Source: a virus. Taken from it: 64,000 nucleotides of DNA. Location of the stretch: IMG/VR virus record IMGVR_UViG_3300044833_000182, positions 1 to 64,000 of that record. One strand, 5' to 3'. Each line of letters begins with the position of its first letter. The stretch's first letter is position 1. Position numbers and translations under genes: made by a program. Positions 1 to 64,000 of the stretch are shown here, piece by piece. A model generated the notes under the pieces. It saw only the letters and a list, made by a program, of their open reading frames with translations. It was not told the DNA's origin and made no database searches.

Positions 1-1
1 T

Positions 2-424
2 GGAATCCGGGGGACGTGGGACAGTAGCGAGCAGAGGCTCCCTTTCGACGCGGTCGCCGTGAATGCGGGAGAGTCGCCGACCTTGACACGCTGGCCGGAC
101 GGGAAAACCTCGAAGGAGCGGTTTGTCAACCTGCGGGCGGAGATGTGGTGGACGTTGCGGGCTCGGTTCGAGCGGACGTGGGAGCATGTGAACGATCTTG
201 CCGTTCACCCGCTTGAAGACTTGATATCGATACCGAACCATCCGCAGTTGATTGCGGAGCTGTCGCTGCCGTTGTACCACCGCAAGGACAACGGCAAGGT
301 GCAGGTCGAGAGCAAGAAGGCCATGCGAGAGCGAGGCATAAAGAGCCCGGACTTCGCCGACGCGCTCTGTCTGGCGTTCTGTCCCGTTGTACGCCGGGAA
401 GCAATGGCGGCGATGTTGAGCTGA
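2..424 (+). CDS. Terminase large subunit, C-terminal part (cut by window edge)
   Basis: The reading frame is open from the first bases of the window and ends at 424, so the N-terminal ATPase half is missing. What remains looks like the RNase H-like nuclease half of a large terminase, the motor that cuts and packages phage DNA. Supporting features are the segment KTSKERFVNLRAEMWW, a helix-rich stretch, and a C-terminal KSPDFADALCLAF, in which the Asp of SPDFADA fits the last acidic metal ligand of these nucleases. A portal gene follows within 430 bp, the usual terminase-portal order. Internal GTG at 59 is not a likely true start. Confidence 0.85.
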   Translation, partial: GIRGTWDSSEQRLPFDAVAVNAGESPTLTRWPDGKTSKERFVNLRAEMWWTLRARFERTWEHVNDLAVHPLEDLISIPNHPQLIAELSLPLYHRKDNGKVQVESKKAMRERGIKSPDFADALCLAFCPVVRREAMAAMLS

Positions 425-441
425 ACCGGGAGGAAAGGAGC

Positions 442-633
442 ATGTACGACGAAGCAGAAATCGGCCTGTCCAACGCCTACAAGATGAATAGGCACCGGCG
501 GCATCGAAACGACGTTACACAGGCCAGACGAGACGGTGAGCCTGTCCTGAGTATCTGCGTGAACAGTCCATTGGACAAGAAGCCGTTCGGCCCGCCTCAC
601 GAGGCTTTATACGAACGGCAACACAGCGGGTAG
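442..633 (+). CDS. Hypothetical small basic protein
   Basis: This 63-residue protein starts at ATG 442 behind a good ribosome site (GGAGGAAAGGAG). It is rich in Arg and His (NRHRRHRN) and has no domain I recognise. It sits between terminase and portal, where small head-packaging accessory proteins are common, but nothing in the sequence fixes its job. Confidence 0.55.
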   Translation: MYDEAEIGLSNAYKMNRHRRHRNDVTQARRDGEPVLSICVNSPLDKKPFGPPHEALYERQHSG

Positions 634-636
634 CTA

Positions 637-846
637 ATGGCCGACAAGCAAAGCAGTTTGTTCGACGTGACGGTGACCGTGAGCGACCTCCTTCCGCGCA
701 CTGTCAAGGACGCCAGCGGCGTGGAGCATGAGTTGCTTGCCGTCATCCTCGACCGGCCCGCCGTCATGCCGCTGGGCTGGGAGATGGAAGAACCTCCGCC
801 GCTGGGCAAAATCACGCTGTTGCTGGGCAATCCTGTGAAGGGATGA
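637..846 (+). CDS. Hypothetical protein sharing its first residues with the portal
   Basis: A 69-residue protein of unknown function. It starts at ATG 637, three bases after the previous stop. Its N-terminus (MADKQSSLF) is nearly the same as that of the portal protein at 851 (MADKWSTLF), although the rest is unrelated. The body is a small beta-rich sequence with a Pro-rich EMEEPPPLG turn. Placed immediately before the portal and probably co-translated with it. Confidence 0.55.
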   Translation: MADKQSSLFDVTVTVSDLLPRTVKDASGVEHELLAVILDRPAVMPLGWEMEEPPPLGKITLLLGNPVKG

Positions 847-850
847 ATTA

Positions 851-2338
851 GTGGCCGACAAATGGTCCACCCTGTTCGCACCCAAGGCCGCCAAGGGCGA
901 CATGGCCGGCTCCCCGGCCGACGCGCAGGCCCGCGCCCGCTACCTGGCGAGCCTGCACAGCCCGGCGCCGGCGCAGTGGACCAGCAGCCACCTTGCCGAG
1001 GACATGCGCCTGACGGGCGCGGTGTACGTCGCGGTCAAGGTGCTGTGCGATCAGGCTGCCTCCGCCGAGGCGGGCGTCTTCCGCGTTCCGAAGGGCAAGC
1101 ACGCGGCCGACCCCGACGCCCGCGAGCCTGTCGAGCCCGATCACGCGCTGGCGACCCTGCTCCGCCGCCCCAACACGCAGGAAACAATGGGCGGCCTCCT
1201 GCGACGGATGACGCAGCAGATATCTCTCACGGGGACTGCTCTCGGCTGGCGAGTGGACGACGACTACGAGCCGCGCGAGGTGTGGAGCGTGCCCACGGGA
1301 ACGTATCAGCCCGTCGCCCCGGGTGGGTACTACCCGCAGGGGGCATACCGCATTCAGCCGTACTTCCCCGGGCCGTTCGCCATGATGCCGGGGATGGGAT
1401 TGGGTGGCGTCATCGTCCCGGCGGAGCAGATGATCGCGGCCCGCTACCCGCACCCGCTGCTTCCCGCGCACGAGGGGTATTCGCCATTGAACGCCTGTGC
1501 ATTGCCGCTGGACACGATCGAGATGATCGACCGGTCGCGGGCAAGTCGGGTCAGGAGAGGGGCGAACGTATCGGCGGCTGTGGAACTGGATCCGGGGATG
1601 AGCTGGCCCGACGGCGACGGCATGACGAGGCTTCGCGCGGAGATTCAGCAGTTGCTCGGTGGACCGGACAAGGCGGGTGGGATCGGCATACTTGGTCCGG
1701 GTATGAAACTGAATCAGGTCAGCAGCGACAATGTCGAGGTCGGCTGGATCGAGTCGTGGGGGCAACTGGTGAGCTTTGTCCTGTCGGTCTTCGGCGTGAC
1801 AAAGAGCCTGGCGTTCATGAGCGAGGAAACCACGTTCGCGGCGCTGTACGCAACGCTGAAACAGTTCGACCTGTTCACGCTGTGCCCGCTGCTGCAACTG
1901 ATTGCCGACGCGATCAACATTAGCCTGGTGTGGCCGTTCTACGGCGAGGAGTACTTCGTCGAGCTGAAGCCGAAGAAGATCACTGACGAGGATGCCGTCG
2001 CGAAGAAGGTGCAGCTTGCCGCGTCGGTCGGGGCGATCACGAAGAACGAGGTGCGCATCGCCCTGGACTGGGAACCGACGAAGGAGGCGTGGGGCGAGGA
2101 GCCCGCCGTGGTCGCGAAGGTGTCCGAGAAGGGCGATGTGGACCGCAGCGGCAGCATCGGCGGCGCGGGCGGTCCCGCAGGCGGCGGCAACGGCAAGCCT
2201 CCCGAGGAGCGGGGAGAACCTGCGGAAGTGGCGAAGGGGCGGGACAAGAACCCGCAGGGGCGCGGCAGTCTGGGCGACAGGAAACCGCTGGCAGGCGCTG
2301 GCAAGAGCAACGGTCACGCGGGGGGTGGGCGATGGTGA
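851..2338 (+). CDS. Portal protein (HK97-type)
   Basis: A 495-residue portal protein: the dodecameric ring through which DNA enters the head and to which the tail joins. It starts at GTG 851. Features fitting portal proteins: an N-terminal helical region, a central stretch with GYSPLNACALPLDTIEM around residue 210 (the SPL...A segment typical of portals), the LDPGMSWP region, a helical stem and crown with WIESWGQLVSFVLSVFGV near 300, and a polar Gly/Lys-rich tail (about residues 430-495) of low complexity. Length is normal for the family. Follows terminase, as expected. The stretch around residue 300 is echoed in the small gene at 2504. Confidence 0.85.
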   Translation: MADKWSTLFAPKAAKGDMAGSPADAQARARYLASLHSPAPAQWTSSHLAEDMRLTGAVYVAVKVLCDQAASAEAGVFRVPKGKHAADPDAREPVEPDHALATLLRRPNTQETMGGLLRRMTQQISLTGTALGWRVDDDYEPREVWSVPTGTYQPVAPGGYYPQGAYRIQPYFPGPFAMMPGMGLGGVIVPAEQMIAARYPHPLLPAHEGYSPLNACALPLDTIEMIDRSRASRVRRGANVSAAVELDPGMSWPDGDGMTRLRAEIQQLLGGPDKAGGIGILGPGMKLNQVSSDNVEVGWIESWGQLVSFVLSVFGVTKSLAFMSEETTFAALYATLKQFDLFTLCPLLQLIADAINISLVWPFYGEEYFVELKPKKITDEDAVAKKVQLAASVGAITKNEVRIALDWEPTKEAWGEEPAVVAKVSEKGDVDRSGSIGGAGGPAGGGNGKPPEERGEPAEVAKGRDKNPQGRGSLGDRKPLAGAGKSNGHAGGGRW

Positions 2339-2345
2339 CGCGGGC

Positions 2346-2450
2346 TTATCGGTTCCGGGGAGGTCGCAGGAACACAGCGAAGCACAGAGCGAAGAGTCCC
2401 ACGGCAAGAGTCCCGTTTGTGGCCACTTGGATGATTTCAGCGGTCGTCAT
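2346..2450 (-). CDS. 34-residue membrane peptide, antisense in the late operon
   Basis: A very short gene on the minus strand just after the portal. The start ATG (2450) has an excellent Shine-Dalgarno, GGAGG five bases upstream (reading the minus strand), which is the main reason to accept it. The product begins MTTAEIIQVATNGTL and then has one hydrophobic helix (AVGLFALCFAVFL) followed by a basic RPPRNR end, so it should be a single-pass membrane peptide with its C-terminus inside. Role unknown; small membrane peptides of phages include holin/antiholin and exclusion proteins. It opposes late transcription, like the two other minus-strand genes in this operon. Confidence 0.5.
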   Translation of the reverse strand: MTTAEIIQVATNGTLAVGLFALCFAVFLRPPRNR

Positions 2451-2503
2451 GTTTTCCTCCGAATTGGTGAACTGACATTCTATTCGCGAATGGAGGGGTG
2501 ATC

Positions 2504-2650
2504 TTGAACGACATGGAAATAGACGCGCCGGCGCGGCCTGCTTCGTGGGAGCAGCTGCTGTCGTTCGTGTTGTCGGTGTTCGACGTCCCGGCGGAAGTGT
2601 TTGAGGGAAGAGAGAACGGCAAGATCGTTCAGTCAAAGGACAAACGATGA
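2504..2650 (+). CDS. 48-residue protein resembling one segment of the portal
   Basis: Begins at TTG 2504 (or ATG 2513) behind GGAGGGG and overlaps the next gene by ATGA, so translation is probably coupled. The segment SWEQLLSFVLSVFDVP matches the portal protein's SWGQLVSFVLSVFGV, which suggests a duplicated piece of the portal rather than chance. The ending is charged (GKIVQSKDKR). Function unknown; it could interact with the portal. Confidence 0.5.
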   Translation: MNDMEIDAPARPASWEQLLSFVLSVFDVPAEVFEGRENGKIVQSKDKR

Positions 2651-2958
2651 TCGCGTATCGCTGGAAAGCAAACGTTCTCGCTGGCGTCGGCGGCGCTGCC
2701 GAAGAGTACGCCGTCGAGATGAACCTCCCCGGCGAGGACTGGAGTAGCAAGAGCGCCGCGGCGTATGTTACCGCCGAGTTCCGCCGGCGACTGGATCGGC
2801 TGGTGGGCGAGCAGCACGGCGGCGGCGTGGAGTACCGGATTGAAGCAGTCGAGGCGCTGGGCGGCGCGCCGCCGCTGTCGCCGTTTCAGGGGGTCAGCGA
2901 CGATCCCTTGCCGAACGAGGGCAAGGGCGTCGGCCCGTGGCACCATACGAAAGGATGA
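2647..2958 (+). CDS. Hypothetical head-region protein
   Basis: A 103-residue protein translated from an ATG that overlaps the stop of the previous gene (ATGA). The N-terminal 60 residues look like a small alpha/beta fold (YRWKANVLAG..EYAVEMNLPG), and the C-terminal 40 are Gly/Pro-rich. No recognised family. Its position between portal and decoration-like genes suggests a head or packaging accessory role. Confidence 0.55.
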   Translation: MIAYRWKANVLAGVGGAAEEYAVEMNLPGEDWSSKSAAAYVTAEFRRRLDRLVGEQHGGGVEYRIEAVEALGGAPPLSPFQGVSDDPLPNEGKGVGPWHHTKG

Positions 2959-2964
2959 AGGTCC

Positions 2965-3678
2965 ATGCTTACTTTGGCCAGCGGACAGGTTGCGGCGGCA
3001 GATGCTCCCGTGTACACGGTTGGCGCAGGCGTCAGCATCGTCTCTGCCATCTTCGATAACACCTCGGGTAGCACAACCGAGACTGTCGTCGTCAAACTGG
3101 TCGCCCTGGGCGCAACGGCGCGTCGCGTCGCCCGCGCCGTGCTCGCCCCCAACGAGCAACTGCTGATCCAGGGTTTGCCCATGTCGCCCGGGGACGTGCT
3201 GTCGGCGACGACCACGGACGCGACGACGGTGGACTACACCGTCTTCAGCAGCACTGGCGAGTTGCGCATGCAGACGCTCGACGCCAACGGGGCGCTCAAG
3301 GGCACGTCGGCCGGCGTCACGGGCAACCAGAGCGTCGGCGGTAAGCTGACGGCAAAACTGGTGGAGGTCGGCCCGCAGCCGGCCGACGTGTACGCGGCGA
3401 CGATGACCATTGACGTGACGTATGGGCTGCACATCGTCTCGGCAGTCAGCGGCACGTCGGCGACTTGCGCCATGACGCCATCCGCTGCCGGAACCGCCGG
3501 CGACGAGGTCACGATTGTCACCGAGGCCGATGCGTCCGGTACGGTGACGACTACTTACGCCTCGACGTTCCACTCCAGCGGCACACAGGCGACCACGGCG
3601 AGCCACAGCAGCAGCGTCACGTTCGTCAGTGACGGAGTAAAGTGGGTCGAGAAGTGCCGCACGACCAACCTGGCATAA
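2965..3678 (+). CDS. Probable head decoration/structural protein
   Basis: A 237-residue protein almost wholly composed of short beta strands rich in Thr, Val, Ala and Ser, with few charged residues, as in virion surface proteins. Two halves can be seen: residues 1-110 with a VYTVGAGVSIVSAIFDNTSG start, and residues 150-237 with TYGLHIVSAVSGTSATCAM and a Thr/Ser-rich repeat-like end. Ribosome site AAGGATGAAGG. Its place before protease and capsid genes agrees with a decoration or head-stabilising protein. I infer the role; the family is not recognised. Confidence 0.5.
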   Translation: MLTLASGQVAAADAPVYTVGAGVSIVSAIFDNTSGSTTETVVVKLVALGATARRVARAVLAPNEQLLIQGLPMSPGDVLSATTTDATTVDYTVFSSTGELRMQTLDANGALKGTSAGVTGNQSVGGKLTAKLVEVGPQPADVYAATMTIDVTYGLHIVSAVSGTSATCAMTPSAAGTAGDEVTIVTEADASGTVTTTYASTFHSSGTQATTASHSSSVTFVSDGVKWVEKCRTTNLA

Positions 3679-3689
3679 GAGGACAGTTC

Positions 3690-4046
3690 ATGATCCTTGC
3701 ACTGATCGATGTATCCCCGGCCGACCACGACGGCCGCACAAACCTGATCGCGAACCTGGAGCACGTCCAGACGATCACGCTGGAGGCTGACGGCCGACTG
3801 CTGCTGGCCATGACGGACGGGACGAAACTTCTGGCCGAACGCACCGAGGGGACGTGTGCGGTTCTCAACCGAGCGTGCAACGGCATTCAGGCGCAGTCCC
3901 GGCTGACGCCGCCGAAGGCGAAGGACGCGCCGAAGGATGGGCCGAAGGCCGACGCGAAGCCGGAACCCGTCCCGCCGCAATCGCCGCCGACCCCGGCGCC
4001 CGTACCGCACGCGCCGCCCCAGAGGCCCGCGAAGACGAAGGAGTAA
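3690..4046 (+). CDS. Hypothetical protein with Pro/Lys-rich tail
   Basis: The start is taken as ATG 3690, just after AAGAGGAC, rather than an upstream start overlapping the previous gene. The first 65 residues form a compact small domain (MILALIDVSPADHDGRTN; then LEADGRLLLAMTDGTKLLAE). The last 45 are a Pro/Ala/Lys-rich disordered tail of collagen-like spacing. Unknown function. Confidence 0.5.
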   Translation: MILALIDVSPADHDGRTNLIANLEHVQTITLEADGRLLLAMTDGTKLLAERTEGTCAVLNRACNGIQAQSRLTPPKAKDAPKDGPKADAKPEPVPPQSPPTPAPVPHAPPQRPAKTKE

Positions 4047-4049
4047 TCC

Positions 4050-4256
4050 GTGGCTGATACTGAGGCATATCTGCCGCCGCCTCCGAGTTACCTTAGCCGA
4101 ATGGAGTACAAACGCGAATTGCGCAACAAGGCCACGAGGTTGTTCCGGGAAAGCGGCGTCCAAGGAATGTACCTGCGAGGCCTCGCAAGATTGGACAAGA
4201 AGCCTTCTCTTGAGGACGGGGAGACAGCTCAGAATTTCGGCAGAGGAAGGCTTTAG
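4050..4256 (+). CDS. Hypothetical small protein
   Basis: 68 residues from GTG 4050, preceded by AAGGAGTAATCC. Charged helical middle (SRMEYKRELRNKATRLFRES). The start region AAGGAGTAA(T/C)CC-GTGGCTGAT is repeated almost exactly at the next gene (4279), although the proteins then differ. No family recognised. Confidence 0.5.
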   Translation: MADTEAYLPPPPSYLSRMEYKRELRNKATRLFRESGVQGMYLRGLARLDKKPSLEDGETAQNFGRGRL

Positions 4257-4278
4257 CACCTGACCCAAGGAGTAACCC

Positions 4279-4506
4279 GTGGCTGATGCAAACGACGAAG
4301 CGGCGAAGGTCCAGGCCGCCCGCGAGGACGGCGTCCACGTCCTGACGTACCTGCAAACGCTGTCCCGCGCTTACCCCGGCCGCGTGGAGCCGGGGCTGCT
4401 GGCGTTCTTGGAGGCGGCGAACGGGTGTGCGTTCAGCGGCGAGGTGCTGGCGCGGGAGATGGTGAAGGCGGCGCAGACGCCGCACTTGCAAGCGAAGGCG
4501 GTGTAA
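4279..4506 (+). CDS. Hypothetical small helical protein
   Basis: 75 residues from GTG 4279 with the same leader as the gene at 4050. Predicted mostly helical (AREDGVHVLTYLQTLSRAYP). No recognised domain. Nothing in it indicates a specific role. Confidence 0.5.
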   Translation: MADANDEAAKVQAAREDGVHVLTYLQTLSRAYPGRVEPGLLAFLEAANGCAFSGEVLAREMVKAAQTPHLQAKAV

Positions 4507-4511
4507 GGGCA

Positions 4512-5141
4512 ATGGGCGAACGGCCGCAATACGTCTTGGAGTTGTCCGAGGACCACGTTCAACTGAGCGAGGAAGAGATTGCGCGTCTGCGGGCGGACGC
4601 TACGGACGCGCTGGCCAATCATCAACTGATGCTCCTTCCGCCCGGCATGAAGATGCGCCGCCTCGACGCCGGCGCGCCGCAAGCCCAGATGGACCGGCTC
4701 CTTGCCCTGCTGGCGCTGTCGCCCGAGGAGCGGACCTTTGTCACGTCGGCGTTGACGGGAGGCGACGGGGAGGACTTCTGGCAGGTGTTCGCGGACTACC
4801 TGGAAGAGAAGGGCGTGGCTGGGGCGGAGAGGATCAGGCGGACGGCCCCTGTGAGTGAGCCGGCCGCGCCGACAGTGGAGGTCAGGATGGCGCAGCCGGA
4901 GGAGCGGCGGTTGGGGATCGTTCGTGTAGATCTTTACATCTTGGCTGGCGCGCTTCATTTACCGCAGGCGGCTCGCATCGTCCGGGTGAGCGATCAGGCT
5001 TATTTCTCCTCCGGTCAACTCGGGCTGATGATCCACGACCCGGCTTTACCGGAAACGATGCCAGGAAATCAGGTTCCGGAAGTAACAGCGACGTATCACA
5101 CGGCCGACGACGGCCAGATTGTTGTCGAGTGGAGGCTTTAG
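4512..5141 (+). CDS. Hypothetical protein with TIGR02996-like segment
   Basis: 209 residues starting at ATG 4512 (AAGGGC upstream). Residues 1-75 are helical and charged. Around residues 80-105 lies FWQVFADYLEEKGVAGAERI, which follows the planctomycete TIGR02996 pattern (..Y-A-D-W-L-E-E-x-G-D..R..F-I-R..). The C-terminal 75 residues are beta-rich (LGIVRVDLYILAGALHLPQ). TIGR02996 is a repeat domain of unknown function that is greatly expanded in Gemmata relatives, so this points to the host lineage. Immediately upstream of the protease polyprotein. Confidence 0.5.
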   Translation: MGERPQYVLELSEDHVQLSEEEIARLRADATDALANHQLMLLPPGMKMRRLDAGAPQAQMDRLLALLALSPEERTFVTSALTGGDGEDFWQVFADYLEEKGVAGAERIRRTAPVSEPAAPTVEVRMAQPEERRLGIVRVDLYILAGALHLPQAARIVRVSDQAYFSSGQLGLMIHDPALPETMPGNQVPEVTATYHTADDGQIVVEWRL

Positions 5142-5145
5142 TTCG

Positions 5146-8100
5146 ATGACCCAGCTCCTGACCCGACCCGTGCGCCGCCGCCCGCTGGAGCCTGACGCTC
5201 TGGCGCTGCTGGCCGCGCGCGGATCAAATCAAGGAGACGGGTACTCTTACAAAATCGCTCCCGACGCCTACGCTCTCGACGCTCCCGCGTCGACAGAAGA
5301 TCCGGAGTTCAACGACCGCAGGCAAAGCATCACCTTCCCATTCGCTGCCAGTTTAGGGCGCGATCGCGTGGGCGATTGGCTGGACGTGGAGGGGATCGAC
5401 ACCCGGGCGCATCGTTTGTACCCAGTGGCGGCGCTCGACCATTTCAAATGGATGCGCTGGCCTTTGGGATTGACAGAAGATCCCGATAGTAGAGAATACA
5501 GGGTATGGATTGACGAAGACGCTGGCCTGGCGTGGTGCGAGGTCTTCATCAATTCACACGTCAAGGAGGCAGAGCAGGCTTTCAAGATGTTCCGCTCCAA
5601 GATATTGCGGGCGGGAAGCATCGGGTACAGGCCGCTTCGCGTGTCCAAACTCCCGGCCGATCCAGAGCAAGGGCAGTTGAAGCCGGGACTGACGCTGCAC
5701 GAGGTTGAACTCCTCGAAACAACGCTCGCCGTGTTACCCGCAAACGGCGATGCCGTCAGACGCTGCCTCATGGACGGCATCGAGGGCGAACCCCTCGCTG
5801 CGGGGTTCAAGTCGCTCCTCGCGCCTTTTGCAAGCGCCGCCCCGGAGATGGTTGTCGGCGGCTGGCAAACCAAGGACACGGCCCACAAACCAGCCGGCTC
5901 CTCCGAGGGCGGACAGTTCACCAGCGGCGGAGGGGGCGGCGCAGCGGCAACCACCGGCGCGCAGGCCAAGAAGAAGGAGAAACGCCGCGGCAGCGGCGGC
6001 ACATCAGCCCCCGCGCCTCGCCCGTCGCTCGCCCGTCGCGTAACGAGCGCCCTTGCCCGGCACGCCTCCACCATCGTCAAGGCGGGCCTGGGCGTCCCGA
6101 AGGAGAAACTCGCGGCCCTCTACCTGCACGTCCCGGAGTCGATGCGCGCCCCCGTGGGGAACCTCTGGCACGCAACGCACGCCGTGCTGATGTCCGCGAA
6201 CGCGGCAACGCAGGCGCTGGCCAAGCGGGTGATGGAAGACAAGGGCCTCGACGAGGCGGCAGTAACGAAGCTGGCGTGGCAGTTGGGCGCGGTGGACCTG
6301 GCGTTCCAGGGAACCATGATGGCAACGGCCATTGCGGCCGCCCCCGTGGCCCACGGCCTCGCGCTGGCGGCCAAGGCGGCGAGCTACTGCCCGGTGGCGA
6401 GCGCGGCCTACATCCTCCATGCCAGCGCGTCGCCGGGCAAGGCGATGAAGACGATCAAGAGCGCCTACGCTCTGCTCAAGGAGAAGTTCCTCGACCAGAT
6501 GCGCGGCAGCGCCGCCTTTGCCTGGGGTGCGGTGCGGAACCCGCTCACGTCGGCCGTCACCGTGGGCGCCGGCCACAAGACGGCGGGCGATTGGACGGAC
6601 GAGGGGGCGGCGCTGATCGCGGACGCCTACGCGGCGGCGGCGAACCCGGATATGTGGCTGGCGCTGTTCTCCGCGGCGTTCGACGACGTACGCGACGTGG
6701 CGGAAGCGGTGGAGATGGCGAACGCCTGCGCGGGAGAGGGCGGCTCACTGTCGGGTTCCGACAGTGAGAAGACGTTCCCCGGCAAGGCGGCGGACGGCGA
6801 GGTACACCGCTTTGCCTCGACGCAATTCGATCTTCCCGAGCCGATCCGTTCGCGCGTGCTGGAGCTGGCAGCGAAGATTCCCGACGAGGATCTCGCAGAG
6901 GATGGTCGCGAAGAACGCCCCCACATTACCGCACGCTTCGGGTTGCACGGGGATGACGGCGAGGACGGGGCGGCTGCTGTGCGCGGCGTTGTCGGCGGGT
7001 TCGGCCCGGTCAAGATCCGGCTTGGCGGTAAGTCGATCTTTGCCGGGGACGATTTCGACGTGGTGAAACTGGACGTGGAAGGCGACGATTTGCACCGTCT
7101 GCACGATGCGCTCGGCGACCTGAATCACATCGACACGCACCCGAAGTATCAGCCACACTGTACTTTGGCCTATGTCAAGCCGGGCATGGGCAAGAAGTAC
7201 ATCGGGAAGAGCGGGTTGGAGGGAGAGGAGGTTACTCTCGACAAGCTGGTGTACAGCGACCGCGAGCGGAACGAGACGGAGATTTTGCTGAAGGCCGACG
7301 GCAAGTCCTTCACCCCCTCCACCAAGGACGCCGTTGCCCCCTCGATGTCCGCGGGCGACATGACCACGGGCGGCGCGTTCATCGGCCCGGCGTCCTTCGG
7401 CAGGGGGATTACGCTTCATCGGGGCCGTCCCGCGATCCTGAAGCGCATCCGGCGGAAGAAACCGGGGCTTGCGGTGGGTAAGACGTTCGAGCCGGACGGC
7501 AAGACGGAGACGGCGCACAAACCCGCAGGCAGTCCCGAGGGCGGGCAGTTCACGACGGGAAGCGGAGGAGGCAGTAGCGCGGCTGGCGACGGTGGGAAGA
7601 AGCCGAAGAAGGCCGCGGCGAGCAAGGCGGAACCCGCCCCTCACCCCGGCAGCGTCCACGGCTCGGCCGTGACCGTCAAGCCGAGCAAGGAACGCGCCTG
7701 GGACGGCAAGCCGGCGCCGCTGAAGACGGCGCTCACAAAACAAGAGACTGGACAGGTGGGAGAAGCGGTGGCGCTGGCGTACCTCAAGAGCGTGATGGGC
7801 GCCGCCGACGCCCGGCCGCTGAATCTGGAGATGCCCAACGCGCCCATCGACTTGATCGAGGATCACGCGCCCACAGAAGTCAAGGCTGGACTCGCCGGGA
7901 ACAGCAAGAAAGCCCAGCAATGGCGACTGACGTTCTCCAAGGAGAGCGCGAAGGAAAAGGCGCTGTACGAGACGATGAGCAAGGAGGAGCGGGCGGCGTG
8001 GAACGCTCAGAAGCAGAAGCGCATCAAGGAACGAAAGGACGCGATGGTCAAGGTTCTGGAGAAGCGCACTGGGGGAAAGGTTAAGCCGCGTACACTCACC

Positions 8101-8226
8101 CTGATTGTTAACCCCGACACAAGGACAGCCGACGTGTACCTGTTTGACGGGCTTCATGACAGAATCGGGTGGGCGGGGCCGGAAACTGAAAAAGCCTATC
8201 GCGGATCGGTGAAGTACGATGGATGA
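5146..8226 (+). CDS. Prohead protease polyprotein with 2H phosphoesterase and nuclease-like domains
   Basis: A 1026-residue multidomain protein. Residues about 25-215 resemble an HK97-type (S78) prohead protease, with candidate His in LDHFKWMRWP (about 97) and Ser in AGSIGYRPL (about 158), then ELLETTLAVLPAN. The linker motif HKPAGSSEGGQFT (about 247) is followed by a helical Ala-rich region (290-535). Residues 555-700 resemble a 2H phosphoesterase with HITARF (593) and HCTLAYV (671). Residues 732-755 copy the capsid N-arm (PSMSAGDMTTGGAFIGP). A second HKPAGSPEGGQFT (791) precedes a PD-(D/E)xK-like domain with Glu in GEAVALAYL, Asp in PIDLIE and TEVKAG (871-910). The protease call is fairly firm; the other domains are motif-based. 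ATG 5146 chosen over an upstream TTG. Confidence 0.75.
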   Translation: MTQLLTRPVRRRPLEPDALALLAARGSNQGDGYSYKIAPDAYALDAPASTEDPEFNDRRQSITFPFAASLGRDRVGDWLDVEGIDTRAHRLYPVAALDHFKWMRWPLGLTEDPDSREYRVWIDEDAGLAWCEVFINSHVKEAEQAFKMFRSKILRAGSIGYRPLRVSKLPADPEQGQLKPGLTLHEVELLETTLAVLPANGDAVRRCLMDGIEGEPLAAGFKSLLAPFASAAPEMVVGGWQTKDTAHKPAGSSEGGQFTSGGGGGAAATTGAQAKKKEKRRGSGGTSAPAPRPSLARRVTSALARHASTIVKAGLGVPKEKLAALYLHVPESMRAPVGNLWHATHAVLMSANAATQALAKRVMEDKGLDEAAVTKLAWQLGAVDLAFQGTMMATAIAAAPVAHGLALAAKAASYCPVASAAYILHASASPGKAMKTIKSAYALLKEKFLDQMRGSAAFAWGAVRNPLTSAVTVGAGHKTAGDWTDEGAALIADAYAAAANPDMWLALFSAAFDDVRDVAEAVEMANACAGEGGSLSGSDSEKTFPGKAADGEVHRFASTQFDLPEPIRSRVLELAAKIPDEDLAEDGREERPHITARFGLHGDDGEDGAAAVRGVVGGFGPVKIRLGGKSIFAGDDFDVVKLDVEGDDLHRLHDALGDLNHIDTHPKYQPHCTLAYVKPGMGKKYIGKSGLEGEEVTLDKLVYSDRERNETEILLKADGKSFTPSTKDAVAPSMSAGDMTTGGAFIGPASFGRGITLHRGRPAILKRIRRKKPGLAVGKTFEPDGKTETAHKPAGSPEGGQFTTGSGGGSSAAGDGGKKPKKAAASKAEPAPHPGSVHGSAVTVKPSKERAWDGKPAPLKTALTKQETGQVGEAVALAYLKSVMGAADARPLNLEMPNAPIDLIEDHAPTEVKAGLAGNSKKAQQWRLTFSKESAKEKALYETMSKEERAAWNAQKQKRIKERKDAMVKVLEKRTGGKVKPRTLTLIVNPDTRTADVYLFDGLHDRIGWAGPETEKAYRGSVKYDG

Positions 8227-8350
8227 GAAGCTGAAGGCGGAAGTGGAAGACGAGTTTGACGCCTGGCTCGACGAGTACATCGAGAAGTGGGGCGCTGCCG
8301 TCGAGGCGCACCTTGAAGAGATCGACGGGAAGGAGGGCAAGGAACAATGA
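8219..8350 (+). CDS. 43-residue very acidic protein, coupled to the polyprotein
   Basis: Starts 8 bases before the polyprotein stop and ends in an ATGA overlap with the next gene. About 16 of 43 residues are Asp or Glu (MDEKLKAEVEDEFDAWLDEY). Being tightly coupled behind a nuclease-like C-terminal domain, it could be a small inhibitor or a chaperone for that domain, or just an acidic scaffold piece. This is inference; no family is recognised. Confidence 0.5.
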   Translation: MDEKLKAEVEDEFDAWLDEYIEKWGAAVEAHLEEIDGKEGKEQ

Positions 8351-9051
8351 CCGCCGCCGTTGCCGCACCCGAGACCAAGGCCCTCGCCGACGTGTTCAAG
8401 CCGTACCCGTACGACGACGAGCGCATCCCGCACATGGCGCAGTGCCTGGGCAACCTGTACGGCTGCCTTGAACAGTTCGCCTACCACGCCCGGTACATGC
8501 GGCAGTCCGGCGAGAACACGGATGTTCTTGCGTGGCTCGATTCCATCGACCCAGACGCGGAGGCGCTGGCCCGCAAGATTGCCGAGAAGTTCGCCGCAGC
8601 CTACCCCGACCTGGAGCCGCTGCTAAAAGAAGAGATCAATGGCAAAGACTTCAGTCCGTTCACCAAGGTAGTCGCCCTGAAGGAGGAAAAGACCATGCCG
8701 GAGCCTGTGATCCCGCCGGAGCCCAAGCCGCCGGAGAAGCGCGAGGAACCGCCCGAGAAGAAGGAGGAAACCAAGCGCCTTGCCTCCTACCACAAGAAGG
8801 CCATCGAGGGGGCGGCCGACCACCTCGACAAGCTGTCCAGTCATGACGGGCTGGAGGACGAGCACCAGAAGATGTGCTACCACCATGCCAAGGCGCTGGA
8901 GGGCGTGCTGGAGGATGACGAGGAGGGGCGTGGGGAGAAGGACGACGAGGAGATGACGCCGGAGGAAAAGAGCCTGATGCAGAAGGTGCTCGCCAAGCAG
9001 CAGCGTGAGATCGAGGACAACAACAAGATCCTGCAATCGCAGGGCAAGTAA
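8347..9051 (+). CDS. Probable scaffolding-type protein
   Basis: 234 residues, located directly before the major capsid gene, where scaffolds normally lie. The N-terminal 110 residues are globular and include HMAQCLGNLYGCLEQFAYH. Residues 110-150 are a Pro/Glu/Lys hinge (PEPKPPEKREEPPEKKEET). The rest is a highly charged helical or coiled-coil region (HLDKLSSHDGLEDEHQK; EKSLMQKVLAKQQREIEDN). Charged coiled-coil composition and position suggest scaffold; no sequence family was recognised. Translation coupled by ATGA to the 43-residue gene. Confidence 0.5.
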   Translation: MTAAVAAPETKALADVFKPYPYDDERIPHMAQCLGNLYGCLEQFAYHARYMRQSGENTDVLAWLDSIDPDAEALARKIAEKFAAAYPDLEPLLKEEINGKDFSPFTKVVALKEEKTMPEPVIPPEPKPPEKREEPPEKKEETKRLASYHKKAIEGAADHLDKLSSHDGLEDEHQKMCYHHAKALEGVLEDDEEGRGEKDDEEMTPEEKSLMQKVLAKQQREIEDNNKILQSQGK

Positions 9052-9121
9052 CGGAACGACACGCTCTTCGCGGCCTCGGAAACCGCGCTGGGCAAGGGGC
9101 CGAAACAGAGAAGAGGGCAAC

Positions 9122-10525
9122 ATGCCAGGACTCATGGATCAGTTGACGGAGAACAACCGCAAGCTGGACGAACAGCGTGCGTTGATTCAGCAGGGGCGCG
9201 CCGCGCGCCACACCGGAGCGGTCCCCGACCGCGCGCCGCGCGCCCGCCGCGGCGAGAACATCATGTCCAGCCGGGGGTTTCAGATCGGCAAGGTGATCGG
9301 CGTCGTCGGCAAGAACGCCAAGATGCGTCGCGACGAAGCGAAGATCGAACTGGAATTCTGTGACCGGCTGAACAACCAGATGGCCGCGCAGGGCTGGCGC
9401 GGCGAGCACCCCGACGGCGTCCTCATTCCCATCTGGCCCGACGGCTTCGACGAGAAATCCCTCGACACGGCGACCTGGAAGGAGATGAAGGACCTCCTCT
9501 ATGCGGGCGTCGATGGGGCCGACGAAGGGGAGATGCAGTGGCTGCGCGGCCAGTACGGTCAGAAGGCCGCTATCTCTCCGTCGATGTCCTGGAACGACCA
9601 GACCACCGGCGGCAGCTTTGTTGGCCCGCCCACGTTCGGGCCGCCCATCGAACTCCTGCGGGCGAAAGAGGCCATGCTCCAGGCGGGGGCTTCCCTCGTC
9701 CCTCTGGGGCCGACGGGTTCGCTGGCCATGCCACGCCTCGCGGCCGCGACCACGGGCGGATGGATCGGCGAGAATACGCAGGCAAGCGCGACCCCGCCGA
9801 AGACCGGCTCGCTGCTCCTCCGCGCGAAGAAGGCGTTCGGCATCGTCGCGTTCGCGGCCGAATTCCTCCGCTTCGGTTCGCCCGCGGCCGAAATGATCGT
9901 CCGCAACGACCTCATGCTGACCGTGTCGCTCGTCGCCGATAAGGGTCTGCTCGACGGTCCCGGCTCGGACAACGTCCCCCTGGGTCTCGCCACGATGGGC
10001 GCCGCCGCGGGCAACCCCTACGGCATCACCATCGTCACGCCGGCCAACGCCAACCAGCTTGCCCCGCAGGACGTGTACAAGTTTATCAGCGGCATCGAGG
10101 AAGCCAATGGGACCATGACGGCGTGGATCATGCGCCCCTCCATGTGCTGGTCGATCTACGGCGCCCGCTGGACGCCCTACTCCGGCGGCACGTCTCAGGG
10201 CGGCTTCATGTTCGAACTGATGCGCGGCATGGGCGACGAGATGGACGCCTACCTGTCCGGCCACAAGGTCGTCCGCAGCACGCAGGTCAGCAACAACCGC
10301 GGCGTGACCGATCACTCGCGGACCTACATCCTCGGTCTGAACGGCCCCAACTACCTGATGGGCGTCTTCGGTGCAATCGAGGTGATGACCACCGCCGAGG
10401 GATGGAACCTCGTCAGTTCGGACCAGGTAGCCGTGAGGGCGCTGATGCACGTCGATGGGGGCATGCGCAACAACGCCGAGTGTGCTTTCATGGACCTGAT
10501 CAACCCTGCCGTCGTGGCTGGTTGA
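9122..10525 (+). CDS. Major capsid protein (HK97 fold)
   Basis: 467 residues starting at ATG 9122. Residues 1-150 are charged and helical, as in a removable delta-type domain. At about 153 the pattern PSMSWNDQTTGGSFVGPP then GPPIELLRAKEAMLQAG matches the N-arm of HK97-type capsids (T-x-G-G-x-x-V-P-x..L-L-R..). It is followed by LGPTGSLAMPRL, W-I-G-E-N, KAFGIVAFAAEFLRFG and a C-terminal beta-rich P/A domain including NAECAFMDL. This is the shell protein, presumably cut by the neighbouring protease before or near residue 153. Followed by a strong hairpin at 10545. Confidence 0.9.
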   Translation: MPGLMDQLTENNRKLDEQRALIQQGRAARHTGAVPDRAPRARRGENIMSSRGFQIGKVIGVVGKNAKMRRDEAKIELEFCDRLNNQMAAQGWRGEHPDGVLIPIWPDGFDEKSLDTATWKEMKDLLYAGVDGADEGEMQWLRGQYGQKAAISPSMSWNDQTTGGSFVGPPTFGPPIELLRAKEAMLQAGASLVPLGPTGSLAMPRLAAATTGGWIGENTQASATPPKTGSLLLRAKKAFGIVAFAAEFLRFGSPAAEMIVRNDLMLTVSLVADKGLLDGPGSDNVPLGLATMGAAAGNPYGITIVTPANANQLAPQDVYKFISGIEEANGTMTAWIMRPSMCWSIYGARWTPYSGGTSQGGFMFELMRGMGDEMDAYLSGHKVVRSTQVSNNRGVTDHSRTYILGLNGPNYLMGVFGAIEVMTTAEGWNLVSSDQVAVRALMHVDGGMRNNAECAFMDLINPAVVAG

Positions 10526-10544
10526 TCCCAATTGTACTTCGTTG

Positions 10545-10568
10545 GTTGAAGCGGCCCACCGCTTCAAC
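10545..10568 (+). terminator. Hairpin behind the capsid gene
   Basis: Perfect 10-bp inverted repeat, GTTGAAGCGG (10545-10554) and CCGCTTCAAC (10559-10568), with loop CCCA. There is no T-run afterwards, so it is more likely a partial terminator or an mRNA end stabiliser that raises capsid mRNA relative to downstream genes. Confidence 0.5.
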
Positions 10569-10591
10569 TACCCAATCAGGAGGTATTTTCC

Positions 10592-11029
10592 ATGCTGGTT
10601 GATTTGGTCAATGAGGTGCTGTGCGCCCAGGCGCTTCCTCCGCAGATCCTGACCGCGACGGCGCAAGGCTCTGCCATCGACATGTCCGACTGCCTCGCCG
10701 GAACCGGCGCCATCATCGACGTGGGCGCCATCACGGCTGCCAACGTGACCTCGCTCGTGGTGCAGATCGAGGAGTGTGCCACGACCAACGGAACCTTCAC
10801 GGCGATTCCCGGCATGGTGGCCACCATCACGGCGACCACCACGCCGGGCAACCTGCACCAGGTGGTTCGCGGTCTGCGCACGCAGCAGTTCGCCCGCGCC
10901 AACGCCGCCACGTTCGCGGCAACCACGACCACGGGGGCATTCCCCGTCAACGTGGAAATCGTGGCACAGAAGAAGTACGTGGGCATTGCGGGCCAACTGG
11001 GAGGCTTCGACAACTATCCGGGGACGTAG
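10592..11029 (+). CDS. Probable virion structural protein
   Basis: 145 residues of short beta strands, rich in Thr, Ala and Val with few charges (ATTTTGAFPVNVEIVAQ), directly after the capsid gene. Ribosome site CAGGAGGT. This resembles head decoration or minor capsid proteins, but no family is recognised. Its start (MLVDLVNE, with GGAGG upstream) is nearly duplicated at the methyltransferase gene 12821 (MLIDLVNN). Confidence 0.5.
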   Translation: MLVDLVNEVLCAQALPPQILTATAQGSAIDMSDCLAGTGAIIDVGAITAANVTSLVVQIEECATTNGTFTAIPGMVATITATTTPGNLHQVVRGLRTQQFARANAATFAATTTTGAFPVNVEIVAQKKYVGIAGQLGGFDNYPGT

Positions 11030-11082
11030 GCAGTAGAAATATCGCCCATATACTCTTTTATGCAGAAAGGAGAACAGAGCGG

Positions 11083-11880
11083 ATGCCGCGTTACAAGGTC
11101 GCTCTGGGGATTCTGGCGGTCGGCGGGCAGGAACGGTGCGAGGTGGGCTCGTTCCGCGAGACGGCGGCGGTTCACTGCGCCGGCCGCGCCGATATGGACC
11201 TGATCACCATACCCATTGCGCGGACGCCGACGCCCATTGCGCGCAACGTGCTGGTGAAGGTCGCGCGGGAGCATGGCTGCGATTTCCTGGTCATGCTCGA
11301 CGAGGATATGGGAGTGCCGCCTGCGTTCTTCAAGGAGGCGCTCGCGTTCCTCGTCAAGCATCCCGGCCCGGCAGCCATCGGCGTTCCCTACTGCACGTCC
11401 TCGCCGCGCGAGGACGTGCTGGTGTTCGAGCATGCTGCCGCTGAGAGCGGCGCGCCCGGCGCTGCGTGGGCTATCACGAACGTCGTGCGGGAGGACGCAG
11501 CGCGGCGAACTGGGATTGAAGAGTGCGCCAACATCGGGACAGGGTGTATCGCATACTCCATGTCCTTTTTCAACGCCCTGACGCTGCCGTACTTCGATTA
11601 CAGCTACAACGAGGATCACACACAGGTTATTGAAACCGAAGACTGTTACTGTCACCGGCGCGCCTGGCAGAAGGGCCTTGACCTCTTCGTCCATTGGGAT
11701 TTCTGGGGGAATCACTACAAGCTGAAGCGCGTGTCGAAGCCTATTCCGATTGGGCGTGATGATGTAGTCAAGGCGTTTGCCCGCGACGCTCAAGCGGTTG
11801 ATCGGTTGGCCGCAAGGGGGCAACGCCAAGCAGTCAATGGCACGTTGTCTGTGCGTGGCAACGGCTGCAAAGTGGAGTGA
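11083..11880 (+). CDS. Glycosyltransferase-like protein
   Basis: 265 residues starting at ATG 11083 behind AAAGGAGAA. The fold looks like a GT-A nucleotide-sugar glycosyltransferase: an N-terminal Rossmann-like region, IPIARTPTPIARNVLVKVA, then FLVMLDEDMG with a D-x-D motif that would bind the metal and nucleotide sugar, and later IETEDCYCHRRAW and HWDFWGNHY. Such enzymes are often carried by phages next to structural genes and can decorate virion proteins or modify receptors. The substrate cannot be read from sequence. The 3' end overlaps the minus-strand HNH gene by 47 bp. Confidence 0.65.
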   Translation: MPRYKVALGILAVGGQERCEVGSFRETAAVHCAGRADMDLITIPIARTPTPIARNVLVKVAREHGCDFLVMLDEDMGVPPAFFKEALAFLVKHPGPAAIGVPYCTSSPREDVLVFEHAAAESGAPGAAWAITNVVREDAARRTGIEECANIGTGCIAYSMSFFNALTLPYFDYSYNEDHTQVIETEDCYCHRRAWQKGLDLFVHWDFWGNHYKLKRVSKPIPIGRDDVVKAFARDAQAVDRLAARGQRQAVNGTLSVRGNGCKVE

Positions 11881-12697
11881 TTTCAAGCCAATGAGCGCTG
11901 TCGAATCCCTTGTGATGCTGATACTTCTTTGCCTGCATCCCGCAGCGGGAACAGGGGAGAGAAGCGGCGCGCGGCAAGACGCCAGCCTTCACGGCGCAGG
12001 TGACTGCGTGGTAAGCCTTCCTGCGGATTGCAAGGGGAACGGTTTCCCGTCTCGCCGGAGCAAAGAGTTCGGGAGAAACGGGCCAACCGTAGTCAACCAG
12101 CCGATTGTAGATGGTGACAGTGGGAATGCCGAATTCTCTACCCCACTGGGTAATCGTCTGGGTTCTCCCATTGTAGATAATCAGGTGGTTGTTTCGCTTG
12201 TTGCTTTCTTGCTCGATCCGGGTAGCCCAGCGAACGTTGCCTGGTTCGTAGTGACCATCGTTGTTGATCCGGTCAAGGCTGTGTTTCTTGCTCGGCTTCG
12301 GGCCAACGTCCGCAAGGAAATCGACGAAGGATGTACGCCAACGGTCGCAGACGCGAATGCCGCGAGCGCCGTAGTCGGCATAGGACTTGAGGTTCTCGTT
12401 CTGGCATCGCTGGATCATGTCCGCCCAGGCACCGTATTCGGGAGGACGCTTTTCTCCTCTCCGGAGAAGACCGTGCGTGGTTCGTTTTTCCTTGGCAAGG
12501 CATCCACACGACCGGGTGTTGCGGCTTTGCAGACAGTTGCCGATGACGATGACTTCAGCGCCGCAAGTACAGCGGCAAAGCCATCGAAGTTTTCCGGATG
12601 GGGAGCGGTCTGCGAAAGCGAGAATCACGAGTCGGTCGAACTCGTCGCCGACCTTGATTTTCTGTCGCTGTTTTCGGGTAGAATGGCTTTCACCCAT
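11834..12697 (-). CDS. HNH homing-type endonuclease
   Basis: 287 residues on the minus strand, inside the plus-strand late operon, an arrangement typical of selfish homing genes. The middle has the AP2/HNH-type signature YGAWADMIQRCQN, YGARGIRVCDRW, SLDRINNDGHYEPGNVRWAT and IEQESNKRNN. The N-terminus has a CRCTCG-type knuckle and the C-terminus a second cluster, CSRCGMQAKKY..HWLEITPLCSRCH. The start at 12697 has GGAGG ten bases upstream. Function: DNA cleavage, probably supporting its own spread; a packaging-linked HNH is less likely in this orientation. Confidence 0.75.
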   Translation of the reverse strand: MGESHSTRKQRQKIKVGDEFDRLVILAFADRSPSGKLRWLCRCTCGAEVIVIGNCLQSRNTRSCGCLAKEKRTTHGLLRRGEKRPPEYGAWADMIQRCQNENLKSYADYGARGIRVCDRWRTSFVDFLADVGPKPSKKHSLDRINNDGHYEPGNVRWATRIEQESNKRNNHLIIYNGRTQTITQWGREFGIPTVTIYNRLVDYGWPVSPELFAPARRETVPLAIRRKAYHAVTCAVKAGVLPRAASLPCSRCGMQAKKYQHHKGFDSAHWLEITPLCSRCHAQTTCH

Positions 12698-12820
12698 GAC
12701 GTGCCTGCCTCCAACAGGTGCTTCGTGGCCAGAGCCGGCCGGCGTGCCAACAACACGCCCCGGCTCGCTTATTCTACCCTACCAAACACGATTCAACCAT
12801 CTCGGGAGGAAGATAATTCC

Positions 12821-13657
12821 ATGCTCATTGATCTGGTGAACAACGACCATGAGAAGATCCCATCGCGTCAGGAACCGCGCGAGATCGTCTTGACTCGTGA
12901 TCAGGTCTTCAACAACTCCATCGACCTGACGAGCGCGCGGCTGTGGAAGACAGCGCAAGAGGAGTACGCCGCCAAATGCTCCCGCGTCATCCCGGCTTAC
13001 GACCTCGCCGTGAATCCCAACGGCGAACCCTTCCCGCCGCCCGTCGCCGCCGAGTGGGCGCGCACCGTGGAAGGCTGGATGCACCCTGAAGAACTCATCT
13101 GGCTGGCGGAACAGGCGGCGAGACTTCAGCCGGGCGACGTGTGGGTGGAAGTGGGGGCATGGAAGGGGAGGAGCACGGCGGCGGTGGTGCTGGCGGCTGG
13201 CAAGGATGTCGTTGTCTGCACTGTGGATACGTTTGCGGGATCGCAAGAGCACATCGCGGCTGGCCTGTCCGTCAACGACCTGCGCGACTGTTTCCTGAAG
13301 ACGCGCGAGAAACTGGGTTGGCTGCGACCGAACGGTCCGGATCTGCTGATGCACTCGGGTTATTCTGTTCCGGTGGCCGTACTGTTTGATGATGCGTCCT
13401 GCGCCGCCGTCTTCATTGACGCCGCCCACGATTACGCCAGCGTCAAAGCCGACCTGGAAGTCTGGTTGCCGAAGGTGAAGCCGGGCGGATTGCTCGCAGG
13501 ACACGACCGCAACGAGCCAGGCGTGCGGCAGGCGCTGAACGACGCACTGGGCGGCGGGCAAGTCCACGACGGCCCCGGGTCGCTCTGGTGGATGCGCGTC
13601 GCGGCGGTGGAGACCGTGGCGTCGGGCAACGGTCAGAAGATCACAGCAGAGGGGTGA
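12821..13657 (+). CDS. Class I SAM-dependent methyltransferase-like protein
   Basis: 278 residues from ATG 12821 with GGGAGGAAG upstream. Residues 105-265 match the Methyltransf_24/CmcI type: EVGAWKGRSTAAVVLAAG (SAM-binding motif I), VVCTVDTFAGSQEH, VFIDAAHDYASVKADLEVW and LPKVKPGGLLAGHD. The N-terminal 100 residues are an added region of unknown fold. With the glycosyltransferase it forms a sugar or protein modification pair in the head operon. The open frame continues upstream of 12821, but that stretch is antisense to the HNH gene and is not taken as coding. Confidence 0.7.
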   Translation: MLIDLVNNDHEKIPSRQEPREIVLTRDQVFNNSIDLTSARLWKTAQEEYAAKCSRVIPAYDLAVNPNGEPFPPPVAAEWARTVEGWMHPEELIWLAEQAARLQPGDVWVEVGAWKGRSTAAVVLAAGKDVVVCTVDTFAGSQEHIAAGLSVNDLRDCFLKTREKLGWLRPNGPDLLMHSGYSVPVAVLFDDASCAAVFIDAAHDYASVKADLEVWLPKVKPGGLLAGHDRNEPGVRQALNDALGGGQVHDGPGSLWWMRVAAVETVASGNGQKITAEG

Positions 13658-13660
13658 GAC

Positions 13661-14551
13661 GTGCCGTTGCAGCCGAATCCTGACCAGTTAACGTCCGCCC
13701 CTGCTGTCAAGGGTGTGCTCGGTATTGCCCAGAACGATCCGTCTTTCGATACGTTGCTTGGCATACTCATCAACGAAGCCAGCGCCTTGATTGGCGAGTC
13801 GCTGAACCGAGACGTTCTCCTGGCGAGCAATGCGGCCAACCCGATCACGGAGTTTCCCGTCGCTCGCGGCGGCGCCTGGCTGATGCTGGATAACGCGCCG
13901 ATCCAGGCGCCGATCCTCACCGGGACGACGGTTGCAGGGAGCGCGGTCGTGACAGGACTGTCAAGCACGCGATACCTCTTTCCCGGCCAGTGCGTCAGCG
14001 GAGTGAATCTGGCAAGCCAGGGCAGTTTCATCCTCAGCGTGGACAGCGCCTCGCAAGTCACGTTGAACGCGCCGGCAACGGCCAGCGGAACGGGTTCTCT
14101 GGTCTTCGGCATGGGTCTCTGGCTGGACAATGATGGGTATTACGGCTCGGTCCCGGGATCGTTCGGTGCCGGCACACAGCTTTTCGAGGGAAGCGATTTC
14201 GCGATTCCACGCGACGACACCGGCATGATCTTGCGGAGAAACGGCGTGTGGAACGTGCGATACACACGGGAGCGCGACGACCTGTCCGGGCAGCAAACAA
14301 CCGGCGGCGTGGGCAACATCAAGGCGATTTATTGCGCCGGCTGGCCGTCGGTTCCGGGCGACCTGGCTCTGGCCTGCGAACGGGTGATCGCGAAGGCGCG
14401 ACGGACGACGGCGTGGGGGGAGTTGTTGCAAACTCAGTCCTACGAGGGCGCTAGCTGGAGTGCGGTACAGAATGAGATGCGATTGGGCCTTCTTGGCGGC
14501 GACGTGGCGCCGATCCTGGCGCGGAGGCGGCTGTCGGGGTTGGGAGTGTAA
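13661..14551 (+). CDS. Probable head-tail connector protein
   Basis: 296 residues from GTG 13661, three bases after the previous stop. The N-terminal LQPNPDQLTSAPAVKGVLGIA region and the helical LLGILINEASALIGESLNRD are like gp6-type connector (adaptor) proteins. The C-terminal YCAGWPSVPGDLALACERVIAKA also fits, while an inserted beta domain (about residues 90-200) widens it. The gene stands between the capsid-modification genes and the neck genes, the right place for a connector. Confidence 0.6.
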   Translation: MPLQPNPDQLTSAPAVKGVLGIAQNDPSFDTLLGILINEASALIGESLNRDVLLASNAANPITEFPVARGGAWLMLDNAPIQAPILTGTTVAGSAVVTGLSSTRYLFPGQCVSGVNLASQGSFILSVDSASQVTLNAPATASGTGSLVFGMGLWLDNDGYYGSVPGSFGAGTQLFEGSDFAIPRDDTGMILRRNGVWNVRYTRERDDLSGQQTTGGVGNIKAIYCAGWPSVPGDLALACERVIAKARRTTAWGELLQTQSYEGASWSAVQNEMRLGLLGGDVAPILARRRLSGLGV

Positions 14552-14563
14552 AAGGAGGATGGC

Positions 14564-14947
14564 GTGGATCGGTTGCTTGCTCGCAACTTCTGGCTGACGA
14601 CCGTGCCAGGGCAGGAGGCTATGACCCTCCAATCCCGCACCAGCAACACCGCCTCCACGTTCGCGAGTTACGCCGTGCCGCGGGCGAAGAGGCGGCCGCT
14701 GACGGTAGCCGAGAGACAGATGGTGGGGGCGCTGCTGGGTACGGCGGAAATGGTCATCGAGGTATGGCGCGAGGCCCTTGACAACGCTGTGCCCGTCGCT
14801 CCGGCCGTTGCTCCCTGCCCGCGGCCGAAGCCAGGGGACGTGTGGACCGACACCTCGGGAATGAATTTGGTCATACTTCCCGCAGGAGTGGAAATGGGGT
14901 TGATGGACCAGAGGTTCAGGTGCTTCGTACAGCAAAAAACGGCGTGA
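14564..14947 (+). CDS. Hypothetical neck-region protein
   Basis: 127 residues from GTG 14564 behind AAAGGAGG. Mixed composition, with TVAERQMVGALLGTAEMV helical and a Pro-rich middle (VAPAVAPCPRPKPGD). Its place between the connector and the next neck gene suggests a head-closure or adaptor role, but no family is recognised. Confidence 0.5.
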   Translation: MDRLLARNFWLTTVPGQEAMTLQSRTSNTASTFASYAVPRAKRRPLTVAERQMVGALLGTAEMVIEVWREALDNAVPVAPAVAPCPRPKPGDVWTDTSGMNLVILPAGVEMGLMDQRFRCFVQQKTA

Positions 14948-14953
14948 TTGTTC

Positions 14954-15685
14954 ATGAGTGCTACCCTCCTTATCTCTGATAATCTGGACGGCACAGGTGG
15001 AGTTGCCGTAGTTTCCGGCAGCGCCGGCGGCAGCACGAACAGCGTCTATTGCGCCACGTTCGCTGCGGGAATGGGGGTGCTGCCCTGGACGCTTGCCGGC
15101 AGCCGCACGGGGGACGGGACTTTCGCGGTTGCTCCGGGGACCGGGTATTACCTCTGGTATCTGGACAGTCTCTCGGGCGGCTCGCATGCAGTCGCGCCGC
15201 CGGTCTTCCAGAACCTGACGAACGCGACGCAGTCGGTTCACTACCGCTGCATGGTCGGCACGCAGTCGCTGATCCAGGCCCTCGCCCTACCCTCGCTGCC
15301 GTCGAGCCACGTCGGGCTGAAATGGTTGATTCAGTACCAGCAGGGCACGGATAAGCCGCTGCCGGTTATTATGATCGCCCCTATCGGCAAGGAAGGACAG
15401 CCTGGACTCCTGACGGGCCTGGACGACATCGAGTATCCGGTTGTTGTTGCCATTGTGGACGCAGGCAACAGCGACTTCACGCTGAACTTGCCCCTGCGGA
15501 CACTGTGGCGGCAGGGGATCTTCCGGATGCTGAGGCATCAGCGGCTGTCCGGTGTTCCAGAGATCGTCACGACCGACGTGGAACCCGATTTCGTGGTCGA
15601 TCCGGCGTGGTTCGCGAAGAACTATTTCTATTCGGCGATCCTGTTCAAGTTCAGGTCGAGAGAGCCCAGAGGCTTCGGAAGGTAA
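14954..15685 (+). CDS. Probable neck/tail completion protein
   Basis: 243 residues counting from ATG 14954; TTG 14948 is an alternative start two codons upstream. N-terminal beta repeats (SGSAGGSTNSVYCATF), then a C-terminal region with LRTLWRQGIFRMLRHQRLSG and AWFAKNYFYSAILFKFRSREPRGFGR. Directly precedes the tail tube gene, so a tail terminator or completion protein is likely; inferred from order only. Confidence 0.5.
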   Translation: MSATLLISDNLDGTGGVAVVSGSAGGSTNSVYCATFAAGMGVLPWTLAGSRTGDGTFAVAPGTGYYLWYLDSLSGGSHAVAPPVFQNLTNATQSVHYRCMVGTQSLIQALALPSLPSSHVGLKWLIQYQQGTDKPLPVIMIAPIGKEGQPGLLTGLDDIEYPVVVAIVDAGNSDFTLNLPLRTLWRQGIFRMLRHQRLSGVPEIVTTDVEPDFVVDPAWFAKNYFYSAILFKFRSREPRGFGR

Positions 15686-15694
15686 GGAGGCGTC

Positions 15695-16561
15695 ATGAGT
15701 GGAAGCTACGGCTACGCATCCCAACTTGGGATCGACAGCACCAACCCGATCACGAAGCGCTTCGACTTCCAGAGCGAGAGCCTCGTCTGTGACGAGAACT
15801 TCGCGGACCTCAACGGCATGCGCGGCACGCGGTCGCGAGACATCAGCCGCGTTCGTCAGGGAAACCGCCGCGTTCACGGCCCGCTCCATTTTTTCCCGAC
15901 GACGCAGGAACTGGCCTACCTCCTGCCGTGGTGTTTCGGGGCGGCCGCCAGCGGCACGACGTACGCGCTGGCCGACAGCCTGCCAACGCGATTTGTCAAC
16001 GTGGACCGGGTGAACAACAGATTCACCTATAACGGATGTGTTGTGGATAAAGTTACTTTCCACGGTAGCGAGGGCAACGGGCTTGCGGTCAACATCGACG
16101 TGATCGGCATTGACGAAACGCCGTCCGCGACGGCGTTCCCGACGATCGCTCTCGACACGACCACGCCGCCCTTGATGTTCACAGATCTGGTGCTGGTGTT
16201 CAACAGCATCACCTACAACTGCAAGGAATTCACCCTTGAAGTCAACAACGACATTGACAAGGACCGCTTCTTCAACAGTCAAACTCTGACCAGCGGCTTC
16301 CCGCGCGACCGGCATGTCACGATCACGCATCCGCTGCCCTACGGCGACGCCAGCGCTTCGTACAACCCAGGCGTTGCGGGCGTGGCGGTGACTTGCACGT
16401 TTACGGCGGGGGCTCACATCCTGACGTTTTCACTGGCCAACGTCGCCTATCCGCGCAAGAGCCCCAGCGTTGCCGGTCGCCAGGAAATACTTTTGCCGAT
16501 GGTGGGCCAGGCGCTCAAGGGTTCGGGAACCTTGGAGCTTGTCACGACACTTGTCATATAG
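15695..16561 (+). CDS. Major tail tube protein
   Basis: 288 residues starting at ATG 15695 (AAGGAGG upstream). Beta-rich with few charges. It contains MRGTRSRDISRVRQGNRR, then GPLHFFPTTQELAYLLPWCF, a pattern I associate with phage tail tube proteins. A final domain with an Ig-like feel (ITHPLPYGDASASYNP, then LPMVGQALKGSG) follows. It lies directly before the tail chaperone pair, as tube genes do in long-tailed phages. Forms the tail tube through which DNA travels. Confidence 0.7.
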   Translation: MSGSYGYASQLGIDSTNPITKRFDFQSESLVCDENFADLNGMRGTRSRDISRVRQGNRRVHGPLHFFPTTQELAYLLPWCFGAAASGTTYALADSLPTRFVNVDRVNNRFTYNGCVVDKVTFHGSEGNGLAVNIDVIGIDETPSATAFPTIALDTTTPPLMFTDLVLVFNSITYNCKEFTLEVNNDIDKDRFFNSQTLTSGFPRDRHVTITHPLPYGDASASYNPGVAGVAVTCTFTAGAHILTFSLANVAYPRKSPSVAGRQEILLPMVGQALKGSGTLELVTTLVI

Positions 16562-16571
16562 AGGAGGGTTC

Positions 16572-16913
16572 ATGGCTGGATTGCTGATTCTGGACGGGTT
16601 CACCCTGACGGCAAAGATCGCGGCCCGCGGCCCGTGGCCGGCGCTGACGTGTCGCTATCGCGTCGCCTTGCCCGCGGCGGTTATGACCTACTCGGAGGAT
16701 TCCCGGCCGTCCGCTGCCGCCCGCATGGCGGCGACTGTCAAACTGCTTGCCGACCATCTCGCTTCATGGGACGTGACAGACGACAAGGGGGAGGTTCTCC
16801 CGGTGACGGCTACGAACCTGCGCCGGGTGCCGATGGCGTACCTCGACGAGTTGGTCAACCATGTTTCCGGATATTCAAGCTCTGCTCAGGAGGAAGACGC
16901 AAAAAACTCCTGA
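16572..16913 (+). CDS. Tail assembly chaperone, short form (gpG-like)
   Basis: 113 residues from ATG 16572 behind GAGGAGGG. Occupies the place of lambda gpG, between tube and tape measure genes. Start MAGLLILDGFTLTAKI; then a DDKGEVLPVT region. Ends DAKNS at 16911-16913, five bases after a slippery heptamer; a fraction of ribosomes is expected to change frame there and make the longer form. These proteins chaperone the tape measure during tail assembly. Confidence 0.75.
   Translation: MAGLLILDGFTLTAKIAARGPWPALTCRYRVALPAAVMTYSEDSRPSAAARMAATVKLLADHLASWDVTDDKGEVLPVTATNLRRVPMAYLDELVNHVSGYSSSAQEEDAKNS
16901..16907 (+). promoter_or_regulatory. -1 ribosomal frameshift site A-AAA-AAC
   Basis: In the frame of the chaperone gene the bases read GCA AAA AAC TCC TGA. 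The heptamer A AAA AAC (16901-16907) is the classic -1 slippery type (X XXY YYZ), four bases before the zero-frame stop. After a -1 slip the reading continues CTC CTG ACG ACG with no stop until 17305. This matches the G/GT arrangement of many tailed phages. Confidence 0.8.
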
Positions 16914-17305
16914 CGACGGTGGTGATTCAGCGCTTCCACCCGGAATTCGCCGGGCGCACCTGTGCGGATTGCAAGCGCTGGCTCTACCGTCCCGACGGCT
17001 CAAAGATGGTTCGCGGCCGGCCGCAAGACGGCGGCCTACCTCTGGCCCGGCCGCCCGGACAACCGACGCCGTGCCATGAATGTCCGAAGGTTCCCGATGA
17101 CGCGCCGGAACGGACCAGCCACTACGCGATCGAGCCGAGCGAAAAGAGTAAACAAGCGTATCAGCACTACCTGGAGTGCGCGGCCGTGGGAAACTTTCCA
17201 GACGATCCGCTGGTCAAATGCAACGCCCGGATTATCCGGCAGGTGGAGCAGGCGTGGGAGCGGGCGCCGCTGCAACGGTTGCTGGCGCTGCTGACGAGGG
17301 CTTGA
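16907..17305 (+). CDS. Tail assembly chaperone extension (gpT-like), made by frameshift
   Basis: Open in the -1 frame from the slip site to 17305; no convincing independent start, so expected only as a fusion of about 244 residues (112 from the short form plus 132). The extension begins LLTTVVIQRFHPEFAGRTC and has candidate zinc pairs, CADCKRW and PCHECPK, then a helical end (KQAYQHYLECAAVGNFP; VEQAWERAPLQRLLALL). Joins the tape measure gene almost without a gap, consistent with the T domain binding the tape measure. Confidence 0.75.
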   Translation, partial: LLTTVVIQRFHPEFAGRTCADCKRWLYRPDGSKMVRGRPQDGGLPLARPPGQPTPCHECPKVPDDAPERTSHYAIEPSEKSKQAYQHYLECAAVGNFPDDPLVKCNARIIRQVEQAWERAPLQRLLALLTRA

Positions 17306-17306
17306 G

Positions 17307-18866
17307 ATGGCGACGCTGCAAGACCTTATCGACGCAACGCACGGCGTGGCCGCGAGCGTACAGACGCTCGACAAGCGCATTGCCGAATCGCCGCTGATGA
17401 AGGCGGCAGGCCCTCCCCCCGGTGCAGCGCCATCGTGGATGACTTCTCTGCCCAGCGCCTTTCAGCAAGCCGGCAGCGGCCTCGGTGGTATCGCTGGGCT
17501 GGCCGGGAAGGGATTGGGGCAGGCACTGGGAGGCGCTGCCGGGGCAGGAGCGGCCGGGGCTGCCGGCGCGACTTACCTTGCTGCCACGGAAGCGATCGGC
17601 AAGACGGCGCAGGCGATGGAGATATTCGGCAATGGAGCACTGACGAGTCAGCAGAAGATGGATCGCTTCGCCTCGGAATTCGTCCCCGGGGCGCGGGCGC
17701 TGATCGAGTTCCGCGACGCGCTGAGCGGGACAAACGAGGCGATCCGCAAGGCGAAGGTGGAGTACCAGTTTCGCGGTCTGGAACAGCAGAGTCAGTTTCG
17801 CCAGCGTCAGGTGGTGTTGCAGGGGGCGGCAGACGTTGCCCTGCAAACCGGTCGAGCAACAGCCTTCGGGGCAATCCCTGTTGCCCCGACGCCTCTTGGA
17901 GATCGGGCGAGTTGGCAAGGCGATTTGGCGCACCAAGAAGCGCTGAGAAGAATGGAGAGGCAGGACGAGATCGCCCGTGCCCGTGCCGAAGTTGGCGGAG
18001 CGGGTGCTGCGCTGGAGGCGAGCCAGAAGCGCCTGGGCGGGCTGAAGGAGGAGGGGGCTGGCGCACAAGGGGAACTGGATCGCCAGATGCGCCGGCTGAA
18101 GTTTGAGCAAGGCAGAGAGCAGGACACTCCCGAGTCACGCGCGCGGATGGCCGGAGCGTATCGTCACTTCGGGGCCGGCCGGAACGAGGCTGACTTTCTC
18201 GCCAGGATCGGCGGCGGGAACATCGAAAACAAGGCGGGCATCGTTGGCGCCGGCCTCAAGGCGCAGTCGGCCGCCGTGGACGCGGCGAACGCCGAGAAGC
18301 TGATTCAGGGTGAGATCGTCAGACAAAAGGAGCTGGGCGTTCAATTCGCCGAGAAGGAAAGCGCCTTGCGGAAGGCGCAGATCGGTGCGGCCCGCGAGGA
18401 GTTGAGCATCCTCAAGAACCGTGCATCCCTCCTCTCCACGCAAGCCGTTCGTGCGGGTGGAATGCAGGAGTGGGAAGGGCAGCAGAGTTTGCAGGCCGCG
18501 CGGTTCATCAAGGAACACGGCCTTGGCGCTGCGCCGGCTTTCATCCAACAGCAAGCCGGGGCGGCTTTCCCCGAGTGGCTGGCCAAGGAACGTGAGAAGT
18601 ACGGCCAGACGGTCGGGTGGCACAAGGAAGGAGTGGCGGAAGGGTTCGGCTTGAAGGGCGATCTGAAAGAGGCGCGTGCGGCAGAGGCGAAGGTGAGTAC
18701 GGAGGTTCGTATCGCGGTCAACCTCGACACGGCCATCCTGGCAAGGGAAACCGCAGCGGCGCTCACCGGCTTCGTGCGCGAGATGATCCTGAGCATCAAG
18801 GCAGAGATGGGCGACCTGAAGAAGGCGATGGAGGCGGGGAATATCGTTCGCAACCGGGGCGGGTGA
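17307..18866 (+). CDS. Tape measure protein
   Basis: 519 residues, the longest tail gene before the hub, directly behind the chaperones as in siphoviruses. Gly/Ala-rich hydrophobic stretch at 55-95 (GGIAGLAGKGLGQALGG.. TYLAATEA), then a long charged helix-rich region (FRGLEQQSQFRQRQVV; ALRRMERQDEIARARAEVGG; AREELSILKNR) and a helical end. It sets tail length and is threaded through the tube. The size is small, so a short tail (by the usual 1.5 angstrom-per-residue rule) is expected. Confidence 0.7.
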   Translation: MATLQDLIDATHGVAASVQTLDKRIAESPLMKAAGPPPGAAPSWMTSLPSAFQQAGSGLGGIAGLAGKGLGQALGGAAGAGAAGAAGATYLAATEAIGKTAQAMEIFGNGALTSQQKMDRFASEFVPGARALIEFRDALSGTNEAIRKAKVEYQFRGLEQQSQFRQRQVVLQGAADVALQTGRATAFGAIPVAPTPLGDRASWQGDLAHQEALRRMERQDEIARARAEVGGAGAALEASQKRLGGLKEEGAGAQGELDRQMRRLKFEQGREQDTPESRARMAGAYRHFGAGRNEADFLARIGGGNIENKAGIVGAGLKAQSAAVDAANAEKLIQGEIVRQKELGVQFAEKESALRKAQIGAAREELSILKNRASLLSTQAVRAGGMQEWEGQQSLQAARFIKEHGLGAAPAFIQQQAGAAFPEWLAKEREKYGQTVGWHKEGVAEGFGLKGDLKEARAAEAKVSTEVRIAVNLDTAILARETAAALTGFVREMILSIKAEMGDLKKAMEAGNIVRNRGG

Positions 18867-18883
18867 TCAATGCTGGAGACGTG

Positions 18884-19492
18884 TTATTTCTTGACGCCCA
18901 TTCTGCGACAGGTATCCAGGAACAGCGGTTCCTTCCAGAGTTCGTAGGCGTCCGCGTCAAGACCACAGGCCTTGCGAAAGTATTCGGCAAGCTTGAGGGA
19001 GTTGAACGACCGTTCCTTATCTCTTTGGACGATGCCGATTACCCCAAGGCGATAGGCAACCTCAAGGAGAAGGAGTTTTTGCTCATGGGTTGGCGAGGCA
19101 GGCTTGTCGGCAAGGGCGTAACTGATGGCTGCTGCGGCTTCTTCCGTCTTGCCTTGATCGAGCAATGCGAGACCCTCCGCAAGGCGCCGTCGCGACTTTT
19201 CCTCCCACTCTTTGTTGGGGTGTAGCGGGACGGGTGGTTTGACGGGCGGCTCAGCCTTTACGGGCGCCGGTTTCACGGCTGGCGGGATTCTGGGCTTGCC
19301 AGCAACGACCGGCGGCGGCGCAGAGCGAGAGAGGAAGATGTAGGCGATGCTCCCGCCCACGCCCAGCGCCAGGAGCAGGGCAATCACGGCAAGGAGCCAG
19401 ACCGCAGCGGAAGGGCCACCGCTTTTAGGCCGGCGGCGACGAGGGAGCGATTCCTCCTCCGGTTCGGTGAAGTCAAGCGGGTTGTCGGGCAT
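18884..19492 (-). CDS. Membrane protein with C-terminal helical (TPR-like) domain, moron
   Basis: 202 residues on the minus strand between two tail genes. Start ATG 19492 is chosen for GGAGG eight bases upstream. The N-terminus is charged (MPDNPLDFTEPEEESLPRRR), then one strong transmembrane helix near residues 30-52 (AAVWLLAVIALLLALGVGG), a Pro/Lys linker (PVKAEPPVKPPVPLH) and a helical domain (RLAEGLALLDQGKTEEAAAA; VIGIVQRDKERSFNS) resembling TPR units. The style is that of a Gemmata host membrane protein. Opposite orientation to the late operon and host-like composition suggest an acquired gene, maybe active in the lysogen. Confidence 0.7.
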   Translation of the reverse strand: MPDNPLDFTEPEEESLPRRRRPKSGGPSAAVWLLAVIALLLALGVGGSIAYIFLSRSAPPPVVAGKPRIPPAVKPAPVKAEPPVKPPVPLHPNKEWEEKSRRRLAEGLALLDQGKTEEAAAAISYALADKPASPTHEQKLLLLEVAYRLGVIGIVQRDKERSFNSLKLAEYFRKACGLDADAYELWKEPLFLDTCRRMGVKK

Positions 19493-19585
19493 CGCAGCGG
19501 CCTCCAGGGGTGTACAGGTCCACTGACATGATCGGGCGCCGCAGGACGGCAGGCAAGGGAAAAGAGGATCGAGGCGTGACAGGTC

Positions 19586-20305
19586 ATGCAGTTGAAGTGC
19601 GGCAACTATGCGTTCGACCCGAATTCCACCCTCCTGACGGGCGAAGTGGAGACGTTGTGGAACGCCGGGGGCCAGCCTTACGCTCAGAAAAGGAGCTTGC
19701 ACGTCCAGGGGTATATCAACGTCAACGGGCAGGACGACGCCATCCAGAAGGTAAGCGCCCTGGCAACGGCGCTTGCCGTGCCGTTTCAGGACATTATCTT
19801 TTTCGCCGACGACGGGACGCCGACGGAATTGCGCCTCCAGAACATCGGCAGCATCACGGGGGTTCACGTCCGGGACCTGAAGTTTCCCGAGACGAAAGGG
19901 CCCGAGTACGTCTCGATCCGGAGTTTCGAGTTCCGCGCGGAAGCGGAATACCCGCTGCAAGGCAGCAGTATTCTTTTGCTATTGTTCAAGGAGACGCTGA
20001 CCTTCTGGGGGGGCGGGCCGATTTACAAGCACCGCATGGCGATCAACGGGCCGCCGCAGAAGCAGCTCGTCTACCCCCAGAGCGTGTATTACGCGACGCA
20101 GACGGGCGAGTTGACGGGCTACATCACCGCCCGGCTTCCCCCCGGCCCCATCTGGCCGAGCGCCCTGATGCACGCCCCGCGCAAGACCGATGCGGCGCCG
20201 GAGCGGCGCAGCTTCGGGAACTACTCGGGCGAGAAGATCACCTGGCAATACGACTTCGAGAGCGCCGCGCCGCTGGTTGCCAGGCCCAATTTTTGGATAA
20301 AGTAG
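19586..20305 (+). CDS. Distal tail-type protein
   Basis: 239 residues, starting at ATG 19586 (weak ribosome site) in the region after the tape measure where distal tail proteins lie. Beta-rich: MQLKCGNYAFDPNSTLL, KRSLHVQGYINVNGQDD, then EYVSIRSFEFRAEAEYPLQG. No sequence family is firmly recognised; position and strand-rich pattern are the basis. Confidence 0.5.
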   Translation: MQLKCGNYAFDPNSTLLTGEVETLWNAGGQPYAQKRSLHVQGYINVNGQDDAIQKVSALATALAVPFQDIIFFADDGTPTELRLQNIGSITGVHVRDLKFPETKGPEYVSIRSFEFRAEAEYPLQGSSILLLLFKETLTFWGGGPIYKHRMAINGPPQKQLVYPQSVYYATQTGELTGYITARLPPGPIWPSALMHAPRKTDAAPERRSFGNYSGEKITWQYDFESAAPLVARPNFWIK

Positions 20306-20312
20306 GTGGCAA

Positions 20313-20609
20313 ATGAAGACGCGCGTCGAGATCGAGGAATGGGCAACGGCGCTGCGGCATCAGGTTCAGCAACTGGAGTGGCAAAAGCTGTCGCTGGGCG
20401 ATCGGCGAGATGCGGACGGACTTGATGACCTTGAAGAGTTGCTTGCCGCGCGACGATCGCGGCTCGAAGTCCTGGAGTGGATGCTTGCTCCGTCGCTGCG
20501 TCTGGCTCCCGACAACAGCCTGACGATGCACGAGATGGAGCAGCGGATCAAGAGGAGCATTGACGAGATGGTCGCGAAACTGATTGCCGAAATCAAGGCG
20601 AGGGCGTGA
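20313..20609 (+). CDS. Hypothetical coiled-coil protein
   Basis: 98 residues, almost all helical with heptad-like spacing (EEWATALRHQVQQLEWQKL; LEELLAARRSRLEVLEWML; MEQRIKRSIDEMVAKLIAE). Small coiled-coil proteins in tail clusters can act as assembly adaptors; function not shown by the sequence. Confidence 0.5.
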   Translation: MKTRVEIEEWATALRHQVQQLEWQKLSLGDRRDADGLDDLEELLAARRSRLEVLEWMLAPSLRLAPDNSLTMHEMEQRIKRSIDEMVAKLIAEIKARA

Positions 20610-20610
20610 C

Positions 20611-22197
20611 ATGGCCATCATAAGTTGGCGCGGGGACGCCGCTGCGGTGGCCAAGGTGGTCAATTTGACCGTCGGCGGCCAGCCTCTGCCCGGCGACGTG
20701 TTCGCCGTGCCGATGAACGGCAAGACCGTCCAGTACGTCGAAGGCGCGACGGCCACAATCGCCGACGTGGTCGCGGGCCTGCAAACGGCGCTTGCCGCTA
20801 GCGTGATCGCGGAGTTCCAGGAGGTGACGTGGACCGCGGCTAGCCCTGCCGTCGCCGGCACGGCCGCCGCCGCTGGCGTTCCCTTCACGGTTTCCTCGCT
20901 GGTGCTGACGCCGGCCAACCTCGCCGTGCCCGTACAGAGCGCGACCAGCGGTACAACAGGCGGGACGTTGACGAACGGCACGACGTATTTTTACGTCGTG
21001 ACCGCCACAAACTCAAATGGGGAAACGACTAAGAGCAACCAGCAGTCCTACGCGGCGACCACGCTGAACCCAACGGCAGTGCTGACGTGGGCAGTGGTTC
21101 CCGGAGCGGCCGGCTACAAGGTCTACCGCAGCACGACGAGCAACACTTACGGGGCAACTTCGCTGCTCGCCACGATCGGTAGCGGCGCGACCGTGACTTA
21201 CAACGACACCGGCACGGCGACCGGAGCAGGCCAGCCACCGGGATCGAACGGCGCGAGCAGTACGGCGACCTTCGTTCTCTCGACGCCGACGGCCAGCAGC
21301 GGGCCGAACGACGTGAGCGTACCGGCGAACTACAGCACGGGCAGCCTGCCCGTCAACGGCGATTCGCTCTACATCCAAAACACGGCCAGCAGCCTGCTCT
21401 ACGGCCTGTCGGCGCTGTCGGGGGTGACGCTAACGCTGCTGGTGATCGACAGCACGTTCACCGGAACGATTGGCCTGCCGCAGTGGAACACGCTGGGATA
21501 TTGGGAGTACCGACCTCTCTATTTCCAGGTGGGGGCAACGACGTTCAACGTCCTGCCCGGTCCGGGCGGCGGCAGCGGCTTCAAGCAGATCAACCTGGGA
21601 AGCGTCCAGACCACGGCGAATGTCGCCGACGTGGGCACACCAGGGCAGCAGGGCCGGCCGGCGCTCACGCTGCTGGGGACGCATGCAGCCAACGTGCTGA
21701 ACCTCACCCAAGGCAACGTGGGTTCCGCGATCGACCCGGGCGATGTCAGCACCTGGGTAACGGTGAACATCGGCTACCAGTCGAGCCAGCCCAATGACGT
21801 GACGCTCTTGCTCGGGAGCGGCTGTACGCTCACGACCATTAACCAGGACGGCGGCAACCTGACCTACCAGTCGGCGCTGACTACCTACCTGGGGTATGCG
21901 GGGAAATGCAAAGTCCTGGGAACCGCCGCAACTACCATCCTGAATGCTCAGAGCGCAATGGTGTCCTACCAGAGCAGTGGCACGGTGACGACGGCGACGG
22001 CCGGCGCAAGCGGGACGATTGATTGCTCGCCAGACCCCCGCGGCCGGATATTCACCAACACCACGATTTACGGGGAACTGATCGATCCTGACCACACGGT
22101 GACTCACACCAATCCGGTTAGTTGCCCGAACGGCATCGGCGGACCGAACGGCGCAACGATCAACTGGGGCACGAATTTCTCGATCCAGAGGAGTTGA
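20611..22197 (+). CDS. Tail appendage/fibre protein with Fn3-like domain
   Basis: 528 residues, starting at ATG 20611, two bases after the previous stop. The N-terminal 100 residues form a DUF-like beta domain. Residues about 110-190 match an Fn3-type repeat: NGTTYFYVVTATNSNGE, AVVPGAAGYKVYRSTT. The C-terminal 320 residues are Thr/Ser/Gly-rich, a typical extended fibre sequence. Low in Lys and Cys, consistent with a surface role. Likely a tail adhesion or appendage protein. Confidence 0.6.
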   Translation: MAIISWRGDAAAVAKVVNLTVGGQPLPGDVFAVPMNGKTVQYVEGATATIADVVAGLQTALAASVIAEFQEVTWTAASPAVAGTAAAAGVPFTVSSLVLTPANLAVPVQSATSGTTGGTLTNGTTYFYVVTATNSNGETTKSNQQSYAATTLNPTAVLTWAVVPGAAGYKVYRSTTSNTYGATSLLATIGSGATVTYNDTGTATGAGQPPGSNGASSTATFVLSTPTASSGPNDVSVPANYSTGSLPVNGDSLYIQNTASSLLYGLSALSGVTLTLLVIDSTFTGTIGLPQWNTLGYWEYRPLYFQVGATTFNVLPGPGGGSGFKQINLGSVQTTANVADVGTPGQQGRPALTLLGTHAANVLNLTQGNVGSAIDPGDVSTWVTVNIGYQSSQPNDVTLLLGSGCTLTTINQDGGNLTYQSALTTYLGYAGKCKVLGTAATTILNAQSAMVSYQSSGTVTTATAGASGTIDCSPDPRGRIFTNTTIYGELIDPDHTVTHTNPVSCPNGIGGPNGATINWGTNFSIQRS

Positions 22198-22198
22198 C

Positions 22199-22411
22199 AT
22201 GGAAGAGTTGCTGAAAGAGCTGGGGAAAAGGTATTCCCGTCTCACGGTGGAAAGCATAACGATTCGCGGCGATGGAAAAGAGCCGGTTGAGATCGACGTG
22301 GATTTCATCGAGCCTTGCACCTGTTCGCCCGAATGCCCTCCTGCCTGTCGCGGCGGTTGCGGCTCCAAGGGTTGTCTTCAAGCGTACAGCGACTTTCTCA
22401 GTGGAGAGTAA
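22199..22411 (+). CDS. Cys-rich small protein
   Basis: 70 residues. Two parts: a beta-like N-terminus (LTVESITIRGDG) and a dense cysteine cluster, CTCSPECPPACRGGCGSKGC, with eight Cys in about 20 residues, which could bind metal or form disulfides. Lies between two tail genes. Unknown role. Confidence 0.5.
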   Translation: MEELLKELGKRYSRLTVESITIRGDGKEPVEIDVDFIEPCTCSPECPPACRGGCGSKGCLQAYSDFLSGE

Positions 22412-22413
22412 TC

Positions 22414-24273
22414 GTGGCTCGCGGCGGCGTCATTCATGGCACAGTCTCTTTTCCCGGCGTTATTGCCGTGGAAAGTGCTACCTATACCATCTCACATGGT
22501 GTAAGTCCAGGTACAGCCGTCCTGCGCGTGACGCCGCAGCCGACCTCGCCCGCCTCGTTCGGAACTCTCGTCATCAGCGACGGGCAAGGGACGATCGTGA
22601 TTCCCGGGTGCCGGCTGGACGCGCTCAAGACGCATCAGGACGAATCGGGCGTGTACTGGACGCTGGAGATCGTTGACCGGCGGTGGCGATGGCGGGAACT
22701 GGGCTCCCTCAGCGGGTGCTACAACCAACTCGACCCGTTCGGGAAGCTCATTCCCTGGACGATCCGCAGCCCAAAGGAACTGGCGACGATCTGCCTGGAA
22801 GCGATGGGCGAGACGAACTACATCCTCGACTTCCCGGCCGGGTTGAACTATCCCGGTCCGTTCACCAGCAGTCCAATAGTCAACATAACGGGGGCGAATC
22901 CTCCCGTAAACTGGGACGGCGTCCCCCCTGCACAGGCGCTGCAACAGCTTGCGGATCAATACAGCTTGAGGGTTATTTATCAGCTCGCGAAGGACCGCAT
23001 CCTCGTGTCTACTGCCGGCATCGGCGGCCCTCTGCCGAAGGGGAGCCTCCACCGGCAGGGGCCGTCGCTCAAGAGCCCGGAGACGCCGGACTCGATCGCC
23101 GTGCTGGGAGCGGCGACGAAGTATCAGGTGCGACTTGTATTCCGCGCCGTCGGGGAGGACTGGGACCACAGCTATCGACTGCTGGACGATCTGAGCTACG
23201 CGCCGTCGCAAAAAGAGGGTGGCTGGACGACGTGTTTTCCGCCGATGTTCAGCGTGGATCTGTCGGGCAAGAGCACGGCGGGAGTTCAGGCAACCGACCG
23301 TCTTACTGTCGCTGATGCGCTGAAACTGGCCCAGCGGTCGGTCTACAAGACCTACCAGCTCGTCAACGTCGCGGGGGACATGAGCCCTGGCATCGCCGTC
23401 CCCGGAATCACGGGTAGGCTGCTTCGCAAGGAACAGGTGATCCTGCAAGACACGCAGGTCGATCAGATCGTGCCCGCGGCGAACGACCCTGGGCTGATCG
23501 ACAAGGTGACTGGCCAGCCGATCACGGTGAACCTCTACAACGGCTACTCGCGGGACAAACCAGCGGCGGCCTACGGCGCGGCGCTGCTCAACGTGAATCA
23601 GGGCGTCTGGTACAAGAAGATCGCGGCAGCGGTCAACACCCGGTCCCAGGATCAGATTTTCGTTCCGTTCGCCCTGGACCCGGTGCGCTACTTGCTGACG
23701 TTCGGAGACTACGTCTTTCAGCAAGTCGATGGAAAGTGCTTCCCGCCGATCGTCCAGCTTCAAACGGGGATTCAGGTCCGCGATGCGCTGACCAACGCGC
23801 CCATTTGCTATTTCCAGGTGCTGCCGCTGGGCGCCGGTGCGGGGACCAATCCCAGAGTCTACAACCATCCCGACGTGCAGCTCAACATCACCTGCTCGTT
23901 CAACAGCGTCGGCATGCCGGAAGCCGTGCAGATTCTGGAGGCTGATCCGCTGCTGCGGGCCACTTCCTACCTTCAGGCGCACCTGCTGGAGTACCTGCCC
24001 TCAGGTGGGCAGATCCTCGATTATAACGGCATCATTCGCATCGACCTGGACGGGGCGATCCAGCAAGTCACTTGGAGCGTCGGCGACGACGGCGCAACCA
24101 CGACGGCGAGCGTCAACACCGAGCATTCGCCGTGGATTCCGCCGTATCCCGTGAGGCGGCGCGCGGAGTTCCTGCCGCCAGTCTTGCAGCCGCGGATCGG
24201 GGCGCCACGGGTGAACATGCCGGCGCCGGGCGCCGGTCCTGGCAGCGATTCGCTGTTTGGAGGAGGAGCATGA
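22414..24273 (+). CDS. Tail hub/baseplate protein
   Basis: 619 residues from GTG 22414. The start MARGGVIHGTVSFPGV and the pattern LRVTPQPTSPASFGTLVISD suggest a gpD/hub-type beta domain. Middle helical and mixed (AQALQQLADQYSLRVIYQL), and a long C-terminal region ends in a Gly/Pro-rich RVNMPAPGAGPGSDSLF. Its size and place, directly before fibre genes, fit the tail tip hub. The stop overlaps the next start (ATGA). Confidence 0.55.
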   Translation: MARGGVIHGTVSFPGVIAVESATYTISHGVSPGTAVLRVTPQPTSPASFGTLVISDGQGTIVIPGCRLDALKTHQDESGVYWTLEIVDRRWRWRELGSLSGCYNQLDPFGKLIPWTIRSPKELATICLEAMGETNYILDFPAGLNYPGPFTSSPIVNITGANPPVNWDGVPPAQALQQLADQYSLRVIYQLAKDRILVSTAGIGGPLPKGSLHRQGPSLKSPETPDSIAVLGAATKYQVRLVFRAVGEDWDHSYRLLDDLSYAPSQKEGGWTTCFPPMFSVDLSGKSTAGVQATDRLTVADALKLAQRSVYKTYQLVNVAGDMSPGIAVPGITGRLLRKEQVILQDTQVDQIVPAANDPGLIDKVTGQPITVNLYNGYSRDKPAAAYGAALLNVNQGVWYKKIAAAVNTRSQDQIFVPFALDPVRYLLTFGDYVFQQVDGKCFPPIVQLQTGIQVRDALTNAPICYFQVLPLGAGAGTNPRVYNHPDVQLNITCSFNSVGMPEAVQILEADPLLRATSYLQAHLLEYLPSGGQILDYNGIIRIDLDGAIQQVTWSVGDDGATTTASVNTEHSPWIPPYPVRRRAEFLPPVLQPRIGAPRVNMPAPGAGPGSDSLFGGGA

Positions 24274-25475
24274 TCCCCTCTCAGCAGCAGAATCACGGCC
24301 GGGGTTACACGCCGGAGATACGCTGGGTGGGCGTGAAGAACACCGACGCGACGGCCGCGCCACCATATGCCGTCATGGGCGTGACCGGGGTGAGCGACGA
24401 TGGGGCCGTGCTGGTTGCCAGGCCGACGGGCAACGCGCAGGCGTACCTGATCAACAGTGGCGGTACGATTGCGGCGGGGGCCTGCGGGCAGGGACACAAC
24501 ACCTATCCGGCCATCGTGGCCTATGACACGGACGCAACTCCACCGGCGGCCACGCAAACCTGGGGACCGGTTGCGAACTCGTGGACGCTGGACCCAACCG
24601 GCGCCGGCTTCATGATTCTCGGGGGAAGCAGTAGTGGCTTGACGACGGCGATGACGGAGGGCGGCGGCGGGAGTCTGAATGGGATGTGGTGGGTGCGCAT
24701 CCTTTGCGCTGCCGTTGGTCCCAGCGGCTACCCCGGGCTCGTGCAGAGCTACGACAGCGACACCGAGACCTACGAGGACGTCAACGGCGTCTCGGTGACG
24801 TTCTACCCCTCCATCACGAGCGGCGTCCACACGGTCACGCCCAGCAGCCTCACGGGGATCGCGATCGGCACGCCATTCATGCTGATCGACGGGCTGTGCA
24901 ACTCGCAGGTGATCACGCCCACGGCGATATCGGGGGCGAACTTCACGGCGAACTTCACGGATGCCGCGACGGCACACGGCATCAGCAGCGTCACGATGAC
25001 GAACCCCGGTAGCGGTTACGCTGGCAGCGGCATCCCGCCCACGGTGAGCTTCACGGGCGGCGGCGGCTCGGGCGCGACGGGAACGGCCGTCCTCGACGCG
25101 CTCACGTTGGACACAGTCGCCAGCGTAACCATCACGAATCCCGGGAAGGATTACACCAGCGTTCCCACGGTGGTTTTCAACAACAGCGGCACGTCGGGAT
25201 CTGGAGCGGCAGGCACGGCGGTCGTCAGCGGGCCGATCAAGATTTATCTCTCGGCGGTGTGGGTGCAGTTCGTGCCCGGCACGAGCCTGTTCACGCCCGC
25301 GGCGGTGGACGTGTCCCTCCCCGTGGTTCGCCTGGCGCGGCAAGAAGAGAACGCACCGGACGGGATCGCGGTGTACGTGGCGCCGGCCGGGCAGACGTTT
25401 ATCGCGAACTGCACGGACGGGAGCAGTTTCACCGTGTTTGATGGACGAATAGTTCAGAATACTCCGGCCCCATGA
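24270..25475 (+). CDS. Virion protein with tandem beta repeats
   Basis: 401 residues, starting with ATG in the GGAGGAGGAGC-ATGA overlap of the hub stop. Gly/Thr-rich. Two recognisable tandem repeats near residues 245-315: VTMTNPGSGYAGSG and VTITNPGKDYTSVPT, each followed by a V(S/V)F and GSGA-type turn. These repeats occur in many phage structural proteins. Probable tail surface protein. Confidence 0.55.
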   Translation: MIPSQQQNHGRGYTPEIRWVGVKNTDATAAPPYAVMGVTGVSDDGAVLVARPTGNAQAYLINSGGTIAAGACGQGHNTYPAIVAYDTDATPPAATQTWGPVANSWTLDPTGAGFMILGGSSSGLTTAMTEGGGGSLNGMWWVRILCAAVGPSGYPGLVQSYDSDTETYEDVNGVSVTFYPSITSGVHTVTPSSLTGIAIGTPFMLIDGLCNSQVITPTAISGANFTANFTDAATAHGISSVTMTNPGSGYAGSGIPPTVSFTGGGGSGATGTAVLDALTLDTVASVTITNPGKDYTSVPTVVFNNSGTSGSGAAGTAVVSGPIKIYLSAVWVQFVPGTSLFTPAAVDVSLPVVRLARQEENAPDGIAVYVAPAGQTFIANCTDGSSFTVFDGRIVQNTPAP

Positions 25476-25489
25476 GCCATTGATAAAGA

Positions 25490-25885
25490 ATGATACCAAT
25501 CATCAACGCCTGTTTGTGCGCAGGCCAGCCGGGACCGCCGAATCCCTGTCCCGGGCAGACGATACCCAATGGGCTCACGCTGACGGTGACGAATTATGGG
25601 GGGGCATGGAGTACCTCGACTCCTTTTGGGCCCATCGGAACGACGTATGCGATCACGGGTACACCCTACCTCTGGACGGCATCCGTTGGATCGCCCCCGC
25701 CGGGATCGCCGAATTTCAACCTCTACAGCGCCAACAGCCCGGGGACGGGAAATTGGGGATGGGACATGAACCTGACTGCCGGGCAGTTTACCTTTATCAG
25801 TTGCCCGCCGTCGCTCTTCCTGGGGCTGTTCTTTCAGTCGCCCTTCTCTGGTAGTGATTTCGCCGAGTTCACGGTGAGTCCATGA
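25490..25885 (+). CDS. Hypothetical tail-region protein
   Basis: 131 residues rich in Pro, Gly, Ser and aromatics (AGQPGPPNPCPGQTIPNG; TGNWGWDMNLTAGQ). Four Cys, one pair near the N-terminus (CLCAG). No family recognised. Probably secreted to the virion surface. Stop overlaps the next gene by ATGA. Confidence 0.5.
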   Translation: MIPIINACLCAGQPGPPNPCPGQTIPNGLTLTVTNYGGAWSTSTPFGPIGTTYAITGTPYLWTASVGSPPPGSPNFNLYSANSPGTGNWGWDMNLTAGQFTFISCPPSLFLGLFFQSPFSGSDFAEFTVSP

Positions 25886-26067
25886 GACGCTCCTGCGAGT
25901 GTGGCAACGTGGAGGCGTGCGGCGTCTGCCGGCTGTGGGCCGACCCGGCGCGGGCGGCGCTGCTGGCGCAGGTTCCCGACGTGGAGGAGTTCAGGCGGCG
26001 GAAGGGGCGGCCGGTCATCAATAAACCCCGTCTGTCGTTCGACCAGCGAGCCGAGCGGAAGCGCTGA
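25882..26067 (+). CDS. Small zinc-ribbon-like protein
   Basis: 61 residues with four closely spaced Cys at the start (CECGNVEACGVCRLW), then a basic helical end (KGRPVINKPRLSFDQRAERKR). Possibly metal binding. Starts in an ATGA overlap with the previous stop. Confidence 0.45.
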   Translation: MRRSCECGNVEACGVCRLWADPARAALLAQVPDVEEFRRRKGRPVINKPRLSFDQRAERKR

Positions 26068-26082
26068 TGGGAGAAGAAGGAG

Positions 26083-26142
26083 ATGGGCGTGCCCTGTCCG
26101 CCCGCCCCGCCGGCGCAGGCGGAAGCGGCGGCCGGCGAGTGA
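26083..26142 (+). CDS. Very small ORF (19 residues)
   Basis: ATG 26083 follows AGAAGGAG and encodes MGVPCPPAPPAQAEAAAGE. I list it because of the good ribosome site; it may be a leader peptide or a chance ORF. Confidence 0.25.
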   Translation: MGVPCPPAPPAQAEAAAGE

Positions 26143-26155
26143 AAGGAGAGCGAGA

Positions 26156-26191
26156 ATGTCCGGAGAATTCGCGAGGGAGGCAGCGCCATGA
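26156..26191 (+). CDS. Very small coupled ORF (11 residues)
   Basis: ATG 26156 follows AAAGGAG, encodes MSGEFAREAAP, and its stop overlaps the fibre gene start as ATGA (26188). It could couple translation into the large fibre gene. Not supported beyond these signals. Confidence 0.3.
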   Translation: MSGEFAREAAP

Positions 26192-28284
26192 AGCGCGTGT
26201 GCGAAACAATGGGCGGCCTCGGCGGGCTGTCGGACATGATTGCCCTGAACGCGGGGCAGGCGGCGCCAACTCCGCCCCTGCTCCTGGCGCTGCAGGCAGC
26301 TGGTCTGTACGCCTACATCCCGGCGGCCGGCAAGCTGTGGCAGGAGAGCAACGGTTCGCGCGTCACCCCCGCAGCGGCAGACGGCGACCCGGTGGGTGAA
26401 ATGGCCGAGTACACCGGAACGGGGCCGACCGCCCTGGCCGACTCGAACGCCGCAAGGGCTGTTCTGCGCGTCCGGGGCGGCCTGCGCTGGCTGGAAGTGG
26501 ACGGCGTGGACGACGCCTACTCGATGGGCAACGCCATTTTGCAGGACAACAACGCCTCGGTGAGTTACTTCGCGGCGCACAACCCGACCAGCACCACGGG
26601 CACGGGCGTCCGGATGCTGCTCAGCAAGGGCCATTACGTCGATCCCTACACCGAATGGGGCGCGTTTGGCCTCGCCGACGGAGTGCTGCGGGTTGAGTTT
26701 GGCATCTTCGCCCAGTTCCATCCCGACGCCGTACTGAACCGAGCCGCCGGGTTTGATTATGTGGACGACGTTCATAATGGAACGGCCCTCGATTGTTTCA
26801 TCAACGGAGTGCAGGACGGGGCGTCAGAGCCGGTGAGGGTAACGGGCGCCGACTCGCAGCCAATACGGCTGTTCCGGCAGGACCGCGGCCCCACCGTCTA
26901 CTACGCCGGCCGCTGCTATGGCATCGCGATTGGCCCGTTCGTGGCGGCCGGGGCAACGCGGGACAACGTGCGAACGCAAATGGGCGTCATCGCGGGGTTA
27001 CACCTCAACTACATGGCCTTTACTCCGGCCGCACTGCCCACGCTGGTTGCTGACTTCAACCCGCGCACCGGGGCGTATCAGGACTTCGCCGGGACCGTGC
27101 CGGTGACTGCCGACGGGCAGACCGTGGAATCCATCCGGAGCGGCTCGCTCAATGCAGTGGCGAACAACGCAGGCGCTTCTGCGGGTTTCGGCAAGGCGCT
27201 GCTCGCGGTCGGCACCATGTTTTCCGTTTCCGGGGCCGGGATCGACCGGCGCAATTTCAGCCTCCACCATGTGTTCCAGCCGGACGTGGTTGCCCGGGGG
27301 ACCGCGCCGCCCGGCTACGCCATGTTCGGCCTGGGCAGCGGCCAGAACGCCCAGATCAATCCGGCGGGGCAAATCCTCGTCAACGCGGGCGGCTCGGCCG
27401 TCGCCGGCAGCGTCCTGTTTCCGCCGGAACTGGCGGTGTTCGGCGTGGTCGCCAACGGCAGCAGCATTCAGGGGAGGTTCGACGGCGCCGCAGCGGACGC
27501 CCTGGCCGCCAACTTTGCCGCCGGGACCAGCGATCTGGACCTCTTCGGAGCGACGGGCGACCTGACCAATTACCTCACGGCCACCGTCTTCCGCACCGTG
27601 GTCTGTTCGCCGCGCCCGGCCGACGCCGATCTCGCCAAGCTCGAAGAGTACCTGCTGCGGAACTATCCGCCGATCAAGCTGGATCTGATGTCGGTTGGCG
27701 TGGTCACGCACGGCAACTCCCTCGTCGCCCAGATGGGGGTGGCGGCGATCATCACGGATCTCGGCGCAGGTTACGCGGGCAAGAACCGGGGCCTGGCGGG
27801 GCAGACGACGCCCATGATGATCGTCTCCGGCCCGGCCGACGCCGACCCGTACTTCGACGCCACCCGGTACGCCGGCAACGTGCTGGTCGCATGGGAGATC
27901 ACCAACGACATCCGCATCAACAACCCGAGTGCGGCCGTCGTGCTGGCGAACTATCGGGCCTACCGCGCCGCCCGCGAGGCGGTGTGGGGGGCGGGCAACG
28001 TCATCATGCTCGACTGCCTCCCGGCGACCGATTTGACCGTCGGCAACGGCAAGGAAACGACCCGCTTGGCCGTCAACAGCGGCCTGGCAAGCGAGTACTC
28101 GATTGCCACCGCCAATCCGCGCGTCTGGAAAAAGGCCGGGGGCGGACTGCTGGTCAAGGTGTCGGCCAACCCGTCGCTCACGGACCCGACCAACGTGATC
28201 TATTACGCGGACGGCTTGCACCTGACAACAGCCGGTTACGCGCTGGTCTCGGCGGACGTGGCGGCGGCAGTGCTGCTGCGATAA
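26188..28284 (+). CDS. Tail fibre with C-terminal SGNH-type hydrolase domain
   Basis: 698 residues. The N-terminal half (residues 1-480) looks like LamG-type beta domains (GLRWLEVDGVDDAYSMGNAI). The C-terminal 200 residues follow the SGNH/GDSL hydrolase layout: block I as THGNSLV (Ser nucleophile; GNS instead of GDS), block II Gly in NRGLAGQTT, block III Asn in WEITNDI and block V Asp-x-x-His in YYADGLHLTTAGY. Such domains deacetylate or cut sugars on the host surface, so this is probably a receptor-binding depolymerase-type fibre. Substrate unknown. Confidence 0.7.
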   Translation: MKRVCETMGGLGGLSDMIALNAGQAAPTPPLLLALQAAGLYAYIPAAGKLWQESNGSRVTPAAADGDPVGEMAEYTGTGPTALADSNAARAVLRVRGGLRWLEVDGVDDAYSMGNAILQDNNASVSYFAAHNPTSTTGTGVRMLLSKGHYVDPYTEWGAFGLADGVLRVEFGIFAQFHPDAVLNRAAGFDYVDDVHNGTALDCFINGVQDGASEPVRVTGADSQPIRLFRQDRGPTVYYAGRCYGIAIGPFVAAGATRDNVRTQMGVIAGLHLNYMAFTPAALPTLVADFNPRTGAYQDFAGTVPVTADGQTVESIRSGSLNAVANNAGASAGFGKALLAVGTMFSVSGAGIDRRNFSLHHVFQPDVVARGTAPPGYAMFGLGSGQNAQINPAGQILVNAGGSAVAGSVLFPPELAVFGVVANGSSIQGRFDGAAADALAANFAAGTSDLDLFGATGDLTNYLTATVFRTVVCSPRPADADLAKLEEYLLRNYPPIKLDLMSVGVVTHGNSLVAQMGVAAIITDLGAGYAGKNRGLAGQTTPMMIVSGPADADPYFDATRYAGNVLVAWEITNDIRINNPSAAVVLANYRAYRAAREAVWGAGNVIMLDCLPATDLTVGNGKETTRLAVNSGLASEYSIATANPRVWKKAGGGLLVKVSANPSLTDPTNVIYYADGLHLTTAGYALVSADVAAAVLLR

Positions 28285-28298
28285 GGGGAGGAAAGACA

Positions 28299-28478
28299 AT
28301 GGCCAAGCGACAGATCAAGGCGGAAGCCCAGCCGGAAGTTCCTCAAGACAAAAGCCTCGCTGGCGTGTTTGGCGATCAAGTGCATCCCACCGAAGAGGGG
28401 TTCCGCATGATCGAGGAAGCCTTGGAGGCGATGAGGCAAAAAAGGACGAAGCGGGAGCGCCGGCGCTTGCGGTCTTAA
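28299..28478 (+). CDS. Small ORF resembling SGNH hydrolase block V
   Basis: 59 residues, ATG 28299 behind GGGGAGGAA. After MAKRQIKAEAQ comes GDQVHPTEEGFRMIEEALE, which matches the D-x-x-H-P-x-x-x-G-Y block V of SGNH hydrolases. It lacks the other blocks, so it may be a leftover or shuffled end piece beside the SGNH fibre gene, or a small accessory protein. Its start is repeated in the next gene. Confidence 0.5.
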   Translation: MAKRQIKAEAQPEVPQDKSLAGVFGDQVHPTEEGFRMIEEALEAMRQKRTKRERRRLRS

Positions 28479-28501
28479 TGAACACCTTCTGAGGAGTTGA
28501 T

Positions 28502-29632
28502 ATGGCAAAGCGACAAGTCAAGGCCGGTTCAACGTCCGTCATCCTGGGGGACGTGTTCCTTCAGGACAGCAGCAAGCAAGACGGCTCGGGACTACCCGGC
28601 ATCGTCTTCAACACAGCGGGGTTAACCTGCTACTACCACAGAAATACAGGCAGCACTGACGTTGCCGTGACGTTGGCGAACATGACTCTGGGCACGTTTA
28701 CCGCCAGCGGCTTCAAGGAAGTGAACGCAACGACCATGCCTGGCATTTACTCCTTCTGCCCTCCGGATCTGGCGCTTGCGGCCGGGGCGCAGATGGTGAC
28801 GTTCTACTTCAAGGGCGCGACTAACCTCGCCGTCGAACCGCTTGACGTTGAACTGACGGCGACCGACAACCAGGACGCCGTTCGCGGCGGCATGACGGCT
28901 CTCCCCAACGCGAACGCGGCGGCAGCGAACGGCCTGCTCGTCAACGGCGTCAACGTGGGGACGGTCACGCTCGCGGCTCTCACGGTGTCCGGGGCGACGG
29001 TGCTGACGGGCAACCTCTCCTGCGCGGCGGGGGTGACGATCACGCAGTCGGCCACCAACGCGAGCGCCCTCGTCGTCACGGGCAACGGCAGCGGGGACGC
29101 GGTGTTCGCAACGGGCGGGACGACCGGCAACGGGGCGACGTTCGCGGGCGGCGCGACCAGCGGCTACGGCGTGCGGATGCTGGGCAACGCCGCCCCCGGC
29201 CTCTACGCGGCGGGCGGCGGCGCCTTTGCGGGAATCTACGCCCTTGGCGGGATGACGGGGGCGGGGTTGCAGTGCGTCGGCGGCGCCACGTCGGGCGACG
29301 GGGCGGTCTTCACCGCCGCCGCTGGCAACGGCAACGGCGTCACGTTCGCCCACGCAGGCAGCGGTAAGGATCTCAACGCGACCACGACGCCGCTGACACT
29401 GACGGCAGGCGTCGTGCTGGCGCCCGCCGGCCTCGACGCCGTCGTGGTGGAGGCGGGATTGAACGCGAGGCAGGCGCTGTCGATCAATACCGCCGTGCTG
29501 GCCGGCGTACTGTCGGGCGCGGCGGGAACGTCCATCGTGATCTTCGGGGCGGGGGTCGCAACGCAGCGGCTGTCTGCTACGGTCGATTCCAGCGGCGACA
29601 GGATTGCTATTGTGTTGTCGCCGCCTGCTTAG
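28502..29632 (+). CDS. Tail appendage protein, Ala/Gly/Thr-rich
   Basis: 376 residues, start ATG 28502 after GAGGAG. N-terminal 110 residues beta-rich (VFLQDSSKQDGSGLPGIVF). The C-terminal 250 are extremely rich in Gly, Ala and Thr, with short GATFAGGATSGYGVRML-type repeats, a beta-helix or fibre-like pattern. Likely a fibre shaft. Shares its first nine residues with the preceding small gene. Confidence 0.5.
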   Translation: MAKRQVKAGSTSVILGDVFLQDSSKQDGSGLPGIVFNTAGLTCYYHRNTGSTDVAVTLANMTLGTFTASGFKEVNATTMPGIYSFCPPDLALAAGAQMVTFYFKGATNLAVEPLDVELTATDNQDAVRGGMTALPNANAAAANGLLVNGVNVGTVTLAALTVSGATVLTGNLSCAAGVTITQSATNASALVVTGNGSGDAVFATGGTTGNGATFAGGATSGYGVRMLGNAAPGLYAAGGGAFAGIYALGGMTGAGLQCVGGATSGDGAVFTAAAGNGNGVTFAHAGSGKDLNATTTPLTLTAGVVLAPAGLDAVVVEAGLNARQALSINTAVLAGVLSGAAGTSIVIFGAGVATQRLSATVDSSGDRIAIVLSPPA

Positions 29633-29640
29633 AGGAAGCC

Positions 29641-30087
29641 ATGTTCGCACCTGTTTACTACCCCCGGACGTTCTTCCCCGGCCGCTGGTTCCCGCCGGTT
29701 GGCGGGTCTGGCGCGCCTATCCGCGTGATCTCGCTTCGGGGTTGCGTCGGCGTCCCCGTCCAGCAGAGCTTCAGCTTCTTCTGCGGCGACGACGTGCTCC
29801 TGCCCATCACCATCTATCAAGCGGATGGCGTTACTCCGCAGAACATCAGCGGGTGGGGGATACAGATGGTAATCCACCTTCCCGGCGGCCCGCCCATCGT
29901 GACGAAGGCCACGGGCGGCGGCGGGCTGGTGCTGACCACGCCGGCAAGCGGGCTGGTGACGGGAACGATCCTGCGGGCGGACACGGTGAACCTCGCGGCG
30001 GGAGTTTATCTGTTTTTCGTCGAGCGGACGGATGTCAACACGGACGCCGTCCTGTGCTACGGCACGCTGACGCTCAATGGAAAATAA
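29641..30087 (+). CDS. Probable tail/baseplate protein, BppU-like
   Basis: 148 residues. The segment GDDVLLPITIYQADGVTP, then a strand pattern to FVERTDVNTDAVLCYGTLTL, resembles the N-terminal domain of phage upper baseplate (BppU-type) proteins. Last gene before the operon terminator, so probably a tail accessory protein. Confidence 0.5.
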   Translation: MFAPVYYPRTFFPGRWFPPVGGSGAPIRVISLRGCVGVPVQQSFSFFCGDDVLLPITIYQADGVTPQNISGWGIQMVIHLPGGPPIVTKATGGGGLVLTTPASGLVTGTILRADTVNLAAGVYLFFVERTDVNTDAVLCYGTLTLNGK

Positions 30088-30091
30088 ACAA

Positions 30092-30124
30092 GGGCCGCGC
30101 GACCCGTCGGAGATCGTGCGGCCC
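30092..30124 (+). terminator. Terminator hairpin ending the late operon
   Basis: GGGCCGCGCGA (30092-30102) pairs with TCGTGCGGCCC (30114-30124) with one G-U wobble, an 11-bp GC-rich stem, followed by a pyrimidine-rich CTTCTCCCTCCC tract. Placed right behind the last late gene and before a gene of different style, so it is probably the late transcript terminator. Confidence 0.65.
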
Positions 30125-30195
30125 CTTCTCCCTCCCTCGCTCGCCAACGAGGAGAGGCCGTTGGAATTCTATCGCCCGTCAAGGAGTCTGACAAT

Positions 30196-30651
30196 ATGCA
30201 CTCTCGATCTTGCTTCTTTGCTCTCGCTTTCGCCCGGCTCGCCTCGCTCGCGGCTATCCTCTGTCTCGTCGCCGGGCTGTTCGCCGCGACCGGCACGGCC
30301 GCACCTGTACCGCAACCCAAGCCTGATGCGAAGTCGCCTCCCTCTCACGATGTGATCGGAACCTGGTCGCTAACCTGGATGGGCGAAGGGGGCGGCAATA
30401 GCGTCTGTACGCTGCGCCGGGAAGGCGGGTGGTTCTGCCAGTGGCATGGTATGCCGTGGATCGGCCATTGGAGCCTGGACGGCGACGTACTTACCGTGAC
30501 CGAAGCACTCAAGCCTTCTCGACCAGACAAGATGCCGTCGTGGTACACCTGGAAGGTCACGCTGAAGTCGGGCGGCAAACTGGAGGGCAAGCTGAAAAAC
30601 GGTGGGGCGTTCAAACTGACGCCGGTCAAGAAGGTCAAACCAGACTTTTGA
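30196..30651 (+). CDS. Small secreted protein of host (planctomycete) style
   Basis: 151 residues with a signal peptide: basic start MHSRS, hydrophobic core (FARLASLAAILCLVAGLFA), and an A-T-G-T-A-A-P type junction near 36. The mature part begins with a Pro/Lys linker (PVPQPKPDAKSPP), then GTWSLTWMGEGGGNSVC and LRREGGWFCQWHGMPWI, followed by alternating strands. Such small secreted beta proteins are common in Gemmata genomes. As it lies outside the late operon, it may be a lysogeny-expressed moron or a pickup from the host beside the attachment site. Function unknown. Confidence 0.6.
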   Translation: MHSRSCFFALAFARLASLAAILCLVAGLFAATGTAAPVPQPKPDAKSPPSHDVIGTWSLTWMGEGGGNSVCTLRREGGWFCQWHGMPWIGHWSLDGDVLTVTEALKPSRPDKMPSWYTWKVTLKSGGKLEGKLKNGGAFKLTPVKKVKPDF

Positions 30652-31033
30652 CTGCGCGCGGGAACGCCGCCCGGGTCTGCTTCCGGACGGCGCTCCACGG
30701 CGGAGACGGAGATAGAGCGTTCTACATGTGGTCAGGCATGGCGCGGCCTCCTCAAAAGGTGTTGTCTACTTGCGACGGAGATCAGCACATTTTACCGCCG
30801 GCTGCGCGCCGCGGCAAGGCGGCGGGCGCTGGCGGCGTCGCCGCTACTTTCCGCCGGACCGTCGTACGCCCAAGTACACCCGACGCCCGAATACACCGCG
30901 TTTCCAAACGACTTGCGGCGACGCGCGGCAGGCACGGCTCCTCTTGCTTTTTCCCGTCTCTCCGGCGTAAACTATCACCACTAACCACGTTCCAGCCGGC
31001 AGGGAGGCCGGACGAGTCAGGCGCCCGCATTGC
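30652..31033. other. Non-coding stretch between moron and attachment site
   Basis: I see no convincing gene in this segment; the open frames are short and have no ribosome site. GC-rich. It leads directly to the tRNA-like attachment core. Confidence 0.4.
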
Positions 31034-31075
31034 CTCTTAATCAGCGGGTTGTAGGTTCGAGTCCTACGCGGGGCA
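31034..31075 (+). other. Phage attachment site (attP) core: 3' half of tRNA-Lys(CUU)
   Basis: CTCTTAA (31034-31040) is the anticodon loop of tRNA-Lys(CUU), TCAGC is the 3' anticodon stem, GTAGG-TTCGAGT-CCTAC (31051-31067) is the T arm, GCGGGGC the acceptor 3' strand, and A the discriminator. The sequence 5' of the loop (...GCATTG) does not pair with TCAGC, so this is not a whole tRNA; the homology starts in the anticodon loop, as in many attP cores. A tyrosine integrase starts 122 bp downstream. No CCA is encoded. Confidence 0.75.
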
Positions 31076-31078
31076 CTT

Positions 31079-31107
31079 CGCAAGATCAACCCTCTCTTGA
31101 TCTTGCG
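31079..31107. repeat. Perfect 11-bp inverted repeat next to attP
   Basis: CGCAAGATCAA (31079-31089) and TTGATCTTGCG (31097-31107) with a 7-nt loop. No T-run follows, so it may be a binding site for the integrase or accessory factors rather than a terminator; it sits 4 bp from the tRNA end. Confidence 0.6.
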
Positions 31108-31196
31108 ACAGCCGCAACAGCAGTCCGCCGCCTCCCGGCCCGGCGCGAAATGGTGTACTTTGGCACCATCGCTTCGCGGCAAGGAGGTCCCGTCCG

Positions 31197-32525
31197 ATGA
31201 AAAAGCTACCCCGTCTGTGCATCCACCCTTCCAAGCAGCTCTACTACATCCGGATCGACCGCAAGCCCATCTATCTCGGGAAGGTCGGCGGTCCCGAAGA
31301 AGAGGCGAAGGCCGAAGCCGAACGGCTGCGCGTGCTGGGCGAGTTCCGGGCGACGGGTTCTTACTCCCGGCCGTCAGATTCGGGAGTGCTGATCGCCGTG
31401 CTCGTTGCTGCCTACATGCGCCACGTCGAGGTCCACTACCGCAAGAGGGACGGCCGGCCAACGAGTGAACAGCGGGTGATTGCCCTCGCCCTTCGGCCCC
31501 TGCTGGCCCGCTACGGTCACACGCGCGCCGCGGACTTCGGCCCGCGTGCGCTACAGGCTGTGCAGGCGCTCATGGTGGACGGCTCGTGGATGAGCGAGGC
31601 GGACAGGGAAAGAGCGGGCGAGCGGTACAAGGGGGGCTGGTGCCGGAAGCTCGTCAACGCGAACGTCAACCGGGTGCGGCGGATGTTTAAGTGGGGGGTG
31701 AGTCAGGAGTTGGTCCCCGCGACGGTGCTGGCCAGCCTGGAAACAGTGGCGCCGCTGCTGCAAGGACGGACGGCGGCCCGCGAGACGCGCGAGGTGCCGC
31801 CGGCCCCGCAGGAGTCGATTGACGCCGTACTGATGTACGCCTGCCGGCAGGTCGCCGACATGGTCCGGCTGCAACTCCTGACGGGAGCGCGACCCGGCGA
31901 GGCCGTGCGCGTGCGCCCGGTGGACCTGGACCGCAAGGGTGACGTGCTGGCCCGGGTGGTTGGCGAGGCTGTGCCGATGGGCAAGGTGTGGGTCTGGCTC
32001 CCCGGGCTGGAGGAAATCGAGGGGGCGCTCGAGCAGGACCACAAGACGACGCACCACGAACAGGACCGGGTGATCCCCGTCGGCCCGCAGGCTCAGGCGC
32101 TGCTGGCGCCGTACCTGGCCGGCCGCGATCCGGCTGCCCCGCTGTTCTCGCCTGCGGAGGCGCGAAAAGAGCGCAACGCTGCCCGGCGAGCGGCGCGAAA
32201 GACGCCCGTGCAGCCGTCGCAGCAGGACCGCAGCAAGAAGGACCCGGCGCGGAAGCCTGGCGAGCGCTGGACCACGGAGAGCTACGCTCACGCGATCGCC
32301 AGCGCGATCCGCAAGGCCAACCGGGCGCGAGCGGAGAAGGGACTGCCGCCCGTCGCTCACTTTCACCCTCATCAGCTTCGCCATAACGCGGCGGGAGAAC
32401 TGAAGCGGCAATTCGGCTGGGAAGTTGCCCGAATTGTCTGCGGCCATACGAGCGTCCAGACCACGTCGGGGTACGTCCAGCGCGATCTTCGCGCGGCTTT
32501 CGAGGCCGTTGAGAAGGTCGGTTGA
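31197..32525 (+). CDS. int: Tyrosine recombinase (phage integrase)
   Basis: 442 residues with a perfect AAGGAGGT ribosome site. The N-terminal part (residues 1-190) is DNA-binding. The catalytic half has Arg in LLTGARPGEAVRV, a Lys/His region HKTTHHEQDRVIP, HPHQLRHNAAGEL (H-x-x-R), GHTSVQTTSGY (His and Tyr nucleophile). An unusually basic insert RKERNAARRAARKT precedes the H-x-x-R box. It acts on the adjacent tRNA-Lys site to integrate or excise the phage. Family call is firm. Confidence 0.93.
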   Translation: MKKLPRLCIHPSKQLYYIRIDRKPIYLGKVGGPEEEAKAEAERLRVLGEFRATGSYSRPSDSGVLIAVLVAAYMRHVEVHYRKRDGRPTSEQRVIALALRPLLARYGHTRAADFGPRALQAVQALMVDGSWMSEADRERAGERYKGGWCRKLVNANVNRVRRMFKWGVSQELVPATVLASLETVAPLLQGRTAARETREVPPAPQESIDAVLMYACRQVADMVRLQLLTGARPGEAVRVRPVDLDRKGDVLARVVGEAVPMGKVWVWLPGLEEIEGALEQDHKTTHHEQDRVIPVGPQAQALLAPYLAGRDPAAPLFSPAEARKERNAARRAARKTPVQPSQQDRSKKDPARKPGERWTTESYAHAIASAIRKANRARAEKGLPPVAHFHPHQLRHNAAGELKRQFGWEVARIVCGHTSVQTTSGYVQRDLRAAFEAVEKVG

Positions 32526-32663
32526 CACCGTGGCGCTATAATTCACCTGACGCGCGACGACGGCCGGCTGTCATTCCTGGGAATTGCGAAAAAGGACGTG
32601 ACGCCAGCGCTGCCGCGGTGTTGTAATACCCGCTCGCACCAGGTGGATCTCGTCTTTCAATGT

Positions 32664-32680
32664 CAGATAGCGAATATCTG
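32664..32680. promoter_or_regulatory. Operator-like inverted repeat behind int
   Basis: CAGATA-GCGAA-TATCTG, perfect 6-bp arms. Upstream of the gene at 32774, in a stretch that also carries the hairpin at 32688. Could be a repressor site. Confidence 0.35.
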
Positions 32681-32687
32681 CTATTAA

Positions 32688-32707
32688 GGATGCCCCCTGC
32701 GGCATCC
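32688..32707. terminator. GC-rich hairpin
   Basis: GGATGCC-CCCTGC-GGCATCC, a perfect 7-bp stem with 6-nt loop. No T-run after it. Could terminate int transcription or overlap the regulatory region of the next gene. Confidence 0.35.
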
Positions 32708-32773
32708 CCCTCCACCGGGCGCATGGAACGGCGTACACTATTTCAGTGTCCCGTGAAACAAGGATTGCGCCCC

Positions 32774-33091
32774 ATGCAGGAATCAGAAGCGGAAGCCTTG
32801 CACCGGCTGGCGGCGCAGGCCCTTCATTACGCAGCCGAGCGGATGACACAGGTTCGGGAGGAACCTGTGTCGGAAGACGCTGCCTCGTCAGAGGAAAAGT
32901 ACCTTCTGTTCTCGCCCACAGAGGAAGCGATTCTCGCCGCCGTGCCCGTCGAAGGTTGGATGACAGCCGAACTGATCGCGGAAGCCATCGACGAACCGCT
33001 GGAGGGCGACCTGAAACCGCTCCTGCGGAACCTCGTGGCCCGCAAGGCGCTGCGCAGCGCGCAGGGTAGGGGCTACCGGCGCCGAGCCTGA
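32774..33091 (+). CDS. Small winged-helix-like DNA-binding protein
   Basis: 105 residues starting at ATG 32774. The C-terminal part is a typical wHTH length: FSPTEEAILAAVPVEGWMTAELI..AIDEPLEGDLKPLLRNLVARKALRSAQGRGYRRRA, that is helix, turn helix and basic wing. Likely a regulator of nearby early or lysogeny genes. An upstream ATG (32660) would put the operator repeat inside the gene; I prefer 32774. Confidence 0.5.
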   Translation: MQESEAEALHRLAAQALHYAAERMTQVREEPVSEDAASSEEKYLLFSPTEEAILAAVPVEGWMTAELIAEAIDEPLEGDLKPLLRNLVARKALRSAQGRGYRRRA

Positions 33092-33094
33092 ATC

Positions 33095-33157
33095 CGGCTA
33101 AGGGGGCCTTGCCGCGGCAAAGGGGTCTTAGCGCTAATTCCCGGCTAAAGGGGCTTT
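33095..33157. repeat. Short direct repeats upstream of the excisionase-like gene
   Basis: CCGGCTAAGGGGGCCTT (33094-33110) and CCGGCTAAAGGGGCTTT (about 33141-33157) are near-copies; a related CAAAGGGGTCTTAGC lies between them. Their place just before a small HTH gene next to int makes them candidate binding sites for the integrase/excisionase machinery. Confidence 0.45.
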
Positions 33158-33190
33158 TGTTTGCCGCCGCGCCCCGCATATTATTGCGGC

Positions 33191-33457
33191 ATGCTCGATC
33201 CCACGAGAGAGAGACTGATCGGTATGACGGAGGCCGGCCGGCTGATGGGCCGGCACCGCGAGACGATGCGCGCACTGGTGAAGCGCGGGGCGATCGAGGG
33301 CGTGGAGATGGCCGGCCGGCTGTACACGTCGGCGGAGGCAATCCGCCGGGCGGTTGTACCCGTTGAGGAAGGCCCGCAGCCTGCGTCCGCCGTGGACGTG
33401 CAGGCGGACTATCGGCGAGCGATGGACGATCTGCGAAGGCGCGGGATGGTGACGTAG
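33191..33457 (+). CDS. Excisionase-like HTH protein (MerR/HTH_17 type)
   Basis: 88 residues. The MLDPTRERLIGMTEAGRLMG start, RHRETMRALVKRGAIEGVEM and AGRLYTSAEAIRRAV follow the HTH_17 / excisionase pattern. Close to the integrase and preceded by direct repeats, so it is the best candidate for the recombination directionality factor; an alternative is a regulator. Confidence 0.6.
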   Translation: MLDPTRERLIGMTEAGRLMGRHRETMRALVKRGAIEGVEMAGRLYTSAEAIRRAVVPVEEGPQPASAVDVQADYRRAMDDLRRRGMVT

Positions 33458-33486
33458 CCGCGCCCACTACCCGGAGGACCACGACC

Positions 33487-33759
33487 ATGAGTATCAATGA
33501 CCAGCCCCCGCAGCCGTCCGCCTTCGTTCCCGGCGCCAGCGTGCGGTTGAAGTCCGGCGGCCCGGAGATGCGCGTGGTCGTTACGGTCGGCGGGTGGGTG
33601 TGCTGCGCCTGGGTTGACGCAGACGGCGTGCAGGAGGCGCACACGTTCGACGGCGACGCGCTACAGCCCGTGGACGCTGGCGAGGCGATGGAGAGGCGGG
33701 AGTCGGGCGAGCCCGCGTGGGGTGAGGAACGGGAGGGGGACGGGGAGGAGCAACCGTGA
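33487..33759 (+). CDS. DUF2158-type small protein
   Basis: 90 residues with FVPGASVRLKSGGPEMRVVV, the DUF2158/YodC core pattern (G-x-V-x-L-K-S-G-G-P-x-M-x-V), then CCAWVDADGVQEAHTF. Tail is Glu/Gly-rich. YodC-like proteins are small and their role is unknown. A second copy lies fused in the next gene. Good ribosome site (GGAGG). Confidence 0.65.
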   Translation: MSINDQPPQPSAFVPGASVRLKSGGPEMRVVVTVGGWVCCAWVDADGVQEAHTFDGDALQPVDAGEAMERRESGEPAWGEEREGDGEEQP

Positions 33760-34364
33760 ACGTACTTCCGGGAGAGAACATCCGCACGCCGGCACTCCAG
33801 GCCGCGAAACTGGCGCTGCTGTTCCGCGGCCTGGCCGATTGGACGGTCGTGTACGATTCAAACGCCGAATACAAGGGCCAGATGACAGTTCACCCAGAAG
33901 AAAAACGGGCGGTGATCTACGCTTGGGGCGAGCTGACCGCGGAGCCGCCCGATTACCTCTTCCACGAGGTGTTGCACGCGGCCTACCGGGCGGCCGTCCG
34001 AAAGGGTTACGACGGCGAGGAGGAGTTCGTCCAGGACGTGTGCGGTATTCTGACCGGGGGAATGACCATGAGCGACGGCGGGCAGTTCAAGGCAAGCGAC
34101 GAGCGGCAATTCCAGCCGGGCGACGTGGTGCGGCTGAAGAGCGGCGGGCCGGCGATGACGGTGATGGAAGCCACGCCCGGCAGATGGATTCACTGCCGCT
34201 GGTTCGTGTTCAGCGAGCAACGGCTCAAGAAGGCTGTGTTCCTTGACGTGTGCCTGAAGAAGGATCCGGGCGAACTGCCCGCGGCAACATCGCCTGCGGT
34301 GGAGGAACTGCGCCGGCACTGCCTCGGACCTGATCGGCCACCGATGTACGGCGGGCAAAAGTAG
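33756..34364 (+). CDS. HExxH mini-zincin fused to a DUF2158 domain
   Basis: 202 residues from GTG 33756, overlapping the previous stop. N-terminal half: ALLFRGLADWTVVYDSNAE and DYLFHEVLHAAYRAAV, a H-E-x-x-H zinc protease motif around residue 70. C-terminal half: FQPGDVVRLKSGGPAMTVME, a second DUF2158 core (about residue 120), and CRWFVFSEQRLKKAVF. The HExxH suggests a metal-dependent peptidase or binding fold; the fusion is not one I know. An internal ATG near 34068 could give DUF2158 alone. Confidence 0.55.
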   Translation: MNVLPGENIRTPALQAAKLALLFRGLADWTVVYDSNAEYKGQMTVHPEEKRAVIYAWGELTAEPPDYLFHEVLHAAYRAAVRKGYDGEEEFVQDVCGILTGGMTMSDGGQFKASDERQFQPGDVVRLKSGGPAMTVMEATPGRWIHCRWFVFSEQRLKKAVFLDVCLKKDPGELPAATSPAVEELRRHCLGPDRPPMYGGQK

Positions 34365-34399
34365 GCTTATTACCTAAAAGCCTATACGGCGGCGGAATG

Positions 34400-34589
34400 C
34401 TCGAGCAGGGCGGCGGAGACGATGCACGATTATGCTCGAGCATAACTTTCGCGGCTGATGACATCGAATCGCATAATCGGGACCAACTCGAAGTCCTTTG
34501 CCGTCAATAGGTTGCGTTCTCGAGTAGAGGCGGCTCGATCCGGGCGGGCGGTTTCTCGAGAAGCCCGCTCGAGGTAGCGGCTGCTCGAG
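34400..34589. repeat. Array of six CTCGAG palindromes
   Basis: CTCGAG occurs at 34400, 34435, 34519, 34555, 34568 and 34584. The second is inside the perfect 16-bp palindrome TTATGCTCGAGCATAA (34430-34445); the fourth is TTCTCGAGAA, and the last GCTCGAGC. The 313-bp region separates two convergent genes, so it holds no promoter in the usual sense. Candidates: partition or dimer-resolution sites, an origin, or repressor 'stoperator' sites. Confidence 0.7.
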
Positions 34590-34678
34590 CTAGCGGCCGG
34601 TTGCTTGCGGGCGGGTGGGGGTGCGAGGGCGGCGAGGGGAAGGCTTGCGGCTCTCCCCCTCGCGGAAGGTGGGATGGG

Positions 34679-35512
34679 TCAGGTGGATTCGATCAGATCC
34701 CACACCCGACGACGGTAGTCTTCCCGGATCGCCTTTGCCCCTTCTGGCGTGATGTGATCGCAGAGTGGCGGAAGGTCGGAGTCGGCTTCTTTCCACGACG
34801 AGACGCCGGGGAATGCCCGCGAGAGGACAGGCCACCAGTGGGGATCGTTCAGCGGAGCGCCCCTTGCGTTCACGTCCCAATAGTCATCGGTTGTGAAGTC
34901 GGCGTCTTGGTCGCCATCGACGAGGGTCTGATGGAGAACGGCGTAATACCAATACCGCGGATCGTCCTCGCACGGCGCGATCTCGACGATGCGAACGACG
35001 GGCTTGCCCATTTCCAAGGGCGTGTGCGTATCGCCCCGATAGGACTTCCCCGGCAGCAAGGGCGGCATCGGAACGGAACCGGGCACAGCGGCCGTCTGTT
35101 CGACAGCCTCTTCGGCGTCCATCTGAGCGAGCGCCGGGGCTTCCGGTTCGACCTGCGGAGCATCCATCTCCGTGAGGAGTTGCAAGGCCCCGTCAACGGT
35201 GAGGGGCGGTTCGCCGGCCTCTTCACGGAGGCGGATCGGCTCTTCGAGACGGTGCCAGTTCTCGGCGAGACGCATGCGCACCTGTGCGGTCCGGAGCGGG
35301 GCGCGGAAATTCTTCTGGACGAAAGGAATCCATCCGCCGTGGCCGACGAGTGGCTTTGCCTCCAAGAGAACGCGGCCGACATGGACGGCGTCGGCGAGAG
35401 AGGCAGTGGTGTGCCGGAGTTCGCTGCTGTAGTAGTCGTTCGCCCGCTGGCACAGCGCAAGCGCCTGCTGCTGGGACGACACGACGATGGCCGGGGGATT
35501 GAGGTTCTTCAC
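34679..35512 (-). CDS. DUF3102-like protein
   Basis: 277 residues on the minus strand; GTG 35512 chosen with GGAGAG upstream. The first 100 residues fit the DUF3102 pattern: LADAVHVGRVLLEAKPLVGHG, WIPFVQKNFRAPLRTAQVRM and RLAENWHRLEEPIRLREEAG, a helical DNA-binding-like fold found in phages and plasmids near partition genes. The remaining part is acidic and less conserved, with ITPEGAKAIREDYRRRVW at the end. Stands directly beside the CTCGAG palindrome array at its 3' end. Confidence 0.55.
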   Translation of the reverse strand: MKNLNPPAIVVSSQQQALALCQRANDYYSSELRHTTASLADAVHVGRVLLEAKPLVGHGGWIPFVQKNFRAPLRTAQVRMRLAENWHRLEEPIRLREEAGEPPLTVDGALQLLTEMDAPQVEPEAPALAQMDAEEAVEQTAAVPGSVPMPPLLPGKSYRGDTHTPLEMGKPVVRIVEIAPCEDDPRYWYYAVLHQTLVDGDQDADFTTDDYWDVNARGAPLNDPHWWPVLSRAFPGVSSWKEADSDLPPLCDHITPEGAKAIREDYRRRVWDLIEST

Positions 35513-35577
35513 GATGTCTCTCCGTGGAGGATGGGTGAGGCCAAAAGCGCAGGATGTCTGCGCATTTGAGGGACTGC

Positions 35578-35847
35578 TTACCTCTTGTCCGTTGGGTCTG
35601 GATGGTCCTTCTTGAACTTGCCGTAGTCCCGAAGGACGTTGGGGCGGAGGTAGCCGTCGATCATCTGGGCAATCTTCATCCGCTTGTTGCGACTGTCGCG
35701 AGTGAAGAAACACATTTCACGGATCATCTCCAGGAGATCAACAGCGATGCGAGCGGTCTCCGACTCCGGCTCTTTGGACGCATCGTCAGGGGGAGGCGAC
35801 GGAGGCTTCTTGCCCATGATTGGCTCCAGCAAGAACACTGCCGACAT
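35578..35847 (-). CDS. Putative regulator, one of two paralogues
   Basis: 89 residues, minus strand; ATG 35847 chosen for GGGAGG upstream. N-terminus MSAVFLLEPIMGKKPPSPPP, then a helical part TARIAVDLLEMIREMCFF and RMKIAQMIDGYLRPNVLRDY. The gene at 50894-51175 has the same order (GKKPSPPP-like Pro segment, TVRLAVELIEQAR, KLTDYLDSINRPAITRDY). Both start beside a divergent promoter region, so I infer a role in control. No known family recognised. Confidence 0.5.
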   Translation of the reverse strand: MSAVFLLEPIMGKKPPSPPPDDASKEPESETARIAVDLLEMIREMCFFTRDSRNKRMKIAQMIDGYLRPNVLRDYGKFKKDHPDPTDKR

Positions 35848-35899
35848 TGTGACGCCTCCCGATGTTACCCGCGACAAGTGGAAACGGACAAGCCATTTA

Positions 35900-35928
35900 A
35901 GTATACCAGGGCGACGATTCTGTGACAA
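35900..35928 (-). promoter_or_regulatory. Sigma-70-type promoter, minus strand, for the 35847 gene
   Basis: On the minus strand -35 TTGTCA (35923-35928), 17-bp spacer, -10 TATACT (35900-35905). Near-consensus, 53 bp upstream of the ATG at 35847. Confidence 0.7.
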
Positions 35929-35970
35929 GGGATTTTAGCCCCGATTTCCAGTTTCCAGTCACAAATCACC

Positions 35971-35999
35971 TTGACACCAGTTACTCACCCTGCTAAGAT
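35971..35999 (+). promoter_or_regulatory. Sigma-70-type promoter, plus strand
   Basis: TTGACA (35971-35976), 17-bp spacer, TAAGAT (35994-35999), reading toward the gene at 36046. Back-to-back with the minus promoter; the interval holds TGACA/TGTCA half-sites that could be the target of the paralogous regulator. Confidence 0.7.
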
Positions 36000-36045
36000 A
36001 CACATCAGTCACCCAACCACCGCCCGCCCCTCCGGAGCTTCGACC

Positions 36046-36207
36046 ATGACGACCACAAAGACTTTCGCGAAATCGATCAAGTGCCAGGTCTGCGGCTGCA
36101 CCGTGATGGTGGCGCGCACCGCGAGGTTGCCGGTGCGGACGTGTCGGGCGCTGGCCCTGGCGAACCATGTCCAGACACTGCACTCGCACCTGCTGCCGCG
36201 GAAGTGA
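36046..36207 (+). CDS. Small zinc-finger-like protein
   Basis: 53 residues, first gene of the rightward early operon. CQVCGCTV and, near the end, HVQTLHSH suggest a C2H2-type site. Ribosome site GGAG. Probably a small DNA/RNA-binding protein; role unknown. Confidence 0.5.
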   Translation: MTTTKTFAKSIKCQVCGCTVMVARTARLPVRTCRALALANHVQTLHSHLLPRK

Positions 36208-36248
36208 TATTTCCACCTTTGCCTTCGCCTCCTCCGGAGCCTCCCGCC

Positions 36249-36737
36249 ATGTGCGCCACCCCGACCGCCGCCCCCGCGACCCGCCCGACGCCCTGCATCA
36301 TCGCCGCAGGCAGCGTGGTCAGTTTTCAGTGCGCCCACGGCGAACACGCGAGGTGCCGGGTGGAAGCATGTGCCTGCTCCTGCCACAAGCCGAAGACGCC
36401 CGCGGCGGCAACGGTCGCCGCCCGCCCGACGCCCCGCAGCAAGCCCGCCCGCACGCTGCGCATCCTGTGCCGCCCCGCCCCGGGCGAGTTGGTGGTGGAA
36501 GTGACGGCCAGCGACGGCCGGAACATGTATCACGTCTTCGCCTGCCCGCCGTTCAGCGGCACGGGGCGCGCGTGGATCTGGCAGGGGCTCGGCCGCAAGA
36601 CCGGGTCGCGCTACGAAGTGAATATGGGCAGTGGCAGCGGCGACGGGCAGGGCGGGTCGTGCGAGTGCAGGTCGCGGGTGACGTGCCGCCACCGCAGCGC
36701 CACCGAAGCCTTGTTGGCGCGCGGCGACCTGTCCTGA
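36249..36737 (+). CDS. SWIM-type zinc finger protein
   Basis: 162 residues. N-terminal part Cys-rich (CRVEACACSCHKPKT), then a globular region (GRNMYHVFACPPFSGTG) and near the end SCECRSRVTCRHRSATEALL, which matches the C-x-C...C-x-H SWIM zinc finger. A second SWIM gene lies at 52795. Probable nucleic-acid or protein-binding role; mechanism unknown. Confidence 0.5.
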   Translation: MCATPTAAPATRPTPCIIAAGSVVSFQCAHGEHARCRVEACACSCHKPKTPAAATVAARPTPRSKPARTLRILCRPAPGELVVEVTASDGRNMYHVFACPPFSGTGRAWIWQGLGRKTGSRYEVNMGSGSGDGQGGSCECRSRVTCRHRSATEALLARGDLS

Positions 36738-36774
36738 TTGTTGCCTCACACCCTTTACCTCGGAGGATCGAGAG

Positions 36775-37044
36775 ATGGCAGACCATACACCCGGCCCGTG
36801 GAAAGTGCTGCCGAAGAGCAGCCACCTCAGCATCATGGAAGGCGACGAGTGGAGCGCCGTCCCTATCTGCGATGTCTATATCGCGTCGCGCCCAGACGAG
36901 GGGAAAGCCAACGCCCGGCTGATCGCCGCCGCGCCAACGATGTACGACCTGTTGCACGAGATCCGGCATCGTGTCCCGGCCGGCAGCGAAACGCACGGGT
37001 TGATTGCCGCCGTGCTGGACGAGATCGACAACGGCGCGCCCTGA
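36775..37044 (+). CDS. Conserved small phage protein (HTPGPW family)
   Basis: 89 residues beginning MADHTPGPWKVL, with EGKANARLIAAAPTMYDLL and a helical C-terminus. The HTPGPW start and ANARLIAAAP core belong to a widespread phage family of unknown function. Ribosome site GGAGG. Confidence 0.6.
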   Translation: MADHTPGPWKVLPKSSHLSIMEGDEWSAVPICDVYIASRPDEGKANARLIAAAPTMYDLLHEIRHRVPAGSETHGLIAAVLDEIDNGAP

Positions 37045-37157
37045 CCGCTAACCCAGCCCGCCCCTCGCCCCCCCCCTCGCCCCCGGGGAGTGCAGCCCGT
37101 CCGCCCCCGGCGGCGTCCTCCCGCGACGACGAGTAACCCAAACACTACTGGAGCGAC

Positions 37158-37346
37158 ATGAGCATTAACGAGGCTGTGGAATCTCTGAGGCAGAAACTTG
37201 GAGAACCCGACGTGTTCATCGTCCGCCATGACGGCACGACGATAACGGTCGATGTGAACTTCGTCTACCGGGTCGAGGAAGTGAAAGCACTTGGCGACAA
37301 GTGGCAGGATTTCCCCCTGCAAATCGGTAGGCGAAGTTGTTGGTGA
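37158..37346 (+). CDS. Hypothetical small protein
   Basis: 62 residues, small alpha/beta-like sequence (ESLRQKLGEPDVFIVRHD; TITVDVNFVYRVEEV). No family recognised. Confidence 0.45.
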   Translation: MSINEAVESLRQKLGEPDVFIVRHDGTTITVDVNFVYRVEEVKALGDKWQDFPLQIGRRSCW

Positions 37347-37476
37347 GAACACAGTGCGGCGCGTCCGCCCCCGGCGGCGTGTGGCCGGGGAGTAAGGAGT
37401 CCAAGCTATCACCGAACTTCACGCCGACAACCTGAGCAACCGCCTGCGGGAATGCTCCTTCTCGTTCGATCGGGCA

Positions 37477-37926
37477 ATGGCTTCCGGAAACTGGCCAGCC
37501 GCCATGCGCCTGTGGCTTGATCTCCTCGCCGCTTACAGTACGGTCATTCGCGAGGCGCGGTCGGCCAGCGTCGAGAATGACGCCCTGTCCGCGGAACTGA
37601 AGGTCTACCGCCCTACCCGCACCGGCCGGCCAGCAGCGCCATTCCTCGAACGGCACATCTACGTCTTCACGGCGCGATCTCCGTGGGTGTGCGCGGCGGT
37701 GGAGTTGCGTCAGACAATTCAGATACCACCTATCTTTGGAGGCGGATATTATCAGGAGCATTACGTTCCAGAGAAAAAGACGGTGTGCGGGAAAACAACG
37801 TCCTACCCGGTGTCGGAGCGGTTTACGTCGGGCGGGTGGCCGCGCCTGCATGAGTTGTGCCCCGAATGCACGACGGCGCTCGTCAAGGCGGGAGCATTCC
37901 CCGTCGAACCTATCACCGGTAGTTGA
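37477..37926 (+). CDS. Hypothetical protein, start unclear
   Basis: 149 residues from ATG 37477, but the frame is open from 37396 with AAGGAG at about 37394 and no ATG, GTG or TTG between; an AUC codon at 37408 follows the ribosome site. So coding may begin earlier with an unusual start. Cys pair LCPECTTA near the end and an RHIY..FTARSPWVC middle. No family recognised. Confidence 0.45.
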   Translation: MASGNWPAAMRLWLDLLAAYSTVIREARSASVENDALSAELKVYRPTRTGRPAAPFLERHIYVFTARSPWVCAAVELRQTIQIPPIFGGGYYQEHYVPEKKTVCGKTTSYPVSERFTSGGWPRLHELCPECTTALVKAGAFPVEPITGS

Positions 37927-37935
37927 GGAGTCAAC

Positions 37936-38286
37936 ATGCCGACTGAACCACCAGCCCCGCTGTCCAGCGCCGAGGGCGCCGTCCTCTACCTCTTGCGGCG
38001 CATCGCCCGCGATCCGGGCCTGCGCTGGCTAATGCTCCACACCCAGGCGTTCGGCAAGCTATGCGAGGCGGAAGCTCTTCGCACCGAAACGACGGTGGAC
38101 GCTGTCGAGAAGAAATACGGCGTGCCGTGCCAGGAGGGGAGCGTCGAACTGGTCCGGCTGCGGAAGGTCAAGGAGGCAGCGGAAACGCTGATCGAGTTTA
38201 TCGAGCAAGACGGCGGGAAACTACTCTTCAAGGAATCCAGTGTTGTGCTGGATCTGCGCGCCGCCCTGTCGAAAGACGGTGAGTGA
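37936..38286 (+). CDS. Hypothetical helical protein
   Basis: 116 residues starting at ATG 37936 (TGAGGAG). Helix-rich (LLRRIARDPGLRWLMLH; VRLRKVKEAAETLIEFIEQD). No known family. Confidence 0.45.
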   Translation: MPTEPPAPLSSAEGAVLYLLRRIARDPGLRWLMLHTQAFGKLCEAEALRTETTVDAVEKKYGVPCQEGSVELVRLRKVKEAAETLIEFIEQDGGKLLFKESSVVLDLRAALSKDGE

Positions 38287-38378
38287 CGGCCGGCAAGCAG
38301 CGTCAGGGCGAGAACGAAGCGGCGGCCCGCGCGGGCGCCGGTGTACGGGGAAGCGGAGACCTTTTAAGGAGAATCACG

Positions 38379-38816
38379 ATGGAGAACTGGCGGAAGGTGT
38401 TTCGCGACGGTCTGGCTCCCCTGCTCTCCGTGGAGCATTTGGAGGCTTTGAAAGAGGCGCTGGAGAGTGACGATCCTGCTCTGCTGCAAGGCTCAACAAT
38501 GATGCCTCCATTTTACCGATCTGAATGGTTGGTGGAAGGCGCATGCTTGCTGGCTTACCCATACGCGGCTGTCAATGGAGGTTTTCTGCACGACGACGAT
38601 CCCTCCGAACTCAACATTGAAGCGGCGCAGGCTGGCGACGTTGAGGCATTCTTCGCGCAAACGTGTTCTGGCATCGATCAACGGCTGGCGGACGCGGAAG
38701 AACCAACACCCCACCAACTCCTGCTGGAATGGTTTGACGAGACGCCGCGCGACGAGATGCGCATCAACCTCCTTCCTGAAATCGAGCGCGAACTGACGCG
38801 GCGCGGCGGTCTCTGA
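38379..38816 (+). CDS. Hypothetical acidic protein
   Basis: 145 residues with a very good ribosome site (TTAAGGAGAATCACG). Acidic, helical (MENWRKVFRDGLAPLLSVE; HQLLLEWFDETPRDEMR). No family recognised. Confidence 0.5.
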   Translation: MENWRKVFRDGLAPLLSVEHLEALKEALESDDPALLQGSTMMPPFYRSEWLVEGACLLAYPYAAVNGGFLHDDDPSELNIEAAQAGDVEAFFAQTCSGIDQRLADAEEPTPHQLLLEWFDETPRDEMRINLLPEIERELTRRGGL

Positions 38817-38844
38817 CTCCTGACTTCCCGGCCGGAGTCCACGG

Positions 38845-39120
38845 ATGGCGACGTATCCGATCACCGGCCCAGACGCTCAGATCCTTAACGCTGGAGCGGT
38901 ATGTACCTACCTCGGTTGCGAGTTGCGCACTCTCCGCCGCTGGATCGAGGCCGGCCGCTTTCCCCGGCCCCGGCGCGTCGGCCGAACGCGGTTCTGGACC
39001 GGGCAGGACATTGCCGCCTATCTGTCCCTTGAAGGCCGGTATGTCGTCGGCCCGCAGGAAACTGATGACGAGGAACCGCCGAAAAAAAGCAAAAAGAAGG
39101 GCGAAACGCCGCCCGGGTAA
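38845..39120 (+). CDS. Small MerR/HTH_17-type DNA-binding protein
   Basis: 91 residues. Pattern VCTYLGCELRTLRRWIEAG, FPRPRRVGRTRFWTGQDIAAYL matches the helix-turn-helix of MerR-like or excisionase-type proteins, followed by a very basic tail PPKKSKKKGETPPG. Likely regulator of the gene region that follows. Confidence 0.6.
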   Translation: MATYPITGPDAQILNAGAVCTYLGCELRTLRRWIEAGRFPRPRRVGRTRFWTGQDIAAYLSLEGRYVVGPQETDDEEPPKKSKKKGETPPG

Positions 39121-39138
39121 AGGATTCTTTCGGTGTCA

Positions 39139-39188
39139 CTCGCGGCCACTGATGACCACTGGCGTACATCTCGCGGCCACTGATGACC
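39139..39188. repeat. Direct repeat of 19 bp, period 31
   Basis: CTCGCGGCCACTGATGACC at 39139-39157 is repeated exactly at 39170-39188. Located behind the HTH gene at 38845 and 40 bp before a promoter; could be operators for that HTH protein. Confidence 0.6.
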
Positions 39189-39227
39189 GGGCAAAGCCGA
39201 TGCCAAAAAATAGAGAAAATGTAGCTG

Positions 39228-39255
39228 TTGACAGCATGGAAATCGCGTGTAATCT
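39228..39255 (+). promoter_or_regulatory. Probable promoter for the gene at 39286
   Basis: TTGACA (39228-39233), 16-bp spacer, TAATCT (39250-39255), 31 bp before the ATG. The direct repeats lie just upstream. Confidence 0.55.
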
Positions 39256-39285
39256 TCTTGAGTCGCCTGCGAAAGGCCCTCGACC

Positions 39286-39594
39286 ATGACGAGCGAAACG
39301 CGGCTCATGTCCGCCTTGCACGACCTGCCCGCGGGCAACGCCGAGCCCGCCGCCAGCGCACCGCAACCGGCTGCGAAGGTGCTGTCTCCGATCAAACTCC
39401 CCTGCCCGTTGTGCGGAGAGGAAGACGCTGACATCAGCGTGCATCTGGCGAACCTGGGGAGCGGTGAAGAGTTCATGTGCGACGACTGCGGCGAGGACTT
39501 CAGCATCGCCGAGGTTCGCCGGTTCATCGCCCGATGGACGCCGATTTTGGATTGGTTGAGCGCCATTCCGACGACGCCGCCCGACGCCGAGTAA
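39286..39594 (+). CDS. Small zinc-ribbon protein
   Basis: 102 residues. CPLCGEEDAD and FMCDDCGEDFS give a two-pair zinc-ribbon in the middle; the rest is low complexity (GNAEPAASAPQPAAKV). No catalytic signs. Probable nucleic-acid or protein binding. Confidence 0.5.
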   Translation: MTSETRLMSALHDLPAGNAEPAASAPQPAAKVLSPIKLPCPLCGEEDADISVHLANLGSGEEFMCDDCGEDFSIAEVRRFIARWTPILDWLSAIPTTPPDAE

Positions 39595-39631
39595 CGCCCC
39601 GCACCCCTTCGCCCCGACATGAGGCCACCAC

Positions 39632-39949
39632 ATGCTCACCCGCTCCCTCCGCACGCCGTACCCCCTGCCCACCGACGCGCCACCGCGCCGGCGCATCACG
39701 GAGGTTGAGGCCGCCGTCATGGTGTCGGCCGTGGGCGGCCTGGCGGACCTGGTGGCCGTGCGGAAGACGCTGGCGATGTTGCTCAACTGGGACCGCGAGC
39801 AGCAGGACCGCGAGATCGAGGCGGCGCGGCGCAGCGGCCGGGTCACGGGGACGGCGCGCGAGGGACGCAACGGTGTGACGGCCGAGCAGCGGGCGACGGA
39901 GACGGCGGACGGGTGCGGGTATCTGAGCATCCGCGAGGAGGGGGCATGA
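39632..39949 (+). CDS. Hypothetical small helical protein
   Basis: 105 residues. RITEVEAAVMVSAVGGLADL and RKTLAMLLNWDREQQDREIE are helical. The stop overlaps the methyltransferase start (ATGA), so it is probably coupled to it. Unknown role. Confidence 0.45.
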   Translation: MLTRSLRTPYPLPTDAPPRRRITEVEAAVMVSAVGGLADLVAVRKTLAMLLNWDREQQDREIEAARRSGRVTGTAREGRNGVTAEQRATETADGCGYLSIREEGA

Positions 39950-41181
39950 TCGCAACCGCAAAGGACGTGCTGGAGGGACGGGCGGCGTGGGCGTGTGACC
40001 CGGCCGACAACCTCGTATGGCTGGCCAGCCTTCCTGCGAGCTGCTGTTCGCTTTCGGTCACATCCCCGCCATACGAAGGTCAGAGACTTTACGGAGCCGT
40101 CAAGTTCAAGCTCGTGGGTCAGGCGTGGGTGGACTGGATGATTCCGCGCGTCGTCGAGATGTGCCGGGTCGTCAACGGTCTGGTGTGTATCAACATGAGC
40201 GGTTGCGTCGAGGATCGGATGTATCACCCCGTCGTCGAGTGGTTGGTTGCCGACCTGACGCGGAATCATGGTCTGGTGTGCGGCCCCGCCCCCTACGTCT
40301 TTTTCCGCTACGGTATCCCCGGCTCGGGAGGGTCGGGAAAAATCGACCGCTACCACCGGCGGGATTGGGAACCGGTGTACGCCTTTGCCCGTCTGGAGAA
40401 CCTGCCGCTGAAGTGGACGGACGCGACGGCGATGGGGCATCCGCCGAAGTGGGCGCCGGGTGGGGAGATGAGCAATCGGCTGAAGAACGGCCAGCGCGTC
40501 GGCAAGTTCGGTGCGGGCGGAAGCAGCAACAGCAAGGGAGGTATGGGCCGTAAGAAGAACGGCGAAATGGAACCGACGCGCAACTCTTCCCTGGCGGAAA
40601 CTGTGATCGTTGGCGGCGAGACTCCCGGTCTGTTCGGCCCTGTCGAGGAACCGCCAGCCGATCCCTACGGCCACGACCGCGCGACTTCGGGCGGCAAGAG
40701 AGCGAACGGCGAGCGGAAACCGCCAACGAAGCACGTCACCCGTCGCCGTCACGGCGACGGGGAGCGCGACGACGGCCAGTATGAACCGCCCGTTTTGGCG
40801 AACCCCGGGAATGTGATCAAGGCGCTGTACAACGCCGAAGAAGTCCGCCAACTCTTTGACGACCTCGTGACGCAGAAGATCGAGCCTGGCGACGTGGTCC
40901 GTTGTCTCGTCGGCGGCGGTCTGATGGGGCATCCGTTGTGCCACCGCAATGAAGCCCCGTTTCCAGAAAGCCTCGTGGAGTTCTTCATCCGTTCCTACGC
41001 CGCTCCCGGCAGCATCGTCCTTGACGCCTTCTCCGGGAGTGGTACGACGGGCGCCGTCGCGGTGCGGGAGGGGCGGCGGTTCATCGGCGCGGACGTGCGG
41101 CCCGATCAGATCGAGGTTGCCCGGCAGCGGATTAGTGGCGAGACGCCGTCTCTCTTCGCCGCGCAGGAGCCCCCGCCCTGA
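39946..41181 (+). CDS. DNA methyltransferase (beta-type N4/N6)
   Basis: 411 residues from ATG 39946. The N-terminal half has TSPPYEGQRLYG (catalytic (D/S)PPY motif IV in the beta-class order); the C-terminal half has VLDAFSGSGTTGAVAVREG (SAM motif I) and FIGADVRPDQIEVARQR. About residues 165-270 form an inserted Gly/Lys-rich target-recognition region. TSPPY is more usual for N4-cytosine enzymes. Protects phage DNA from restriction or controls gene expression. The second one at 63309 has DPPY. Confidence 0.8.
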   Translation: MIATAKDVLEGRAAWACDPADNLVWLASLPASCCSLSVTSPPYEGQRLYGAVKFKLVGQAWVDWMIPRVVEMCRVVNGLVCINMSGCVEDRMYHPVVEWLVADLTRNHGLVCGPAPYVFFRYGIPGSGGSGKIDRYHRRDWEPVYAFARLENLPLKWTDATAMGHPPKWAPGGEMSNRLKNGQRVGKFGAGGSSNSKGGMGRKKNGEMEPTRNSSLAETVIVGGETPGLFGPVEEPPADPYGHDRATSGGKRANGERKPPTKHVTRRRHGDGERDDGQYEPPVLANPGNVIKALYNAEEVRQLFDDLVTQKIEPGDVVRCLVGGGLMGHPLCHRNEAPFPESLVEFFIRSYAAPGSIVLDAFSGSGTTGAVAVREGRRFIGADVRPDQIEVARQRISGETPSLFAAQEPPP

Positions 41182-41318
41182 CGAACCACCCCCTCCGGCC
41201 GCGCCAGGCCCCGCTCGTTGCGGAATCAGCCTGGCCGCCGCGGTTCACGCCCGCGGACGCATCCCTTGCCGGCCGGGATGGGGAGTTTTCAGATCGCCCG
41301 CAACCGAAGGAGCAACCT

Positions 41319-41756
41319 ATGGGAACTCGCGCCGACGTATATCTCGGTCGCGGCGAGCAGGCTGAATGGCTCGGCAGTATCGCCTGGGACGGCGACCCTG
41401 ACGGCGTCCAGGCCGCGCACCGCACCTACGGCGAACACGGCCGCGCCATGCTGCGGGCGACCGACGAGAAGGCGTTCCGCGAGGCCGTCAAGGCGTTCCT
41501 CGCGGCGCGCGAGGACGACGCCACCCTCCCGGAGATGGGCTGGCCGTGGCCGTGGGAGAACAGCCGCACCACGGATTTCGCCTACGCCTTCGACGGCGGC
41601 AAGGTGTGGGCGTCCTGCTTCGGTTATGCGTGGTTCGATCCGCTGCTGCCGATGCCGGAAAGCGACGGGCCAAAGTCGGCCGTTTTCCCGGACATGACGC
41701 ATCGCCAGAAGGTGACGATGGGGCCGCGGTCGGGGCTGATCGTGCTGGGAATGTAG
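41319..41756 (+). CDS. Hypothetical conserved protein
   Basis: 145 residues from ATG 41319 with AAGGAG. MGTRADVYLGRGEQAEWLGS and the Trp-rich GWPWPWENSRTTDFAYAF have the look of a conserved phage protein family, but I cannot name it. In the early small-gene region. Confidence 0.5.
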   Translation: MGTRADVYLGRGEQAEWLGSIAWDGDPDGVQAAHRTYGEHGRAMLRATDEKAFREAVKAFLAAREDDATLPEMGWPWPWENSRTTDFAYAFDGGKVWASCFGYAWFDPLLPMPESDGPKSAVFPDMTHRQKVTMGPRSGLIVLGM

Positions 41757-41878
41757 CGAACCATCCCGGGCCGCGCCGCCGCGCCGAGAGCGTCGGCAGC
41801 GTGACACGCCTTCCTGCCCCGGCTCGTTGCTGGCGGCGGGTGGGCGGCCCGGGGGAAGGAAACAAAGGAGAAGACGAC

Positions 41879-42148
41879 ATGGCATGCCCCACATGTAATG
41901 CGACGATGGCAAACCTTGGCCTGGAAAGCGAACGCGTCTTCCACTGCGCGACGTGCGGGACGGTCAAGAGCGTGGACGCGAACGGATTCGAGAACGTGAC
42001 CGTTCCCGCACTCGTCGGCCGGGTGCGCGACTGTCTCAAGCAGTCCATCGCCGAGCCGCGCAGTTTCTCCGTCGCCGCGTGGTACTTCAGGGCGGCGTGC
42101 GAGGCGGCAGGCCTCGAGGTGGACGCTGTGAAGCAGGATTCACCGTGA
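41879..42148 (+). CDS. Small zinc-ribbon protein
   Basis: 89 residues. CPTCNATMANLG and FHCATCGTVKSVD supply a four-Cys zinc ribbon in the first 30 residues; the rest is helical. ATG 41879 follows AAAGGAGAAG. Followed immediately by the structured RNA candidate. Confidence 0.5.
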   Translation: MACPTCNATMANLGLESERVFHCATCGTVKSVDANGFENVTVPALVGRVRDCLKQSIAEPRSFSVAAWYFRAACEAAGLEVDAVKQDSP

Positions 42149-42154
42149 GACCAG

Positions 42155-42233
42155 CCGGCCGGACACGCCTTTTCATGAGGCGTTGGGGCGCACCCCGCAG
42201 ACGACTGGGCAACGTCTGCGGGCGTCCGGCTGG
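42155..42233 (+). ncRNA. Candidate structured RNA: compact three-way junction
   Basis: P1 pairs 42155-42164 with 42224-42233 (10 bp, one G-U). P2 ACGCCT (42165-42170)/AGGCGT (42178-42183) begins directly after P1; P3 CCCGCAGACG (42194-42203)/CGTCTGCGGG (42213-42222) ends one base before P1 closes. Loops are 7 and 9 nt. It lies between two genes, 7 bases after one stop and 27 bp before the next start. Could be a riboregulator, small RNA or processing signal; no known family recognised. Confidence 0.5.
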
Positions 42234-42259
42234 TGGATAGACGCCCGGAGGAAGCAACG

Positions 42260-42511
42260 ATGCCTGAAGACCCCATCGACCAGATCGCCCGCGAGCTTGG
42301 CCTGGGAGCCACGAACCGTTACCCACACGGCAAGAACGCCCCCGATGACGAGGGCGAACTGAGGGCTGGCGTCACGCTTCAGGACGAGTTCATCATCCTG
42401 GCGTTCGGCAAGCCGGTGTCATGGGTAAGCATGACGGCGGCGAATGCCCGAGAGATAGCGGCGCTATTGCTGAAGAAGGCTGACGCGCTGGACGTCGCAC
42501 GGCGAAACTGA
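42260..42511 (+). CDS. Hypothetical small protein
   Basis: 83 residues from ATG 42260 (GGAGGAAGC); an upstream GTG 42233 would overlap the RNA structure. DEFIILAFGKPVSWVSMTAA and AREIAALLLKKADALDV look like a compact fold. Unknown family. If the upstream RNA is regulatory, this is its first target. Confidence 0.5.
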   Translation: MPEDPIDQIARELGLGATNRYPHGKNAPDDEGELRAGVTLQDEFIILAFGKPVSWVSMTAANAREIAALLLKKADALDVARRN

Positions 42512-42541
42512 TCGCCCTTCACCCAACCGAAAGGACACACC

Positions 42542-42997
42542 ATGACCCTGAACGAACAGCCGCCGCTCGACGCCGACCGCTGGGATGACGCCGCCTACCG
42601 CGACGAACTGCTGCTGCGCGTGCTCCCGGAGTGTCTCTGGGACGACGCGAGCGGAGACTACTCCACGCCAGAGGAGGCGAACAAGCGCGCCGAAGACTTC
42701 GTCGCGGAGGCCATGCGCCGCCGGGCGGCAAGGCGCAAGAAGCGGCAGACGGACGCGACCGGCGCAGACGACTCGCCCAGCTTCATCGGCGCGGCCATCC
42801 ACCGGATCGACGGCGAGGAGCGGCGGCGCCGCCGGGACGCGCGGCCGGACGCCGTGGCGGCGAGGCAGCAACGCCGCCACCCGTCATGGACGCCGCGACA
42901 AGGTCCGAAGCCATCTCCCTGTCCGGGCAGGAAGCGCTCGACGCGCTTCTCCGCGACCGGGAACGGCACAAGGCGATCCGTCGTCAGGAGCCGCTGA
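42542..42997 (+). CDS. Hypothetical protein, possibly frameshifted at its end
   Basis: 151 residues. The N-terminus is acidic (ADRWDDAAYRDELLLRVLPE) and the middle basic (RRRAARRKKRQ). After about residue 105 the sequence turns into Arg/Pro-rich noise, while another frame (42886-43152) then looks coding. So the natural protein may be a fusion of the two, or the genes may overlap. Unknown family. Confidence 0.4.
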   Translation: MTLNEQPPLDADRWDDAAYRDELLLRVLPECLWDDASGDYSTPEEANKRAEDFVAEAMRRRAARRKKRQTDATGADDSPSFIGAAIHRIDGEERRRRRDARPDAVAARQQRRHPSWTPRQGPKPSPCPGRKRSTRFSATGNGTRRSVVRSR

Positions 42998-43152
42998 ACA
43001 GCGAGCCCGAGCCGGACGGCCGGTGTGCGGCGGGCGAGTGCGAAGTGATCGAAGTGGTGGACCAGCGGGAAGAGGCGTTACAGTTCCGAATCGTCGGTGG
43101 GGGCGAGCCCGAGAATATCCCGCACCACTATGAGGCAGACTTGCGGGACTGA
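42886..43152 (+). CDS. Hypothetical acidic protein or frame-shifted C-terminus
   Basis: 88 residues. MDAATRSEAISLSGQEALDAL is helical and the end is acidic (IVGGGEPENIPHHYEADLRD). Overlaps the previous gene in another frame by 112 bp and has no ribosome site, which suggests a frameshifted continuation. No family recognised. Confidence 0.4.
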   Translation: MDAATRSEAISLSGQEALDALLRDRERHKAIRRQEPLNSEPEPDGRCAAGECEVIEVVDQREEALQFRIVGGGEPENIPHHYEADLRD

Positions 43153-43297
43153 GTCACGAGGAAGCGCTACCTGCGGCGTGCCACATTCGCGGTTCCTAGG
43201 TTATCGCGTCATAGGCGTCAGCAGGAACCCCCGGACGCCCGCCCATAACGGCGGGGCCGCGTCGAGAGGCGCGCCGTAGCGACGGTCGGGGGACTTT

Positions 43298-43408
43298 GCC
43301 CCTGTGCATGGTGCATTCGACGAACTACTGCCGGTCTGGGCGCTGGGGCCGAAACCCCGTGCGACCCCATTCCGGCAGCGTTGATCGGGTTCGATTCCCG
43401 GCCGGGGC
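43298..43408 (+). other. tRNA 3'-end-like sequence (degenerate)
   Basis: TCGGG-TTCGATT-CCCGG (43385-43401) forms a perfect-looking T arm and CCGGGGC (43402-43408) an acceptor strand; GCCCCTG (43298-43304) can pair with it in 6 of 7 positions. The 80 nt between are too long and lack a D arm and a clear anticodon stem, so it is not a functional tRNA as seen. It may be a tRNA-like element or a leftover of another attachment site. Preceded by 145 bp with no gene. Confidence 0.3.
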
Positions 43409-43435
43409 CTGAACAGAACTACGGAGAAACCAGCT

Positions 43436-43978
43436 ATGGAACGCTCCCCACCCGACGCCCCCACGCTCTCCGACCTGGCCGGCCGCGCCCGCGAACTGGC
43501 CGACGCCCTCGCCGTGTCCCCGCCCTGCACGGAGGCGATAGCGGGGCGGGCGTCGTGCCTCTCTCTGAAGGAACAGGAGTGGCGGCGATTCCGAGACCTG
43601 CGCAACGTCCCCTCCCTGACGCTCTACCGCCGGTTCGGCGAGCACGACCTCTGCCAGCCGTGCCGCGCCTACTGGTTCGCCCGCCGCTGCGAGATGGTGG
43701 TGCAAGAGATGCTTGACGCCGCGCCGCCGCCAGAAGCGCCGGCCGTTGCGCCGCCCGCGTTCGACCCGGCAGCGTGGTTCCAGCAGACGCGGCCGGGGTT
43801 TCCCGTCGCCTGCTTGGGGGCGGTAATGGTTCTCCCCGCGATGACCGATTGCCCTCTCGGCTCCCTCGTCCCGCTGGCAGAGTGGCTCCTGGAGCAGCGG
43901 CCGGATTTAGAGGGGGCGATTCACACGGCCGTGCTGGAGCTGACGCGGAATGAGGATTTGAACGCGGCGGGGTGCTGA
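43436..43978 (+). CDS. Hypothetical protein with Cys motif
   Basis: 180 residues. Two pairs, CTEAIAGRASC and DLCQPCRAYW, and a Pro-rich middle (APPPEAPAVAPPAFDP). The first half is helical. No family recognised. Confidence 0.45.
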   Translation: MERSPPDAPTLSDLAGRARELADALAVSPPCTEAIAGRASCLSLKEQEWRRFRDLRNVPSLTLYRRFGEHDLCQPCRAYWFARRCEMVVQEMLDAAPPPEAPAVAPPAFDPAAWFQQTRPGFPVACLGAVMVLPAMTDCPLGSLVPLAEWLLEQRPDLEGAIHTAVLELTRNEDLNAAGC

Positions 43979-44046
43979 GGATGAGGGGATGCGAGGAGAT
44001 TGAAAGCAGACGAGAATTTGGGCGGATATAGCGGAAGGAGATCCAG

Positions 44047-44607
44047 ATGACGAAAAAGGCAAGTCCGAAAAAGGCGAGTCGCCGCGTAAGCGTGAGCGAC
44101 CGTGCCAGCGAAATCATTCAGAGGACGTGGGGGGATGTCCCCGTTCTCGATGCCACGGAGAATTTGCGCGTATTCATTCTTCCGGAAGACACGGTCGGCG
44201 CAGTCCGAAAAGATCCTGGATGCTGCGTCTTCGCGCGTGCATGCCAACGCACCTTTGGGGCAACAAAGGTTCTCTTTTTCCGCTCCGTTGCCTACGTCGA
44301 ACTTCCCGACGACGCGGGCAAGAAGCGGGTCGAGAGGTTTACCATGACCCCGGGCATGCGCAAACTCGTCGAGGCGTTCGATGCGGGGAAAAGCGTGATT
44401 CCCGAGGGTGGCTTCCTGCTGAAAGCACCTACTTACAGCAGGACCTTTGAACACTCCCGCGCCAAGAAAACCGCACAGCGGGAGCGGCAGAAGTTGCTCG
44501 GCAAGGCAGAACGAAAAGGCAACGCGGGCTCTGGCAGATACGAAGACGCTCCGCTCGTCGTTGATCTTTCTGTCCGTTCAGGTACGGGAGCCGTCCATTT
44601 CTCCTAG
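44047..44607 (+). CDS. Hypothetical basic protein
   Basis: 186 residues. The Lys/Ser/Arg start (MTKKASPKKASRRVSVSDRA) and an alpha/beta body (GCCVFARACQRTFGATKVLF; VAYVELPDDAGKKRVERFTM) are seen. The type occurs in planctomycete phages to my memory, but I cannot name a function. Ribosome site GGAAGGAG. Confidence 0.45.
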   Translation: MTKKASPKKASRRVSVSDRASEIIQRTWGDVPVLDATENLRVFILPEDTVGAVRKDPGCCVFARACQRTFGATKVLFFRSVAYVELPDDAGKKRVERFTMTPGMRKLVEAFDAGKSVIPEGGFLLKAPTYSRTFEHSRAKKTAQRERQKLLGKAERKGNAGSGRYEDAPLVVDLSVRSGTGAVHFS

Positions 44608-44649
44608 AAGGACGGTTCGCCCGGATGCTGAACACAGGAGACCGGCACG

Positions 44650-44832
44650 ATGCCCACACTCACCCGATGGACGCCCTTCGCGGCAGGCGTCTGCAAAAAG
44701 CTCAGGCGCTGGCTGCTGTTCGCAGCCGGCATGCTGCTGGGGACTTTGGAAGCCACCCTCTGGCTAGGCGAGTACGAGTTGCTCGCGGCGGCGCTGATGT
44801 TGATGGAAGCGGCGGTGGGAGAGACCTACTAA
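44650..44832 (+). CDS. Small membrane protein
   Basis: 60 residues; the C-terminal 35 (LLFAAGMLLGTLEATLWLG; LLAAALMLMEAAV) form one or two hydrophobic helices, behind a basic start (KKLRR). Could be a small early membrane peptide; a holin is possible but this is not the lysis region. Confidence 0.45.
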   Translation: MPTLTRWTPFAAGVCKKLRRWLLFAAGMLLGTLEATLWLGEYELLAAALMLMEAAVGETY

Positions 44833-44853
44833 CGCCCTGAAGAGAAAACGCTG

Positions 44854-45432
44854 ATGCTCGCCGCCGAAGAAGACGCCCTGATCCGCCTCCACTGGCCTCT
44901 GGCCCGCCTCCTGGCTGGCAAGCACGGTCGCGGCCGTCTGCGCTCCGACGACGGCGAGCGCCTCAGCGACGCCCTGCTTGGCCTGCTTCGCGCCGTCCGC
45001 ACTCACCGCCCGCACTGGTTGCACCTGCACGCCTGGATCGAACGAAAGGTTAGAGGCGCTCTCCTCGACGGCGACCGCGAGCGGAGCGTGATGTCACGGT
45101 CACTGACGAAAGAAGTTGTCGCCGGCCGTCGCGAGGCCCTTCACCCTGCGACGAGACAGGAATTGCCTGATGGGATTTTCAGTCTGCCTGACTGCCGTGA
45201 GGAGGCTCCCGATGCTTCCCTCGTGCGCCGGGACCTGCTTGGCCGCCTGCTGCGCGACCTCAGCGTCAGCGAGCGCTCGACGGTTGAGCGCTATTACCTC
45301 GACGGTCTGACCCACGCGCAGATTGCAGCGGCGGACAGTCTCTCTCGGACGGGCGTCTTGCGGCGTCTCACTGATCTGATGCAGCAGTTGCGCGAGAAGG
45401 CCGCGCTGCTGGCCGAACGGGAGAAACGCTGA
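44854..45432 (+). CDS. Sigma-70-like factor
   Basis: 192 residues. Early region DALIRLHWPLARLLAGKH (region 2.1-like), LLRAVRTHRPHWLHLHAW..KVRGALLD (2.3-2.4-like) and near the end LRDLSVSERSTVERYYLDGL, THAQIAAADSLSRTGVLRRL (region 4 HTH). Short sigma of ECF type. It probably turns on a set of phage promoters; I see no anti-sigma gene next to it. The stop overlaps the next start (TGATG). Confidence 0.65.
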   Translation: MLAAEEDALIRLHWPLARLLAGKHGRGRLRSDDGERLSDALLGLLRAVRTHRPHWLHLHAWIERKVRGALLDGDRERSVMSRSLTKEVVAGRREALHPATRQELPDGIFSLPDCREEAPDASLVRRDLLGRLLRDLSVSERSTVERYYLDGLTHAQIAAADSLSRTGVLRRLTDLMQQLREKAALLAEREKR

Positions 45433-46049
45433 TGCCCGCCGCCGACTTGGCCCGCCGTTCCACCTGCCGCCCGGGACTGACGAGCCGCAGCTACCGCCGG
45501 GAGCACCCGTCGAAGGCGCTGGCCCCGGCCAGCGATTGCTGCCTGCTGGACGCGGCCCGACAGGAGAGGATCGCCCAGCACGCCGCCCGCCGCCGAGAGG
45601 GAATTGCCGTGACGCGACAATCGATCCTCGCCGAAGTGTCTGCCGAACGCGACCGTCAGGACCGCGACTACGGCGCCAGGCATGATGACGGCCTTCAGCG
45701 AAACGACTGGTCTGCCATCGCCGCCCGTCATCTCGGGCTCGCTTCCAGCGACGGCGCGGAGACGGACGCCGACCGCTGGCGTCGCCAACTCATCCGCCTC
45801 GCAGCCGTTGCCGTGGCCGCCATCGAGTCAGCCGACCGCAAGGGCCAATCTCACCCGGAACTGGCGGCACGATTGCAGGCGCTCGCCGATCAGCACTGCG
45901 AGCCCGTGTTGCTGCTGGCGGACGGTGCGCCCGGGATGGAGTACCGGTCGCGCACTCCCTACGGCGTGTTGCTGAGTCAGGCGAGCGGGTGGGAGAAGGC
46001 AAATCAGATGAGGACGATTGAGCCAACGAAAATGGAGGGCGTCTCGTGA
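45432..46049 (+). CDS. Conserved phage protein (ERDRQ..HDD family)
   Basis: 205 residues. SILAEVSAERDRQDRDYGA, HDDGLQRNDWSAIAARHLG and WRRQLIRLAAVAVAAIESAD follow a common phage pattern (E-R-x-R-Q...H-D-D), loosely similar to MazG/NTP pyrophosphohydrolase-like proteins. The first 60 residues are low complexity, so the real start may be an internal GTG near 45609. Function inferred only. Confidence 0.5.
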   Translation: MPAADLARRSTCRPGLTSRSYRREHPSKALAPASDCCLLDAARQERIAQHAARRREGIAVTRQSILAEVSAERDRQDRDYGARHDDGLQRNDWSAIAARHLGLASSDGAETDADRWRRQLIRLAAVAVAAIESADRKGQSHPELAARLQALADQHCEPVLLLADGAPGMEYRSRTPYGVLLSQASGWEKANQMRTIEPTKMEGVS

Positions 46050-46570
46050 AACGCTGCCTTATTTACAGAGGCTTGCCGGGCGCCGGAAAAAGTACGGCGG
46101 TTCGCTGGCGTCGAGCATCCCTCGCCTGGGACGGCGTCGAGTTCGTGGTTTGCTCTTCAGACGATCACTTCATCGGGCCCGACGGCGTCTATCGCTTCGC
46201 GCTCGCCGAGTTGCCTGATGCTCACGCCGCATGTCAGCAGAAATGCCTGGACGCAATGGCCCGGGGCGTCAGCGTGGTCCTGATCGACAACACCAACGTC
46301 ACCGCGAGGGAGTGCAGGCCATACGTCGATCTCGCTCAGCGGTACGGCTACACCGTGGAGTTCGTCGAGCCCAGCACGCCGTGGGCGTTCGACCTGACGG
46401 AGTTGAGCAACCGCAACACGCACGGCGTTCCCTTGGCGACCCTCCAGCGGATGCTGTCGCGATGGGTTCCCGACATGACCGTGGAGAAGGCGCTGACGGC
46501 CGACCCCGCGCCTGGGAAGCCGACCAACGATGAACGATGCGCCGATCTCGCCCGGGAGGTGCGGAAATGA
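46046..46570 (+). CDS. P-loop kinase (AAA_33 / polynucleotide-kinase type)
   Basis: 174 residues from GTG 46046. YRGLPGAGKSTAVRW is a Walker A motif; VVCSSDDHFIGPDGVY, then VVLIDNTNVTARECRPYVDL are the Walker B-like and sensor regions of the AAA_33 kinase family. Such enzymes phosphorylate nucleic acid ends or small molecules, and many phages carry them for RNA/DNA repair. Confidence 0.7.
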   Translation: MKRCLIYRGLPGAGKSTAVRWRRASLAWDGVEFVVCSSDDHFIGPDGVYRFALAELPDAHAACQQKCLDAMARGVSVVLIDNTNVTARECRPYVDLAQRYGYTVEFVEPSTPWAFDLTELSNRNTHGVPLATLQRMLSRWVPDMTVEKALTADPAPGKPTNDERCADLAREVRK

Positions 46571-46857
46571 GCAAATCCCTCAACCTCGACCGCCTCTCCC
46601 CTGACGACCTGCGCCGTCTGGTTGTCGTCCTGATCAGCCGCCTCGACCAGGCCCGCATGGGCGAACGCGACGCCGGACGCAGTGCGACCAGGGCGACGCT
46701 GCAAGCCGCGGCAGCACTGGCAAACGAGCGGCGAGCGGTGCAGGAGACGATCGAAGCGGTTCGCGGCGAGCGGGACGCTCTGCGCTGGGCGGCGGAGGCG
46801 GAGCGGGAGGTGCGGGGGCTGCGATGGATGCTGAAGCAAGAGAGGAGGAGAAAGTGA
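46567..46857 (+). CDS. Hypothetical coiled-coil protein
   Basis: 96 residues starting at ATG 46567 in an ATGA overlap. Helical and charged (SPDDLRRLVVVLISRLDQA; WAAEAEREVRGLRWMLKQER). No family recognised. Confidence 0.45.
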   Translation: MSKSLNLDRLSPDDLRRLVVVLISRLDQARMGERDAGRSATRATLQAAAALANERRAVQETIEAVRGERDALRWAAEAEREVRGLRWMLKQERRRK

Positions 46858-47075
46858 GCTACAACCGCGAGAGCCTGATTCCGTTCTCAACCTGGAAACA
46901 CGTCGTGACCGGGTCGTTTTACACCGTCTTCGGCATTGCCTCCTGCTCCACGAACGGGCCGCGCGAAGGAGTGGAGGAATCCGTGGTCTACGTCAGCCAC
47001 ACATACGATGGGTTGCTCTACCGCGAACTCAGCGAATTCACCGATGGCAGATTTGAGCCGGTTACGCCCACCTGA
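46854..47075 (+). CDS. DUF1653-type protein
   Basis: 73 residues starting at GTG 46854 (GTGA overlap, AGGAGGAG upstream). FSTWKHVVTGSFYTVFGIAS, then VVYVSHTYDGLLYRELSEF and FEPV match DUF1653: a short beta domain of unknown role that is common in phages. Confidence 0.6.
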   Translation: MSYNRESLIPFSTWKHVVTGSFYTVFGIASCSTNGPREGVEESVVYVSHTYDGLLYRELSEFTDGRFEPVTPT

Positions 47076-47174
47076 AGCCGCGGCCGGCGGCGGGTGTGCG
47101 GGCGCTCGCTCGTTGCGGACAACATCGCTGGGCTCGCGCCCGATGGCCGGCCGTGAACGGATCTGGAGGGGAAA

Positions 47175-47780
47175 ATGATCAGCTTGATTGTTGCCATGAC
47201 CAAACGCGGCGTCATCGGGGACAGCGGCCGAATCCCCTGGCACTGTCCGCCGGACCTGAAGCGGTTCCGTGATCTCACGATGGAAAAGGCTGTCGTCTTC
47301 GGTCGCAAGACGTGGGAGAGCATCAGCAAGCCGCTTCCCGGACGGCGCGTCTGGGTCCTCACGCATCGACCGGACCTGTACGAGACGGCAACGGCCGACG
47401 ACCCGGATTACTTCGGACATCTATGGGAGCAATTGGTGCATCTGGGCGCTGGTTGGCCGGAGGTGCTGATCTGCGGCGGCGCGTCGGTGTACCGGCAGGC
47501 GCTCGCTCTGACCACGCAACTCGGGGGAATCGACTGGAAGAAAGCGCCGCCGATGGTGACGCGGATGTATCTCACGGAGTTGGACGCCGACGTTCCCGGT
47601 AGCGTCTTCTTCCCGCCGTGGGACCGCGGCGTGTGGCGAGTGATCTCGTCGGAGCGGTGTGAGGGCGACGGGCCGAACGCGATGCCGCACACGTTCAGCG
47701 TCCTGGAACGTTCCGGGAGAGCGGTTCCCCCGGGCTCTTCGCCCGCAACCTCCTTGTCAGAGGGCGCGCCTATGGGCTGA
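47175..47780 (+). CDS. folA: Dihydrofolate reductase
   Basis: 201 residues. MISLIVAMTKRGVIGDSGRI, PWHCPPDLKRFRDLTMEKA, VVFGRKTWESI, and EVLICGGASVYRQAL are the DHFR motifs; the PWHCPPDLKRF part holds the catalytic acid position. The C-terminus (residues 170-201) is disordered. Reduces dihydrofolate for thymidylate synthesis, likely boosting phage DNA synthesis. GGAGGGG ribosome site. Confidence 0.88.
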   Translation: MISLIVAMTKRGVIGDSGRIPWHCPPDLKRFRDLTMEKAVVFGRKTWESISKPLPGRRVWVLTHRPDLYETATADDPDYFGHLWEQLVHLGAGWPEVLICGGASVYRQALALTTQLGGIDWKKAPPMVTRMYLTELDADVPGSVFFPPWDRGVWRVISSERCEGDGPNAMPHTFSVLERSGRAVPPGSSPATSLSEGAPMG

Positions 47781-47868
47781 CGTGATAGTGAAGGCAGGTT
47801 GGGGCGCGGCGGCGTCTGCTGGCAATCGAACGCCGCCGCGCGTTTCGCCCGGGAAAGGAGCATCGACG

Positions 47869-48081
47869 ATGGAAGACAACAAAGATCCTCAGGGGTGTTT
47901 CTACTGCTGCCTCGCCGCGGTGCATGTCTGCTCTGGGTCCGGCGGCTGCGGCAAGCCGATCTGCGTCGTTCACAGCCAGCCTTACGATGGGGGCGGCGGC
48001 TGGCGGTGCCAGACGATTCTGACGCCAGCAGCTGAACTGGCGGTCACGCCCGCCAGCGAGGATGACGGTTCGCCTGACTGA
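47869..48081 (+). CDS. Cys-rich small protein
   Basis: 70 residues from ATG 47869 behind AAAGGAG. GCFYCCLAAVHVCSGSGGCG and KPICVVHSQ carry several Cys and a His likely to bind zinc. Unknown role. Confidence 0.45.
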   Translation: MEDNKDPQGCFYCCLAAVHVCSGSGGCGKPICVVHSQPYDGGGGWRCQTILTPAAELAVTPASEDDGSPD

Positions 48082-48094
48082 GAGAGGAGACGCG

Positions 48095-48286
48095 ATGAAG
48101 GCATACACCTGTACGCAAGCCGAGCCCTGTCCGGAGAAGCGCGCCAAGGCGGAGACTCCCGCGGGGCATCTGTTCATCGTGAACCATCCCGACGCCGCGA
48201 AAATGGAAGTCATGGAAACGGACGGCAAGGGCGCAGAACACAAGCGCATGGCGAATGTGTGTCCCCACTGCCGGGAAATCTGGTGA
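48095..48286 (+). CDS. Small zinc-binding-like protein
   Basis: 63 residues. CTQAEPCPEKRA at the start and VCPHCREIW at the end could form one zinc site. ATG 48095 after AGAGGAGA. Unknown function. Confidence 0.45.
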   Translation: MKAYTCTQAEPCPEKRAKAETPAGHLFIVNHPDAAKMEVMETDGKGAEHKRMANVCPHCREIW

Positions 48287-48297
48287 GGAGCGACCCC

Positions 48298-48462
48298 ATG
48301 AAGAAGCACATCTTGCACTTCGCCCAGCTCCGCCACCGCGGCGAGCGCATCCACCCCCGGCACCGGCGGGATCGGGCGTTGTGGCGGGTGGTGCTGCGGG
48401 TGGTGCTGCGGGCGGTGGCGCCGCTGGTACGGCTACGGAAGGAGGAACAATCATGGGCATGA
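48298..48462 (+). CDS. Basic small peptide
   Basis: 54 residues, mostly Arg and hydrophobic (RRDRALWRVVLRVVLRAVAP). Might be a short membrane-active or RNA-binding peptide, or a low-complexity ORF. Overlaps the next gene. Confidence 0.3.
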   Translation: MKKHILHFAQLRHRGERIHPRHRRDRALWRVVLRVVLRAVAPLVRLRKEEQSWA

Positions 48463-48731
48463 ACCCTGAACAGCGAGCAACGGTGTACGCGGACAAGATC
48501 GCCCAATCCTTCGGGATGGACAACAAGGACCGCAAGGAGGTGTATCTGCTGTTCCTCGAAGCACTCAAGGCGCAACAGGCGGACGCAATGCAGCCGCTGG
48601 TAACGATCCGCGACATTGCCCGCGAAGCGCCCGAAGGCGAACACGGCAGCGCGGACGAGGTTGTGGCCCGGTTGGGGGAGATTGCCCGCGACGCCCTGCG
48701 GCAGACGCTGGATCTGGAGGGGGACGCCTGA
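48453..48731 (+). CDS. Hypothetical helical protein
   Basis: 92 residues from ATG 48453 with AAGGAGGAA. Helical (EQRATVYADKIAQSFGMDN; DKIAQ; RDIAREAPEGEHGSADEV). No family recognised. Confidence 0.5.
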   Translation: MGMNPEQRATVYADKIAQSFGMDNKDRKEVYLLFLEALKAQQADAMQPLVTIRDIAREAPEGEHGSADEVVARLGEIARDALRQTLDLEGDA

Positions 48732-49144
48732 TGATGACCCAGAACGATTGGGACCGCCTACAAACCATGATCCGAGAGGAGTTGGCGCGCGACGGCAAAC
48801 TGCGGGTGGACGTGGACGTTCTCTCCGCCCTCATCGGCGAGAAGCTCGCCCCCGTCGTCGCCGGCGCCGTGGCCGTCATGCAGGAAATGCGCGAGCGTGA
48901 CCGGAAGGCCGCAGGACACCGCGCCGCCCTGGAGCGAATCAGACTCCATGCCAACATCGGCGAACCATACTCCGCTGATGTCGCCCGGGAGGCGCTCGCC
49001 GGCACCAGCGAGAAACCAGCCGACCCCTGCCGCACCGCCCTGGAGCGCATTGCCCGTGAGTGCGGGGCGAGCCCGCAAGAGGCTACCGGCGTGCTGGCGG
49101 CGCGGATTGCAGGGGAAGCGCTGAAGCAGGAGGAAACGACGTGA
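48731..49144 (+). CDS. Hypothetical coiled-coil-like protein
   Basis: 137 residues. Two Ala/Glu/Arg-rich repeat-like helices, RAALERIRLHANIGEPYSAD and RTALERIARECGASPQEATG, suggest an internal duplication. Unknown family. Coupled to both neighbours. Confidence 0.5.
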   Translation: MMTQNDWDRLQTMIREELARDGKLRVDVDVLSALIGEKLAPVVAGAVAVMQEMRERDRKAAGHRAALERIRLHANIGEPYSADVAREALAGTSEKPADPCRTALERIARECGASPQEATGVLAARIAGEALKQEETT

Positions 49145-49845
49145 TCCGCACCGTGGGAGACGAGTTGCTGCAAGCGATCCGCGAAGAACCTGGCGTCGAT
49201 GCGCCGCGGATGATCTACGCCGACTGGCTGGAAGAGAACGGCGGGGACGCCGACCGCGCCGCCTTCATCCGCCTGTGCTGCATCAAGGGACGGTCCATGC
49301 TGCCCGTTGCGGCCGGGAAGATGCTCGACGCGCACGCGGACAAGTGGCTGCTGGAGCCGCTGGAGAAGCTGACCGGGCTGCCGATGATGGTTGGCTGGAG
49401 GAAGGGGCGCAGGTTGGCCTTGCGCGTCACAGGCGGGGGCAGCGTGAACGCCTGGGCAATCCTGAACTACCGTCGCGGGTTCGTCGCTGACGCGACGTTC
49501 TACACAATCAAGCAGGCGTACTACCTCGCCGGGGCGGTTATGGCGATCGAGCCAACGGCCGTCTGCCGCTTCGCCCATTCGCAAGCATTACCGTGCGGTT
49601 CATGGCATATCGACTGCCGGACGTTCATGGAGCCGCCGCCACTCGTCCCGCGCCCGTGGGAGCGCTTTTACGCGGAGTGGTTCGACCTGCTTGCCGGGTT
49701 CGAGGGGACTTCGGACGGCCACAAGCACTACATCCGCCAGTCGCGCGAGTCCCCGCAGCAGTGGCGCGACCGGGCGCATGGCGCCGCCGACGCGGCCTTG
49801 ACGGCGCTGGCACGGCAGAAGGCGGCGATGCTGTCGGCCGATTGA
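49141..49845 (+). CDS. TIGR02996-domain protein
   Basis: 234 residues from GTG 49141 (GTGA overlap). The first 45 residues carry the classic TIGR02996 pattern: LLQAIREEPGVDAPRMIYAD then WLEENGGDADRAAFIRLCC. The remainder is a mixed region (LNYRRGFVADATFYTIKQAY). TIGR02996 is much expanded in Gemmata and Zavarzinella relatives, and its presence is the clearest lineage signal here. Function unknown. Confidence 0.75.
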   Translation: MIRTVGDELLQAIREEPGVDAPRMIYADWLEENGGDADRAAFIRLCCIKGRSMLPVAAGKMLDAHADKWLLEPLEKLTGLPMMVGWRKGRRLALRVTGGGSVNAWAILNYRRGFVADATFYTIKQAYYLAGAVMAIEPTAVCRFAHSQALPCGSWHIDCRTFMEPPPLVPRPWERFYAEWFDLLAGFEGTSDGHKHYIRQSRESPQQWRDRAHGAADAALTALARQKAAMLSAD

Positions 49846-49948
49846 ACCACCCTTCCCCGGCGTGCGGCTTGTCGCCGCCGTCCCGCACTCGTTGGGCGCT
49901 TGCGCTGGGCCGGGAGAGGGGGACTTTCGCCAGTGAAGGAGGAACGCG

Positions 49949-50434
49949 ATGGCTGAGGAGAACGAATCGCCCAATGAAAGACCTCCGTTGTTCGTTGAGC
50001 CAACGACCAGGCAGGAGGCCGAAAAAAGGATTGTCACGCTCAACGGCGAGAAGGCCAGCATCGAGGGGCAACTCTCAAACATGGGGAAGAGGCATCCGGA
50101 CGGGCAGATGATGACCGGCGTTGAGTACCATCAGTGGCGACATCGCGCCATCTGCGCGGTGAAGTGGAAGACAAGCGAGGCGCTCTTCCTGAAAAGGTGG
50201 CTAGCGGCTCATCCGCCGGCAAGCGAGGGCGTCGGTGGGAGCCTGAAGCGCCCTATGGGAAACATCATGAAAACGCTCGGCAGGCAGGTGGCGGCGATGG
50301 AGAAAATACGCCTGGCCGCGATGGAATTGCTGGAAGGTCTGCCCGCCGATCAGACCGAAGAGGTTGAATTGCTGACGGACAACCTCGCGGCGGCGCTCGA
50401 TGCGTTTGAACAAACAACCGCGGAAGATTCCTGA
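49949..50434 (+). CDS. Hypothetical helical protein
   Basis: 161 residues with GAAGGAGGAA. Helices EAEKRIVTLNGEKASIEGQL and YHQWRHRAICAVKWKTSEAL. No family recognised. Confidence 0.5.
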   Translation: MAEENESPNERPPLFVEPTTRQEAEKRIVTLNGEKASIEGQLSNMGKRHPDGQMMTGVEYHQWRHRAICAVKWKTSEALFLKRWLAAHPPASEGVGGSLKRPMGNIMKTLGRQVAAMEKIRLAAMELLEGLPADQTEEVELLTDNLAAALDAFEQTTAEDS

Positions 50435-50448
50435 TAGGAGCAACGCCG

Positions 50449-50838
50449 ATGCAATCCGGAACCATCCACCTGCCCCGCCCCTGCCGCAAGCGCGTCGCCT
50501 CCCTCGACGCGCTCTTCCCGGACGACGCGCGGCTCGGCGACTTCCTCAGCGGCGACAACCGCCCGGACTGCACCAGCGCCGCGGGCCGCGACCGGATGGA
50601 CCGGCTCGATGAGTTGCTGGCCCTGCTGACGGCGCGACAGCGGGAGATTCTCCTGATGAGCGTCGAGTGCGGCAACGTGGAGGCGGCCCGGCGGCTGGGG
50701 GTGGTGGTCGGCAGCGTTGCGATGACGAAAGCCCTTTGCTTGCTGAAGTTTCAGCGGGCGATAGCCGGACAGCGGGTGTGCGCGTGGCGGGGGCGGCCGG
50801 AGAAGGTCAAGCGGCGGCCGGGGGAGAGGGCGGGGTGA
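50449..50838 (+). CDS. Sigma region-4-like HTH protein
   Basis: 129 residues. LLALLTARQREILLMSVECG, then NVEAARRLGVVVGSVAMTKA resembles region 4 of a sigma factor, without region 2. It may be a transcription activator or a truncated sigma. Basic tail (RPEKVKRRPGERAG). Confidence 0.5.
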   Translation: MQSGTIHLPRPCRKRVASLDALFPDDARLGDFLSGDNRPDCTSAAGRDRMDRLDELLALLTARQREILLMSVECGNVEAARRLGVVVGSVAMTKALCLLKFQRAIAGQRVCAWRGRPEKVKRRPGERAG

Positions 50839-50893
50839 ACCGCGGACCGCGGTGGAGGAGCGACGAGGGGCGGGGGAGGGGAGGGATGATGGG

Positions 50894-51175
50894 TTACTTC
50901 TCCGGCCTCCTCAGCCTATCCATTACCGCCTGATAATCCCGGGTGATTGCTGGACGGTTGATGGAATCGAGGTAGTCGGTGAGTTTTAGGCGCTTACCGC
51001 CCGGCGCCTTGGTGTGAGCGCAAACGATCCGGGCTTGCTCGATCAGTTCGACCGCAAGACGGACGGTCGCAGTAGGAGCCTGGTAGGGTTCCGGCTCCGG
51101 AGGAGGATCAGGCGCGGGAGGGGAAGAAGGTGTCTTCTTTGCCACGGCAGGGTCCAGTAATGCCAGGGTCGTCAC
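50894..51175 (-). CDS. Putative regulator, paralogue of the gene at 35578
   Basis: 93 residues on the minus strand, GTG 51175 with AGGAG upstream. It shares the layout of the other copy: N-terminus MTTLALLDPAVAKKTPSSPP, a Pro-rich segment, TVRLAVELIEQARIVCAHT and LTDYLDSINRPAITRDYQAV. Its start faces a promoter region full of GTGTCA sites. Role as a regulator is inferred. Confidence 0.5.
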   Translation of the reverse strand: MTTLALLDPAVAKKTPSSPPAPDPPPEPEPYQAPTATVRLAVELIEQARIVCAHTKAPGGKRLKLTDYLDSINRPAITRDYQAVMDRLRRPEK

Positions 51176-51257
51176 AAACTACTCCTGTTTCAAGGGTAAC
51201 AGTGTCGATGGCACACGACCAGACGCCGTACCATTGTACGCGGAAATCCCGTTCCAG

Positions 51258-51316
51258 TGACACTTGTAAATTACGGTTTCTGTGTCATTGACACTTTGTG
51301 TCAGTAGCACTATACT
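51258..51316 (+). promoter_or_regulatory. Consensus promoter with GTGTCA operator cluster
   Basis: TTGACA (51288-51293), 17-bp spacer, TATACT (51311-51316), a near-perfect sigma-70 promoter toward the gene at 51365. GTGTCA-T-TGACAC (51282-51294) is a palindrome overlapping the -35 box, with more half-sites at 51258 (TGACAC) and 51298 (GTGTCA). On the minus strand TACAAT (51233-51238) may be the -10 for the 51175 gene. Confidence 0.75.
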
Positions 51317-51364
51317 ACGTTCTGACAAACAACGCAACCCCATCGCCCACGAGGAACTGTCGCA

Positions 51365-51571
51365 ATGAGGTACTACCTGGAGATCGAAGAGAACAACGAC
51401 CGCCTCCCGGTCGGCAACCTCCGCGGTTACACCACGCTCGACGAAGCGAAGAAGGAAGCCGAGAAGTACGTTGACGACACTCTCCCCGCCAACCGCGTTC
51501 GCGTCTTTGCCCACGTCGCGACCGCGTATCTTCGCGGCGACGGCGAGGCCGCCGTTCAGGACGAGAAGTGA
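51365..51571 (+). CDS. Hypothetical small protein under the GTGTCA promoter
   Basis: 68 residues, first gene behind the strong promoter. MRYYLEIEENNDRLPVGNLR and EAKKEAEKYVDDTLPANRVR look like a compact small alpha/beta protein. Unknown family; probably made early. Confidence 0.5.
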   Translation: MRYYLEIEENNDRLPVGNLRGYTTLDEAKKEAEKYVDDTLPANRVRVFAHVATAYLRGDGEAAVQDEK

Positions 51572-51607
51572 ACCCCATCGCTCCTTCACCCCACGAGGTC
51601 ACCTACC

Positions 51608-51790
51608 ATGACTCGCCGCGCAGCAAGACTCCTGAAGCGGTTTGAGAACGCCGCCCGCGAACTCTCCTGGCTCGGCGGGCGCGATCCGGACGCCCACGAC
51701 GAGATCCAGAGTGAGTACAAGGCGGCGCGGAAGGCGCTGATGGAGTACATCGGAGAACTGGAGAAGGCCACGGAAGGGGTGAGGCAGTGA
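51608..51790 (+). CDS. Hypothetical small helical protein
   Basis: 60 residues, helical (RAARLLKRFENAARELSWLG; EIQSEYKAARKALMEYIGEL). Unknown role. Stop overlaps the next start (GTGA). Confidence 0.45.
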   Translation: MTRRAARLLKRFENAARELSWLGGRDPDAHDEIQSEYKAARKALMEYIGELEKATEGVRQ

Positions 51791-52047
51791 AAGCATGTGA
51801 CCGCTGCCTGGCAGCAAATGCCTTCAAGACATCCATCCTGTTCGGCAAACACGACGGATCACGGAAGAGCGGCGCGCGCCGGATTCTGAGCGTGAACTGT
51901 GAGTTGTGCGACCAGTGTATCACCGATTTGCTTCACGAGTTCGGCCGGTTGAAGGCGGCCTTCCTCAAGGCCGGCATCAGCCCGGACGGCCCAGCGAAAA
52001 ACATGAAAGAACCCATTTCGCCCGCAACAATGGAGACCGCATCATGA
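51787..52047 (+). CDS. Small protein with two Cys pairs
   Basis: 86 residues from GTG 51787. CDRCLAANAFKTS and NCELCDQCITDLL give a zinc-ribbon-like set; helical end. Directly upstream of the SSB-like gene in an ATGA overlap. Confidence 0.45.
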   Translation: MKACDRCLAANAFKTSILFGKHDGSRKSGARRILSVNCELCDQCITDLLHEFGRLKAAFLKAGISPDGPAKNMKEPISPATMETAS

Positions 52048-52778
52048 GCGTTTTCAAGCGTCCCACGGGCAAGACCGGCAGCGGCGGCGACTTCGAGTTG
52101 CCCAGCGAAGAACCCCAACCCGCCGTCCTCATCGGTATCATCGACATCGGCACGCAGACGAGCCCGAAGTACGGCAAGAGCCGTCAGGGCGTGTTCATCT
52201 GGGAGTTGACCGGCGAGGAGAGGAAGAAGGACAACACCCCTTTCATCCTGGCGCACAAGTTCACGTTGAGCATGAACGAGAAAAGCAACCTGTACAAGTT
52301 CGTCAAGGCGTGGCGGAAGAATGTCACGGACGGCGAGGAGTACGACGTGGCCGGACTCCTCGGGATGAAGGCCGTGCTCAACATCGAGCTGAAGGGCGGG
52401 CAGGGCGAGAAGGGGGACCGGACCTACCTGGAAATTCTGGGGGCGAACAAGCCGGCCAAGGGCCAGACGGTGAACGACCCGGAGAACGACCCTCTCCTCT
52501 GGGAGATCGAGGGCGGGAGTGAGTTGCCCGAGCAGAAGTGGATTCCCAACCTCTACGGCAAGCCGATCCAGGAGATGATTCGCGAGTCCGACGAGTGGCG
52601 CGCCCGCGAGGCGCAGCGCGCCGGCGCCGAGAAGACGAAGGCTGTGGAGAAGGAAGCCGACGCCGCGTTCAGCAGGGCCGCCCCGGCGCCTGAACCTGAG
52701 CCGGAGGAAGAGCCGCCCGTGCGCGCCGGCAAGCGGCAGACGACAGCCGCGGCTGTTGAAGACGAGATCCCGTACTGA
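52044..52778 (+). CDS. Single-stranded DNA-binding protein (SSB-like)
   Basis: 244 residues. VLIGIIDIGTQTSPKYGKSR, then FIWELTGEERKKDNTPFILA with an OB-fold feel, SMNEKSNLYKFVKAWRKNVT, and a basic helix with a flexible Pro/Glu-rich tail that ends VEDEIPY. The end resembles the D-D-D-I-P-F tip that SSBs use to recruit partners. Located in the replication block before the primase-helicase. Binds and protects ssDNA. Confidence 0.7.
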   Translation: MSVFKRPTGKTGSGGDFELPSEEPQPAVLIGIIDIGTQTSPKYGKSRQGVFIWELTGEERKKDNTPFILAHKFTLSMNEKSNLYKFVKAWRKNVTDGEEYDVAGLLGMKAVLNIELKGGQGEKGDRTYLEILGANKPAKGQTVNDPENDPLLWEIEGGSELPEQKWIPNLYGKPIQEMIRESDEWRAREAQRAGAEKTKAVEKEADAAFSRAAPAPEPEPEEEPPVRAGKRQTTAAAVEDEIPY

Positions 52779-52794
52779 TCCAAGCGAGGCTGAC

Positions 52795-53115
52795 ATGGCC
52801 AGCATCTTTCTTCAGTGCGTGGTGGGCGGCGGCACGGAAGCTCCGCCCACCGGCGCCCCGTCGCTCCTGATGGAGCCGGTCGTTGTTCGGGAAGCGAACC
52901 TCGTGGTGAACGAGATCGCCTGCGCGAACGGCCGTGCCTGGCAGGTTCGCCGTACTTCTGCGCTCAAGGCAGGCGCAAAGGAGCCGGGCGACGTTCACCG
53001 GGTGACGTTCGCCTCGGGCGTGTGGTCATGCTGCTGCAAGGCGTGGCAGTATCGGGGCGCGTGCAGGCACGCCAGCGCCGTCAAGCAACTGCTCAACGGG
53101 GAAAGTCATGGGTAA
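52795..53115 (+). CDS. SWIM zinc finger protein
   Basis: 106 residues starting at ATG 52795. The C-terminus SCCCKAWQYRGACRHASAVK matches the SWIM C-x-C...C-x-H pattern, as at 36249. Starts MASIFLQ, almost as does the primase at 53344 (MMASIFTV). Presumably a nucleic-acid-binding accessory of replication. Confidence 0.6.
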   Translation: MASIFLQCVVGGGTEAPPTGAPSLLMEPVVVREANLVVNEIACANGRAWQVRRTSALKAGAKEPGDVHRVTFASGVWSCCCKAWQYRGACRHASAVKQLLNGESHG

Positions 53116-53344
53116 GAACGTGTGCTCCCACGTCCGCAAGGCGTTCTTCCGCCAGCAGATGGCGGACGGCCGATTTCAGGTGCGCGAGGCCTGCCTCGAT
53201 TGCTGGGAGAACCCGCGCGGGAGTGGAGTCTGGGTGAGCCGGAGCGAGTTGATCGTCCCGCTGGAAGACCTGCCCTTGTATCCGGACGCGCAAGAACGGG
53301 TCATCCCTGGCCAGCCCCGGCAAGGCGATCTTTTCGGGGGCTAA
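53108..53344 (+). CDS. Hypothetical small protein
   Basis: 78 residues; overlaps its neighbour by 8 bp and its stop touches the primase start (TAATG). One Cys pair each end (VCSHVRK; ACLDCWENP). Role unknown, probably replication accessory. Confidence 0.45.
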   Translation: MGKNVCSHVRKAFFRQQMADGRFQVREACLDCWENPRGSGVWVSRSELIVPLEDLPLYPDAQERVIPGQPRQGDLFGG

Positions 53345-55542
53345 TGATGGCGAGCATCTTCACCGTTCCCGTGGAAGCAGCAAGCAACACCTCTACAGCG
53401 GACATCGACGCCGCGGAGATTCGCCGCGCCATGACCCTTTTCGGGGCTCACGAGAAACTGGTGGAGATCCGCGCTGTCTTCGGCGAGCGTCGCAAGGCGA
53501 GAGGGCGATTCCATCCAGGCACAGACCTTGACGCTTTCGTAGAGACGGCGCGGATGTTTTCGGGCGAGGGAGCGACCAGCATCTATTTCACCATCAATCC
53601 TGTACCAACGGAGCCAGCCAAACTCACCACCGACAATGACGTTTTGCATCGACAGCTACTGTTCATTGACGTGGACGCTCTCACGCCCGACGCACACAGC
53701 AACAGCAGCGAGCCGGAGCACGAGGCGGCGCGAGAAATGGCGCTTGCCGTCCGCGAAGCACTTGCAACGGAAGGCTGGCCGACGCCGATTCTCGCCGACA
53801 GCGGCAACGGCTGGCATCTCTATTACTGGATCGACCTGCCCGCTGACGAGCCCACCCGGGAACTTATCTCCGCTTTCCTGAAGCGGCTCAAGACGAAGTT
53901 TGACGGCGGCGGCAAGATCGACCCGGCCGTCTCCAACGCCGGGCGAATCAGCAAACTCCCCGGAACATGGGCGCGTAAAGGTCTGGACAGTCCAGACCGT
54001 CCCCACCGACAGGCGCGCCTGCTCTGGGTTCCGGAGGAAAAAGAGCTTGTTTCGCCAGAACAGATTGGAGCGTTTCTCGCAGCAACTACCGAAAAGACCC
54101 ACAAGGCCAACGGGACAGTGCCGCCCTTCTCGGCGTTGAAGCCGCGAGTGAACGCCAGCGGCAGCGATTCCGCCTACGCCCGCAAAGCGCTCGCGGACGA
54201 ATGCGCCCGCATGGCGATGACTTCCAGCGGCGGCTTGAACACCCAGCTTTTTAAGTCCGGCGCCGCGTGCGGGAACTTCGTCCCGCACCTTCTTTCCGAG
54301 GCTGAGGTTTTCGATTGTCTTCTAGCGGCCGCGCATACGGCGGGATGCGACAACCCCGCCAAGGATGAGGACACCCTCCGGCGGGGCATCCACCAGGGCA
54401 TGGAGACGCCCCGGTATGCACCCAAGCCAGCGCCCGTCAGTGCGCCGCCTTCCGCGACGGAAGCCAACGGCGTTCTGGAGCGGGTCACAATCACGGCCAT
54501 TGAAATAACACCGCGAAAGGTTGAATTCCTCTGGCCGGGCCGGATTCCCGCCAACAAATTGACTACCTTCGCCGGAGTTGGGGGACTGGGAAAAACTTTT
54601 TCACTCTGCGACATAGCCGCCCGCTTGAGTACCGGCGCTCCCTGGCCCGACGACCCGGACAGCGCTGCGCCCAAGGGGCGGTCGCTCATTATCAGCGGCG
54701 AGGACGACGCCGACGACACGCTTGTCCCCCGTCTGATCGGCATGGGGGCCGACCTTAACCGCGTGTCCTTCCTGACCATCAAGGCCCTTGACCATTTCAC
54801 CCTCCAGCAGTTGCCCTTGCTGGAGCGCGCCTTGGAAGAGATGCGCGGCGAATGCCGATTCCTCGCCATCGACCCGCCCACGGCCTACCTCGGAGGGATC
54901 GACGATCACAAAAACGCCGAACTCCGGCAACTGCTGACGCCCCTGAAGAGTTTCGCGCACAAGCACAACGTCGCCATCGTTTTCAACACGCACATCACGA
55001 AATCCGGAGGCGTCAAGGTAGAGGCGATGATGCGCGTGATGGGTTCCGTTGCCTGGGTCAACGCCGTCCGCGCGGCACACCTGTTCGCCCGCGACCCCGA
55101 TGATAAGGACCGCCGGCTCTTCCTCTGCATGAAGATGAACGTGGCCAAGGAGAAGAGGGGCCTCGCCTATCGGCTCGTGGGCGAGCCGGGCGAGGACGCA
55201 GGGCGCCTGGAATGGATGGGTGAAGTGGACACGTCGGCGGACGACGCCATCAACGCTGGCGGCAAGCAGTCACGCGGGGTTGTCGCTTCCCGGTGGTTAA
55301 TCGAGCGGTTCCGCGAAAACCTCGAATGGCGGTCAGACGACCTGATCGAGGCCGGTAGGCAGAACGGCGTCAGCCGCAACGCCCTCTTCGAGGCGAAGGA
55401 TCGCCTTTGCCTGCCCAAGGCAAGGAAGACCACCCACACCAACGGAGACACCTGCTGGGTCTGGTGGGTTCCGGCGGACTGGCCTCATTTCCAGGCGTCC
55501 GTTAAACCGGAAGCCGCTGGGCCCGATGAAACGCCGTTCTGA
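53344..55542 (+). CDS. Primase-helicase (AEP-type N-terminus, RepA-like helicase)
   Basis: 732 residues. N-terminal half: LLFIDVDALTPD (D-x-D of an archaeo-eukaryotic primase), ADSGNGWHLYYWIDL, NAGRISKLPGTWARKG. Residues near 400-620: FAGVGGLGKTFSLCDIAARL (Walker A), LIISGEDDADDTL, FLAIDPPTAYLGG (Walker B-like), IVFNTHITKSGG and MGSVAWVNAVRAAHLFARD, the RepA/KaiC-like helicase. The C-terminus is a winged-helix-like piece (DLIEAGRQNGVSRNALFEAK) that is repeated in the gene at 55836. It probably starts and unwinds replication; the adjacent repeats are the likely origin. Confidence 0.82.
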   Translation: MMASIFTVPVEAASNTSTADIDAAEIRRAMTLFGAHEKLVEIRAVFGERRKARGRFHPGTDLDAFVETARMFSGEGATSIYFTINPVPTEPAKLTTDNDVLHRQLLFIDVDALTPDAHSNSSEPEHEAAREMALAVREALATEGWPTPILADSGNGWHLYYWIDLPADEPTRELISAFLKRLKTKFDGGGKIDPAVSNAGRISKLPGTWARKGLDSPDRPHRQARLLWVPEEKELVSPEQIGAFLAATTEKTHKANGTVPPFSALKPRVNASGSDSAYARKALADECARMAMTSSGGLNTQLFKSGAACGNFVPHLLSEAEVFDCLLAAAHTAGCDNPAKDEDTLRRGIHQGMETPRYAPKPAPVSAPPSATEANGVLERVTITAIEITPRKVEFLWPGRIPANKLTTFAGVGGLGKTFSLCDIAARLSTGAPWPDDPDSAAPKGRSLIISGEDDADDTLVPRLIGMGADLNRVSFLTIKALDHFTLQQLPLLERALEEMRGECRFLAIDPPTAYLGGIDDHKNAELRQLLTPLKSFAHKHNVAIVFNTHITKSGGVKVEAMMRVMGSVAWVNAVRAAHLFARDPDDKDRRLFLCMKMNVAKEKRGLAYRLVGEPGEDAGRLEWMGEVDTSADDAINAGGKQSRGVVASRWLIERFRENLEWRSDDLIEAGRQNGVSRNALFEAKDRLCLPKARKTTHTNGDTCWVWWVPADWPHFQASVKPEAAGPDETPF

Positions 55543-55544
55543 GG

Positions 55545-55814
55545 TCAAGTGTCCCGGTTTCTCTCCCCAAGTGGGGCCGGGACGATTGGGACGATTGCAA
55601 CACTTGAGGTTAAGTCTATATGCGACAACATGTTGGGTCTGTCCCATTTACCACTGTCCTCGAATGGAGAGCGGGACACTTGAAAAGTGCCGGGACACTT
55701 GAGCGCTTTTTCAAGTGTTTCAATCGTCCCGGTTTAAATTTCCACCGGGACGATTGAAACACACCTGTTTAGCTGTGAAACAGGTCAAGTGTTGCAATCG
55801 TTTCAATCGTCCCG
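55545..55814. repeat. Candidate replication origin: inverted-repeat array
   Basis: Two repeat units recur in both orientations: (C)CGGGACACTTGA (for example 55672, 55690) and CCGGGACGATTG (55577, 55745), with TCAAGTGT at 55545, 55711 and 55785. The perfect 18-bp inverted repeat GTGTTTCAATCGTCCCGG (55715-55732) / CCGGGACGATTGAAACAC (55745-55762) flanks an AT-rich 12-nt loop TTTAAATTTCCA. An 8-bp hairpin ACCTGTTT/AAACAGGT lies at 55763-55785. The position between primase-helicase and RHH gene fits an origin. A CAACATGTTG palindrome lies at 55626. Confidence 0.7.
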
Positions 55815-55835
55815 AAAACCCTCTAGGAGGATTCC

Positions 55836-56213
55836 ATGAAACAGATCATTTTGACCCTTCCCGAGAACGTCGAGCTTCTCCTGAACGAGGCCGCCACTCG
55901 TCACTTGATGAGCCTGGAAGGCTACGCTTCCCACGTCCTGACCCGGGCGCTTCAGCGGGGCAGTCGCCATCAGGGACAGACCCCTTACCGCCGCAAGAAC
56001 GCCGCCGCGTTTCTCCACAGACTCGCAGCCGAAAAGACCCTCTGGGTTGCCACGGACTTGTGGACTCGCGCCCGGGAAGACGGCGTCAGCCGACAGGCCA
56101 TCTTCGAGGCGAAGGAGGATTCGCTGATCGAGATCCGACGCAGAAAGATGGAAGAGTCCGTCTGCTGGATCTGGGACCTGAGCCAGCTTGTCCAGAGCAA
56201 CGATCACTCCTAA
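55836..56213 (+). CDS. RHH regulator with primase-like C-terminal domain
   Basis: 125 residues from ATG 55836 (TAGGAGG). N-terminal 40: MKQIILTLPENVELLLNEAA, MSLEGYASHVLTRAL, a ribbon-helix-helix pattern. The C-terminal 70 residues (LWVATDLWTRAREDGVSRQA, IFEAKEDSLIEI, CWIWDL) closely follow the primase C-terminus (DLIEAGRQNGVSRNALFEAKDR, CWVWWV). The gene abuts the origin-like array, so it may bind those repeats to limit or start replication. The duplication is visible; the role is inferred. Confidence 0.65.
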   Translation: MKQIILTLPENVELLLNEAATRHLMSLEGYASHVLTRALQRGSRHQGQTPYRRKNAAAFLHRLAAEKTLWVATDLWTRAREDGVSRQAIFEAKEDSLIEIRRRKMEESVCWIWDLSQLVQSNDHS

Positions 56214-56240
56214 CCACCCAAACGCTTGAAGGGAGATTAC

Positions 56241-57401
56241 ATGGCCAGACTCGCTGATCTCATCTCGCAATGGAAATGGACGCCCCCTGTCACCTACTCC
56301 GGGGCGACTGACGACGTGCTTGCGGAATGGAAAACCGCCGCCGATGATCTGCGCGACAAGATTGCCGCTTCGGTGATCATCTCTGCCGACAACGTTTGCG
56401 AGTACCTCTTCGCTGGAACGGACCAGGAAGAATGGGAATACATGAAGGATTTCCCCTGCTGCGCCCCGCCCTTCCCGTCCTTCTTTATCGAGATGGCTCG
56501 CCCCTCTCGCATCACTTCAGAGAAACCTCGTCCCGGGTCGTCCGCCTCCATGCTCCCCTTGCAATGGGGTTGGTATTTCGAGGCGATCGACCACGCCGAA
56601 ATCATCGCCGGACAAACCGAGACGCCCGGGGAAGCCGTATCCCGCCTGGAGAAAATCGCTGCACAAGTTGAGCGGGTAATCGATGTTCGCCTTATCCAGG
56701 CTGCGGCACAGTCAACAAACCACGGCGTTGACCCAGCAGCCGCGTTTGCCGGATTGCCTGATCGCGAGAAAGACTACGTCATGCTTCTTCGCACCATCGA
56801 AGCCGCAAAAGAAGGTAACGCCAACTTTGCCCAGGGCGTAGCCCAGGAGCTTGCGGCTACATCCTGGATTCTCAAAGCCGTTCTGGTTGCTTCGTCGCCT
56901 GGAAAAATCGTTGGCCCGTCTCTCGCCCTGTCTTTCCAGATTGGCGAGGCCGGAAACATCCTCCACAAGCCGATGTTGCAGGTTTATGGAAACCACGCCT
57001 TTAACAATCGATCTCTTGCCGAAGGGTTGAGTCAGACTTCCGGGCCGCTGATCTTCCCTGCTCTTCTCGCGCTCTCATTCGTCAATTGCAAGAACGTACA
57101 GGTCGTGAATCACGAGCCGGCGCCGCCATCGTCCGGTACTCACCTGAAGCGCCCGCTTCTTCGTTACCACGTTCTCAACATCGAACCGATGAAGACGGTT
57201 CTTCGGCGTGATGGCGGCTCGGAGACTGCCGGTGTGAAACGCGCGCTTCACATCTGTAGGGGCCACTTCGCTAACTACACCGAGCGCGGCCTGTTCGGTA
57301 AGTATTTCGGCCGCTTCTGGGTTCCCTCCCACGTTCGCGGCAGCACATCTCAGGGATACATGGAAAAGGACTATGCGGTTCAACCCGGGAAGCATTCGTG
57401 A
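56241..57401 (+). CDS. AcrVA2-like conserved protein
   Basis: 386 residues; ATG 56241 behind AAGGGAG (TTG 56226 is an alternative). N-terminal half helical; the middle has LALSFVNCKNVQVVNHEPA and LLRYHVLNIEPMKTVLRRDG. The C-terminus has HICRGHFANYTERGLFGKYF, GRFWVPSHVRG, an R-G-H-x-x-x-Y...W-x-P pattern resembling the C-terminus of AcrVA2-type proteins found on phages and plasmids. Whether it inhibits CRISPR-Cas cannot be said from the sequence. Confidence 0.5.
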   Translation: MARLADLISQWKWTPPVTYSGATDDVLAEWKTAADDLRDKIAASVIISADNVCEYLFAGTDQEEWEYMKDFPCCAPPFPSFFIEMARPSRITSEKPRPGSSASMLPLQWGWYFEAIDHAEIIAGQTETPGEAVSRLEKIAAQVERVIDVRLIQAAAQSTNHGVDPAAAFAGLPDREKDYVMLLRTIEAAKEGNANFAQGVAQELAATSWILKAVLVASSPGKIVGPSLALSFQIGEAGNILHKPMLQVYGNHAFNNRSLAEGLSQTSGPLIFPALLALSFVNCKNVQVVNHEPAPPSSGTHLKRPLLRYHVLNIEPMKTVLRRDGGSETAGVKRALHICRGHFANYTERGLFGKYFGRFWVPSHVRGSTSQGYMEKDYAVQPGKHS

Positions 57402-57453
57402 CCACCGACGCCGTCTGTGAGACAAACAATCCCAACCCTTGAGGACCAGTGCC

Positions 57454-57936
57454 ATGCCGACCTACCGCACCGCCACAAAGGAAGTCACTTCGCTGATAAG
57501 CGAAGTGATGAATCAGTACCACCCGGACCTGGAAAAGGCCGGAGTGACCGTGTCCGCTCTCTTCGCCGATGAACTTCGGCACCACGGATATTCCGCCCGG
57601 GCGACCATCAAGATCAACAGCGTGAAGGACCGGATTGAGGGCAAGGCTGACTGCACCCTCACCATCTGCGAACCGGATTGGGAAGAGATGAGCGCAGAGG
57701 AACGGTCGGCTCTGATCGACCACGAGGAAACCCATCTCATCCTCGTGCGCGATGAAGACAAGCGGGTGAAGTACGATCAGGCCGAGCGGCCGAAACTGAA
57801 GATGCGCGAGCACGACTTCCAGGGCGGCTACTTCTTCGAGGTGGCTGAGCGGCACAAGGAATCCTCGCCGGAGGCCGTCAGTTACAAGCCCTTACAAGCC
57901 CGAATGCGACAGCTTTTACTCTTCGAGGACTCCTGA
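57454..57936 (+). CDS. Phage metallopeptidase (HEETH)
   Basis: 160 residues; ATG 57454 with GAGGA upstream. ALIDHEETHLILVRDEDK carries the H-E-x-x-H zinc motif (about residue 88) and AERPKLKMREHDFQGGYFFE follows, as in the PhageMetallopep family. Probably a metal-dependent protease or inactive relative. Neighbours: AcrVA2-like gene and a zinc protein; not a lysis context. Confidence 0.7.
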   Translation: MPTYRTATKEVTSLISEVMNQYHPDLEKAGVTVSALFADELRHHGYSARATIKINSVKDRIEGKADCTLTICEPDWEEMSAEERSALIDHEETHLILVRDEDKRVKYDQAERPKLKMREHDFQGGYFFEVAERHKESSPEAVSYKPLQARMRQLLLFEDS

Positions 57937-57937
57937 C

Positions 57938-58150
57938 ATGCGTGTTCCCGTCGAGATCGAAGAAATAGAACTGGACGGCGATCACGCGCCCGTGCCCAGC
58001 ATCCAGGCGACCTGCCAGCGGTGCGGACATGAAACGCAGTCGTTCGGCACATCGGAGAAATCCGTCAAGCGCTGCCTCGTCTTGCTCCGCAAGGAATGCA
58101 GGAACGAGGAGAGCAATTTCTATGTCGCCAGCGAGGAGGATGAATCGTGA
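57938..58150 (+). CDS. Small zinc-ribbon-like protein
   Basis: 70 residues. MRVPVEIEEIELDGDHAPVP, TCQRCGHETQSFGTSEKSVK, then CLVLLRKECRNEESNFYV: four Cys in a conserved phage family that I recall but cannot name. Stop overlaps the next GTG (GTGA). Confidence 0.55.
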   Translation: MRVPVEIEEIELDGDHAPVPSIQATCQRCGHETQSFGTSEKSVKRCLVLLRKECRNEESNFYVASEEDES

Positions 58151-58600
58151 CCCCAGCCGTCTTCCTCGCCGACCTGCGCCGCGCCGGCTTTTCCCTCCGC
58201 TCCGAGGCCGGCAAGCTCCTCATCGCCCCGTCGAGCAAACTGACCCCCGCGCAGGTTGCCCTGATCAAGCAGCACCGGGACGCCCTCCTCCTCCTCCTTG
58301 CCGACGAGGAGGCGGCCCTGTCGGCGCTGGCCGACCGCGCCTTTCTGGGACAACCCGTTCGCGGACCCACCGAGCAAGACCGCGCACGAGCCGACCGTGC
58401 TGCTGAGGTGGGAGAGCGGCGAGGTAATGGCGTTCAGTCGTCGCTTCGTCTTGTGGTGGGAGGCGCGAGCGGCAGAGGGCAGGGCGACCGCGGAGAAACT
58501 CGCCCGGCGAGACCGGGAAAAGGCGAAGAAACGGGCGAAGGCGCGGAAGCAGAAGCAGGCCCGGCTGTTCGACCCGGAACAGCGCCCGGAGGCGATGTAG
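58147..58600 (+). pseudogene. TubC-N-like protein with an apparent frameshift
   Basis: From GTG 58147 the first 60 residues, VFLADLRRAGFSLRSEAGKL, LTPAQVALIKQHRDALLLLL, fit a TubC N-terminal docking-type domain. After about 58345 the coding look moves to another frame (FWDNPFADPPSKTAHEPTVL, LWWEARAAEGRATAEKLARR, ending at 58600), with no good start of its own. The zero frame otherwise runs on to 58779 in Arg/Gly-rich noise. So a one-base change or a recoding event is likely. Confidence 0.5.
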
Positions 58601-58602
58601 GC

Positions 58603-58779
58603 GTGTGGACCGGATGGATCAAGATGCTGGGCGAGCCGTGGCGGCGGCTCGTTGCCCACGAGGACCGCTGGGAGTGCTGGCGCCGCTTGCTCGACCTGCG
58701 GCCGGGCGTGGACGAAGCAAGTTTTGAGCTTCTCGTGAACGAAGGGCAGACGCCAGACCATCGAAGGAAACCCAGATGA
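58603..58779 (+). CDS. Small protein, GTG start
   Basis: 58 residues from GTG 58603 behind GGAGG. VWTGWIKMLGEPWRRLVAHE, RWECWRRLLDLRPGVDEASF: Trp-rich and helical. Ends in an ATGA overlap with the next gene. Unknown family. Confidence 0.4.
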   Translation: MWTGWIKMLGEPWRRLVAHEDRWECWRRLLDLRPGVDEASFELLVNEGQTPDHRRKPR

Positions 58780-59093
58780 CCGACCGCGACGCGCTCAACA
58801 ACGACCTGGAAGCCGGCCCCGCCCTCACCCTCGCCGCCGGCTTGTTCGTCATCGGCGGCGGCCGTCCGGCGGCGCGGCAGACACAGGAGGGACGCAACAT
58901 GGCTACCGCCGCCGAATGGACGGTGCTGGACAACCTCGAACACCACTGGCCCGTGCGAACGAACCTGCCGCTGGATGTGGCCGAGGCCGCTTACGAAGCG
59001 TGCGAGGCCCGGGGGTGGGTGAGCGACGGGGCGGTTACGCCAGCTGGGAAGGTGGAGTTGCTCAAGCCGCTGACGATGGAGAGCGAACCATGA
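58776..59093 (+). CDS. Hypothetical protein, possibly starting at 58899
   Basis: 105 residues. The second half (MATAAEWTVLDNLEHHWPV; LDVAEAAYEACEARGW) is a compact helical domain and could start at ATG 58899 behind GGAGGGA. The first 40 residues are hydrophobic (LTLAAGLFVIGGGRPAA). Starts MTDRDAL, like the next gene (MTDYEAL). Unknown family. Confidence 0.45.
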   Translation: MTDRDALNNDLEAGPALTLAAGLFVIGGGRPAARQTQEGRNMATAAEWTVLDNLEHHWPVRTNLPLDVAEAAYEACEARGWVSDGAVTPAGKVELLKPLTMESEP

Positions 59094-59377
59094 CCGATTA
59101 TGAAGCACTCAAGATGGAACTGGAAGGCGTCAAAAAGGCGTTCGCCATCATGGAAAAGGGCCTGGAATCGGCGTGCGAGCTGATGGACGATCTGAAGCAG
59201 CAGACGCGAGCGCAGGCCGCCGAGATCAACCGTCTTGCAGACGAGGCGGCGCGGCTGCGGAGGCTGTGTATTGCGCACCACGTTGATCCCGACCGGTGCG
59301 GCGAGTTTCCCGGTGGGGAGCAGTGCGGCCGAAGGCATGGGCATGAAGGGAAGTGCTGCTGGCTGAATGGAGACTGA
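59090..59377 (+). CDS. Coiled-coil protein with C-terminal Cys/His cluster
   Basis: 95 residues, ATG 59090 in an ATGA overlap. Long helix (MTDYEALKMELEGVKKAFAI; AQAAEINRLADEAARLRRL) then a CIAHH..CGEF..CGRRH.H..KCC cluster that may bind zinc. Role unknown. Confidence 0.45.
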   Translation: MTDYEALKMELEGVKKAFAIMEKGLESACELMDDLKQQTRAQAAEINRLADEAARLRRLCIAHHVDPDRCGEFPGGEQCGRRHGHEGKCCWLNGD

Positions 59378-59391
59378 AGGAGGATTGAAGG

Positions 59392-59628
59392 ATGACCAGA
59401 CGCAACATTCAGAACGCCCTCGCCCGCGCCTTCAATGAAGGTTCGGACTCGTGTCTCGCCGGTCTCAAGCCGTGCGACAACCCGTACAAGGACGGTGGCT
59501 TGCCTGCCCTCTACGAGAAATGGCGACAAGGCTGGTGGCATATTCAACTAAATTGGTGTGCCAGCGTCAACGGCCGCTGGCCGGCTGGCGCGCCGCGGCC
59601 GTGTGCAGCGGGAAGGAGGGCGAAGTGA
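59392..59628 (+). CDS. RMF/CrpP-like small protein
   Basis: 78 residues. GSDSCLAGLKPCDNPYKDGG, ALYEKWRQGWWHIQLNWCAS resembles the Rmf/CrpP pattern (G..A...G....N-P-Y....W..G-W). Host RMF hibernates ribosomes; a phage copy could alter host translation or simply share the fold. Ribosome site GGAGG. Second half low complexity. Confidence 0.45.
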   Translation: MTRRNIQNALARAFNEGSDSCLAGLKPCDNPYKDGGLPALYEKWRQGWWHIQLNWCASVNGRWPAGAPRPCAAGRRAK

Positions 59629-60176
59629 GCGCAAACGTCAACAACCCGACTCATCGAAAGAGCAAACAGCGCCTTGCCGTGGAAGCAGCAATCCGCACCA
59701 ATCGCAGCTTGACACACAAGGCTCTGGCGAAACGGTTCGGCGTCTCCCCGCAGAGGATATCCCAGATCAACCTGGCGATGCCTCCCGCTGAACGCTTGTT
59801 CGGAAAGAGATGGGAGCCGACAGAGGCGCAGCGTAACCGAGCCGACGCTATCGCCGCTGCTCTGCGAGAACGCTGTGACCGTTCCGATACGGAGATAGCC
59901 AGGCTGGCTGGTTGCGCCTGCTCCACTGCGGGAAGGCACAGGAAGCGTCTTGGGTATCCCCGGTACTTCGCCCCAAACAGGAACCGAGGAGTCAAGGGTC
60001 AGCGCCGCCTTGCTATCGAAGCAGCGCTTCTCGAAAAGCCGATGAGTTACGGCCGTATCAGGGAGATCGCTGAGGATTTGGGCGCGTCGTACGAGTACGT
60101 TTCTTGGTTGTGGTTCCATCTGAAGCCGGCCGATGCGCCCGATCTGCGCAAGGTGAAAAGGAGGGGGACGTCATGA
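59625..60176 (+). CDS. HTH protein, first of a paralogous pair
   Basis: 183 residues from GTG 59625 (GTGA overlap). Three HTH-like segments: AVEAAIRTNRSLTHKALAKR with FGVSPQRISQINLAM; RCDRSDTEIARLAGCACSTA; PMSYGRIREIAEDLGASYEY. The gene at 61416 has the same organisation and the same tail (WFRIKPAGAVDLRRAK against WFHLKPADAPDLRKVK). The transposon lies between them; before insertion the TGA would have overlapped the GTG of the second gene. Confidence 0.6.
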   Translation: MSANVNNPTHRKSKQRLAVEAAIRTNRSLTHKALAKRFGVSPQRISQINLAMPPAERLFGKRWEPTEAQRNRADAIAAALRERCDRSDTEIARLAGCACSTAGRHRKRLGYPRYFAPNRNRGVKGQRRLAIEAALLEKPMSYGRIREIAEDLGASYEYVSWLWFHLKPADAPDLRKVKRRGTS

Positions 60177-61322
60177 CCTCACGGCTTGCACCGGAGGCTT
60201 GCAGGCAGTCTTGGCCGGATACATCGGCGGCAACGGCGACCCCTGCAATAGGGCGCATGACGACGCCCCTTTATCTCTAATGTTTCGAGCAGCGTTTTCG
60301 TCCGCAGGCGATTCATGACCACACGCACGGCACACAAACTGATCCCGACTTCTCCGGTTGGCCTTCTCACAGTGGCCGCATTGGGAGCAAGTTCGCGACG
60401 TGTTCCGTGGATCGATGAAGACCACGGGAACGCCAGCGCGAGCCGCTTTGTATGTCAGGAATCCCCGAAGCTGATGAAACGCCCACCCCTTGAGACGGTT
60501 GAGTTGATCAGGCCCGCGAGCGGTTGTCCGGCTGCCGATTCCCTGGAGATCCTCCAGAGCGATCACGCTGCCGGTGTCTTTGGCCTTCTCGACGATGCAC
60601 TTAGTGATTCGATGGTTCTCGTTTGCCCTGAAGCGAGCCTCCTTCTTGCGGATCTTTCTGAGATGACGCCGGGCGCTCTTGCTACCGCACCTGTTCAGGT
60701 TGCGCCGATGCTTCCCGTAGCGCTTACGGACTTCTTCCACCTTCGCCCCGGAGAAGACTTCTCCATCGCTGTCCACGGCAAGGTTTACCACGCCAAGGTC
60801 AACGCCGATTACATCGGAAACGGTGATGGACTCGGGCGCTTCGTCCTTGATCTGGACGTGAAGGAAGTATCCGCCGTCTGGGCGCTTGACGAGCGTGGCG
60901 CTGGTGGGGTATTGGTCGCGAAGAGCGTCCCGCTGGAAGTCGCCGACCGAGGTAGCAAATCTTTCGCGGCCTTGCAGGAGTGTCAGGCCGAAAGTCCAAT
61001 CATTTTCATGGAAGCGAAAGATGCGAACGTCATAGTCGATGCTGGTCGGATTAAACATCGAGTCGCACCTATTAGGAACCTTGAGCGCCGTACAGGCGCG
61101 GGCGATGGCGCGAATGGTCAGGTTGGCGGACAGGCCGAATTCGGCCCGCACAGTGTGGTAACAGGCTTCCTGAACCTCGATCTTGTTTGTGCTACCGATG
61201 GCGCGGCAAACGTTCGCGATACGGTTGCAAGCAGCGGCGAACGCTTTGAGTGTGGCGTCAATCTCCAACGCCTGTTCGGCTGTGGGATCAAGCTTACAGC
61301 AGATGGTACGCACAAGTTCCAT
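60171..61322 (-). CDS. tnpB: TnpB RNA-guided endonuclease (IS605 OrfB family)
   Basis: 383 residues. RuvC-type DED residues are present: VIGVDLGVVNLAVD, SVIALEDLQGIGS and SPADENAARNIRD. Zinc ribbon: TCSQCGHCEKA with FVCRACGHES. OrfB-type N-terminus (MELVRTICCKLDPTAEQALE), so it appears intact. It probably uses an omega RNA from its 3' end for guided cutting that maintains the element. The nearest plus-strand gene is antisense to it and not real. Confidence 0.92.
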   Translation of the reverse strand: MELVRTICCKLDPTAEQALEIDATLKAFAAACNRIANVCRAIGSTNKIEVQEACYHTVRAEFGLSANLTIRAIARACTALKVPNRCDSMFNPTSIDYDVRIFRFHENDWTFGLTLLQGRERFATSVGDFQRDALRDQYPTSATLVKRPDGGYFLHVQIKDEAPESITVSDVIGVDLGVVNLAVDSDGEVFSGAKVEEVRKRYGKHRRNLNRCGSKSARRHLRKIRKKEARFRANENHRITKCIVEKAKDTGSVIALEDLQGIGSRTTARGPDQLNRLKGWAFHQLRGFLTYKAARAGVPVVFIDPRNTSRTCSQCGHCEKANRRSRDQFVCRACGHESPADENAARNIRDKGASSCALLQGSPLPPMYPAKTACKPPVQAVRS

Positions 61323-61417
61323 GCGACTATTTTACCACGAAAGATGTCGCTTTACCATGTCGGTAGGCGACGGTTTTACCTACTGCCTAAAGGCAGTGAT
61401 TCCCGGGAGTGGGACGT
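60172..61417. mobile_element. Solo TnpB insertion (IS200/IS605-IS1341 type)
   Basis: The element carries tnpB alone, no tnpA. GGAGGGGGACGT (60160-60171) and GGAGTGGGACGT (61406-61417) are 11 of 12 identical at its two edges; removing the sequence between them restores '...GGGACGTGAGCG...', that is the TGA of the first HTH gene overlapping the GTG of the second. Near the tnpB 5' side lies the hairpin at 61382. No clear terminal inverted repeats, as expected for this family. Exact ends are ambiguous by the repeat length. Confidence 0.75.
61382..61397. repeat. Subterminal hairpin of the TnpB element
   Basis: ACTGCCT-AA-AGGCAGT, perfect 7-bp arms. In IS200/IS605 elements such hairpins lie close to the ends, here about 20 bp from the inferred edge on the tnpB 5' side. 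Confidence 0.55.
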
Positions 61418-61883
61418 GAGCGCACCAGGTCAGAGATTCCCCCGCCGCCTTGCCATTGAGGCGGCAATTCGAGCCGATCCCTCCGCTCCGTTTCCCGTGA
61501 TCATCGCGGAGGTAGAGAGGCAGATGCCCGCAGCGGAGCGGATTCCGAGGAAGATGGGGCCGCCGTCGAGTAAAGCTCCCGCCATCCGGGCGGCGCTGCT
61601 GGACAACCCCCGGCAGACAAACGACGAGGTTGCCCGGAAGGTGGGATGTCACCCGAGTTACGTCAGCGATATTCGTTCCCGCTTCGGGTTCCCGACCGTC
61701 CGTAAGCCGAAGCCCATCGGCAAGGTTCGTCGGCTTGCGGCGCAGATGCTCCTCGCGGAACCCATGCGCCGCGGCCGGGTGCAGGAGGTTGCGGACGCTC
61801 TTGGCGTCTCGCGGGGGTGCATCTACGCCATCTGGTTCAGGATCAAGCCGGCCGGCGCGGTTGACTTGCGGAGGGCGAAGTGA
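61416..61883 (+). CDS. HTH protein, second of the paralogous pair
   Basis: 155 residues from GTG 61416, just after the element. SAPGQRFPRRLAIEAAIRAD, TNDEVARKVGCHPSYVSDIR, MRRGRVQEVADALGVSRGC and WFRIKPAGAVDLRRAK mirror the gene at 59625. The insertion leaves GGGAGTGGGAC as its ribosome site. Ends in a GTGA overlap with the nuclease gene. A transcription regulator is likely but not shown. Confidence 0.6.
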   Translation: MSAPGQRFPRRLAIEAAIRADPSAPFPVIIAEVERQMPAAERIPRKMGPPSSKAPAIRAALLDNPRQTNDEVARKVGCHPSYVSDIRSRFGFPTVRKPKPIGKVRRLAAQMLLAEPMRRGRVQEVADALGVSRGCIYAIWFRIKPAGAVDLRRAK

Positions 61884-62230
61884 GTATCCGCAAACCGCGA
61901 GAGACTGATTTGATCCGCCCCGCCCTGCAACTGCTGGCGATGCGTGGCTGCTTCGCGTGGCGGTCAAACTCGGGTGCGGCTCGCTTGCCTGGCCGCGGCG
62001 GCAAGCTGCAACTGGTGCGGTTCGGCACGCCCGGGGTGTCAGACCTCCTTGCAGTAGCGCCGGGCGGTAAACTGATCGCTGTCGAACTGAAGGCCGGGAA
62101 GAACCCGCAGACGAAGGCGCAGGCCGCGTTCGCGGAGCAGGTTGTGGCGCGCGGCGGGATCTACCTGCTTGTCCGTGACCTGGCGCAACTCAACGAGGAA
62201 CTCGACCGCTTGCTCAAGGAGGCACGATGA
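61880..62230 (+). CDS. VRR-NUC domain nuclease
   Basis: 116 residues from GTG 61880. LQLVRFGTPGVSDLLAVAPG (Asp), KLIAVELKAGKNPQTKAQAA (E-x-K with Gln), then GGIYLLVRDLAQL are the PD-(D/E)xK core of the stand-alone VRR-NUC family, found next to phage helicases and methylases. Probably a DNA junction or flap nuclease used in replication or recombination. Confidence 0.82.
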   Translation: MSIRKPRETDLIRPALQLLAMRGCFAWRSNSGAARLPGRGGKLQLVRFGTPGVSDLLAVAPGGKLIAVELKAGKNPQTKAQAAFAEQVVARGGIYLLVRDLAQLNEELDRLLKEAR

Positions 62231-62556
62231 GCGTTTACGTTGACCGACTCCGGGATTGGGGCTGGCGGCTCGGTCCCTCATCGCACCTTATCACCGACGA
62301 GGGGAACGAAGTTCTTCACGCCTTCGCGGCTAGCATCGGCTTACGAAAAGCCTGGTTCCAACCGTCGCCGTCCGGCGTTCACTACGATCTGTGCGCATCC
62401 AAGCGACGTACAGCGGTTGCTCTGGGTGCAATCGAGCTGGACGACGCGTCCTTCCACGCGATCCTCAAGGCGTGGCGCGGCAGGGCGGTTGCCGCCGTCA
62501 ACGCCGCCGTTACGGAAGAAGAAAAGGCCGCTGTCCGGATGCACCTCTTTCGCTGA
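62227..62556 (+). CDS. DUF4031-type protein
   Basis: 109 residues. VYVDRLRDWGWRLGPSSHLI, LHAFAASIGLRKAWFQPSPS, HYDLCASKRRTAVALGAIEL are the DUF4031 pattern, a small phage protein of unknown role. ATGA overlap with the nuclease stop. Confidence 0.75.
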   Translation: MSVYVDRLRDWGWRLGPSSHLITDEGNEVLHAFAASIGLRKAWFQPSPSGVHYDLCASKRRTAVALGAIELDDASFHAILKAWRGRAVAAVNAAVTEEEKAAVRMHLFR

Positions 62557-62568
62557 GGAGAACCATTC

Positions 62569-63312
62569 ATGACCACCACGACCACCGCATCTCGCCCCCT
62601 CCCCTGGCTCTCCGCCCTGTGCGACGAGGAGCGCTCCGGATCACTGTACCGCGAGCCGCACCGCCTGCCCGACGGCTCGCTCGTCGCCACGGACGGCCGC
62701 GTGTTGTTCCGCGTGACCGGACTGGCCGCCGACTACCCGCCGTCGGAGGGAGACCGGCTGGCCTCTGTGCAGGCCATCCTCGCCGCGCCGGCCTCGCCGC
62801 TGGGCGTGATCGACGGCGCGGTGTTCCGGGAGTTTGTCGATCCCGCGTGCAGCGCGTGCAACGACATGGGCGTTACGGAGTGCAAGGAGTGCGACGGAAA
62901 CGGCGTGATTGAATGCGAGACGTGCGGCCACGAGGCCGACTGCATCGAGTGTCACGGCGATGGTCCCCGCGACGGCTGCTCCGTCTGCGGGGCCAAGCCG
63001 CCGCCGTACGAACAGCGGCATCACCAGTGCGAGGCGGGCGGGCGGTTCTTCGATCGGCTGCTGCTGGCCAAGCTGCCCCGGGAATGTACGGGCGTCTTCC
63101 GCGTGGGCGAGGCGGCGCTGCCGGGCGGGGAGAAGTGGGTTCTCCGGCTGGCGGGCGAGAGCGTCATCGAGGGCGCGGCGTGCGCGTGGTCGATGATCGT
63201 GGTGGCGATGGACCGGAAGGCGGATGGAGAGGTTCCGGCGCTGCCGATGCAGGGCGGCGAACCCCCGCCGTCCGGCGAGGCGGCGGGTGAGGGAGAGGAG
63301 GCGACGACGTGA
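62569..63312 (+). CDS. Protein with DnaJ-like Cys repeats
   Basis: 247 residues. The first 110 residues resemble a mixed beta domain (RLPDGSLVATDGRVLFRVTG). Residues 104-145 contain CSACNDMGVTECKECDGNGV, ECETCGHEADCIECHGDG and CSVCG, C-x-x-C-x-G-x-G-type zinc repeats as in DnaJ. The rest is mixed, then Gly/Glu-rich. May be an adaptor or chaperone-type protein. The last bases overlap the methyltransferase start (GTGA). Confidence 0.5.
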   Translation: MTTTTTASRPLPWLSALCDEERSGSLYREPHRLPDGSLVATDGRVLFRVTGLAADYPPSEGDRLASVQAILAAPASPLGVIDGAVFREFVDPACSACNDMGVTECKECDGNGVIECETCGHEADCIECHGDGPRDGCSVCGAKPPPYEQRHHQCEAGGRFFDRLLLAKLPRECTGVFRVGEAALPGGEKWVLRLAGESVIEGAACAWSMIVVAMDRKADGEVPALPMQGGEPPPSGEAAGEGEEATT

Positions 63313-64000
63313 AGGACGCGACGGCGGAGGATGTGATCGCCGGACGGGAGCCGCACGCGGTTCTTCTCGGGGACTGCTTGCAAGTGCTGCCAACGCTGCC
63401 GGACGGATGCGCCGATGCGATCATTTGCGATCCACCTTATGGGCTGGATTTCATGGGTCGTGCGTGGGATCACGGCGTCCCGGGGATACCGTTCTGGGAA
63501 GCGATCCTCCGTGTCTGCAAGCCCGGTGCGCATCTGCTGGCGTTCGGCGGGACGCGAACCTTCCACCGCCTGACGTGCGCCGTCGAGGATGCCGGATGGG
63601 AGATAAGAGATACGCTTATGTGGTTATATGGATCTGGCTATCCGAAATCGCATGACGTGAGCAAGGCTATTGACAAGGCGGCAGGCAGAGTAAGTCATTC
63701 GGTCGTGACATTGAAGCGCCGTCTCGCCGAACTGTTCGACGCCAGCGGCAAGCAGCGGAAGCAGATCGACCATGAATGCGGCTTTCGCGCCTGCAATTAT
63801 CTCACATTGCCGGGAGAGGGGAAGCGGCCGGACCCGTGGGTCAACGTGCTGCCGTCTCAGGAGAAGTGGCAGACGATCAAGCGGGTGCTGGGTTGCAATG
63901 CTGACATCGCAGAAGAACTCGACGCGATCTACGCCGAGGCCGAGCGGGAAGTCATCGCGAAGGGGTTCCGAGTCCGCCTGTCGAGCACCGTCCAGTTTTG
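63309..64000 (+). CDS. DNA methyltransferase (DPPY type), cut by window edge
   Basis: From GTG 63309 the frame is open to the end of the window (230 residues seen). AIICDPPYGLDFMGRAWDHG is motif IV of an N6-adenine or N4-cytosine methylase; HAVLLGDCLQVLPTLPDGCA precedes it, as in phage beta-type enzymes. The SAM motif I part is outside the window. Since the left edge is a terminase gene, terminase is probably next on the circle. Confidence 0.82.
   Translation, partial: MKDATAEDVIAGREPHAVLLGDCLQVLPTLPDGCADAIICDPPYGLDFMGRAWDHGVPGIPFWEAILRVCKPGAHLLAFGGTRTFHRLTCAVEDAGWEIRDTLMWLYGSGYPKSHDVSKAIDKAAGRVSHSVVTLKRRLAELFDASGKQRKQIDHECGFRACNYLTLPGEGKRPDPWVNVLPSQEKWQTIKRVLGCNADIAEELDAIYAEAEREVIAKGFRVRLSSTVQF

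Follow-up and report, generated by a model that had tools for sequence, protein, structure and literature searches.

A copy of the capsid N-arm in a phage protease polyprotein

In the genome of an uncultured bacterial virus (IMG/VR record IMGVR_UViG_3300044833_000182; 96,108 bases), we identified a polyprotein, protease-like in its N-terminal part, in which, judging from sequence comparison, a capsid N-arm of the phage's own type truly occurs a second time, located between two cargo parts. The copy might function as a protease-processing linker between these parts, a reading that we put forward tentatively, and it is about equally likely that the copy is an inert relic of a capsid gene.

The window analyzed here, the 64,000 nucleotides at the start of this record, has a G+C content of 64%. 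A terminal repeat of about 128 bases (window positions 1-128 correspond to contig positions 95,981-96,108), together with the TerL gene that spans the join, indicates that the genome is probably complete and either circular or circularly permuted, although no end-repeat flag was seen on the record. With regard to the possible host, a protein encoded in a phage contig (L024:9832-10710, + strand) contains a c-type-cytochrome-like CAACH motif and resembles proteins common in Planctomycetota, which may hint at a host in this group.

The first-pass annotation pointed to a motif shared by the polyprotein and the major capsid protein, and its coordinates and residues hold: PSMSAGDMTTGGAFIGPASFG starts at position 7339 (+) within the open frame 5146-8226, and PSMSWNDQTTGGSFVGPPTFG starts at 9578 (+) within the capsid gene 9122-10525. 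The length given there does not hold: at 40 residues, the block is roughly double the stated size. The full ungapped match begins with a lysine (7324 in the polyprotein and 9563 in the capsid gene; KDAVAPSMSAGDMTTGGAFIGPASFGRGITLHRGRPAILK versus KAAISPSMSWNDQTTGGSFVGPPTFGPPIELLRAKEAMLQ) and encompasses positions 7324-7443 (+; polyprotein residues 727-766) and 9563-9682 (+; capsid residues 148-187). The two copies share 21 identical residues and 29 positives out of 40 (pairwise BLASTP E = 5e-9, or 2e-7 when composition-corrected and run against every ORF in the first 20 kb), which identifies the polyprotein block as a homolog of the N-arm of a Phage_capsid protein. The best local score was 109; in 200 shuffles of the polyprotein, scores averaged 45 and never exceeded 66. 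At the DNA level, the two 60-base halves of the block reach identities of 0.67 and 0.52; the surrounding sequence stays mostly around 0.3, with a sharp drop to background at both edges. The residues retained in both copies are K, PSMS, D, TTGG, F, GP and FG. No third copy was found in the entire 96,108-base contig. In the polyprotein, no HK97 fold comes after the block; instead, the chain goes on with a basic linker and a GGQF motif and ends in an unrelated domain.

The major capsid protein (9122-10525, +; 467 aa) has the HK97 fold (PF05065, E = 1.1e-14; TIGR01554, E = 3e-17). In alignments with HK97 gp5, D3 orf6 and relatives, the block sits where the delta-like N-terminal region meets the fold, with the GG-x-[LF]-V type motif of the capsid family in its middle. 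The HK97 capsid protein is cut between K103 and S104 (PMC10275583), and the mature N-arm of D3 begins near residue 114 (PMC12749128). When HK97 SAGSLIQP is placed on TGGSFVGP, the predicted cut in the capsid protein falls at about residues 154/155, inside PSMS, and the D3 register would give nearly the same position, both registers resting on short motifs. In the HK97 register, N-arm residues 105-130 correspond to about residues 156-181 of the capsid protein, and the copied segment, 148-187, exceeds this span by some 6-8 residues on each side. Thus, the copy comprises the cleavage region plus the N-arm and little else, in agreement with the earlier description of the shared segment as the expected capsid N-arm, here with the cleavage region of the HK97 and D3 capsid proteins included. 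The AlphaFold model of the capsid protein was unusable (pLDDT 38). Between the protease and capsid genes lies an ORF for a small charged protein (8347-9051, +) that matched no family and, from its position, is possibly scaffold-like.

Domain architecture of the polyprotein

The polyprotein is encoded in a single open frame (5146-8226, +; 1026 aa). Its N-terminal part (5146-5860, +) is a putative prohead protease, as suggested by its position between the portal and capsid genes and by matches below the profile thresholds: Peptidase_S78 (E = 0.004; 17.7 bits, cut-off 21), TIGR01543 (E = 0.006; 16.9 bits, cut-off 59) and phrog_617 (E = 0.003). The candidate catalytic residues, assigned by analogy, are H in DHFKW, S in AGSIGY and E in EVELLE. 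This part, in the same chain as the block, looks intact. It is followed by the motif HKPAGSSEGGQF (5884-5919, +), of a type also present in IMG/VR contigs, by an alanine-rich, probably helical region with no credible profile match (6040-6760, +; approximate limits), and by a 2H phosphoesterase domain (6800-7290, +; approximate limits). The latter, already placed ahead of the block in the first-pass annotation, is recognized by PF13563 (E = 1.9e-9; 38.2 bits, cut-off 27) and contains both HxT motifs, PHIT (6919-6930) and PHCT (7153-7164). Downstream of the block, a second motif read in the sequence, HKPAGSPEGGQF (7516-7551, +), precedes the C-terminal domain (7732-8226, +). No fold was recognized for this domain, which matched nothing in Pfam, NCBIfam, PDB chains or phage records and therefore lends no support to its earlier label as a nuclease-like cargo; the AlphaFold model of the C-terminal part was unusable (pLDDT 44). 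The block is thus placed between the protease and 2H half and the C-terminal half, just ahead of a GGQF motif. The polyprotein probably carries enzymes into the virus head.

The repeated element, HKPAGS-x-EGGQF, occurs once before the helical and 2H part and again before the C-terminal domain. Pattern scans detected motifs of this type, HxPAG-xx(x)-GGQF, in 14 IMG/VR contigs (L004-L017), among them in proteins with portal domains (L004, with a shorter spacer, and L005), with MuF plus an ADP-ribosyltransferase (L006) and with ADP-ribosyltransferases (L007, L011). In these unrelated phage contigs, the motif often lies just ahead of an enzymatic part. Regions resembling GNAT and metallopeptidase domains were also seen, by eye only, in other proteins with this motif. 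A slightly looser pattern was found in none of 199 genomes of one bacterial phylum, and searches of the literature yielded no relevant paper on the motif. Effectors delivered to the head may use the GGQF motif generally, for linking or for targeting, and as a general cargo linker it is more plausible than the N-arm. A motif of this type next to phage enzymatic domains could serve as a handle for finding such effectors.

Age of the copy and relatives of the locus

The synonymous codons of the two copies are nearly saturated (dN 0.44 and dS 1.38 by NG86; 0.46 and 1.73 by LWL85), so the duplication is not recent. A recent event was also ruled out by codon identity: 12 of the 21 shared residues use the same codon, compared with 9.6 expected from codon usage alone. 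The dN/dS ratio of about 0.3, estimated from only 40 codons, indicates that the protein sequence was conserved for at least part of the time since this old duplication; the constraint may date from the period when both copies resided in capsid genes, before the block left. The other capsid proteins retrieved are only about 14-26% identical to that of the window, and therefore the donor of the block was much closer to the phage's own capsid gene than any of them is.

The first-pass annotation called for a search of related phage genomes for the same motif, and our searches turned up no relative that carries it in a cargo protein. Neither a search of viral contigs with the full polyprotein nor a scan with the alignment of the two copies detected a relative of the block. 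The pattern D.TTGG.F.GP retrieved from viral contigs five unrelated proteins that resemble tail tube proteins, and the pattern TTGG.F.GP..FG retrieved from genome contigs one chance match in Nocardiopsis, with no relative of the block in either case. The plasmid search gave nothing. Relatives identified through TerL mostly have other head genes, and the portal alignment search returned the L004 contig and one distant locus only. We also examined 30 capsid genes from 29 further head loci, of which 20 came from bacterial genomes and 9 from phages or phage contigs. In no case was the N-arm copied in another ORF of the locus; one control locus (L125) gave a weak, unrelated and chance-like match in a short ORF (E = 1.8e-4).

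The closest syntenic phage found is the contig IMGVR_UViG_3300047409_000596 (L004, L123), the portal of which contains two GGQF motifs. Its protease ORF (L123:9023-13417, -; 1466 aa) shows similarity to proteases and also encodes an AAA ATPase (PF00004, E = 2e-15); between relatives, this ORF thus seems to provide a slot for variable cargo. Directly behind it are two tandem HK97-fold capsid genes (L123:7450-8907, - and L123:6131-7264, -), the products of which are 36% identical; in the second, the delta-like N-terminal region is mostly missing. Duplication of capsid genes therefore does occur nearby. No copy of either capsid N-arm is present in this protease ORF, nor is the N-arm copied in the protease-fused and portal-fused domains of this relative. 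Further downstream, the genes resemble, by eye, those behind the capsid gene of the window. In another locus (L001), protease and capsid are encoded in one ORF.

Possible roles and origins of the duplicated block

Our leading explanation, put forward tentatively, is that the block is a protease-processing linker. It would derive from an old event in which a close relative of the capsid gene was duplicated or took part in recombination. In the proposed mechanism, the protease part would take the whole fusion into the prohead, in the way that maturation proteases normally enter, and would cut the copy in the PSMS region, as expected for the capsid protein. Such a cut would separate the protease and 2H half from the C-terminal part, which, once freed, would remain in the head and be ejected with the DNA. 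This scenario explains jointly the age of the copy, its restriction to little beyond the N-arm and cut region, and its place between cargo parts. It is supported by the strong match, the sharp edges, the dN/dS value, the intact-looking protease in the same chain, and the location of the block exactly between the two cargo parts, just before the GGQF motif. There is also precedent: the prohead protease of SPN3US (gp245) cuts at motifs that the capsid protein has in common with internal head proteins (PMC10052503), and the T4 protease, according to works cited in the same paper, likewise cuts capsid and internal proteins at a shared motif. The scenario is weakened by the failure to find a relative with this arrangement, by the lack of a copy in the cargo-bearing ORFs of the syntenic relative, by the possibility that the constraint predates departure from the capsid gene, and by the dependence of the register on short motifs. 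Of the original proposal of a cleavage signal, the part concerning the N-arm is borne out by the alignment register, which places the cut region within the shared segment; recurrence in cargo proteins of relatives was looked for and not found. An extended and rather unlikely form of the processing-linker explanation, which overlaps with it, holds that the duplicated N-arm and cleavage site make up a self-processing and retention element, with release at the capsid-like site and attachment of the freed part to the shell through the N-arm.

About equally likely as the processing linker is an inert relic. Behind the protease there could once have been a second capsid gene or, from a related phage, a protease-capsid fusion. 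Illegitimate recombination would then have exchanged the capsid body for the C-terminal domain with its GGQF link, and the N-arm would have stayed behind as a harmless linker. The tandem capsid genes of the syntenic relative and the L001-type fusion are indirect support for the origin by capsid duplication that was raised at the outset, and the closeness of the donor to the window's capsid gene and the absence of N-arm copies in other loci point in the same direction; the position of the block is explained equally well. Against a relic stand the ends of the block, which coincide with the limits of the N-arm and show no fading, and the retention of the conserved residues under apparent constraint, but with 40 codons both arguments are weak.

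Considerably less probable is a docking tag that functions without cleavage, whereby the copied N-arm would bind the capsid lattice and hold the polyprotein inside the shell. The copying of the whole N-arm fits this idea, as does the fact that, after cleavage, the HK97 N-arm takes the former scaffold site on the P-domain (PMC10275583). However, the arm is internal here, and uncut N-arms are disordered in HK97 and D3 (PMC10275583, PMC12749128); furthermore, the protease fusion should by itself bring the cargo into the prohead, so that a docking tag is not needed, and no other cargo protein with such an arm was found. For the same reason, we rejected the N-arm as a general cargo signal in the data at hand: there is a single non-capsid carrier in the contig and none was found in relatives, in contrast to a T4-type signal shared by several cargo proteins. 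Finally, chance or convergence of two glycine- and proline-containing linkers is hardly credible, given 40 ungapped residues, a score that no shuffle approached and the local rise in DNA identity, even though searches of this kind do produce weak chance matches, such as that of the short ORF in the L125 control to the capsid protein of its locus (E = 1.8e-4).

Processing of the block, if it occurs, would illustrate how a prohead protease can deliver and release fused enzymes by means of a piece of the capsid protein, and would help to predict virion enzymes from sequence. The combination of processing and retention, if real, would be a mode of cargo loading not described in the literature searched, where we also found no protease-cargo fusion that contains a copied capsid N-arm. 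If the block is a relic, it is a record of capsid gene duplication and recombination next to the protease ORF's variable cargo slot.

Comparison with known systems

In the maturation of HK97 gp5 and D3 capsids, the prohead protease removes the delta domain and exposes the N-arm, and the block aligns with their cut region and N-arm; the difference is that here the protease ORF contains a second copy, with a non-capsid domain behind it. In T4 and SPN3US, to the extent covered by the account in PMC10052503, a processing motif is common to the protease, capsid and internal proteins, the latter bearing a capsid-targeting sequence in T4. There, this motif is short and usually ends an N-terminal propeptide on separate proteins, whereas here a whole N-arm is embedded in a protease fusion and the cutting is predicted only. 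Polyvalent proteins, in which effector domains including 2H are fused to portal or MuF proteins (PMC5512222), are similarly multi-domain, linked to head genes and endowed with a 2H domain; in the present case, the fusion partner is a protease-like part and the N-arm copy lies between the cargo parts. The fused protease-capsid ORFs, such as that of L001 (PHROG 617 covers both portions), have the same order of protease followed by capsid N-arm in one ORF; in this phage, by contrast, the protease ORF retains just the N-arm, and the complete capsid gene is separate and downstream.
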